The notes under the pieces: model-generated | Databases searched by the model: none | Told to the model about the DNA's origin: nothing | Seen by the model: the letters and a program-made list of their open reading frames with translations, nothing else | Shown: piece by piece, positions 1 through 36,644 of the stretch | Layout: every line of letters begins with the position of its first letter | Position numbering within the stretch: the first letter of the stretch is position 1 | Made by a program: the position numbers and the translations under genes | Source of the DNA: Akkermansiaceae bacterium | GTDB taxonomy: Bacteria > Verrucomicrobiota > Verrucomicrobiia > Verrucomicrobiales > Akkermansiaceae | NCBI GenBank assembly: GCA_013001695.1 | Contig: JABDMC010000262.1 | Coordinates: 1 to 36,644 of the forward strand | Length of the DNA stretch: 36,644 nt | Direction: 5' to 3'

Positions 1-930
1 GCCCGGGAGGAATGCGGCGCGGATCTCAGCTCGGAGGTGGAGGGTTTCTGCGAGGACATCTTTTCGCGCCAGGGCGCGGTTCTCTGCGGTCCGGGGGGCG
101 GCCGATTCGTGTACGACCTCCGGGCCCGGTTCGACTTGTTCTGCAAATTGACTCCGGTGACACCCCTTCCGGCCCTCGCCGATGCGGGCGTGATGAAGGC
201 GAGCGCCCGCCGGGACGTCGATCTCGTGGTGGTGCGGGAGAATGCCGGGGGGCTCTACTTCGGGGAAGGAGCGCAGCGTGGCGCCGGCCCGGAGCGATCC
301 GCCGATCATCGTTTTGCCTACCGCGAGGACGAGGTGGCGCGGATCCTGGAGGTGGCCATGAGGCTCGCGGCGGCGCGGCGGGGGAAGATCATGCTGGCCC
401 TGAAGCCCGGCGGGGTCCCCGCCATCAGCGCCCTCTGGCAGAATTGTTTCCAGCGGGTTTCCGCGGAGCACCGGGTTGAGGCGGCCGTGCTGGAGATCGA
501 CAACGCCGTCTACCAGGTCCTCGAGAAGGCCCGCGAGTTCGATGTGGTCGTGGCGCCCAACATGTTCGCGGACGTGCTGTCCGACGCCTGCAGCCTCCTG
601 CTCGGGTCGCGCGGGATGTCCTTTTCCGGGAACTTCAGCGCCCGGGGGCACGCCGTTTTCCAGACCGGTCACGGCGCGGCCCACGATCTCGCCGGGAAGG
701 ACGAGGCCAACCCGATCGGGCAGGTTCTGTCCGTGGCGATGATGCTGCGGGAGAGTTTCGGGCTCGACCGCGAGGCCGCGGCGATCGAGGCGGCGGTGGT
801 GCGGACGGTCGGCGCGGGATGGAGGACCCGCGACATCGCCGGGCGGGACAGCACGGTGGTGGGCACCCGGGAAATGGGGCGCCGGATCTGCAGCGAGCTG
901 GAGCGTCTCTTGGCCGCCGGACGCGAGTGA
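1..930 (+). CDS. Isopropylmalate/isocitrate dehydrogenase-family enzyme, 5' end missing
   Basis: The frame is open from base 1, so the start lies outside the window; about 309 codons are visible against a usual 350-360. The family oxidatively decarboxylates 2-hydroxy-3-carboxy acids with NAD(P) and a divalent metal. Counting codons from base 1, the catalytic Tyr (86, in GGLYFG), Lys (135) and the metal-binding Asp trio (167, 191, 195) keep the spacing I recall for Thermus LeuB. The FADVLSDA and DLAGKDEANPIGQVLS motifs are recognisable. One arginine that holds the substrate malate moiety appears as Thr 51, while Arg 41 and Arg 79 are kept, and the usual VDKANV motif reads ALKPGGV. I infer an active enzyme with a non-standard substrate. 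It heads a four-gene operon, 58 bp before the aldehyde dehydrogenase. LeuB itself is unlikely. Confidence 0.85.
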   Translation, partial: AREECGADLSSEVEGFCEDIFSRQGAVLCGPGGGRFVYDLRARFDLFCKLTPVTPLPALADAGVMKASARRDVDLVVVRENAGGLYFGEGAQRGAGPERSADHRFAYREDEVARILEVAMRLAAARRGKIMLALKPGGVPAISALWQNCFQRVSAEHRVEAAVLEIDNAVYQVLEKAREFDVVVAPNMFADVLSDACSLLLGSRGMSFSGNFSARGHAVFQTGHGAAHDLAGKDEANPIGQVLSVAMMLRESFGLDREAAAIEAAVVRTVGAGWRTRDIAGRDSTVVGTREMGRRICSELERLLAAGRE

Positions 931-988
931 GGATGCTCCCCGCCGCCAGGGGGGCCGATCGACCCCGGGAAAATCGCCGCACGACTCC

Positions 989-2416
989 ATGAAGAAGATC
1001 CCGGCAGCCCTGATCGACGGCGTGTGGACTCCGTCGCGGACGGACGACCCTTGGGCGCACCGGAACCCGGCGGATGCGGAGGAGGTGCTCTCGCAGGTGC
1101 CCGCCGCCGACCGGCAGACGGCCCTCGCGGCGGCGGCCGCGGCCGGCGCCCGGCAGCGAACGTGGGGCGAGCGCCCGGTGGAGGCGCGGCTGGAGGTCGT
1201 GAGGAGGTGGCAGGCCGGCCTTGACGCCCGCCAGGAGGATCTCGTCGCCCTGATGACGCGCGAGATCGGAAAGCCGCTCCGCGATGCGCAGGAGGAATGT
1301 TCCCGGGGCCTGCGCCACCTCGAGTCGGTGGTGCGCATCAGCGCCCGGCAACTGGTGGAGCAACCGGCGGGCGGGTCGTTCCGGACCCGCCTCCGGCCGG
1401 TGGGCACCATCCTGGCCATCACGCCGTGGAACAACCCGCTGGCGATTCCGGTCGGCAAGATCGCGCCGGCGCTCGCCTTCGGCAACGGCGTGGTCTGGAA
1501 GCCGGCCATGCAGGCCGCCGGCCTCGCGACGATGGTGGCCGATTGCCTCCTGGAGGCCGCGGACGACCCGCCCCCCCTGGCGGTCGTCTTTGGCGGGGAG
1601 CAGGTCGCAAAGATGCTGCTGGAGGACGCGCCGCTCGACGCGGTCACCTTCACCGGATCGTGTGCCGCGGGCCGGGAGGTCATCCGGCATTGCGGATCCC
1701 GGGCGCGGCCGGTGCAGGCCGAGATGGGCGGCAATAATGCCGTGATCGTCATGCCCGGCGTGACCCTCGACGAGGTCGTGGAGACCCTCCTTCCGGCCTG
1801 CTTTTCCTTTTCGGGACAACGGTGCACGGCGGTGCGCCGGGTGATCGTCCACGAGGCGCTGCGGGAGGAGTTTGCGCGGAAATTCACGGCCGCGGCGTCG
1901 GCGCTGGCCATCGGCCGGCCGGATGATCCCGCGACCGTCGTTGGCCCGCTGATATCCACCGCGCATCGCGACCGGGTCCTCGGCCTGGTCCGGCAGGAAG
2001 CCCGCCGCGGATCCTGCCAGGTGCTGAGCGGTGGGGCGATCCCCGCGGGGCTGGAGGCCGGGGCGTGGATGGAGCCCACCGTGGTGGCAGCCACGGTGGC
2101 CGACTCCCCGCTCGTCCGCGAGGAATCCTTTGCGCCGGTGGTCGTCCTGCAATCGTGCCGGGGCATCGAGGAGGCCGTCGCGCTCGCCAATGCGACCGAC
2201 TACGGGCTCGTGGCCGGTCTCTTCACGCGGGATCCGGCGGACGAGGAGATCTTCCTGCGGACCATCGAGGCCGGCATGGTGCGGGTGAATCCCGCCGATT
2301 TCGCGATCGCACCCGAGGCGCCGTTCACCGGATGGAAACGTTCCGGGCTCGGGCCCCCGGAACACGGACCGTGCGACCGCGACTTCCACGCAAAGATCCA
2401 GGTTGTCTACCCATGA
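989..2416 (+). CDS. NAD(P)-dependent aldehyde dehydrogenase
   Basis: A full-length (475 aa) member of the aldehyde dehydrogenase superfamily, which oxidises aldehydes to carboxylates through a cysteine thiohemiacetal. The general-base Glu 245 lies in EMGGNN and the nucleophile Cys 279 in GQRCTAVRR. They are 34 residues apart, the family spacing. The ITPWNNPL segment and the FTGS cofactor loop are also present. The C-terminus (FTGWKRSGLG) resembles succinate- and 2-oxoglutarate-semialdehyde-type enzymes, but the substrate cannot be read from the sequence. It lies 58 bp after the dehydrogenase-like gene and 31 bp before the methyltransferase start, consistent with one transcript. No signal peptide, so cytoplasmic. 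Confidence 0.93.
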   Translation: MKKIPAALIDGVWTPSRTDDPWAHRNPADAEEVLSQVPAADRQTALAAAAAAGARQRTWGERPVEARLEVVRRWQAGLDARQEDLVALMTREIGKPLRDAQEECSRGLRHLESVVRISARQLVEQPAGGSFRTRLRPVGTILAITPWNNPLAIPVGKIAPALAFGNGVVWKPAMQAAGLATMVADCLLEAADDPPPLAVVFGGEQVAKMLLEDAPLDAVTFTGSCAAGREVIRHCGSRARPVQAEMGGNNAVIVMPGVTLDEVVETLLPACFSFSGQRCTAVRRVIVHEALREEFARKFTAAASALAIGRPDDPATVVGPLISTAHRDRVLGLVRQEARRGSCQVLSGGAIPAGLEAGAWMEPTVVAATVADSPLVREESFAPVVVLQSCRGIEEAVALANATDYGLVAGLFTRDPADEEIFLRTIEAGMVRVNPADFAIAPEAPFTGWKRSGLGPPEHGPCDRDFHAKIQVVYP

Positions 2417-2447
2417 CGGCGCGTCACCGTCCCGCCGGCGAATCACC

Positions 2448-3290
2448 ATGAACGCAGCAGACGAATCGGCCCACCAGGCAGAGCGGATCCGCCGCGCGGG
2501 CGCGAGGCCCCACTTCGCGCCGGAGGAGGCGGTGCTGGCCGTCCACCGGGATCACCTCCGGGAGCTCGCGGCGGCGCTGGGGCGTCCTCCCGCCGTGCTG
2601 GTGCTCGGGGCCACCCCGGAGCTGGCGGACCTCGGGCTCGAGACGGGCTGCCCGGTGATCCAGGCGGACCGCAGCGCCGAGGTCCTCGCGGCGGCCGAGG
2701 TTCGCCGCCGGGTCGCCGACCGGAGCAACGAGCGGGTCCTGTGCAGCGACTGGAGCCGGCTCGAGGGCGTGCCCGACGGGTCGATCGACTTCGTGATGGG
2801 TGATGCCGCCCTGAACAACGTGCCGGCCGCCGCCCAGCAGGCGGTCTTCGCGGAATTGCGGCGGGTGATGCGCGGTGGCGGCGTGTGTTCCCTGAAGCAG
2901 ATCGTCACTCCCGACCCGATTCCGGCGCGCTACGAGATGGCGAACGCCCTTGCGGCCTACCGCCACGGCGATCTCTCCGCCTCCGAGTTCTACATCATCG
3001 TGCGCTTTGCCAGCTTCCACGCCGAGCTGTTCGAGCCGGACGGCTCCCTCCTCGACGGGAGGCGCGTCTTCGAGGCCATCGACGACATGATGCGCGCCGG
3101 CACCCTGACCCGCGAGGAGTTCGCGTTTCTCGACTCGCGGCGCGGACGCACCCGGCACACCATCTTCACGGCGGCCGCCCAGCGCGACCTCCTGCAGTCC
3201 GAGTTGGGCGAGTGCGCCATCGTCCCGGTGCCGGGAGGGTGCCACTACGAGGACATATTGAATCTTTTCAGGGTGGCCGTCGCACCCTAG
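2448..3290 (+). CDS. Class I SAM-dependent methyltransferase-like protein
   Basis: About 280 aa. The N-terminal half has a Rossmann motif I of the form VLVLGATPEL near residue 45. It is followed by an acidic residue at the second strand (IQADRS) and a motif IV-like stretch (SIDFVMGDAALNN). These are the usual marks of class I methyltransferases, and the GATPEL form is typical of a subgroup with unassigned substrates. The C-terminal half, from about residue 160, matches nothing I recognise. A TTG codon at 2403 would extend the frame into the upstream aldehyde dehydrogenase; I prefer ATG 2448, 31 bp after that gene's stop. It is followed 27 bp later by the adenylate-forming ligase. The substrate is unknown, perhaps the product of this operon. 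Confidence 0.75.
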   Translation: MNAADESAHQAERIRRAGARPHFAPEEAVLAVHRDHLRELAAALGRPPAVLVLGATPELADLGLETGCPVIQADRSAEVLAAAEVRRRVADRSNERVLCSDWSRLEGVPDGSIDFVMGDAALNNVPAAAQQAVFAELRRVMRGGGVCSLKQIVTPDPIPARYEMANALAAYRHGDLSASEFYIIVRFASFHAELFEPDGSLLDGRRVFEAIDDMMRAGTLTREEFAFLDSRRGRTRHTIFTAAAQRDLLQSELGECAIVPVPGGCHYEDILNLFRVAVAP

Positions 3291-3317
3291 ACCATCGGGG
3301 GGCGGATCGCATCACCC

Positions 3318-4691
3318 ATGAGCTGGAATCCCGAAATCATGAGCGCCGTGCCGGAGTGCGCGTGGCCCGGCCTCGTCGGCGGTGAACCGGCCGCCCGCCT
3401 GGCCAGCCTCTTCCAGCTGGAGCAATCGCAATGGCTGGCCCCGGAGGTCCTGCGGGAGCGGCAACTCCGGCAGGCCGGCCTGCTGCTCGCGCATGCCGAG
3501 GAGACGATCCCCTTTTACCGGAGCCGGTTCGCATCAGCGGGTCTCGATGCCCACGCCCCGCTGACTCCCGAAGCCTGGGACTCGCTCCCCATCCTCCGCC
3601 GGGACGAGGTGCAGAAGGCCGGCCGCAAGCTGCTGAGCCGGTCGATCCCCAAGCCGCACGGGAAGGTCGCCTGGACGCAGACGTCGGGGTCGACCGGCCA
3701 GCCGGTGAAGGTGGCGCGCACCGAGTTGGTCGGCCACTACTGGTGCGTCTTCACCCTGCGCAACCACCAGTGGCACGAGCGCGATTTCAGCGGCAAGCTG
3801 GCGTCGATCCGCGCCATGAAGGGCGGCGCTCCCCCGCCCGATGGCGTCGCGGCGGCGTCCTGGGGCCGGGCCACCCACGGGCTCTTCCACACCGGCAAGT
3901 CCTTCGTCCTCGAGGTCGGGGCCAGCCTCACCGAGCAGGTGGATTGGTTGCAGAAGATCGATCCCGCCTACCTCCTGACCTACCCGTCGAACATCCGGGC
4001 CCTGGCGGATCGGTGCCTCGAACGCGGGATCGAGCTCCCCGGCCTGCGACAGGTGCAGTCCGTCGGCGAGATCGTCACGCCGGCCATGCGGAACGCGTCC
4101 CGCGAAGCCTGGGGGGCGCCGCTGATCGACACCTACAGTTCCGAGGAGTTCGGCTACATCGCGCTGCAATGCCCGTCGAGCGAGGGGATGCACATCCAGG
4201 CGGAGAACCTTCTCGTCGAGCTGCTCGACGAGAACGGCCGCCCCTGCGCGCCGGGAGAGACCGGGCGGCTTGTCATCACCGGGCTGCACAACTACGCGAT
4301 GCCGCTGATCCGCTACGAGATCGGCGACCACGCGGTGGCCGGGGAACGGTGCGCCTGCGGCCGGGGGCTGCCGGTTCTCAGCAAGATCCTGGGCCGGACG
4401 CGGAACATGCTCGTGAAGGAGTCCGGCGAGATGGTGTGGCCGCGGTTCGGGGTGCGCCGTTTCCGGGAGATCGCCCCCATCCGCCAGTACCAGGCGATCC
4501 AGAAGAGCTTCACCGAGATGCACGTCCGGCTCGTGGCGGACCGTCCCCTCACCCCCGACCAGGAAGCGCGCCTGATCAGGCACATCCGGGAGTCGCTCGA
4601 ATCCCCGTTCGAGATCGCGCTGGAATACTTGGACGAGATTCCCCGCAGCAAGGGCGGGAAATACGACGTCTTCGTCAGCGAGGTCAGCTGA
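3318..4691 (+). CDS. PaaK/CapK-type adenylate-forming ligase
   Basis: A 457-aa protein of the phenylacetate-CoA ligase/coenzyme F390 synthetase branch of the AMP-binding superfamily. The phosphate-binding loop reads [12 protein letters not shown] near residue 120, with [10 protein letters not shown] near 275 and the core motif LIRYEIGD near 335. The Cys-rich CACGRGLP segment typical of PaaK homologues comes just after, and the C-terminal lid ends in SKGGKYDVF with the expected lysine. Such enzymes activate a carboxylic acid as an acyl-adenylate and pass it to CoA or another acceptor; CapK versions sit in polysaccharide or natural-product loci. The substrate here is unknown. Its TGA stop overlaps the stop of the convergent dioxygenase within the palindrome TCAGCTGA. 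Confidence 0.88.
4684..4691. other. 8-bp palindrome carrying two convergent stop codons
   Basis: The sequence TCAGCTGA is its own reverse complement. It supplies TGA to the ligase on the plus strand (4689-4691) and TGA to the dioxygenase on the minus strand (4684-4686). No space is left for a terminator between the two genes, so their transcripts must overlap at the 3' ends unless termination occurs inside the opposing gene. Confidence 0.9.
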
Positions 4692-5835
4692 CGCCGGCGG
4701 GCTTCGAGGCGGCCGGCGGGCCGTTGTGGGCGGCGCCAAGCTCGACGCCGACCTGCTGCGCGACGGCCCCGAGTTCGGCCTGCACCTGCGGAAGGCGCTC
4801 GAGGTCGACGGAATCCGGCCGGCCGGGGGCGGGCAGGTACTTGTCGGCGACCATGCGGCGCAGGAGCGGGCTGGATTCCGGCGCCGTGTAGGCGTCGTTG
4901 GACATGAAGACCTCGCTGAAGTCGGTCCGGCAGGCGCCGGTGTATCCCAGCATCAGCTGGAAGCGGGGCTTGATGGAATTGCGGCTCCCGTAGTGGAGGC
5001 AGCCGGACGACTCGATGAAGAGCACCGTGCCGCGCGGGTAGGTGAAGGGGATGACCTCGGACCGGTCGACGGTGGCGTAGACGGCCTCGTCGGAAATGCG
5101 GTAGCCGAGCCCCGGCCCCCAGTAGCCGAGGCGCTCCCGGACCTTCTGCGAGGTTCCGCGCGGCAGGAAGGTCCACGGCCCGTGCTCGAGGGTCGTGTCC
5201 TCCATGACCACCAGGACGTAGAGGTTCGGCAGCGAGTAGTAGTCGATGTGATAGAGCTGGCTGTCCTTGGGGCGGTCGGGTTCCGCGTCGAAGGCGGCAT
5301 TGCTCTCCACCAGGCGGATGCCCGGCGGAAGCGTCGTGGAAAGCGCCGGAATGGTCCGCAGGTAGTGCCCGACGACCGAGACGATGTCGCTCGACGTCGC
5401 GAAGTCGAGGAACGACGGGTAGGTTTCGGCGTCCTCGAGGCTGAACACGTTCTGGAAGTAGCTCCGGTAGGCGCCCTTCTCGGACTGCTGGCGGCCGGCG
5501 CGCTCGGCGAAGATGCGATCGGAGTCCTCGAGGACGCGGTCGAGGTGCGGCAACGACATGGAGGTGTCGAGCGCCCACCCGTCGTGCATGGTGACGGGCG
5601 CCGCGGAGCACCCGCCGTTCTCCTCGAGGAGCTCGTCGAAGCGCGTCCGGTAGAGCTCGTCGCGCCAGGCCTTTTCCCGGGCGAACTTGCACTCGTTGTA
5701 GGATTCCGCGAGCCGCATGGTGGGCGCAATCCCGAGGCACGCCATGTGGTCGTGGTGAAGATGCTTCGCCAATGGCCGGTAAATCGCGTCGAGTTCGCTG
5801 GGCTTCATGACGCGCCATGCAAGGTTGCGCCGCAT
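4684..5835 (-). CDS. PhyH-family Fe(II)/2-oxoglutarate dioxygenase
   Basis: A 383-aa protein with the phytanoyl-CoA dioxygenase fold signature. His 196 and Asp 198 (YHIDYYS) with distal His 281 (CLHYGS) form the iron facial triad. Arg 291, ten residues after that His, is placed to bind 2-oxoglutarate. The family hydroxylates or otherwise oxidises small molecules and is frequent in secondary metabolism. The C-terminal 40 residues look disordered. ATG 5808 (MKPSELDA) is an alternative start that removes nine basic residues; neither start has a clear ribosome-binding site. It faces the ligase operon tail to tail, overlapping by 8 bp, and follows the sugar kinase by 42 bp on the same strand. Whether it acts with the ligase operon is inference. 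Confidence 0.85.
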
Positions 5836-5864
5836 CCGAGGGCAAGGGAATTCAGCCGGGGCGC

Positions 5865-5878
5865 GGCGGGCGCCCGCC
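5865..5878 (-). terminator. Perfect GC palindrome at the kinase stop codon
   Basis: On the minus strand GGCGGGCGCCCGCC begins at the last base of the TAG stop of the sugar kinase. It can fold as a 5-bp stem with a GCGC loop. No T-tract follows, so it is not a canonical intrinsic terminator. It resembles the REP-like core found after rpsP. Confidence 0.5.
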
Positions 5879-6954
5879 TACCGCTGGACGCGGGCGTTGC
5901 CCTTCCAGATGCTCCAGACCTGGTCCTCGTCGGCCGGCTGGCCGTAGTCGGTGAGGAGGGTGGCGGCGAGGGCGCCGCTGGCCCAGCCGAACTGGGCGCA
6001 CTTCTCGCCTTCCCAGCCGCGGAGGATCCCGTAGAGGAGGCCGCCGACGAAGCCGTCGCCGCCGCCGATGCGGTCCAGGACGCCGATCTCGCGGGGCTCG
6101 ATGACGTGCCAGTCGTCGCCGTCGGCCACGATGCCGCCCCACTCGTGGAGGTTCACGCTGATGACCTCCCGGAGGGTCGTTCCGTAGACCGACCCGTTCG
6201 GAAACTGCTTCTTCACCCGCTCGATCATCTCCTTGAAGCTCTCGATCTTGCCGGAGATGCCGGCCCCGCCCGCTTCGGGCCCCTCCACCCCGAGGCAGAG
6301 CTGGAAGTCCTCCTCGTTGCCGACCAGGACGTCGGCGAGGGTGCCGATCTCGTGGAAGGCGGCGCTGAGTTCCTTCTCGCGGCCCTTCCAGAAGGTGGCC
6401 CGGTGGTTCAGGTCGAAGGAGATCTTGGTGCCGTGCTTCTTGGCGGCCCGCGCCACGTCGAGGCAGAACTGCGTGCTCTCTTCGGAGAGCGCCGCGATCA
6501 ACCCCGACATGTGCACGACCTGGGCGCCCTCGTCACCGAAGATGCGCTCGAGGTCGAAGTCCTTGGCATTCAGTTCCCGCCCGATCTCCCCGGCCCGGTC
6601 GTTCCAGACGCGGGGCCCGCGCGAGCCGGTGCCGCTGTCGGCCATGTTGATCTGGTGGCGGTAGCCCCACGGGCCGCCCTGCTCGATCTCGGGGCCCTCG
6701 TAGTCCATGTGGCGTCCGGCGAGGTTGTCCTTGATGAAGCGCGAGACCGGGCTGCCCTTGACGAAGGAGGTGAGGATCTTGACCGGCAACCCGAGGTAGG
6801 AGGACACGCTCCCGACGTTCGACTCGGCGCTGCTGGCGGTCATCTTGAAGGTGTCGCTGCAGTGGAACGGCTGCCCGTTCACGGGAGTGAGGCGGGTCCC
6901 CATGCTGGTGGGGATCACCATGGCGTATTTGCAGTCTTGCTTGAGGTCGATCAT
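5878..6954 (-). CDS. PfkB-family carbohydrate kinase, possibly 2-keto-3-deoxygluconate kinase
   Basis: A 358-aa ribokinase/PfkB-fold kinase. The C-terminal signature reads DRIGGGDGF with the catalytic base Asp 300 and anion-hole glycines, in place of the more common DTxGAGD. The VGNEEDF segment near residue 220 is typical of KdgK-like members, and [10 protein letters not shown] near 180 matches the sugar-acid subgroup. The family phosphorylates sugars or sugar acids with ATP; KdgK makes 2-keto-3-deoxy-6-phosphogluconate. The assignment is supported by the divergent dehydrogenase, which resembles fructuronate/mannonate reductases. It starts at ATG 6954 and shares a 126-bp intergenic region with that gene. 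It is cytoplasmic; fructokinase or another hexose-acid kinase remains possible. Confidence 0.85.
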
Positions 6955-7080
6955 GCCGGGTCCGGTGCGGTGGAGGGCGGCTGGTATCAGGAAGCCGGGG
7001 GGGGCGCAAGCCTAAGCCCCGTGGGGACGCGGCCGGATCCGGCGTGGACATGGGTCCCGGATGGCGCTAGGCCCTTGGCC
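6955..7080. promoter_or_regulatory. Divergent intergenic region between kinase and reductase
   Basis: These 126 bp must hold the promoters of both divergent genes. On the minus strand a loose pair, TTGCGC (7009-7004) and ATACCA (6987-6982) spaced by 16 bp, could serve the kinase. I see no convincing pair for the reductase and no clear operator palindrome. The position is supported, the elements only weakly. Confidence 0.35.
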
Positions 7081-7863
7081 ATGTCGGAATACTTGGACAA
7101 GCTCTTCTCCCTCGACGGCAAGGTGGCCGTCATCATCGGGGGCACCGGTGAACTGTGCGGGGCGATGGCGGAGGGACTCGCCGGGGCCGGGGCGGAGGCG
7201 GTGCTCGTCGGCCGGAGCGAAGAGAAGGCCGGGGCGCGCATGGACGTCATCAAGGCGGCGGGCGGGAAGACGCGGTTCATCGCGGCGGACGTCGGCAGCC
7301 GCGAGGCCATGGACTCGCTCCGCGACGAGGTTCTCTCGCAGTGCGGGCAGGTCGACATCCTCGTCAACGGCGCCGGGGTGAACTCCCCCACCCCGGTTCT
7401 CGACATTCCGGAGGACGAGTTCGCGCGCATCATCGACATCAACCTCGGCGGGGTTCTCCGTGCCTGCCAGGCCTTCGGGTCCTACTTCGTCGACCGCCAG
7501 GTGGCGGGGTCGATCATCAACCTCGGATCGATCTCGGGGCTCAACCCGCTTTCCCGGGTCTTCACCTACTCGGCCTCGAAGGCCGCGGTCCACAACCTGA
7601 CCCGCAACCTCGCCCGCGAGTGGGCCCCGCACAAGATCCGGGTCAACACCCTCGTCCCCGGGTTTTTCCCCGCCGAGCAGAATCGCAAGGTCCTCACCCC
7701 GGACCGCATCGCCCAGATCCTCGGGCACACGCCCATGGACCGCTTCGGGCACGCCCCGGAGCTCGTGGGGGCCACCCTCCTGCTGGCCTCCAACGAGGCG
7801 GGCGGCTTCATCACCGGCACCGAGCTGATCGTGGATGGCGGGTTCAACGCGGTGAGCATCTGA
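7081..7863 (+). CDS. Short-chain dehydrogenase/reductase, D-mannonate (fructuronate) reductase type
   Basis: A 260-aa classical SDR. The cofactor loop is a variant, GGTGELCG, near residue 20. NGAG lies near 97, and the catalytic Ser 150, Tyr 163 and Lys 167 have the usual 13- and 4-residue spacings. The C-terminus ends [15 protein letters not shown] as in many SDRs. The long N-terminus before the Rossmann strand ([14 protein letters not shown]) and the neighbouring KDG-like kinase suggest the SDR-type reductase of hexuronate breakdown, which interconverts fructuronate and mannonate. This is inferred from context; SDR substrates cannot be read reliably from sequence. The frame stays open far upstream, but only ATG 7081 gives a normal SDR start. 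Confidence 0.85.
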
Positions 7864-7877
7864 GCCCCCTCGGGGGC
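7864..7877 (+). terminator. GC hairpin abutting the reductase stop
   Basis: GCCCCC-TC-GGGGGC starts at the base right after the TGA stop and can form a 5-bp stem with a four-base loop. No T-run follows. The rest of the 182-bp gap before secA is GC-rich, includes the palindrome GGCGGGCCCGCC, and shows no gene. Confidence 0.5.
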
Positions 7878-8045
7878 ATCCGGCCACCCCGGCTTGTGCC
7901 CCGGCGGGCCCGCCCCGGCCGCGACGGCCTTGCAATTGCGGACATGGGGCCCAGTGTGGCTTGCCCTGCGGGCCTTCCGCGTGTATGGAGACCGCCGCTT
8001 CGGCCGGCGATTCCACGGCTATTCCTATGATGATTCTCCGTTCCC

Positions 8046-11000
8046 ATGGTTAAGTGGATTCTCCAAAAGATCGTCGGCACCAAAAATCAGCGCGAATTGA
8101 AGCGCATGAGGCCGCTGGTCGCCAAGATCAACCAGCTCGAGGAAGGCATGCAGCGCGAGAGCGTCGACGCCGTCCGGGAGCGCACCGCCAAGTGGCAGCA
8201 GCACCTGCACCGGTTTTTGCCCCTGAAGCTGCCGACCCGCCGGGAACTGCAGAACGCCGACCCGGAATTGCTCGCCACCACCGCCGCGGACCTCGGCGCC
8301 CGGATCGATTCCCTGCGGAGCGAGTTCAGCAGCCTGCCGGCCACGGTGGAGCCCCGGCCCGAGTCGATCGAGGCCGCCAAGCAGGCCTTCCACGACATCG
8401 AGGACCAATTCCCGAAGCTCCGCGCCGAGTATCTCGACGAGATCCTGCCGGAAGCCTACGCCGCCGTGAAGAACGCCGCCCGGCGGCTCGTCGGCGAGAC
8501 GATTTCGGTCAGCGACCAGGAGGTCGTCTGGGACATGGTGCACTTCGACGTCCAGCTGGTCGGCGGCATCACCCTGCACCGCTCCATGATCGCGGAGATG
8601 ATGACCGGGGAAGGCAAGACCCTCGTGGCGACGCTGCCGGTCTACCTGAACGCCCTCACCGGGCTCGGGGTGCACGTCGTGACGGTGAACGACTACCTGG
8701 CCCGGCGCGACTCGGAGTGGATGGGCGCGGTGTTCAAGTTCCTCGGGCTGACGGTCGGCTGCATCCAGAACCAGCAGCCCCCGACGGACCGGCGCGCGCA
8801 GTACCAGTGCGACGTCACCTACGGGACGAACTCGGAGTTCGGCTTTGATTACCTCCGCGACAACGGGATGGCTTCCTCCAGCGAAGAGCAGGTCCAGCGC
8901 GGCCACTATTTCGCGATCATCGATGAGGTCGACTCGATCCTCATCGATGAAGCCCGGACGCCCCTCATCATTTCGGGGCCGTCCGTCATGGCCGGCACCA
9001 ACGAGCAATACGTCCGCCACCGGACGATCGTGGAGCAGCTCGTGAAGCGCCAGAACCTCCTGTGCAACGAGCTGGCGGCGGAGGCCAAGAAGGCCCTCGA
9101 GGATGGCGACGAGGAAGGTGCGGGGCGGGCCCTCTTCAAGATCAAGCTGGGGCAACCGCGCAACCGGCAACTGCTCCGGATGATGGAGGACCCGGAGATG
9201 CGGCGCCTCCTCGAGAAGGCCGAGCTCTCCATGTACCAGGATTCGCAGAAGCGGGCCCTCTTCGCGATCAAGGAGGAGCTCTACTTCACGATCGACGAGA
9301 AGAGCCACGACGCGGACCTCATGGAACTGGGACGCGAGTTCCTGTCGCCGGACGACCCCGAGGCCTTCGTCCTGCCCGACCTCGCAGAGGCCTTCGCGGA
9401 GATCGATGTCGACCGCGACCTCAGCGACGAGGACCGCGCCAAGAGGAAGGACGAGATGCAGACCCGCATGGACAAGCAGGGCGAGAAGATGCACGCCATC
9501 TCGCAGCTCCTCAAGGCCTACTGCCTGTACGAGAAGGACGTCGAGTATGTCGTGAAGGAAGGCAAGGTCGTCATCGTCGACGAGAACACCGGCCGCGAGA
9601 TGCCCGGGCGCCGGTGGTCCGACGGCCTGCACCAGGCGGTGGAAGCCAAGGAGAACGTCTCCATCGAGGCCGAGACGCAGACCTACGCGACGATCACCAT
9701 CCAGAACTACTTCCGGCTCTACGAGAAGCTCGCCGGGATGACGGGAACCGCGGAGACCGAGGCGGCGGAGTTTTCCGACATCTACGGCCTCGACGTCCTG
9801 CCGATCCCGACCAACCAGCCGAACCAGCGCGAGGACCTCAACGACCAGGTGTTCAAGACGCGGCGCGAGAAATACAACGCGGTGGTGTCCGCGATCCAGG
9901 AGGCCCACGCCAAGGGCCAGCCGGTCCTCGTCGGCACCGCCTCGGTGGACGCCTCCGAGACGCTCGGGCGCATGCTGAAACGCGCCAAGCTCCCCCACGC
10001 GGTCCTGAACGCCAAGTATCACCGCCAGGAGGCCGAGATCGTGGCCCGCGCGGGTCACAAGGGGTCGATCACGGTCTCCACCAACATGGCCGGCCGGGGG
10101 ACCGACATCAAGCTGGAGCCCGGGGTGGCCGAGGTGGGCGGCCTCATGGTGGTCGGCACCGAGCGGCACGAGTCGCGGCGCATCGACCGCCAGTTGCGGG
10201 GACGCTGCGCCCGCCAGGGCGATCCCGGGCTTTCCCAGTTCTTCATCTCCTTCGAGGATGACCTCATGCGGAACTTCGCCGCGGCGGACCGCATGACATC
10301 CATGATGGAGCGCTTCGGCATGGAGGACGGCGAGGCCCTCGAGCACCGGTGGCTGAACCGCTCGGTGGAGACCGCCCAGAAGCGCGTCGAGCAGCTGCAC
10401 TACCGGCGCCGGAAGTACGTCCTCGACTTCGACGACGTCATGAACAAGCAGCGGGAGGTCGTGTACGGCTACCGCAACGAAGCGCTCACCACCGAGGATC
10501 CGCGGGAACTGATCTACGAGCTGATCGAGAAGGTCATCCCGCAGAAGGTCGAGGGCTACCTCCTCGAGCGCGACGAGGGGTCGCCGGACTACAACGAGCT
10601 GATCGGCTGGGCGAACACGACCTTCCCGCTCCGGATCGACCGGGACGCGGACACTTTCGCCGGAAAATCGCCCGAGGAGGTCGCGGACTACCTCGTCGAG
10701 CAGGTCAAGAAGGCCTACGAACTGAAGGTGAAGCACGAGGACCCGGCGATGCTCGATCAACTCGAGCGCCACATCATCCTCGTGGCGATCGACCGGCTCT
10801 GGCAGGAACACCTCTACAACATGGACGCCCTTCGCGACGGGGTGCACCTCCGCGCGCAGGGGCAGAAGGACCCGCTGGTCGAGTACAAGAACGAGGCCTA
10901 CAGTCTCTTCGTGGTCCTCATGGACAATATCGAGGGCGAGGTGCTCAACAACCTCTTCCGGTCCACGACCAACCTCGAGGAGTTCGAGAAGTTCCTCCAC

Positions 11001-11243
11001 GACCTGCCGTTCGAACTGAGCGGGCAGGAGGCGCCGCCGAGTGCCGCCAGTGCCATGAGCGGCGACAACATGGCGGTGTCGGGAAGCAGCGCGGCGCTCG
11101 CCGGTGGCGGGGCCGCACCGTCCGAAGGCGGCCTCAAGCTCAACCTCCCGAAGCGGCGGCCCACCATCAAGGTCGGCCGCAACGAACCCTGCCCCTGCGG
11201 GTCCGGCAAGAAGTTCAAGCAATGCTGCGGCCGCGAGGCGTAG
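8046..11243 (+). CDS. secA: Preprotein translocase subunit SecA
   Basis: The SecA motor ATPase (1065 aa) drives secretory preproteins through SecYEG at the inner membrane. Walker A MTGEGKT is at 186-192 and the Walker B region [13 protein letters not shown] begins at 293. NBD2 motifs ([10 protein letters not shown], then [16 protein letters not shown]) fall near 680-720. The C-terminal zinc motif has Cys 1049, 1051, 1060 and 1061 in [14 protein letters not shown], used elsewhere to bind SecB and lipid. It is about 160 residues longer than E. coli SecA, with much of the extra length in charged segments between about 335 and 500; enlarged SecA proteins are known in Verrucomicrobia. Start ATG 8046 (MVKWILQKI) fits the family N-terminus, though no Shine-Dalgarno is obvious. 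A TATGAT box at 8026-8031 lacks a matching -35. Confidence 0.98.
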
Positions 11244-11354
11244 CCGAGCGGACGGAATCATCCCCGGGCCTCCGGAGGAGGAGGCCCGCATCCCCGCATG
11301 GCGTGAAGGGAGTGAGGGCCATGCTGCGGCCGCGAGGCGTAGCCGGGCGGACGG
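11222..11354 (+). repeat. Direct duplication of the secA 3' end
   Basis: The 34 bp at 11222-11255, covering the last six secA codons, the stop and 12 bp beyond, recur at 11321-11354 with one mismatch (GAGCG versus GGGCG). The copies are 99 bp apart and the flanks differ. The second copy lies outside any gene. Confidence 0.85.
11265..11288 (+). terminator. Hairpin downstream of secA
   Basis: CGGGCCTCC (11265-11273) pairs perfectly with GGAGGCCCG (11280-11288) across a six-base loop, 21 bp after the secA stop. No T-run follows. Two further perfect hairpins follow, at 11343-11367 (8-bp stem) and 11370-11386 (6-bp stem). Confidence 0.5.
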
Positions 11355-11460
11355 CCCGGCCGCCCGGTTGGCTCCGGCGGGGAGCCCCCCACCCCGGTCC
11401 CGGCGCCCGCCACGCCCTTAAAAAGCGGCCCCGGCCCGCTTCCGGGCCCCAAAACTTGCC

Positions 11461-11489
11461 TTGACGACCCCGCCGATCACTCCTAGTCT
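11461..11489 (+). promoter_or_regulatory. Candidate sigma-70-type promoter of rpsU
   Basis: TTGACG at 11461-11466 and TAGTCT at 11484-11489 are separated by 17 bp, the optimum for a housekeeping sigma factor. The -35 matches five of six consensus positions and the -10 about three. Transcription would begin near 11496, just before a leader hairpin. Confidence 0.5.
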
Positions 11490-11498
11490 CCGCGCCCC

Positions 11499-11516
11499 GT
11501 GCCCGGCAAAGGGCAC
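11499..11516 (+). promoter_or_regulatory. Leader hairpin before rpsU
   Basis: GTGCCC and GGGCAC form a perfect 6-bp stem around the loop GGCAAA. It would lie at the very 5' end of the predicted rpsU transcript, upstream of both possible start codons. It could stabilise the message or act in feedback control; this is inference. Confidence 0.4.
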
Positions 11517-11554
11517 CTGATCGCATGGCCAAAGAATCGCAACGAGGAGTTCAA

Positions 11555-11785
11555 ATGAAGAAGGGTGAGTCCGTGGACCGCGCCCTGAAGCGCCTGAAGT
11601 CGAAACTCGACTCGGAGGGCATTCTCGAGGAGATGCGCCGCCGCCGCGCCTTCGAGACTCCCGCCGAGCGCCGGCGCCGCAAGTCGCGGACGGCCTCGAA
11701 GCGGCATCGCGTCCGCTGGCGTTACCAGTCCGAGGGACAGGATCGCGCCGAGGCGGCGAAGGAAGCCGCCAAGGACAAGTCCTGA
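11555..11785 (+). CDS. rpsU: 30S ribosomal protein bS21
   Basis: bS21 is a small, very basic protein near the anti-Shine-Dalgarno region of the 30S subunit. The signature GESVDRALKRLKSKLDSEG followed by EEMRRRRAFETPAERRRRK matches the family, with an added charged tail. ATG 11555 has a strong GAGGAG box five bases upstream and gives 76 aa. ATG 11525 in the same frame would give 86 aa; the extra MAKESQRGVQ could supply the first strand seen in other bS21 proteins, so both starts remain possible. It follows secA by about 300 bp with its own likely promoter and converges on fabF. Confidence 0.92.
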   Translation: MKKGESVDRALKRLKSKLDSEGILEEMRRRRAFETPAERRRRKSRTASKRHRVRWRYQSEGQDRAEAAKEAAKDKS

Positions 11786-11799
11786 GTGCGGCCCCGCAC
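11786..11799. terminator. Hairpin between convergent rpsU and fabF
   Basis: GTGCG-GCCC-CGCAC begins directly after the rpsU TGA and lies 15 bp from the fabF stop on the other strand. It has no T-tract on either side. It could serve both genes. Confidence 0.45.
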
Positions 11800-11813
11800 C
11801 CCGGCGGACCGGG

Positions 11814-13058
11814 CTACATCTTGCGGACCAGCAGCGAGGCATTGTGCCCGCCGAACCCGAAGGAGTTGCTGAGGGCGCTCTGGATCGGGACCTCCCGGGC
11901 CTCGTTCGGCACGTAGTCGAGGTCGCAGTCCGGGTCCTGGTTCTCGAGGTTGATGGTCGGCGGGATGACCCCCTCCTCGAGGGCCATGAGGCAGGCCGCG
12001 ATTTCCACCCCCCCGGCGGCACCCAGCAGGTGGCCGGTCATGGATTTCGTGGAACTGACCACGAGCCCGTCGGTGGCGTGCGTCCCGAGGGCCTTCTTGA
12101 TGGCGCGCGTTTCGGCGACGTCGCCGAGCGGTGTCGATGTCCCGTGGGCGTTCACGTAGTCGACCTCCTCGGGGTTCATGCGGGCGTGCCGGAGGGCCAT
12201 CTCCATGCACCGCCGGGCTCCCGAGCCGTCCGGCTGCGGCGACGTCAGGTGGTGGGCGTCGGCGCTCAGGCCGTAGCCCGCCAGTTCCCCGTAGATTCGC
12301 GCCCCCCGCTTCCGGGCGTGCTCCAGTTCCTCGATGACGAGCATGCCGGCGCCCTCGCCCATCACGAACCCGTCCCGGTCGACGTCGAACGGCCGGGAGG
12401 CGCGCTCCGGTTCGTCGTTGCGCGTGCTCAGGGCCCGCATGTTGCTGAAGCCCGCGAGGCCCATGGGAAGAATCGTGGCCTCCGCCCCGCCGCACAGGAA
12501 GGCGTCGGCATCGCCGAACTTGATGATGCGCCAGGCCTCCCCGATGCTGTGATTCGCCGTGGCGCAGGCCGTGACGATGGTCATGTTCGGCCCGCCGAAT
12601 CCGTGCTCCATGGAGACCATCCCGGAGGCGATGTTGGAGATCATCATCGGGATCACGAACGGACTGACCCGCGGGGGCCCCTTCTCGAGCAGGATCCGGT
12701 GCTGGCTTTCGAGGGTCGAGAGCCCCCCGATCCCGCTGCCGAGCATCACGCCGACGCGGTCGCGGTCGACCTTCCCGGGATCGAACTGGCTGTCTTCGAG
12801 CGCCATGCTGGCCGCCGCCACCCCGAAATGGGCGAAGCGGTCCGCCCGCCGGGCGTCCTTGGGATTTTTGAAAAACGGGCTCGGATCAAAGTCGCGCACC
12901 TCCCCCGCAATCTGGCAGGGGAACGGCGAGGGGTCGGTCGACTGGACCCTGCTGATCCCGCTGCGGCCGGCCTTCAGGCCCTCCCAGGTGCTGGCCAGAT
13001 CGTTGCCAAGTGGGCTGATCACTCCGATCCCGGTGACGACAACTCTCCGCTCAGACAT
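11814..13058 (-). CDS. fabF: Beta-ketoacyl-[acyl-carrier-protein] synthase II
   Basis: A 414-aa condensing enzyme that elongates acyl-ACP with malonyl-ACP in fatty acid synthesis. The catalytic triad is clear: Cys 165 in TACATANHS, His 305 in NAHGTSTPLGD and His 343 in MTGHLLGAAGG, matching the E. coli FabF spacing. Length and N-terminus (RRVVVTGIGVISPLG) are standard. The usual acpP partner is not next to it; upstream instead are a membrane zinc-ribbon gene (62 bp away) and the ExbB/ExbD/TonB-like set on the same strand. It ends convergently with rpsU. Confidence 0.96.
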   Translation of the reverse strand: MSERRVVVTGIGVISPLGNDLASTWEGLKAGRSGISRVQSTDPSPFPCQIAGEVRDFDPSPFFKNPKDARRADRFAHFGVAAASMALEDSQFDPGKVDRDRVGVMLGSGIGGLSTLESQHRILLEKGPPRVSPFVIPMMISNIASGMVSMEHGFGGPNMTIVTACATANHSIGEAWRIIKFGDADAFLCGGAEATILPMGLAGFSNMRALSTRNDEPERASRPFDVDRDGFVMGEGAGMLVIEELEHARKRGARIYGELAGYGLSADAHHLTSPQPDGSGARRCMEMALRHARMNPEEVDYVNAHGTSTPLGDVAETRAIKKALGTHATDGLVVSSTKSMTGHLLGAAGGVEIAACLMALEEGVIPPTINLENQDPDCDLDYVPNEAREVPIQSALSNSFGFGGHNASLLVRKM

Positions 13059-13120
13059 AGGTGGATTGGCCCCTTGAGGGGAAGCCTTTCAATACGCCTC
13101 GGCCCCGGGCGAGGCAAGCC

Positions 13121-13363
13121 TCATCCCAAGCGCCGGTCGCGTCCGGCGGGGTTTTCGCGCCCGCAATGGGGACAGCGCTGGTTTGCCGACCCTCCGGTGG
13201 CCCGGTAGGCGCTGCCGCACACCCGGCAGCGGATCATGAGGCGCCGGAGCGCCCGGGCGGCCCGGTGTTCCCGGCGGCGGTGGAAATAGGCGCTCGCCGC
13301 CGCCGCGACGAAGATCACCACCAGGACGAGGCCGAAAAACCCCGTGAGGCTGACCTCGATCAT
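13121..13363 (-). CDS. Small membrane protein with C-terminal zinc ribbon
   Basis: An 80-aa protein with one N-terminal membrane helix (residues about 8-26). A basic stretch follows, then a four-cysteine zinc ribbon (CRVCG and CPHCG, 17 residues between pairs). ATG 13363 overlaps the TGA of the TonB-like gene as ATGA and has GGGGAGG seven bases upstream, so translational coupling is likely. A longer frame starts further out but would run into the upstream gene. I know no named family. The ribbon should face the cytoplasm if the helix is a signal anchor with Nout topology; this is not certain. Confidence 0.75.
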   Translation of the reverse strand: MIEVSLTGFFGLVLVVIFVAAAASAYFHRRREHRAARALRRLMIRCRVCGSAYRATGGSANQRCPHCGRENPAGRDRRLG

Positions 13364-14202
13364 GGATTTTCCTCCCCGGTGTCGTGTTTCGTGCCGAACG
13401 ACACGCGGATGACGCCCCACTGCGTCCCGGCCTGCTCGTCGGCGGGAGCGAGATCCGGCTGGCGCAACCAGTTTGCCAGCAGCGAGACGAGTTCGCTATC
13501 GAGCCCCCCGGTGTCGATCGCGAGGCAGAACTCGACGGTTCCGGCGGGGTCCACGCCGAGGAGGAAGCCGGCCTCCCGGCCGAGCAGGCTTTCGGCCTGG
13601 TCGCCTTCCCAGAGGACATCCTGGGTCGTCCAGCGGCCGGCCAGCCCGTCGTCGGCGGTGGTCCGGACGTAGACTTCGTCGCCCTCCCGGTGCGTCGGGG
13701 GCGGAAGGACGGTGGTGACCGGCGGCGGCAACGGGGGGACCGCCTCGCCGAGGAGGCCGGGCAGTTCGGGGGGGCGGGGCTGGTCGAGGCGCGGCCGCAG
13801 GAGCGGGCGGTAGGCGCCGCGGGTTTCCAGCTCGGCACCGAGCCGCCGGATCTCCTCGTTGAGCAGGACCGATGCCTGCGGCTCCCAGCGATCGGGGAAC
13901 GGCGAGTCGACATCGGCGGCGCTCAAGAGTTCGAGCACGGCGGGGTCGTCGGGCCACAGCAGGGTGACGCTCCCGCCATCCTGCATGCGCACCGGGTCGG
14001 GATGCGGTTTCACATTCACCGCCACCGTGGCGCCGGCAAACAGCCCGGCGGTGATGAGGACCGCCAGGACGGTGCGGAAGAGCGATCCCCCGGGAACCCT
14101 CCAAGCAAACACCAGGCCCGCATCCTCATCGAGGCGCTGGCGGCGGGGCTTATGGCGTCGGAGGTCCATCGGCCGGAGGGGGTTCAAGCGGGGCGGCATC
14201 AT
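13360..14202 (-). CDS. TonB-like energy transducer protein (divergent)
   Basis: A 280-aa protein. A basic cytoplasmic segment of about 40 residues leads into one membrane helix (about 42-62). A periplasmic region with a proline-rich stretch (PPLPPPVTTVLPPP) near 160 follows. The last 85 residues follow the TonB C-terminal pattern: a strand ending in DPAGTVEFC, a GGLDSELVSLLANW helix, and a final strand (WGVIRVSF). TonB proteins carry the proton-motive-force output of ExbBD to outer-membrane receptors or other periplasmic partners. The gene overlaps exbD by 53 bp from ATG 14202; ATG 14169 (MDLRRHKP) would overlap by 20 bp. The assignment rests on gene order and weak sequence pattern; a structural homologue such as TolA is possible. 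Confidence 0.6.
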   Translation of the reverse strand: MMPPRLNPLRPMDLRRHKPRRQRLDEDAGLVFAWRVPGGSLFRTVLAVLITAGLFAGATVAVNVKPHPDPVRMQDGGSVTLLWPDDPAVLELLSAADVDSPFPDRWEPQASVLLNEEIRRLGAELETRGAYRPLLRPRLDQPRPPELPGLLGEAVPPLPPPVTTVLPPPTHREGDEVYVRTTADDGLAGRWTTQDVLWEGDQAESLLGREAGFLLGVDPAGTVEFCLAIDTGGLDSELVSLLANWLRQPDLAPADEQAGTQWGVIRVSFGTKHDTGEENP

Positions 14203-14635
14203 CCGCGATGGCCGCCGGATCGCGGCCGGCCGGCAATTTCCCCACCACCATGGGTCGCATCCCGAGCTTGTGACAGCTGTTCAGGATGCCCATCCACACC
14301 TCGAGGGTGATGTGCTTGTCGGCCTCGATGAGGACGGAGTCGGCGCCGGTCTCGACGCGGGCCGCTTCGAGGTTCGCTTCGAGGTCGGCCATGCTGCCGC
14401 GTTCGCGGCCCACCGAAATCACCGGATGGGCGCCGCCCCGGGCGGTCACCAGGACCGGCTTGCCGACGTTCCCGAGCCGGAACTGGCTTTCCGCGAGGTC
14501 CACCGGGAAGCCGGCTTCCTGCGACACGCTGGTGACCAGCAGGAAGAGGACCAGCATGAGCACCAGCACATCGAGGACCGCCAGCAGATGCAGGGCCGAC
14601 GGCCGTTCGGGGAGCGTCAACTCGGCGTGGTTCAT
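14150..14635 (-). CDS. exbD: ExbD/TolR-family biopolymer transport protein
   Basis: A 161-aa protein with a short N-terminus and one membrane helix (about 15-37) whose start carries the Asp expected to conduct protons (LLAVLDVLVL). The periplasmic domain ends with the family pattern VLIEADKHITLEVW and then ILNSCHKLGM. It pairs with ExbB to form the proton-driven motor. ATG 14635 overlaps the exbB stop as ATGA. The same frame is open well upstream inside exbB, but that extension has no ExbD features. A proline-rich tail of about 20 residues follows the domain. Confidence 0.85.
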   Translation of the reverse strand: MNHAELTLPERPSALHLLAVLDVLVLMLVLFLLVTSVSQEAGFPVDLAESQFRLGNVGKPVLVTARGGAHPVISVGRERGSMADLEANLEAARVETGADSVLIEADKHITLEVWMGILNSCHKLGMRPMVVGKLPAGRDPAAIADDAAPLEPPPADGPPTP

Positions 14636-15327
14636 GAATCGGCCGCCGCGGCTTCCGGATCGCTGACACCGCGCTGCCGCGCTTCGAGTTCCTCGCGGAA
14701 CGAAACGATGTCGGACTGCGCCCCGGAATCGATGATGAGGTTGACGACCTCGATCCCGGTGCGCTCGAGGCGAAAGAGGAGACGCTTCCCCTTCCCGAGC
14801 ATCGAGAGGTAGAAGACGTAGGAGCCGGTCGCGATGCACAGGCCCGCGGCGGTCGTCACGAGGCTTTCGAAGATGCCGCCCGCCATGCTGGCATGGCTCG
14901 CCTGGCCGCCGGCCTCGTTGATCTCCATGAAGACGTCGATGAGGCCAAGGACCGTTCCGAGAAGGCCCGCCAGCGGCGCCAAAAGGGCGATCCCGAGCAG
15001 GGCCCGCATGTTCTTCTCGATGCGCGGAATCTCGAGGCGGACGGCCTCCTCGGCGATCTCCCGCAGGTCGCTGCGCGGCATGTGGTGCCGGATCAGGACG
15101 CTGTGCGCCACCCGCGCCACCGGGCCGGGCGTGCGCGAGGCCTCGTGGATGGCCTCCGCGTAGGCTTTGCGCCGGATGTGGTTCGCCAGCCCGAGGAGGA
15201 AATCGGCGGCATTCATCCGGACCCCGTGGAAGTACAGCAGGCGCTCGACGACAAAAACGACCGCGAAGAACGCCAGGGCGACCTGCAACCAGAGAACCGG
15301 TCCCCCATAATCCAAAAGCGCCTGCAT
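14632..15327 (-). CDS. exbB: MotA/TolQ/ExbB proton channel family protein
   Basis: A 231-aa membrane protein with three predicted helices at about 10-30, 108-135 and 150-176. The central LAPLAGLLGTVLGLIDVF and the following GGIFESLVTTAAGLCIA are the diagnostic MotA/TolQ/ExbB segments. Together with ExbD it forms the proton channel that powers TonB or Tol systems at the inner membrane. It is the first gene of the energizing set and starts 67 bp after the glnS stop on the same strand. The short gap leaves open whether it is cotranscribed with glnS. Confidence 0.9.
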   Translation of the reverse strand: MQALLDYGGPVLWLQVALAFFAVVFVVERLLYFHGVRMNAADFLLGLANHIRRKAYAEAIHEASRTPGPVARVAHSVLIRHHMPRSDLREIAEEAVRLEIPRIEKNMRALLGIALLAPLAGLLGTVLGLIDVFMEINEAGGQASHASMAGGIFESLVTTAAGLCIATGSYVFYLSMLGKGKRLLFRLERTGIEVVNLIIDSGAQSDIVSFREELEARQRGVSDPEAAAADS

Positions 15328-15394
15328 TGGTTTCAGTTTACCGCGCCTGCAGGTCCTTGGCCAGTGGCATCCTCGAGCCGGGTGAAAATCCCGC

Positions 15395-17079
<1,685 letters not shown>

Positions 17080-17083
<4 letters not shown>

Positions 17084-18420
17084 GCCGGTTTGGCGGCCAG
17101 TTCCTCCAGCAGGATGCGATTCAGGCGGATGCCCGCCACGAAGTTCTCCATGAGGAAATTCTCGTTCGGCGAGTGGATCCGGCAATCGGGAAGAGCGAGC
17201 CCCAGCAAGAGGGTGTCGGCCCCGAGGACCTCCTTGAAATCCTGCACGATCGGGATGCTTCCGCCCTCGCGGATCAGGACCGGGTCGGCGCTGAAGGTCT
17301 TGCGGAGGGCCTCCTGGGCGGCCTTGCCGAAGCCCGTGTGCGGGTCGGCCGCGTAGGGCATGCCGTGGTGCCCGCGCTTGATCTCGAGGGTGACGCCTTC
17401 CGGGCAGTGCGCCTCGAGGTGCCGGCCGGCCTTCTTCAGGATGTCGATGGGGTCCTGGTCGGGGACCAGGCGGAAGGAAAGCTTCGCGAAGGCCTGCGCC
17501 GGGAGAACCGTCTTCGACCCTTCCCCCTGGTAGCCGCCGCCCATGCCGTTGACTTCCGCGGTGGGGCGCGCCCACAAGCGTTCCGCCGGGCTGTAGCCGG
17601 CCTCGCCGTGAAGCTGCGGGGCGCCCGTGACTTCCAGGAGGTCCTGCGCGGCCATCCCCGGCACCCCTTTCCACATTGTGCGCTCCCAGTCCTCGAGGTC
17701 CCGGACGTCGTCGTAGAAGCCGTCGATGAGGACGCGGCCCCCGGCATCGTGGAGGCTCGCGAGGAGGTGCGCGATGGCGGCGGCGGGGTTCGCCACGGTG
17801 CCGCCGTAGACGCCGGAGTGCAGGTCCCGCGACGGCCCCCGCACCGTGAACTCGCAGCACGCGATGCCGCGCAGGCCGTAGCCGAGCGTCGGCACCCCGG
17901 GAGCCACCATGCCGGTGTCGGAGACCACCACCACGTCGCACTTGAGTTCGTCGCGGTGCGCCTCGAGGAAGGGCCGCAGGTTCGGCGAGCCGATCTCCTC
18001 CTCGCCCTCCAGGAGAATCGTGAGGTTCACCGGCAGGTCCCCCTTCTCCTCCATGGTCTCCGCGATCCCGCAGAGGTGCGCGAAGAACTGCCCCTTGTTG
18101 TCGGTGGCGCCCCGCGCCCAGATCTTGCCGTCCCGCACTTCCGGCTCGAATGGCGGGCTCTCCCAGAGTTCCAACGGATCGACCGGTTGCACGTCATAGT
18201 GCCCGTAGAGCAGCACGTTCGGGCGGCCGTCCCGGTGCTCGTTGCGGGCCAGCACCACCGGATGCCCCGGGGTGAAGTGCACCGACCCGTCGAGGCCCGC
18301 GGCCGAAATGCGCGCCGCGATCCACTCCGCGCACCGCTCGACGTCCTCCTTGTGCCGCGACTCGGTCGACACGCTCGGGAAACGCAGGAGCTCAAACAAA
18401 TCGTCCACCCACCTGTTCAC
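17080..18420 (-). CDS. M20/M28-type metallopeptidase (dipeptidase)
   Basis: A 446-aa protein of the M20 clan, the ArgE/DapE/carnosinase group. The di-zinc site is visible: His 74 and Asp 76 in YGHYDVQP, the bridging Asp 107 in GATDNKG, and catalytic Glu 140/141 in EGEEEIGS. The lid domain lies between about 205 and 320. Length and motifs fit the cytoplasmic dipeptidases often annotated as M20/M25/M40 family. Its stop overlaps the glnS start by four bases, so the two are probably translated together. A strong hairpin at 18490-18510 separates it from the small membrane protein gene upstream. The exact substrate is not known. Confidence 0.93.
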
Positions 18421-18489
18421 GGGGCATGGATGGCGTCACGGTTGCATTCCGGCAAGCACGAACTGCTTCGGCGCGGCGTCCGCCCGGCC

Positions 18490-18510
18490 GGGACGGGCCG
18501 CCCCCGTCCC
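18490..18510 (-). terminator. Strong hairpin after the small membrane protein gene
   Basis: GGGACGGG (18490-18497) and CCCGTCCC (18503-18510) pair perfectly across a five-base loop, five bases beyond the minus-strand TGA at 18516-18518. No T-tract follows. It lies between the 94-aa gene and the peptidase gene, so it may end or weaken upstream transcription. Confidence 0.55.
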
Positions 18511-18515
18511 CCGGG

Positions 18516-18800
18516 TCAGTGGTCCCCTTCCCTGCGCTGGTTCTCCTTGAGCACCGCGAGGGCATCGTAGAGGCCGAGGAGGAAGGTCAGGACGGCGAGG
18601 AAGGCGCAGCCCGCCCACCACAGGACAAAGCGCAGCGGCGTCTCGGCGAGCCATTCCTCCAGCGGCCAGTTCCCGAGGGCCACCACCAGGAGCATCGCCA
18701 CGATCACCCACAGGATGAACTTCCGGCGGCTGTTCCGGTCGTGCAGCAAGGCCCGCGCCACCCCGAAAACCACCGTCCCCCAACTCGCCTTCTTCTCCAT
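18516..18800 (-). CDS. Small inner-membrane protein, function unknown
   Basis: A 94-aa protein with a basic amphipathic N-terminus, two predicted membrane helices (about 27-44 and 57-79) and a short charged tail. I recognise no family. ATG 18800 is preceded by a GGGGGGA purine stretch. It follows the NYN-domain gene by 44 bp and ends six bases before a strong hairpin. Confidence 0.7.
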   Translation of the reverse strand: MEKKASWGTVVFGVARALLHDRNSRRKFILWVIVAMLLVVALGNWPLEEWLAETPLRFVLWWAGCAFLAVLTFLLGLYDALAVLKENQRREGDH

Positions 18801-18844
18801 GACGTCCCCCCACTCTTTCTGCCCGGGACTCCGGCGTCAATGAT

Positions 18845-19273
18845 TCAGCCCAATTCCCACTTGTCGCGGAATTCGTCCATGCGGCGCGCCATCTCCCCTT
18901 CCAGGATGCGGATCGAGATGGCCTCGGCGCCCGAGGACATCGCGGCCTCGAGGACCATGCGGTCGTTGCTGGCCACCGTGACCTGGTGCCGGGGCGCCTG
19001 CGCGGCCGCCACCCGTTCGATCACGGCATCGGCCGTCGTCCCGGCGGGCGAATAGATCACGAGGGCCTCCCCCTCGTCGCCCCCTTCCCGGGTCTCCCTG
19101 CTTCCGCGCCCGTCGAAAACCAGCACCACGCTGACGTCGGTGGCGCCCTGGTAGGCATTCATCCGGCCGATCAGCGACTGCCGCGCGCGCCGCGGGTTGG
19201 CCCGGTGTTCCGCGAGGAGTTCCCGCGAGGCGAAGACCATGCTGTGCCCGTCGACGATCAGGACTCGCGCCAT
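18845..19273 (-). CDS. NYN (PIN-like) domain protein, YacP/Rae1-like
   Basis: A 142-aa protein with the NYN ribonuclease fold. The first acidic strand reads VLIVDGHSMV, the second VVLVFDGRGS (near 54), and a third acidic site follows in GTTADAVIE. A final ASNDRM strand comes near 101. This order of acidic residues matches YacP-type proteins; Rae1 of Bacillus cleaves mRNA in the ribosomal A site. Here it sits 61 bp after a basic protein gene in a block with other translation genes (glnS, rpsU and rpsP nearby), consistent with an RNA role. Substrate and activity are inferred. Confidence 0.8.
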   Translation of the reverse strand: MARVLIVDGHSMVFASRELLAEHRANPRRARQSLIGRMNAYQGATDVSVVLVFDGRGSRETREGGDEGEALVIYSPAGTTADAVIERVAAAQAPRHQVTVASNDRMVLEAAMSSGAEAISIRILEGEMARRMDEFRDKWELG

Positions 19274-19310
19274 GGAACCTCCCGGGTGCCGGCGGCGTGA
19301 TGCAAGCCAC

Positions 19311-19329
19311 GCAGGCGGAGGGCCCGCCC
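19311..19329 (-). repeat. Dispersed REP-like core
   Basis: On the minus strand these 19 bases, GGGCGGGCCCTCCGCCTGC, differ at one position from the core of the three-unit array after rpsP (GGGCGGGCGCTCCGCCTGC). They lie between the basic protein stop and the NYN gene start, and include a GGCGG/CCGCC inverted repeat. Confidence 0.6.
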
Positions 19330-19334
19330 CGCCA

Positions 19335-19760
19335 TCACTCCCCGGACGGGGGCTCTTCCTTGGCGGGCTTCTCGGCGGGGGCCGCTTCCTCGGCCTTGGG
19401 CTCCCCAGCCTTGGGCTCCTCGGCCTTGGGCTCCTCGGCCTTGGGCTCGGGCGCCTTCTCCTCGGGAGCGGCCGGGGTCTCGGCGGCGGGCTTCGGCTTG
19501 TCCTCCGCAGCGGCGGGTGCCTCGGCGGCGACCTTCTTGGCGGCTTTCTTGGCGGCCTTCTTGGCGGGGGCCTTCTTGGCTGCCTTTTTGGCGGCTTTCT
19601 TGGCGGCCTTCTTCGCAGTCTTCTTGGCGGCCTTCTTCGCAGCGGGCTTGGCGCCGGAAGATTTCTTGATCGCTGCCGATGACTTCCGTTGCTCTTGCTT
19701 GCGCTTCAGGTATTGCTTCCGGCGGCGCCGCTTGAGGACTTTGTTGTATTGCTTACCCAT
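19335..19760 (-). CDS. Lysine/alanine-rich basic protein with acidic repeat tail
   Basis: A 141-aa protein in three parts. Residues 1-26 (MGKQYNKVLKRRRRKQYLKR onward) form a very basic, apparently conserved head that I recall in Verrucomicrobia as a small hypothetical protein. Residues about 37-77 are AAKK-type repeats like those of histone H1 or chlamydial Hc1. Residues about 78-141 are acidic with PKAEE-type repeats. The sequence contains almost no hydrophobic residues and should be disordered. A nucleic-acid or ribosome-associated role is plausible. A loose promoter (TTGATT, 16 bp, TTAAGG) lies in the 62-bp gap to the divergent methyltransferase. The frame has no signal peptide. Confidence 0.8.
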   Translation of the reverse strand: MGKQYNKVLKRRRRKQYLKRKQEQRKSSAAIKKSSGAKPAAKKAAKKTAKKAAKKAAKKAAKKAPAKKAAKKAAKKVAAEAPAAAEDKPKPAAETPAAPEEKAPEPKAEEPKAEEPKAGEPKAEEAAPAEKPAKEEPPSGE

Positions 19761-19822
19761 CGAGTGAGCAGGGCCTTAAGGACGGGACGCCCCGCAATCA
19801 AGCCAAATTCGCCTCATCGGCC

Positions 19823-20983
19823 ATGCCCGGACTCGTAATCAAGCCCCGCTCCCGCCTTTTCCACGGCCACGAGTGGGTCTACCAGAGCGAGGTCAAGAAG
19901 ACCTTTGGCGACCCCCGCCCGGGGGAGGTCATCAGCCTCAAGGACTTCAAGGACCGCCCTTTGGGGTCCGCCATTTATAATCCGGCATCCCAAATTGTCG
20001 CGCGGCGCTTCTCCCGGCGGTCGCAGGATCTTGACCGGGAATTCTTCCTCCGGCGGATCGGGCAGGCGGTGGCCCTCCGGGACCGGCTCGAGGTCGACCC
20101 GATGCTCTGCCGGCTCGTCTGGAGCGAATCGGACGGGCTCCCGGGCGTGGTGGTCGACCGCTACGGGCCGCACCTCGTCCTCCAGACCCTGACGCTCGCC
20201 ATGGACCAGCGCCTCGACCTTCTCGGGGAGGTGCTCGTGGAGCTTCTCGATCCGGCCACCATCGTGGTGCGCAACGACTCCCCGATGCGGCGGGCGGAAG
20301 GCCTCGAGCCCGCGGGCGGCATGTTGCACGGGGAGGAACCCGCTCCCTTCCTCGTCGATCACCACGGCCTGCAGTTTCACGTCGACCTCGTCGGCGGGCA
20401 GAAGACCGGGCTCTACCTCGACCAGCTCGATGCCTACGGGCGGGTGGCCCGCTTCGCGGAAGGCAAGCGCGTCCTCGACTGCTTCTCGAATCAGGGTGGT
20501 TTCGGCCTCGCCTGCGCCGCCGCCGGGGCCGCCTCGGTGACCTGCCTCGACATCGCGGCGGACGCCGTCGCCGCGGTGCAGGAGAACGCCAAGCTCAACA
20601 ACCTGCAGCTCGAGGCCCGGGAAGGGAACGTCTTCGACATCCTCAAGGGCTGCGAGGACCAGTACGACCTCATCATCCTCGATCCCCCGTCGTTCACCCG
20701 CAGCAAGAAGACGGTGCGGGACGCCATGCGCGGGTACAAGGAGATCCAGCTGCGGGCCCTCAAGCTCCTCGACCACGACGGAATCCTGGCGACCTTCTCG
20801 TGCTCGCACCACGTCTCCCGGGAACTCTTCCTCGAGACGATTTGCGACGCGGCCGTCGATGCCCGCCGGACGCTGCGCCTCGTGGAAGCCCACGGGCAGC
20901 GCGGCGATCATCCCGTCCTTCCCACCATCCCGGAGACCGAGTATCTCAAGGGCTTCACCTTCCAACTCCTGCCGAACCGATGA
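19823..20983 (+). CDS. RlmI-like 23S rRNA cytosine-5 methyltransferase
   Basis: A 386-aa protein: a PUA-like N-terminal domain (about 1-75, with LFHGHEWVYQSEV), a linker domain, and a Rossmann methyltransferase domain from about 190. Motif I reads VLDCFSNQGGFGL, motif IV DPPSFTRSK starts at Asp 287, and the candidate nucleophile Cys 327 lies in FSCSHHV. This matches RlmI/YccW, which makes m5C1962 in E. coli 23S rRNA from SAM. The same architecture is annotated widely as a class I rRNA methyltransferase; the exact target base here is inferred. Its stop overlaps the next start as ATGA. Confidence 0.92.
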   Translation: MPGLVIKPRSRLFHGHEWVYQSEVKKTFGDPRPGEVISLKDFKDRPLGSAIYNPASQIVARRFSRRSQDLDREFFLRRIGQAVALRDRLEVDPMLCRLVWSESDGLPGVVVDRYGPHLVLQTLTLAMDQRLDLLGEVLVELLDPATIVVRNDSPMRRAEGLEPAGGMLHGEEPAPFLVDHHGLQFHVDLVGGQKTGLYLDQLDAYGRVARFAEGKRVLDCFSNQGGFGLACAAAGAASVTCLDIAADAVAAVQENAKLNNLQLEAREGNVFDILKGCEDQYDLIILDPPSFTRSKKTVRDAMRGYKEIQLRALKLLDHDGILATFSCSHHVSRELFLETICDAAVDARRTLRLVEAHGQRGDHPVLPTIPETEYLKGFTFQLLPNR

Positions 20984-21471
20984 ACGTTCGCCTGTGGCTC
21001 AAGCTCGCGCTCTTCCTGGTGCCCGCCGTGGCGGCGGTGATCTTCCTGCTGGTCCGCCTCGACCCCGCGAAGAAGGTCCTCCGCCGCGCCGATGCCCTTC
21101 TCGCCACGGTGGAGCGCAGCACCATCGACCTGCAGGGCACCGGCGAGAAGGTCGACCGCTTCAACGACCTCGCCGCCCCCACCTTCGAGATCAGGGGCCC
21201 CGACCCCGTCCCGACCGGGATGATCACCCGGGCCCAGGCGGTCGGGCTCCTCGTCGAGTTCCACGAATCGATCCTCGCCTGCTCGGTCGCCCGGGGGGAG
21301 CCCTCGATCGAGTTTCCCGCCGAGGATGTGGCCCGGCTGGAGTGCAAAGTGACCGTCACCGTCAACCAGGGCGGAGGCTCCCGGAGGGTCCAGACCTACC
21401 GGTGCCGCATGGAATTCAAGGAAACCGAGGGAGAATGGCTTCTCACCCGCCTCGTGGCGGACCCAATTTGA
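20980..21471 (+). CDS. Membrane-anchored protein of unknown function
   Basis: A 163-aa protein with one N-terminal membrane helix (about 7-25) and a soluble extracytoplasmic domain of about 135 residues. The domain has an alternating charged/hydrophobic pattern ending in strands ([10 protein letters not shown], then [11 protein letters not shown]). The pattern recalls NTF2-like or YxeA-like folds, but I cannot assign it. ATG 20980 overlaps the stop of the rRNA methyltransferase by four bases, so the two are probably coupled. The rpsP start follows 64 bp later. Confidence 0.75.
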
Positions 21472-21535
21472 GGCCAGAATTGCCTTGGCAACCCCCGGAT
21501 TTTCCCCCAACTTCCGCGGCCCTCAGCCCCACACC

Positions 21536-21961
21536 ATGGTAGCACTCCGACTGACACGCAAAGGCACCAAGAACCGGCCTTACTACAAGATCGTCGCCAT
21601 CGACCATCGCAAGCGACGCGATGGCCGCTATATCGAGCAGATCGGATCGTACGATCCCCTCCAGGAGGGCATCAACTACAAGGTCGATCTGGAGCTCGCC
21701 GACAAGTGGCTCGAGGTCGGCGCCAAGCCGTCGGTCACGGTGGCCAGCATCATCAAGAAGGCCCGCACCGGCGAAGCCCCTCCGGAGAAGAAGAAAAAGC
21801 CGGCCCCCGCCGCCGCTGAAGAGCCCAAGGCTGAAGCGCCCAAGGCCGAAGCGCCCAAGGCCGAAGCGCCCAAGGCCGAAGAGCCCAAGGCCGAAGCGCC
21901 GGCTGAGGAAGCCCCGGCCGCCGAGGAGCCCGCCAAGGACGCCTCCCCGTCCGAGGAGTAG
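21536..21961 (+). CDS. rpsP: 30S ribosomal protein bS16 with acidic C-terminal extension
   Basis: bS16 is an early-assembling 30S protein. Residues 1-80 carry the family core: [20 protein letters not shown], then a [14 protein letters not shown] strand and [12 protein letters not shown]. After residue about 82 comes a low-complexity tail of about 60 residues, starting with a KKKK cluster and continuing as PKAEA repeats rich in Glu, Ala and Pro. Total length is 141 aa against about 80-90 usually. ATG 21536 is chosen because an upstream in-frame ATG (21485) only adds non-conserved residues. No Shine-Dalgarno is visible. The usual partners rimM, trmD and rplS are not next to it in this window. 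Confidence 0.96.
21826..21900 (+). repeat. Five 15-bp tandem repeats inside rpsP
   Basis: Five consecutive units of CAAGGCCGAAGCGCC, with single-base variants in units 1 and 4, encode KAEAP or KAEEP. The 15-bp period keeps the frame, so unit number could vary without disrupting the gene. Confidence 0.9.
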
Positions 21962-22162
21962 TTGTAGGGCGGGCGCTCCGCCTTGCCAAAGGCCTGTCCA
22001 TTGTCGCTCGCCTGCCAAAGGCATTCCGGTTGTAGGGCGGGCGCTCCGCCTGCCAAAGGCCTGTCCGTTGTCGCTCGCCTGCCAAAGGCATTCCGGTTGT
22101 AGGGCGGGCGCTCCGCCTGCCAAAGGCCTGCCCATTGTCGCTCGCCTGCCAAGCGCATTCCC
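21961..22162 (+). repeat. Three tandem 67-68-bp REP-like units
   Basis: Units run 21961-22028 (68 bp), 22029-22095 (67 bp) and 22096-22162 (67 bp) and differ at only a few positions. Each starts GTTGTAGGGCGGGCGCTCCG, holds a GGCGG-GCGCT-CCGCC hairpin, and contains two TGCCAAAGGC-like segments. The array begins at the last base of the rpsP stop. The open minus-strand frame through it looks like a translation of the repeat only. Confidence 0.9.
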
Positions 22163-22198
22163 GTGGCACCGCCGGTCCGCGCAGCACCACGCGGCTCA

Positions 22199-22759
22199 TC
22201 ATCGTCCGAGCTTCAGCTCGATCCGGAGAAATCGTTCCACCTCGCTCAAGGTCAAGGCCGGCGCGATGCCTTCCGGCGCGGCCACCCCGCCGAAACTGAT
22301 GGCGGGTTTCCCGAGATCCCGGGCGATCCGTGCCTCGCACTCCGTCCCGTCGCCGCCCGGCAGGATGATGACGGCATCGGAACTCAGGACGTTGATCCAG
22401 TTCCGGGAATCCTTCGCGCCGCCCTCCTTCCCCCGGCCGGGGAGATGCGTCCGGATGACGATCTCCACGAACTCGTTGGGGTAGCCGCCGGGCGCCGCCC
22501 AGCCGGCCCCATCGACCTCGCCCGGCAGGACGCCGAGGCACAGCCCGGCCCGCCTCCGCTCCCTCACGAAGGCCCCCGAGACGCTGCGCATCACTCCCCC
22601 GCCGCCGCCGGTCAGCAAGTGGACCCCCAGCGCGGCGAGGAGCTTCCCGAGCGGCATGGCCGCATCGTCGTGCGGGTCGCTTCCCGATCCCATCACACCC
22701 ACCACCGGCAGCTTGTTCACAGTGTGACGATTCTGCCCCCGGCCGGACCGCGGCTCCAT
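22199..22759 (-). CDS. LOG/lysine-decarboxylase-like Rossmann protein
   Basis: About 186 aa. The N-terminal strand leads into VVGVMGSGSD, then a TGGGGGVM loop, and later the signature LPGGDGTECE. These mark the LOG (nucleoside 5'-monophosphate phosphoribohydrolase)/TIGR00725-like group. The family binds or cleaves nucleotides; the cytokinin-activating members use the PGGxGTxxE Glu and a nearby Arg. Here the motif is PGGDGTECE, so the catalytic Glu is present. A GTG at 22720 is an alternative start that trims 13 residues not typical of the family. It is divergent from the aquaporin gene and ends beside the REP-like array. Confidence 0.75.
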   Translation of the reverse strand: MEPRSGRGQNRHTVNKLPVVGVMGSGSDPHDDAAMPLGKLLAALGVHLLTGGGGGVMRSVSGAFVRERRRAGLCLGVLPGEVDGAGWAAPGGYPNEFVEIVIRTHLPGRGKEGGAKDSRNWINVLSSDAVIILPGGDGTECEARIARDLGKPAISFGGVAAPEGIAPALTLSEVERFLRIELKLGR

Positions 22760-22821
22760 CCCCTTTTTCCTTGAGGCCGCCTCCCATCGCGATTCTAACC
22801 TCGGCCGGGAGGTGGCCGCAC

Positions 22822-23472
22822 ATGAACAAGTACATCGTTGAACTGATCGGCACCTTCTTCCTGGCGCTGAGCATCGGGGTCGCGGCCGGGTTGGGGCTGG
22901 CGGGCGACGTGGCGCCCCTCGCCTTCGGCTTCGTCCTCATGGGCGCCATCTACGCCGGCGGGCACGTGTCGGGCGCCCACTACAACCCGGCGGTGACGCT
23001 CGGCCTCTTTATCCGCGGGCGGTGCCCCCGGAAGGACGTGGCGCCCTACATCATCGCGCAGCTCATCGGCGGGGTCCTCGCGGGACTGCTCATCAAGGGC
23101 GTCTTTGCCGGCACCACCGTGAACAACGCGACCGTCGAGATCACGCCCTTCGTTCCGGGCAACTCCCTTCCGGTGCTGGTCGCGGAGTTCCTCTTCACCT
23201 TCCTGCTCATGCTGGTGATCCTCTACGTCGCCACCGTGAAGACCACGGAGGGCAACGAGTACTACGGGCTCGCGGTCGGCACCACCGTGATCGGCGGGGC
23301 CTTCACCGTCGGCGGCATCTCCCTCGCCAGCTTCAACCCGGCGGTCACGGCGTCCTTCGGCATCGACGGTCAACTCGCCTGGGCCGACACCTGGATGCAC
23401 TTCTTCCCCCAGATCCTCGGCGCGGTGCTCGCCACCTTCACCTTCAAGGGACTGCACCCGGACGAGAAGTAG
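22822..23472 (+). CDS. MIP-family channel (aquaporin-like) with altered selectivity filter
   Basis: A 216-aa protein with six predicted membrane helices and the two half-helix motifs NPA at 55-57 (HYNPAVTLG) and 172-174 (FNPAVTAS). MIP channels pass water or small neutral solutes across the inner membrane. In most aquaporins the second NPA is followed by Arg, which forms the aromatic/arginine filter; here Val 175 takes its place and no Arg follows nearby. ATG 22822 is chosen because GGGAGG lies about nine bases upstream and MNKYIVELIG fits the family; an earlier in-frame ATG (22771) adds non-conserved residues. It converges on the pseudopilin gene. Confidence 0.9.
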   Translation: MNKYIVELIGTFFLALSIGVAAGLGLAGDVAPLAFGFVLMGAIYAGGHVSGAHYNPAVTLGLFIRGRCPRKDVAPYIIAQLIGGVLAGLLIKGVFAGTTVNNATVEITPFVPGNSLPVLVAEFLFTFLLMLVILYVATVKTTEGNEYYGLAVGTTVIGGAFTVGGISLASFNPAVTASFGIDGQLAWADTWMHFFPQILGAVLATFTFKGLHPDEK

Positions 23473-23512
23473 CCCCGCCCGCCCGCGAGGGCACGACCGC
23501 GAAACCGGATCG

Positions 23513-23530
23513 AGGCGCTGAGGCGCGCCT
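23513..23530. terminator. Hairpin between convergent aquaporin and pseudopilin genes
   Basis: AGGCGC and GCGCCT pair perfectly around a six-base loop, reaching the first base of the pseudopilin stop on the minus strand. No T-tract on either side. Confidence 0.4.
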
Positions 23531-24291
23531 TACCAGTAGAACTGAATCGAGCCGGCGGAGTAGCGCTCCTTGATTTGAGCGCCGGACCGCCACTCGATGT
23601 GTCCGTCAAGGAACAGGATATTCATTCCGGCCGCTTCATCCTCGTTCTTCATGAAGTTGGCGAGGAGGCTGCCGTCAAATCGCCGGCAGAGGTCGGCCCA
23701 CAGGTAGGGATACCAAACGTCCACCTCGGAGCTGTGGGACGGAAGCGCCGGGAGACTGCGGGCCTTGCGCCCCGAGAACATTGCCAGTCGCGGATCGTCG
23801 GTCGGAAACTCGATCCGGTTCTTGTCGTCGGCCCAGCCATTGTCGTTGGCGAGGTACACGTAGCTGAACACCGCGGATCGCCCTCCCCCGAATTCATTCC
23901 AGTAGAAGTCGGCTCTCCTGCTCCATTGCCGGTTGGCCATGCAGAAGGCCGTGTCCTTGGTGAGCCCGCTTTCGATCATGTCTTCGAGGGTGAAGCGGTC
24001 ATCAACGGAAGGGTCCACGTCGTTGCGTTTGTTGTAGTGGTGCGGATGGACCAGGTTGGAATGCAGGAGGGGAAAGCGCCCGCTGTTGTCGCCGGTGGCC
24101 GCCATGGTCATGGTTCCCAGGCTCCGGAGATCACTCAGGGAGTCGGCCTTATAGGCGGCCCGGATCATCCTCGCGGTGACGCCGAAGAGCAGCGCCGCCA
24201 GAACGATCATGATGGCGACGACCACCAGGAGCTCCACCAGCGTGAAACCGGCGCTACACCGAAAATTACGGGTGATGTGGTGCCCCTTCAC
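23530..24291 (-). CDS. Type II secretion/type IV pilin-like pseudopilin (DUF1559-like)
   Basis: A 253-aa protein that starts at GTG 24291; an in-frame TAG lies just upstream, so no longer start is possible. The leader ends at Gly 15, followed by FTLVELLVVVAIMIVLAAL, the prepilin N-methylation segment with Glu at mature position 5. The large C-terminal domain ends with GMNILFLDGHIEWR, the motif seen in many PVC-group DUF1559-type proteins. These would be processed by prepilin peptidase and sit in the inner membrane or a secretion pseudopilus. It is the last gene of the DUF1800/DUF1501 set, 120 bp after the GspG-like gene. Confidence 0.88.
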   Translation of the reverse strand: MKGHHITRNFRCSAGFTLVELLVVVAIMIVLAALLFGVTARMIRAAYKADSLSDLRSLGTMTMAATGDNSGRFPLLHSNLVHPHHYNKRNDVDPSVDDRFTLEDMIESGLTKDTAFCMANRQWSRRADFYWNEFGGGRSAVFSYVYLANDNGWADDKNRIEFPTDDPRLAMFSGRKARSLPALPSHSSEVDVWYPYLWADLCRRFDGSLLANFMKNEDEAAGMNILFLDGHIEWRSGAQIKERYSAGSIQFYW

Positions 24292-24411
24292 GTGATGGTC
24301 AACCTAATGGGAAATACTCCCGGCGCCAGCATGGAATGGTTTTTCCGGAAAAGGGCGTGATTCGCGGTGGCGCCTCTGCGGGGGGGAGCGCGGCCGGACC
24401 CCGGGTGGACA

Positions 24412-24927
24412 TCAGCGTGTCTCACCCGCGAACTCGCCGTTCAGGAGGTCATCGCCGGTCCACATCTGCCTGTCGGGTCCCGCGGAGCGGATGGCGGGCT
24501 CCCCGGCCTCCACGAAGTGAAAGAAGAGCGGAGTCCCCCAGCGGTCGGTGAGCTCGCCGTCGGGGTTGAGCAACTCGATTGGGGGATCGATGAAGCGGAT
24601 GCGGTACGGATTGTCGCCCGAGAGGGCCGAGACGATTTCGCGGTTCCCGGCGGTGGGCAGGGCGTCGGGAACCTTGATGGTGTAGAGATAGGCTGCCAGG
24701 ACGTCCTGCACGAGGACGAGGTCGGCGGCGGGAGAGGAATCGGGCCCTCCGTAGCCTTGCAGATAGCGGCCCGAGAGGTCTTCCTTGAGGTCCGGCTCCG
24801 GATTCGTCGCCGGGCCGGTGGCCGGTGGCGGGACGTCACCGCGCCCGCCGCGCCCACTGCGCCCGGCGAGCCAGAGGAGCCCCCCCGCGATGGCGAGGAT
24901 GAGAACCATGGCAGCGAGGCGTTTCAT
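24412..24927 (-). CDS. GspG-like C-terminal domain protein with a plain membrane anchor
   Basis: A 171-aa protein with an N-terminal membrane segment (about 4-21) lacking the prepilin motif (no GFTLVE and no Glu at position 5). A proline-rich linker follows. Near the end come DRWGTPLFFHFV and SAGPDRQMWTGDDLL, which match the end of type II secretion major pseudopilins (DxWGxPY, then SxGPDGxxGTxDDI). It starts 18 bp after the DUF1501 stop, so it is very likely cotranscribed. I infer a recycled pseudopilin-like domain of unknown role. Confidence 0.7.
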   Translation of the reverse strand: MKRLAAMVLILAIAGGLLWLAGRSGRGGRGDVPPPATGPATNPEPDLKEDLSGRYLQGYGGPDSSPAADLVLVQDVLAAYLYTIKVPDALPTAGNREIVSALSGDNPYRIRFIDPPIELLNPDGELTDRWGTPLFFHFVEAGEPAIRSAGPDRQMWTGDDLLNGEFAGETR

Positions 24928-24945
24928 GCCACCTTGGCTGCCTCC

Positions 24946-26361
24946 TTACAGCAGGATCCCGAGCGGCGGGGTCGTCGGCGAGTAGCTGTAGAAATTGTCG
25001 AGGTTCGGCAGCACTTCCTCGAGCTGGCTGGACGGCAGCCCGAACCAGAGGGCCAGCTCCGCGAAGTACTCGTCGCAGGAGGTGGTCGGGAGGACCCGCC
25101 CGTTGAACCCGACATCGAGGCCGGTGCCGATCGCGAGTTCCGCATCGTCGGGGTAGGTCCCGTAAATGTTGCTCCCGTTGACGCACCCGCCCAGCACAAT
25201 GGCATTGCCGCCCCACGCGTGGTCGGTCCCCTGCCCGTTCGACCGCAGGGTGCGGCCGAAGTCGGAACAGGTGAAGAGCGTCACGTCGTCGGTGAGGCCG
25301 AGTTCCACCATCGAATCCCAGAAGGCCTTGAGAGCCTGGTCGACATTCCCAAGGCGGTCATCGTGGTTCACGAGGAGCTCGCCGTGATTATCGAAGCCGC
25401 CGTACTGCACGAAGAATATCTGCCGGTTGTGTCCGAGGGGGCCGCGGGCCGCGATCGACTTCGCCACCGCCTCGAGGTTCTCCGAGAGGGAGTGCTCGGG
25501 AAAGGCGGTGTTCACGGTGGCGGCGTTGAATGCGGCCGAAAACGCCTCCGCGGTGTCGTAGCTGCGGGTTGCTTCGTCGGCGTAGGCGCGCCGCAGGACG
25601 TCGCGGTAGGCCTGCTCGGCGAGGGATTTGGCTCCGTCGACCCGGTTCAGCTCGGCGGCGATTCCCGACCCGGCGCCCGTCAGCGTCCTGGCCCCGTCCC
25701 GGCCGATGGCGTAGGCAAAAGTCGCATCCCCGGTCTGCAGCAGGTTGGTTCCGTTCAGGGAGATGTTCATCGAGACCGTGTTCGACGGGTTGAATCCCAT
25801 GACGCGGTCCGCGAGGCGTCCTGCCCAGCCGGTCTTGAGGGCCGTCTGCGGGACGGATGTCTGCCACTCGCGCTGCTGGTCGTTGTGTGAAAACAGCGAT
25901 CGCGGCAATGAGACCGACTTGTTCTTGTACTGCGCGATGGTGGTCGGCTCCACGAGCGTCCCGACGTTGGCGACGAGGGCCGCGTCGCCCGCGTCGAAGA
26001 GGGTCCGCAGTTCCGGCATCGCCGGGTGGAGCCCGAAGGTCCGGCCGGGCGTGTTGCCGACATTGAGAGGCAGCAGTTCGCCCGGGGCCATCGAGGGCGT
26101 GGGCGCCGGCAGGGCGAGGTTCGTCCGGACCGCCGCGTAGTTGTCGTATTCGGCGGTCTCGGTCGGGACGACCATGTTGAACGAGTCGTTTCCACCGTGG
26201 AGAAACAGGCATACGAGGGCACGGTAATCGCCCGGTCCGCCGATCGGCCCCGCCGCGGCGTTCCCGATCATGCGCAAGTTCGCGATGGTGCTGAGGATCC
26301 CGACCGAACTGAGGGCGGCACAATTGGCGTCGGCGAGGAATTTGCGGCGGTTCATGGTCAT
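24946..26361 (-). CDS. DUF1501 family exported protein
   Basis: A 471-aa protein with a twin-arginine N-terminus (MNRRKFL, then a hydrophobic stretch to about 37). The DUF1501 core includes VCLFLHGGNDSFNMVVPT near 52, the FVQYGGFDNHGELL segment and FTCSDFGRTLRSNGQGTDHA near 365. DUF1501 belongs to the alkaline phosphatase/sulfatase-like superfamily; the Asp and His residues in these motifs fit metal binding, but no substrate is established. In many planctomycetes and verrucomicrobia it lies beside DUF1800, as here (10 bp after it). Start is ATG 26361 or 26355. Confidence 0.92.
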   Translation of the reverse strand: MTMNRRKFLADANCAALSSVGILSTIANLRMIGNAAAGPIGGPGDYRALVCLFLHGGNDSFNMVVPTETAEYDNYAAVRTNLALPAPTPSMAPGELLPLNVGNTPGRTFGLHPAMPELRTLFDAGDAALVANVGTLVEPTTIAQYKNKSVSLPRSLFSHNDQQREWQTSVPQTALKTGWAGRLADRVMGFNPSNTVSMNISLNGTNLLQTGDATFAYAIGRDGARTLTGAGSGIAAELNRVDGAKSLAEQAYRDVLRRAYADEATRSYDTAEAFSAAFNAATVNTAFPEHSLSENLEAVAKSIAARGPLGHNRQIFFVQYGGFDNHGELLVNHDDRLGNVDQALKAFWDSMVELGLTDDVTLFTCSDFGRTLRSNGQGTDHAWGGNAIVLGGCVNGSNIYGTYPDDAELAIGTGLDVGFNGRVLPTTSCDEYFAELALWFGLPSSQLEEVLPNLDNFYSYSPTTPPLGILL

Positions 26362-26371
26362 AGGAAGGGGT

Positions 26372-29300
26372 TTACTTGAGCACCGAGCCGTCAGGCGAGA
26401 TGAGCGCCAGGAAGACGGCGAGTTCGGAGCGTTCGATCCAGTTCGGGTCGGTGGCGGCGTAGAAGTCGATGGCGGCCTTCATCTCGGCGCGGCCCGCGGG
26501 GCTCATGGTCCCGTGGCAGAAGATCAGGTTGAGATGATCGAGGAGGGCGTCGGTATCGACCGAGAGGCTCCGCACCGGTCCGAGTTGGAGGCGAAACTCG
26601 GGGGTGACCGCGGGGTTCCCGTAGTGGAAACCGCCCTGGATGAAGCTCCACATCCGGTTCGGGAGGGAGGTCGCGGTGAGGGCGTTCATGATCTGGAACT
26701 CGGGGCTGAGAAGCCCGAGGTCGCGCACCTCCCCGGGGCGGCTGTAGCCCGGTTCGTAGAAGTTGAACACGGAGGGCGACTCGTTGGGGTACTCGAGGAA
26801 GTCGCTGAAGACGTCCTGCTTGCGCGGCGCCCAAAACTGGATTCCGGTGAGGTCGTGCAGCGCCGGGGTGGCGGCCCCGGCATCGAAGGCGCGGGCCATG
26901 GCCACGGTGCGCAGCATCGGCCCCTTCAGGCGGCCGGCCCGGGGGTCGAGCGCCGCCGCCAAATCCCGCGCTTCCGGGTCCATGAGAATCGCCTTCACGG
27001 TGGCGGCGAGGTTTCCCCGCACTCCGGTCCCGTCATCCGCGAAGACCCCGGCAACGCGCTCCACGTAGGCCGGTGACGGGTTCGATGTCACGAGATGCTG
27101 GATGAGGTTCATCGAGATGAACGGCGGGCAGTTCGGGTGGTTGATGAGGATGTCCACCGTGTCGGAGACGTCGTCGAGGCCGGTGCGGCCCGGATCGTCG
27201 TCGAAGGCCGGCAGGGACGTCCCGAGGAAGACCTTTTCGGGCGCACCATAGACCGAGGCCGAGACGGCGTCGCCGGTGTCGTGCCGGGATTCGATCATCC
27301 GCATCGGGGCTGCGGCAAAGGCGGCCTGCCCGCCGATCCCGGTCTGGAGGTCCAGCCCCGTGAAGACCCGCGCGACTTGCTGGATGTCGTCGTTGGTGTA
27401 GGTCTCGACCGGGTTCCCGTGGACGTCGAGGACCGGCGTGCCGTCCATGTTGAGCTCGAGCAGGCCGATCGAGAAGAGCTGCATGATCTCCCGGGCGAAG
27501 TTCTCGTCGGGCATGCGGTTGATGGTCGGGTCGGCCTTCTGGTTCCCGAGGTGGCTCAGCCACCAGCCCATCCACGGGTGCACCGCGATGTCGTAGAGGA
27601 GGTCCCGGTAGTTCCCGAGGCTGTGCTCGAGGACGGTGTCGTACCAGTCGGCCGCGGCGATCCCGTAGCTGTTGCAGCGCGGCCCGATGACGACAATCTG
27701 GCTGAGGGCCCACGCCACGCGCTGCCGCAACTCATCGTCGGCGAAGAGCGCCTGGCGCATCCAGACGGTGTTCACGTTCTCGCGGTACATCGCGAAGTTG
27801 GACTGCTCCGTGACGTAGTGCGGGAAGACGTCGTAGTCCGGGGCATTGGAGTCCGCGACCATGCGGGCCGCCAGCACATCAATGTAGGTCCGCAGGTAGT
27901 TCGGCGGCGCGGCGAGTTGCTGGTCGATCCAGGTCTCGTAGCAGTTCGGCCCGAGGGCGCGCAGGGCGGCGATCTTCTGCGGGGTGGGACCGAAGGTGGC
28001 CTGGGCGAGGAAGCGGCTGGCCTGCTCCTCGGACGGCACCCCGGGAAGGGTCGAGCCAAACATGCCGCCGTGGGGGCTGCCGCCCTTCATCAGCGTGGCG
28101 AACTGCAGGAGGTCGCCGTCGTCCGACGCGGAGCGCACGCTGGCTGCGTCGCCGGCGTTCCAGCCGAGGTAAGCCTCGAGTTCGTCCTCGAGCCCGTCGA
28201 GGTCGGTGTCGGGCGCCGGGAGGAGCGCGGCGCGCACGAAGGCCCGGCCCCCGGCCGGCAGGTCACCGCGGGGAATGACCGCGGTGGTGACCGGGCCGGT
28301 GGCGGTCAGGGCGCTTCCGAAGGGACTCCAGTCGGCAAGGTCATCGCCCGCCTCCAGCATGTAGCTCTTGCCCACCTCGGAGGTGAACGAAAACTCGAAG
28401 AAGTCCGGCGCGCTCTCGACGAAACCCAGGCCCCTCAACACCGAAGCGCGGTCGAACGGATCGGTTCCGGCGAAGGCCTCCTCCAGGTTGGTCGCGCCGT
28501 CCCCGTCGGAATCGGTCCCGGGCGGCAGGCTGGAGAGGCCCGGAAAACGGAGTTCCGCGAGGTCCGGAATCCCGTTGCCATTGAGGTCGGCGGAGCCGAA
28601 GACGGCGGGCGGAATCTGGTAGAATTCCACGCTCAGCGGCAGCATCCGGTCGTTGAAGTCCGGTCCTTCGCTGCCGGTGGAGGTCGTATTGATCGTGAGG
28701 GTCCCGGCGAACACCCCGCCGGTGCCGCTGGCGGCCGTGATCTCGATGGAAACCCTGTCCCCGTCCTCGAGGAGCGGCGGGTTGCCGGTGTTCCCCGGGT
28801 CGTAGGTGACTGCGAGGCCGCTGAAGACGCCCCCCGCGCTGGCGCCGTCGAAGGTGATGGTCTCGTTCCCGGAGGCGCTGTCGTTCACGAAGGTCACGGT
28901 GCGGGTCGCGGTGGTGCCCACGATGGTGCCAAAGGCGAAATCGGGGTCGGGAGAGGCCACGTCGACCTTGAGGATGGGGTCGGCACGCTTCGGGAAAAAC
29001 TGCACCTCGCCGAGTCCGGCGAAACTGCCGCTGCCGTGGGTCGAATTGACGTCGATGGCGATGTAGCGGGCGTTGATGCCGGCGAGGCTGATGTTGTCCG
29101 GTGCCTGCAAGGCCCCGTTCGTCGGGCCGAGCGTGAAGTTCCGGCTGCCCAGAAGCGTCCAGCCGGACGAATCGAATGCCGTGTAGTTGTTGTCGCTGTT
29201 GCCGCCGAACGAATCCGACCGGTAGTAGATGTCGGCCTGGTCGACGCCGCGGTTGTTGTTGGCGCCGGTGGAGACGCCGAAGTTGAAGACGTTCATGGAG

Positions 29301-29605
29301 GCCAGTTCGACGACCGATCCGAGGTCGAAGGCGATCCAGTGGTCCCCCACCCCGGGCAGGGGCGAACGGGCATCCGCCAGCCAGCACCAGTTCTGCCCGA
29401 ACTGGTTCTCGCCCCCCTGGTGCCTCCACAGGGCCGGATCGTCAGGGTCGGCCGGGGAATTGAGGCCCGTTCCATCCACGGCGTGCAGCGGGGGACGCCC
29501 GTCGAGGTCGCTGCTGGACGCGATGGCGGTGACACCGCTCAGCGGCGCCGCGGAGGCGTGCAGGGGAAGCACCAGGACGGGAAGGAATCGGGGGAATCTT
29601 CTCAT
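26372..29605 (-). CDS. DUF1800 family secreted protein with discoidin-like and beta-sandwich N-terminal domains
   Basis: A 1077-aa protein. After a signal peptide (about 1-18), residues about 20-205 form a discoidin (F5/8 type C)-like domain. About 208-329 is a beta-sandwich (DPILKVD to LPLSVEFY). About 335-390 holds calcium-binding-type repeats (DLNGNGIPD, DSDGDGATN), then a linker strand region. DUF1800 starts near 530 (FLAQATFGPTPQKI) and fills the rest. DUF1800 has no established enzymatic function that I know. A longer frame begins upstream, but ATG 29605 (MRRFPRFLPVLVLPL) gives a standard signal peptide. The first two domains closely resemble those of the giant protein encoded divergently. 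Confidence 0.93.
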   Translation of the reverse strand: MRRFPRFLPVLVLPLHASAAPLSGVTAIASSSDLDGRPPLHAVDGTGLNSPADPDDPALWRHQGGENQFGQNWCWLADARSPLPGVGDHWIAFDLGSVVELASMNVFNFGVSTGANNNRGVDQADIYYRSDSFGGNSDNNYTAFDSSGWTLLGSRNFTLGPTNGALQAPDNISLAGINARYIAIDVNSTHGSGSFAGLGEVQFFPKRADPILKVDVASPDPDFAFGTIVGTTATRTVTFVNDSASGNETITFDGASAGGVFSGLAVTYDPGNTGNPPLLEDGDRVSIEITAASGTGGVFAGTLTINTTSTGSEGPDFNDRMLPLSVEFYQIPPAVFGSADLNGNGIPDLAELRFPGLSSLPPGTDSDGDGATNLEEAFAGTDPFDRASVLRGLGFVESAPDFFEFSFTSEVGKSYMLEAGDDLADWSPFGSALTATGPVTTAVIPRGDLPAGGRAFVRAALLPAPDTDLDGLEDELEAYLGWNAGDAASVRSASDDGDLLQFATLMKGGSPHGGMFGSTLPGVPSEEQASRFLAQATFGPTPQKIAALRALGPNCYETWIDQQLAAPPNYLRTYIDVLAARMVADSNAPDYDVFPHYVTEQSNFAMYRENVNTVWMRQALFADDELRQRVAWALSQIVVIGPRCNSYGIAAADWYDTVLEHSLGNYRDLLYDIAVHPWMGWWLSHLGNQKADPTINRMPDENFAREIMQLFSIGLLELNMDGTPVLDVHGNPVETYTNDDIQQVARVFTGLDLQTGIGGQAAFAAAPMRMIESRHDTGDAVSASVYGAPEKVFLGTSLPAFDDDPGRTGLDDVSDTVDILINHPNCPPFISMNLIQHLVTSNPSPAYVERVAGVFADDGTGVRGNLAATVKAILMDPEARDLAAALDPRAGRLKGPMLRTVAMARAFDAGAATPALHDLTGIQFWAPRKQDVFSDFLEYPNESPSVFNFYEPGYSRPGEVRDLGLLSPEFQIMNALTATSLPNRMWSFIQGGFHYGNPAVTPEFRLQLGPVRSLSVDTDALLDHLNLIFCHGTMSPAGRAEMKAAIDFYAATDPNWIERSELAVFLALISPDGSVLK

Positions 29606-30110
29606 GGCGATGATGGCACCGAGGGGCTGCGGGCCTTTCCGGGAGCAGATCACCCATGAGAGCGGCACCTGCACCTCCCGGTGCGTGGTGCAAGCTAGAT
29701 GAATCCGCCCGGTTGGCCAAGGCGGGATGCGCGCTCACGACGCGTTCTTCGGACCCGGCATCCGCCCGTAGGTCGGACCTCCCGCGGAGGAACTTTCGGC
29801 CGGGCGACTATCAGCGATGTCTGGATTTCGGCAGGTGCAGGATACCGTCTTCGGCCTCTCGCACTCAGATTGTTCTTGGCGAGGCCAAGGGCCCTCTGCT
29901 GAACTTGGCAGCTGAAATGATGCCTGGACGCGGGGAGTTGAGGACAGACCGCTCCCGGCAGGCCGCCAAACCACGTTTCGCCACCACCCGCCTCGTCGCT
30001 GCAAGAACCGAACGGAGGAAGCGAACATTCAGCACCCATCCCAATCGGAGTCCTGCGCCAGCCGGAGTGATTCCGCTCTTCTCCCAAGACACACGAAATA
30101 ATCATCCCCC
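29606..30110. other. 505-bp intergenic region between divergent secreted-protein genes
   Basis: No credible gene is seen: the small open frames overlap on both strands and have no family features. Its A+T content looks higher than that of the flanking genes. It includes an inverted repeat, GTAGGTCGGACCTCC, at 29768-29782. An AT-rich AAATAAT lies 12-18 bp before the PEP-CTERM start, which could be part of a promoter. Both divergent genes should be controlled from here. Confidence 0.5.
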
Positions 30111-30968
30111 ATGAAGACCAAAGGCTCACGATTCATCCTTCTCGCTCACGCTGCGATCCCCGGGCTGATGGCCGGAGCGCTGGACGCCGCGCTCATCGCC
30201 TACGAGGACTTCGACTATGGAAGCGGCGTGAATCTCACCACCGAGACGGCCAACAATGGTAGCGGGTGGACGGCGGCCTGGGCGACGACGGGGCCCTCCG
30301 GGCTGACGACGAGCGGCACCGGCCAGAGCCTCTGGTTCGGCCAGAATCCGCCCTTGATCACCGACGGCAGCACACACGTTATTTCCAGCACGAACCGGGG
30401 CAATGAACGGGATTGGAACACCACGGTGGACCTGGCCACGGAGAACCTCTATTTCACGGCATTGGTGCATGTGTTTTCCGGCGCCTCGGTGGTCGACATG
30501 CGGGCCGAGTTCTGGGATGGCGCGGGCGCGAGCGGCAACATGCGCGGGAACGTCGGCATTACCGATGGCGATCTCTATGTCCATGCCTCCACGGGCGGCT
30601 ACAATCCCGCCGGCGGTGATTCTGCAGCGGGCGTGCTCGCCGGCAATACGACCTACCTCCTCGCCATGAAGCGAACGACCTCCGGCATCTCAGCCTCGCT
30701 GATCACCGCCGACGGCAACAGCAGCACCTTCGCGTCCGAGCCGGGGGTGTGGCAGGTGAACGATCCGGGTGCCTCCGGCGTCGACCTGACCTCGATCCGC
30801 CTCATCGCGAACGGCACCGACGGAGGCATTCGCCTCGACGAACTGCGCATCGCCACCGACTGGGACAGCGCCGTCAGCGGCCTCGTGATCCCCGAGCCCG
30901 GCTCCGCGGCCCTGCTCGGCCTCGGCGGCCTGCTGCTCGCTTCGCGGCGGAGGAGGGCCGCGGCCTGA
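30111..30968 (+). CDS. PEP-CTERM sorted extracellular protein with LamG-like fold
   Basis: A 285-aa protein. A signal peptide (about 1-29) is followed by YEDFDYGSG, the usual start of LamG-like PEP-CTERM proteins. The body is beta-rich with few charged residues and ends RLDELRIATDWDSAV. The sorting tail VIPEPGSAALLGLGGLLLAS is followed by RRRRAAA. PEP-CTERM proteins are cut by an exosortase and exported with exopolysaccharide; no exosortase gene lies in this window. The body resembles the LamG-like module repeated in the next gene (DNVRLSDLKESEAFDVI there). The gap to that gene is 141 bp. Confidence 0.92.
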   Translation: MKTKGSRFILLAHAAIPGLMAGALDAALIAYEDFDYGSGVNLTTETANNGSGWTAAWATTGPSGLTTSGTGQSLWFGQNPPLITDGSTHVISSTNRGNERDWNTTVDLATENLYFTALVHVFSGASVVDMRAEFWDGAGASGNMRGNVGITDGDLYVHASTGGYNPAGGDSAAGVLAGNTTYLLAMKRTTSGISASLITADGNSSTFASEPGVWQVNDPGASGVDLTSIRLIANGTDGGIRLDELRIATDWDSAVSGLVIPEPGSAALLGLGGLLLASRRRRAAA

Positions 30969-30994
30969 GGAGGACGCCGCCCCCGATGCACCTA

Positions 30995-31013
30995 CCGGGC
31001 TTTGAAGGCCCGG
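30995..31013 (+). terminator. Hairpin after the PEP-CTERM gene
   Basis: CCGGGC and GCCCGG form a 6-bp stem with a seven-base loop, 26 bp after the stop. No T-run follows. It may end or reduce transcription before the giant gene. Confidence 0.4.
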
Positions 31014-31109
31014 AAATACCGGCCTGAGAAGGCGAAATTCCAGCAATCACTTCGGCAAGAATCCGGGAGCCGGAGCGAATCCACCACTGCTCCCCAACCA
31101 ACCATCAGC

Positions 31110-34100
31110 ATGAAGACGAAACCCACTCGCACCCGCGGCACGACCTTGCTCGCCGTACTTGGCCTCGCCCTGGGCGTGCACGCCCAGACCCTCATTCCCG
31201 CCACGTCCATGACGGCCGAGGCGCGGCACAACTACGCCTCCCGCGAACCCGGACGGGTCCTGAACGGAGTCAGCAACGGAGGCGGCTTCACCGCGGACGG
31301 CTCCATCACGACCGCCGCCCTGCCCGCTGACTATCGTCTGGACTCCACCGTCGGCGGGACGGGGACCTTCGGGCAGGTGACGAACTGGACCGGCAACAGC
31401 GCCACCGCCCAGTGGTTCCGGGTGGATCTCGGGGCCGACTACTCCCTCGATTCGATGGCCTTCTTCAATCTCTGCGTCAATGCCGCCGGGGCCGCCAGCA
31501 CCCTGAACCGCGGTGTGCTGCAGGCCGACATCTACTACCGCAGCGCGGCGGCGGGGCCGGGCGGCAACTCCAACGGCGACGGGGTCGACTTTGACGCCAC
31601 GGGCTGGACGCTCCTGGGGACCGCCGGCACCCAGATGTTCACCAAGGTCCCCGCCCCGGGCGACACCTCCATCGCGCCGGACGTCGTTTCGTTCGGCGGG
31701 GTGACGGCGCGCTACGTGGCCTTCGACATCAACTCGGCGCACAGCGGCAGCAACGTCGGCATCGCGGAGCTCCTGTTCTTCGAGAGTTCCGGGGTCCCGG
31801 ACCCGATCCTGAACGTGGCCCCGGGCAGCCCGGATCCGGACTACGACTTCGGCAACGTCTTCGGCGGGGCCCCCGCCCCCACCCGGACCGTCACCCTCGT
31901 GAACGACAGTGTGGGCGGCAGCGCCACCATCAATATTGACAGCGTCACCATCACCGATAACGGCGGCGGGGTCTTCGGGGGCCTGACGGTGACCTATGAT
32001 GCCGGCAACACCGGCACCCCTCCCCTTCTTGAGAACGGCGACACGGTCTCCATCGAGATCGCGGCCAGCCCGGTCGGATCGGGAAGCGCCACCGGCAATC
32101 TCGAGATCCTGACGACCTCCGCGGGGGGCACCGTGACGGCCGACTTCAACGACAAGAACTTCCCGCTCTCCGCCGAGGTCATTCCGGCCGGCGAGAAACT
32201 GAACCCGAACCCCTTCATGGAATCCGGGCTCGCCGACTGGGACAACGTCTCGGGCGATGGAGAGGCCGTCCCGGTTTCGCCCGGGTTGGCCGGCGGATCC
32301 AGCGGCATGGCCCGGGTCCGCGGGATTGGAGACGCCTCGAGCACCGGCCCGGGCGATCTCGAGCACCCGACGTCCCACATGCAGTCAACCGGCGTCCCGG
32401 ACGGGGCGCCCAACTGGCAGCTCTCCGCCTTCTTCACCCCCATCGACGCCTCGACCTTCGGCGGCTACTCGGAAGAAGCGACCGGGGCGACGGCCGCCGA
32501 TGGGGCCTTCTCGGACCGCACCTTCCAGCTGGTGGTGCTCTCGGCCGACACGGGCCGGCCCTTCCCGGGTTTCGACGACGCCCAGGCGGCGGGCACCCTG
32601 ATCAACATCGCCTACATGCCCGACGGAGTGCAGGACAACCTCGGTGTGCCAGACTTCTATGTCTTCAACGGGGACATTGCCGGGACGGCCTTTGGGGGAA
32701 CCTGGATCCCGACCGGGATCGGCGCCATCGAGGGATCGATTGACAATGACGGCGACCTATCCACCGCCAACGGGGTCGGCGACGGCCTCCTCGATCCCTC
32801 CGTGGATCCCAATGACGTCGTCAACGCCTACCGGATCCTCGTGACCGGGACCGGCTTCGGCTCCCCCGGCGCCAGCTACGACATCACCGTCACGAAGGTG
32901 TCCGGTCCCGACACCTTTGTGAGCGGCACCGCCACGGGTCTCACGGCCTTCCAGGGAGTCAGTGGCGACAGTGGCACCCCGGCGGGCTATTCCTTCATCA
33001 CCTCCGATGTCAGCAGCGATCTGGACACGGGATCCAACCAGGGCGATAGCGGCGTCCCCGGCCTGGCGACCCCCTTCTGGGTCGATGACGTCTGCTTCTT
33101 CAACGTGGCGGGTCCCGACCCGTCCCTGACGGTGGCCAACAACCCGGGGCGCATCGCGGTGTGCAGCCCGGACACCACCGGGACGACCTCCTTCACGATC
33201 CGGAATGATGGGACCTCGAACAACCTCGAGATCGACTCCATCAGCTTCTCGGGGGCCACGGGCTTCAGCGTGAATTCCCCCGGCATTCCCTTCTCCGTCG
33301 CCGCGGGGGCGTCCGAGGAGATTACCATCGAGTGGGACAGCGCCGCGGCCGGGGATTCCCTGGAAACCGCGACCGTCACGGTGTCGGATTCGACCAACGG
33401 CCTTTCTTCCGACCTGCTCGTGAAGGGCGGACTCGCCTCCGGCGGCTCCGTGGTGCTCGACTACAATGACCACCTCTCCGGCACCTTGGCCCAGGCCGGG
33501 AATGCCGACACCGGCATCGGCTTCACGGAATCGCTGTGGAACAATGGGACCGGGACGCAGGTGGTGGTCGCCGGCGATCTCTCCACGACCACCGTTCCCG
33601 GTTACTCGGTTCCCGCCACCGGCACCCCGCAGAGCCAATCGACCAACAATACGGCGGCCCGCCAGCAGGAGCGCCAGATCGACCTCGGCAGCGGCATCAC
33701 GCCGGTGTGGTTCTCCTTCCTCGCGCAGAAGCCCACCTCGGGCGGGCGAGTCGGCGTCGGCTTCAACACCAACACCACCAATGCCACCGATCCCCGGCTG
33801 CTCTGGATCGGCGACACCCTCGCCTACCGGGTGGGCGTCGCCAACGTGGCCACCGTTTCGCTCACCTCGACGTCCGACACGCAGCTGATCGTGGGCCGCA
33901 TCAGCATCAATGACGGGACCGGGGGCGAGGACCGCATCGAGGTCTGGGTGAACCCGGGCGACATGTCGTCCGTCGCCGCCCTCGGGGCCCCCGACATCAA
34001 TTACGCCGGGACCAACTCCCTCGGCAGCGGCCTGACGCGGCTCAATCCCTCCGCCTACGGCGCCACCGGGGGGGACGCTCCCATCCTCGACAACGTCCGT

Positions 34101-36644
34101 CTCAGCGACCTGAAGGAGTCGGAGGCTTTCGACGTCATCCGGACCGGGAGTGTCCCGCCGGCATTGAACGTCCTGGACGGCCCGGATCGGATCGTGGTCT
34201 GCAGTCCGGACACCAGCGGCACGGCCACCGTCACCATCCGGAACGAGGGGAACACCACGAGCCTGAACGTCGACTCGATCAGCTTCGCCGGCGGCACCGG
34301 CTTCAGCATCACCTCGCCCGGCATCCCCTTCGCGGTGGCGCCGCGGGCCACCGAGACGATCACCATCGAGTGGGACAGCGCCACCGCCGGCGGCACCGAC
34401 GAGGGCGCCACCATGACGATCTCGGACTCCGGCAACGCCCTTTCGACGGATCTCGAGGTCCGGGGCGGGTTCGGGTTCGTCGGCGGCTCGGTGGTTCTCG
34501 ACTACAACGACCACGTCCCCGGTGACATGGCGCAGGCCGCCAATTCCGGAACGGGCGTCGGCTTCACGGAGGCCCTCTGGAACCCGGACACCGGCACGCA
34601 GGTGGTGGTGGCGGGCGACATCAGCACGACGACCGTCACGGGCTATTCGGTCCCGGCAAGCGGCACGGCCCAGAGCCAGTCGACCACCACCGGGTCGGCC
34701 CTCGCGCAGGAGCGCCAGGTCAGCCTCGGCGGCGGCGTCAACCCGGTGTGGTTCTCCTTCATCGCCACCAAGCCCACCTCCGGGGGCCGGGTGGGGTTCG
34801 GCCTCAACACCGTCGGGACGACCTCCTCCGACCCGCGCCTCCTGTGGCTCAACAACAGCCTCCAGTGGCGGGCCAACGGGAATTTCCCGGCGACGCCCCT
34901 GAGCTCCACGTCCGACCCGACCGTGGTCGTGGGCCGCATCACCATCGACGTGGGGTCGGCGGGTGAAGACCGCATCGAACTCTGGGCGGGTCCCGCCGAC
35001 CTGTCGTCCATCGCCGCACTCGGGTCTCCCGATCTCGTCTACGAGGAAACCAACTCCCTGGGCAGCGGCATCAGCCGGATCAATCCCACCGTCTACGGTG
35101 GAGTTCCTGGCAACGAGCCGGGATTGGACAACCTGCGCTTCAGCGACCTGAAGGAGGACCTGGCCTTCGACGTGATCCGCACCGGGATCGTGCCGGTGGA
35201 GGATCCGCTCCTGGAAGTTGATGCCGGTGACAGCCCGGACTTCACCTTCGACAACATCTTCACGGCTTCGGGAAGCCGCACCATGACGTTCGTGAACAAC
35301 AGCGCGAGCGGGTCCGAGACCGTCACGATCAACAGCGTCTCCGTCACCTCGGACCCGGGCGGCGTCTTCGGGTCCCCGATCGTGACCTACAGCGGCACCA
35401 ACGTCCTCGGCGGCGGGGACACCGTGACGGTCGAGATCCCGGCCTCCTTCGCCGGTTCCGGGGCCTTCACGGGCGAACTCACCATCGACACCACCTCGAC
35501 CGGCCCCTTCGACCCCGACAACAACGACCAGGTCCTGCCGCTCAGCGTCGCCTTCTACATCGACGGGCAGAAGATCGCCGGCGGCGACATGGAGGGCGGC
35601 CTCGGCGATTTTGATGGCACCTCCGCGGCCATCGGTCCCGGCATCGCGCCCGGCTCGTCCGGAGGAGCCCGCGTGGCCGGCACCGGCGATCCCAGCGGAT
35701 CGGGCTCGGCGGAACTCTACCAGGCCGACAGCGTCCCCGACGGGGCGGACATGTTCGAGTTCACGGCCTACTTTTCGCCGATCGATACCACCCAGTGGTC
35801 GCTCTACACGGGATTCGATCCGAACGGCAGTATGGCTGATCGCAGCTTCCAGTGGGTTCTCTTCGGGGCGGACTCTCCGCAACCGGATGACCCCGATGGT
35901 GGTGGCGGGACCTTGGGATTCGACAGCACGGTGATGGCCAATGCCCTGATCAATATCGCCTACCTGCCCGACGGCGATTCCCTCGGCGGCACGCCCGGGT
36001 TCTACATCCATAACGGCAGCGTCTGGGGATACTCTGGCATCGGTGCCCTGCAGGGATCGGTCGACAACGGCGGTCCCGCCGGCGACGGGCTCCTCGATGC
36101 CTCCGTCGACCCGCTGGACATCATCAACGTCTACAAGCTCTCCGTGCGCGGCACCGGGTTTGGAACGGGCACGGCGTCCTACGACATCACGGTAACGAAA
36201 GTGTCCGGACCGGATTCCTTCACCAGCGCGACCGCTGCCGGGCTCACCGCCTTCAGCAACCTCAGTGGGAACACCAATACCCCGGCGGCCTACGGCTTCG
36301 CGACCTCCGACACGAGTTCGTCGGGTGCCTCGAGCACCTCCACTCCGTTCTGGGTCGACGACGTCTGCCTCCACGCCGGAGTGGCTCCCGATCCGCTCCT
36401 CACCGTCCTGCAGGCCCCGGGCGACATCATTGTCCTCGATCCGGACACGGATGGAACCACCACCCTCCTGGTGCGGAACGACGGAGGAAGCGCGAACCTC
36501 GATTTGAGTTCGCTGGACCTTACCGGGACCGGGTTCTCGCTGCTTTCCCCGAGCCTGCCGGTGACCTTGTCGCCCTTCGATACGCAGGCCCTCGTGCTGC
36601 GGTTCGACACCGCGGCGATCGCCCCGGAACTCGCGGCCATCACC
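31110..36644 (+). CDS. Giant secreted modular repeat protein, 3' end missing
   Basis: From ATG 31110 the frame has no stop codon to the window end: 1845 codons, incomplete. A signal peptide (MKTKPTRTRG, then LLAVLGLALGVHA) is followed by: discoidin-like domain (about 28-230); module A beta-sandwich (231-360); module B (361-669, ending PFWVDDVCF); C-D pairs at 670-1017 and 1018-1364; a second A (1365-1484); a second B (1485-1760); and the start of a third C (from 1761). C resembles choice-of-anchor D/ASH-type beta-sandwiches (IRNDG, EEITIEWDS), and D is LamG-like. No enzymatic motif was seen. An extracellular or cell-surface adhesive or structural role is inferred. The C-terminal anchor (PEP-CTERM, autotransporter or other) lies beyond the window. 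Confidence 0.9.
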   Translation, partial: MKTKPTRTRGTTLLAVLGLALGVHAQTLIPATSMTAEARHNYASREPGRVLNGVSNGGGFTADGSITTAALPADYRLDSTVGGTGTFGQVTNWTGNSATAQWFRVDLGADYSLDSMAFFNLCVNAAGAASTLNRGVLQADIYYRSAAAGPGGNSNGDGVDFDATGWTLLGTAGTQMFTKVPAPGDTSIAPDVVSFGGVTARYVAFDINSAHSGSNVGIAELLFFESSGVPDPILNVAPGSPDPDYDFGNVFGGAPAPTRTVTLVNDSVGGSATINIDSVTITDNGGGVFGGLTVTYDAGNTGTPPLLENGDTVSIEIAASPVGSGSATGNLEILTTSAGGTVTADFNDKNFPLSAEVIPAGEKLNPNPFMESGLADWDNVSGDGEAVPVSPGLAGGSSGMARVRGIGDASSTGPGDLEHPTSHMQSTGVPDGAPNWQLSAFFTPIDASTFGGYSEEATGATAADGAFSDRTFQLVVLSADTGRPFPGFDDAQAAGTLINIAYMPDGVQDNLGVPDFYVFNGDIAGTAFGGTWIPTGIGAIEGSIDNDGDLSTANGVGDGLLDPSVDPNDVVNAYRILVTGTGFGSPGASYDITVTKVSGPDTFVSGTATGLTAFQGVSGDSGTPAGYSFITSDVSSDLDTGSNQGDSGVPGLATPFWVDDVCFFNVAGPDPSLTVANNPGRIAVCSPDTTGTTSFTIRNDGTSNNLEIDSISFSGATGFSVNSPGIPFSVAAGASEEITIEWDSAAAGDSLETATVTVSDSTNGLSSDLLVKGGLASGGSVVLDYNDHLSGTLAQAGNADTGIGFTESLWNNGTGTQVVVAGDLSTTTVPGYSVPATGTPQSQSTNNTAARQQERQIDLGSGITPVWFSFLAQKPTSGGRVGVGFNTNTTNATDPRLLWIGDTLAYRVGVANVATVSLTSTSDTQLIVGRISINDGTGGEDRIEVWVNPGDMSSVAALGAPDINYAGTNSLGSGLTRLNPSAYGATGGDAPILDNVRLSDLKESEAFDVIRTGSVPPALNVLDGPDRIVVCSPDTSGTATVTIRNEGNTTSLNVDSISFAGGTGFSITSPGIPFAVAPRATETITIEWDSATAGGTDEGATMTISDSGNALSTDLEVRGGFGFVGGSVVLDYNDHVPGDMAQAANSGTGVGFTEALWNPDTGTQVVVAGDISTTTVTGYSVPASGTAQSQSTTTGSALAQERQVSLGGGVNPVWFSFIATKPTSGGRVGFGLNTVGTTSSDPRLLWLNNSLQWRANGNFPATPLSSTSDPTVVVGRITIDVGSAGEDRIELWAGPADLSSIAALGSPDLVYEETNSLGSGISRINPTVYGGVPGNEPGLDNLRFSDLKEDLAFDVIRTGIVPVEDPLLEVDAGDSPDFTFDNIFTASGSRTMTFVNNSASGSETVTINSVSVTSDPGGVFGSPIVTYSGTNVLGGGDTVTVEIPASFAGSGAFTGELTIDTTSTGPFDPDNNDQVLPLSVAFYIDGQKIAGGDMEGGLGDFDGTSAAIGPGIAPGSSGGARVAGTGDPSGSGSAELYQADSVPDGADMFEFTAYFSPIDTTQWSLYTGFDPNGSMADRSFQWVLFGADSPQPDDPDGGGGTLGFDSTVMANALINIAYLPDGDSLGGTPGFYIHNGSVWGYSGIGALQGSVDNGGPAGDGLLDASVDPLDIINVYKLSVRGTGFGTGTASYDITVTKVSGPDSFTSATAAGLTAFSNLSGNTNTPAAYGFATSDTSSSGASSTSTPFWVDDVCLHAGVAPDPLLTVLQAPGDIIVLDPDTDGTTTLLVRNDGGSANLDLSSLDLTGTGFSLLSPSLPVTLSPFDTQALVLRFDTAAIAPELAAIT
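31800..33116 (+). repeat. First A-B module pair of the giant protein
   Basis: Module A (DPILNVAP to FPLSAEV) and module B (to PFWVDDVCFF) recur at 35202-36389. Matching landmarks include NDSVGG/NNSASG, GGVFG, SYDITVTKVSGPD, and GDGLLDPSVDP/GDGLLDASVDP. A also matches residues 208-329 of the DUF1800 protein. Confidence 0.75.
33117..35201 (+). repeat. Two tandem C-D modules of the giant protein
   Basis: The pair at 33117-34160 repeats at 34161-35201. The same landmark, VCSPDT, recurs 1038 bp (346 residues) apart at 33162 and 34200. ITIEWDSA, GSVVLDYNDH and GFTE...LWN are nearly identical in both, as are NSLGSG and FDVIRTG. Confidence 0.85.
35202..36389 (+). repeat. Second A-B module pair of the giant protein
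   Basis: A second copy of A (DPLLEVDAGD to LPLSVAFY) and B (GGDMEGG to PFWVDDVCLH). Its A copy is closer in wording to the DUF1800 protein (TSTGPFDPDNND, LPLSVAFY) than the first copy is. Confidence 0.75.

Follow-up and report, generated by a model that had tools for sequence, protein, structure and literature searches.

A large exported modular protein of the choice-of-anchor-D type in an Akkermansiaceae bacterium and its C-terminal tail

The window, by which we mean the whole 36,644-nucleotide stretch analyzed, is the entire contig C342 of a 399-contig genome of an Akkermansiaceae bacterium. ORF analysis and translation showed a forward frame of 1845 codons without a stop at 31110-36644, which exits the window at its edge and encodes residues 1-1845 of a protein totalling about 2174, the remainder being located on contig C26 (L005:77-1066). 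A PEP-CTERM protein is encoded on the same strand at 30111-30968 (+), 141 bases upstream, and its gene may be co-transcribed with the large gene. On the other strand, 26372-29605 (-) encodes a DUF1800 protein whose discoidin and A modules are 40% and 55% identical to those of the large protein, the 40% applying to its N-terminus, and which differs in the TSP3-like repeat and DUF1800 domain that follow them; a DUF1501 gene comes next after it.

Open length is weak evidence for the gene, since in this DNA of 67% GC the antisense strand, too, has a long open frame, of 1,295 codons, over 32757-36644. GC content by codon position was 0.60/0.54/0.89 in the forward frame and 0.89/0.54/0.59, its mirror image, in the antisense frame. 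Moreover, GC3 of the forward frame was 0.83-0.94 in each 600-base block. The internal frameshift that the sequence-only reading had named as a possible refutation is thus not in evidence, and its 5535-base frame is coding-type throughout. GC per codon position and homology settle that 31110-36644 is a real gene, and a chance open frame is ruled out by GC3 and by homologues in other genomes. By eye, a start at 31110 is consistent with a signal peptide. The joined protein is acidic, rich in Gly, Ser, Thr and Asp, with 0.7% lysine; such an acidic, lysine-poor composition is usual for exported proteins.

Self-comparison of the 1845-residue translation gave the order signal peptide, discoidin-like (F5/8), A, B, C, D, C, D, A, B, C, and the order read earlier from the letters was correct. 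The signal peptide (MKTKPTRTRGTTLLAVLGLALGVHAQ, read from the translation by eye) covers 31110-31187 (+, as for all modules; residues 1-26), and is followed by the discoidin / F5-8 type C-like domain at 31188-31799 (27-230), A1 at 31800-32177 (231-356), B1, of about 300 residues, at 32178-33113 (357-668), C1 at 33114-33443 (669-778), D1, of about 235 residues, at 33444-34151 (779-1014), and C2 at 34152-34478 (1015-1123). Self-comparison located the further copies D2 at 34479-35189 (1124-1360), A2 at 35190-35507 (1361-1466), B2 at 35508-36365 (1467-1752) and C3 at 36366-36644 (from 1753), which is interrupted by the contig end. Protein identity was 48% between A1 and A2, 46% between B1 and B2, 63% between C1 and C2, 43% between C1 and C3, and 63% between D1 and D2, with codon position 3 differing more than positions 1 and 2. 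This range of identity and the position-3-heavy divergence indicate old repeats and exclude assembly duplication as their origin.

Judged from sequence profiles, A and C belong to the choice-of-anchor-D/ASH Ig-like domains. PF15780 (ASH) scored 33.9 bits against a cut-off of 27 (whole-protein E 3.7e-8), with its best stretch in C2; PF22544 (HYDIN_VesB) was barely over its cut-off in C1 (25.6 versus 25.5 bits, E 1.5e-5); and NCBIfam NF012200, at 37.7 bits, was under its curated cut-off of 45, matching C1 and, weakly, A1 at 31830-32126. The discoidin-like region matched PF22633 (E 1.2e-4, 23.0 bits) and PF00754 (E 3.1e-4, 21.3 bits) under the Pfam cut-offs of 27.8 and 28.2. The predicted fold of C1 resembled the HYDIN PapD-like domain 2e6j (TM 0.74 by target length), and other PapD-like domains were similar. 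Two AlphaFold models, with alignment rows from the window and L018 only, had mean pLDDT of 38 and 45 and were poor outside C; of the modules for which fold prediction had been proposed, C gave a PapD/HYDIN-like fold, the fold search being informative for C alone. No enzyme domain was found by Pfam in this protein and its relatives, and the earlier description of a secreted, non-enzymatic modular protein made of binding or structural folds is backed by the signal peptide, the ASH matches and this Pfam result.

The B modules and the E module on C26, which is a diverged B, have N-x-x-F/M-E at the start and W-V-D-D-V at the end, and are probably all-beta. Neither B/E nor D had a family match over cut-off, and PDB profile searches with both gave nothing credible. 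Among 19 B/E members, one matched CBM_4_9 (best E 0.011, under the Pfam cut-off), and two B/E members matched NTTRR-F1 (best E 9.8e-6, under cut-off); CBM6 structures were present among the fold matches of the B/E model, which carry little weight as the model is low-confidence. D modules, with relatives of D1 in G022 and G048, had no Pfam match and no PDB sequence match; they are possibly LamG-like, the fold being a guess, and their predicted model is too poor to judge a LamG / concanavalin-like fold. Elsewhere in the same genome, a 241-codon frame (L087:2699-3421, -) opens with a signal-like sequence and carries a single E-type module ahead of a PEP-CTERM-like tail. Three adjoining same-strand frames of genome G022 (L083:2737-9522, -) have one E-type module each: one has a PEP-CTERM-like tail, one is D-C-E-Z, where Z is the C-terminal tail described below, and one has CotH and lamin-tail (LTD) domains, which the B/E module precedes.

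The last 76 bases of the window (36569-36644, +) are identical at 74 of 76 positions, and in the same frame, to the first 76 of C26, and these two sites are the only full-length matches genome-wide. The two mismatches mean that this is not an exact assembly-graph overlap, and strain variation is their likeliest explanation. Taken alone, the overlap may leave room for another copy of the repeat at the junction. All eight relatives that we followed to the stop, each from the same bacterial family (G042, G048, G232, G204, G213, G217, G179 and G022) end C-E-Z-stop, as does the joined gene, which backs the join and argues against extra repeats. C26 contributes E, a Z tail of about 80 residues and then the stop that extension past 36644 was meant to find, about 329 residues beyond the window edge, to give a product of about 2174 residues with a computed mass of 218 kDa after signal removal and a computed pI of 4.05. 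Therefore, the expectation that the larger unit continues in a much longer protein did not hold: on C26 the gene stops once a single B-like module and a tail have been added, and this, with the common ending of the eight relatives, rules out endless repetition beyond the edge. A peptidyl-prolyl isomerase-like frame lies 3' of the gene on C26, as do frames that we take to be PlsY and GpsA, the names being assigned by eye.

Module combinations among the relatives vary on the N-terminal side and are constant on the C-terminal side, the shortest arrangement being D-C-E-Z (678 codons). The cultured Haloferula rosea KCTC 22201 (NZ_JAENII010000002.1; L018:5855-8953, the G042 gene) has A-B-C-E-Z with the same tail and 47-49% identity over A-C, whereas its 1033-codon frame has another N-terminal region and lacks the D modules and the second A-B. 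The relatives in G048 and G232 share modules in the order D-C-B-C-E-Z up to the stop but do not begin with a discoidin or A module, and in G232 the frame extends N-terminally by about 1,050 additional codons without a Pfam match. The gene is patchily distributed: none of the 14 genomes searched in the same genus had a match, compared with six of 98 near genomes and, for the B/E profile, 19 of 195 genomes of the family (own genome counted in both). Viral origin was rejected, with no relative found among viral contigs. The suggestion that the protein is not yet described was too strong, as A and C fall in a catalogued family and there are relatives in H. rosea and elsewhere in the bacterial family; the literature collection searched had no paper joining choice-of-anchor with Verrucomicrobia or with PEP-CTERM.

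The Z tail (L005:821-1063) terminates in SYRVESP, and the known C-terminal sorting signal expected beyond the window was not there: the C26 terminus has none of the recognised anchors (PEP-CTERM, LPXTG or type IX tail), and Pfam gave no match in the Z-containing C26 segment. A profile built from the last ~75 residues of five sequences matched 42 places in the genome at E <= 10. Among the best 30 of these 42, about 25 are C-terminal in their frame and five are internal; most of the C-terminal matches leave no more than 13 residues before the stop, in three others the frame continues for 24-33 residues after a partial or full match, and the tails mostly finish in F/Y-Y-R-V-like motifs. Of 59 genomes from the phylum, 17 had the tail at E <= 0.001. 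It had no NCBIfam match, and its weak Fn3-like match among PDB profiles (E 0.022) suggests a small beta-sandwich. A type IX tail was rejected, as PF18962 (Por_Secre_tail) had no match in the genome. The genome also has 16 PEP-CTERM and four exosortase matches, so two kinds of C-terminus coexist in it; unlike PEP-CTERM / exosortase surface proteins, the reported protein has a Z tail.

We are about half persuaded that the protein is an exported non-enzymatic adhesin or glycan-binding scaffold. This reading draws on the signal peptide, module order, ASH matches, PapD/HYDIN-like fold of C, weak F5/8 match and lack of an enzyme domain; on the B/E motifs with their CBM_4_9 and NTTRR-F1 matches, the exported-type composition and the patchy distribution; and on the occurrence of B/E alone before a PEP-CTERM-like tail (L087) and before CotH/LTD (G022). 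The signal peptide would export the ~2174-residue protein from the cytoplasm. Ligand binding would fall to the discoidin-like, B, D and E modules, the likeliest ligands being glycans, either from the matrix of the cell itself or from a substrate. The Ig-like A and C, by their fold and position, would be rigid spacers between these modules, and the Z tail would stand in for PEP-CTERM in export or surface retention, placing the protein presumably at the surface. In effect, the protein would adhere to an extracellular polysaccharide matrix or organise one. Against ligand binding, the B/E carbohydrate-binding matches are under every cut-off, D has none, and the models are poor outside C.

A purely structural surface or sheath protein, in which Ig-like and beta modules pack into a fibre or coat without a specific glycan ligand, seems to us rather unlikely: the recognised domains are all Ig-like or discoidin-like with no enzyme, and the long alternating C-D-C-D stretch would suit it, but the free shuffling of modules among relatives, down to D-C-E-Z, and the absence of the gene from the rest of the genus would both be odd for a required coat and are what one more often sees in accessory binding proteins. 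Non-catalytic substrate capture with an adjoining polysaccharide-degrading or DUF1800/DUF1501 system we regard as improbable. The DUF1800 gene, two genes off on the other strand, has the same discoidin and A modules at 43-55% identity, and one paper notes that DUF1501 and DUF1800 genes move as a pair and share loci with bacterial chitin synthases (PMC5122149), but no DUF1800 or DUF1501 homologue occurs in the examined DNA flanking the relatives, and no glycosidase or transporter was seen near the gene. For the DUF1800/DUF1501 context mentioned in the sequence-only reading, a functional link is thus unsupported beyond the modules shared with the DUF1800 protein. A contact-dependent weapon or predatory giant protein, the interpretation given to giant extracellular proteins of other PVC lineages (PMC12057145), is disfavoured and hardly credible here, with no toxin or lytic domain, a C-terminus that is a common tail, and 2174 residues, far under the size of those giants.

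The protein itself is an ordinary exported modular example of the choice-of-anchor-D type, to which other members of the bacterial family have shorter relatives. Alone it matters little, being one more exported modular protein. Potentially more useful is a tail without an NCBIfam model that forms the end of about 25 of the 30 frames matching it best in one genome and that 17 of 59 phylum genomes contain. From its position, Z may have a sorting role, and if so it would aid prediction of the proteins that these bacteria locate extracellularly. A speculative proposal, which we think will probably not hold, is that Verrucomicrobiota use Z beside PEP-CTERM as an uncatalogued C-terminal signal for export or surface retention, and that B/E is an undescribed glycan-binding family accompanying both.

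Known choice-of-anchor D proteins (NF012200; ASH, PF15780; HYDIN_VesB, PF22544) are likewise exported, with repeated Ig-like ASH domains among other modules, whereas the B, D, E and Z modules here fall outside that family. In the same genome, choice-of-anchor-D matches at C142:23977-24255 and C147:270-941 lie inside open frames of 4,133 and 3,419 codons, both exceeding the reported protein.
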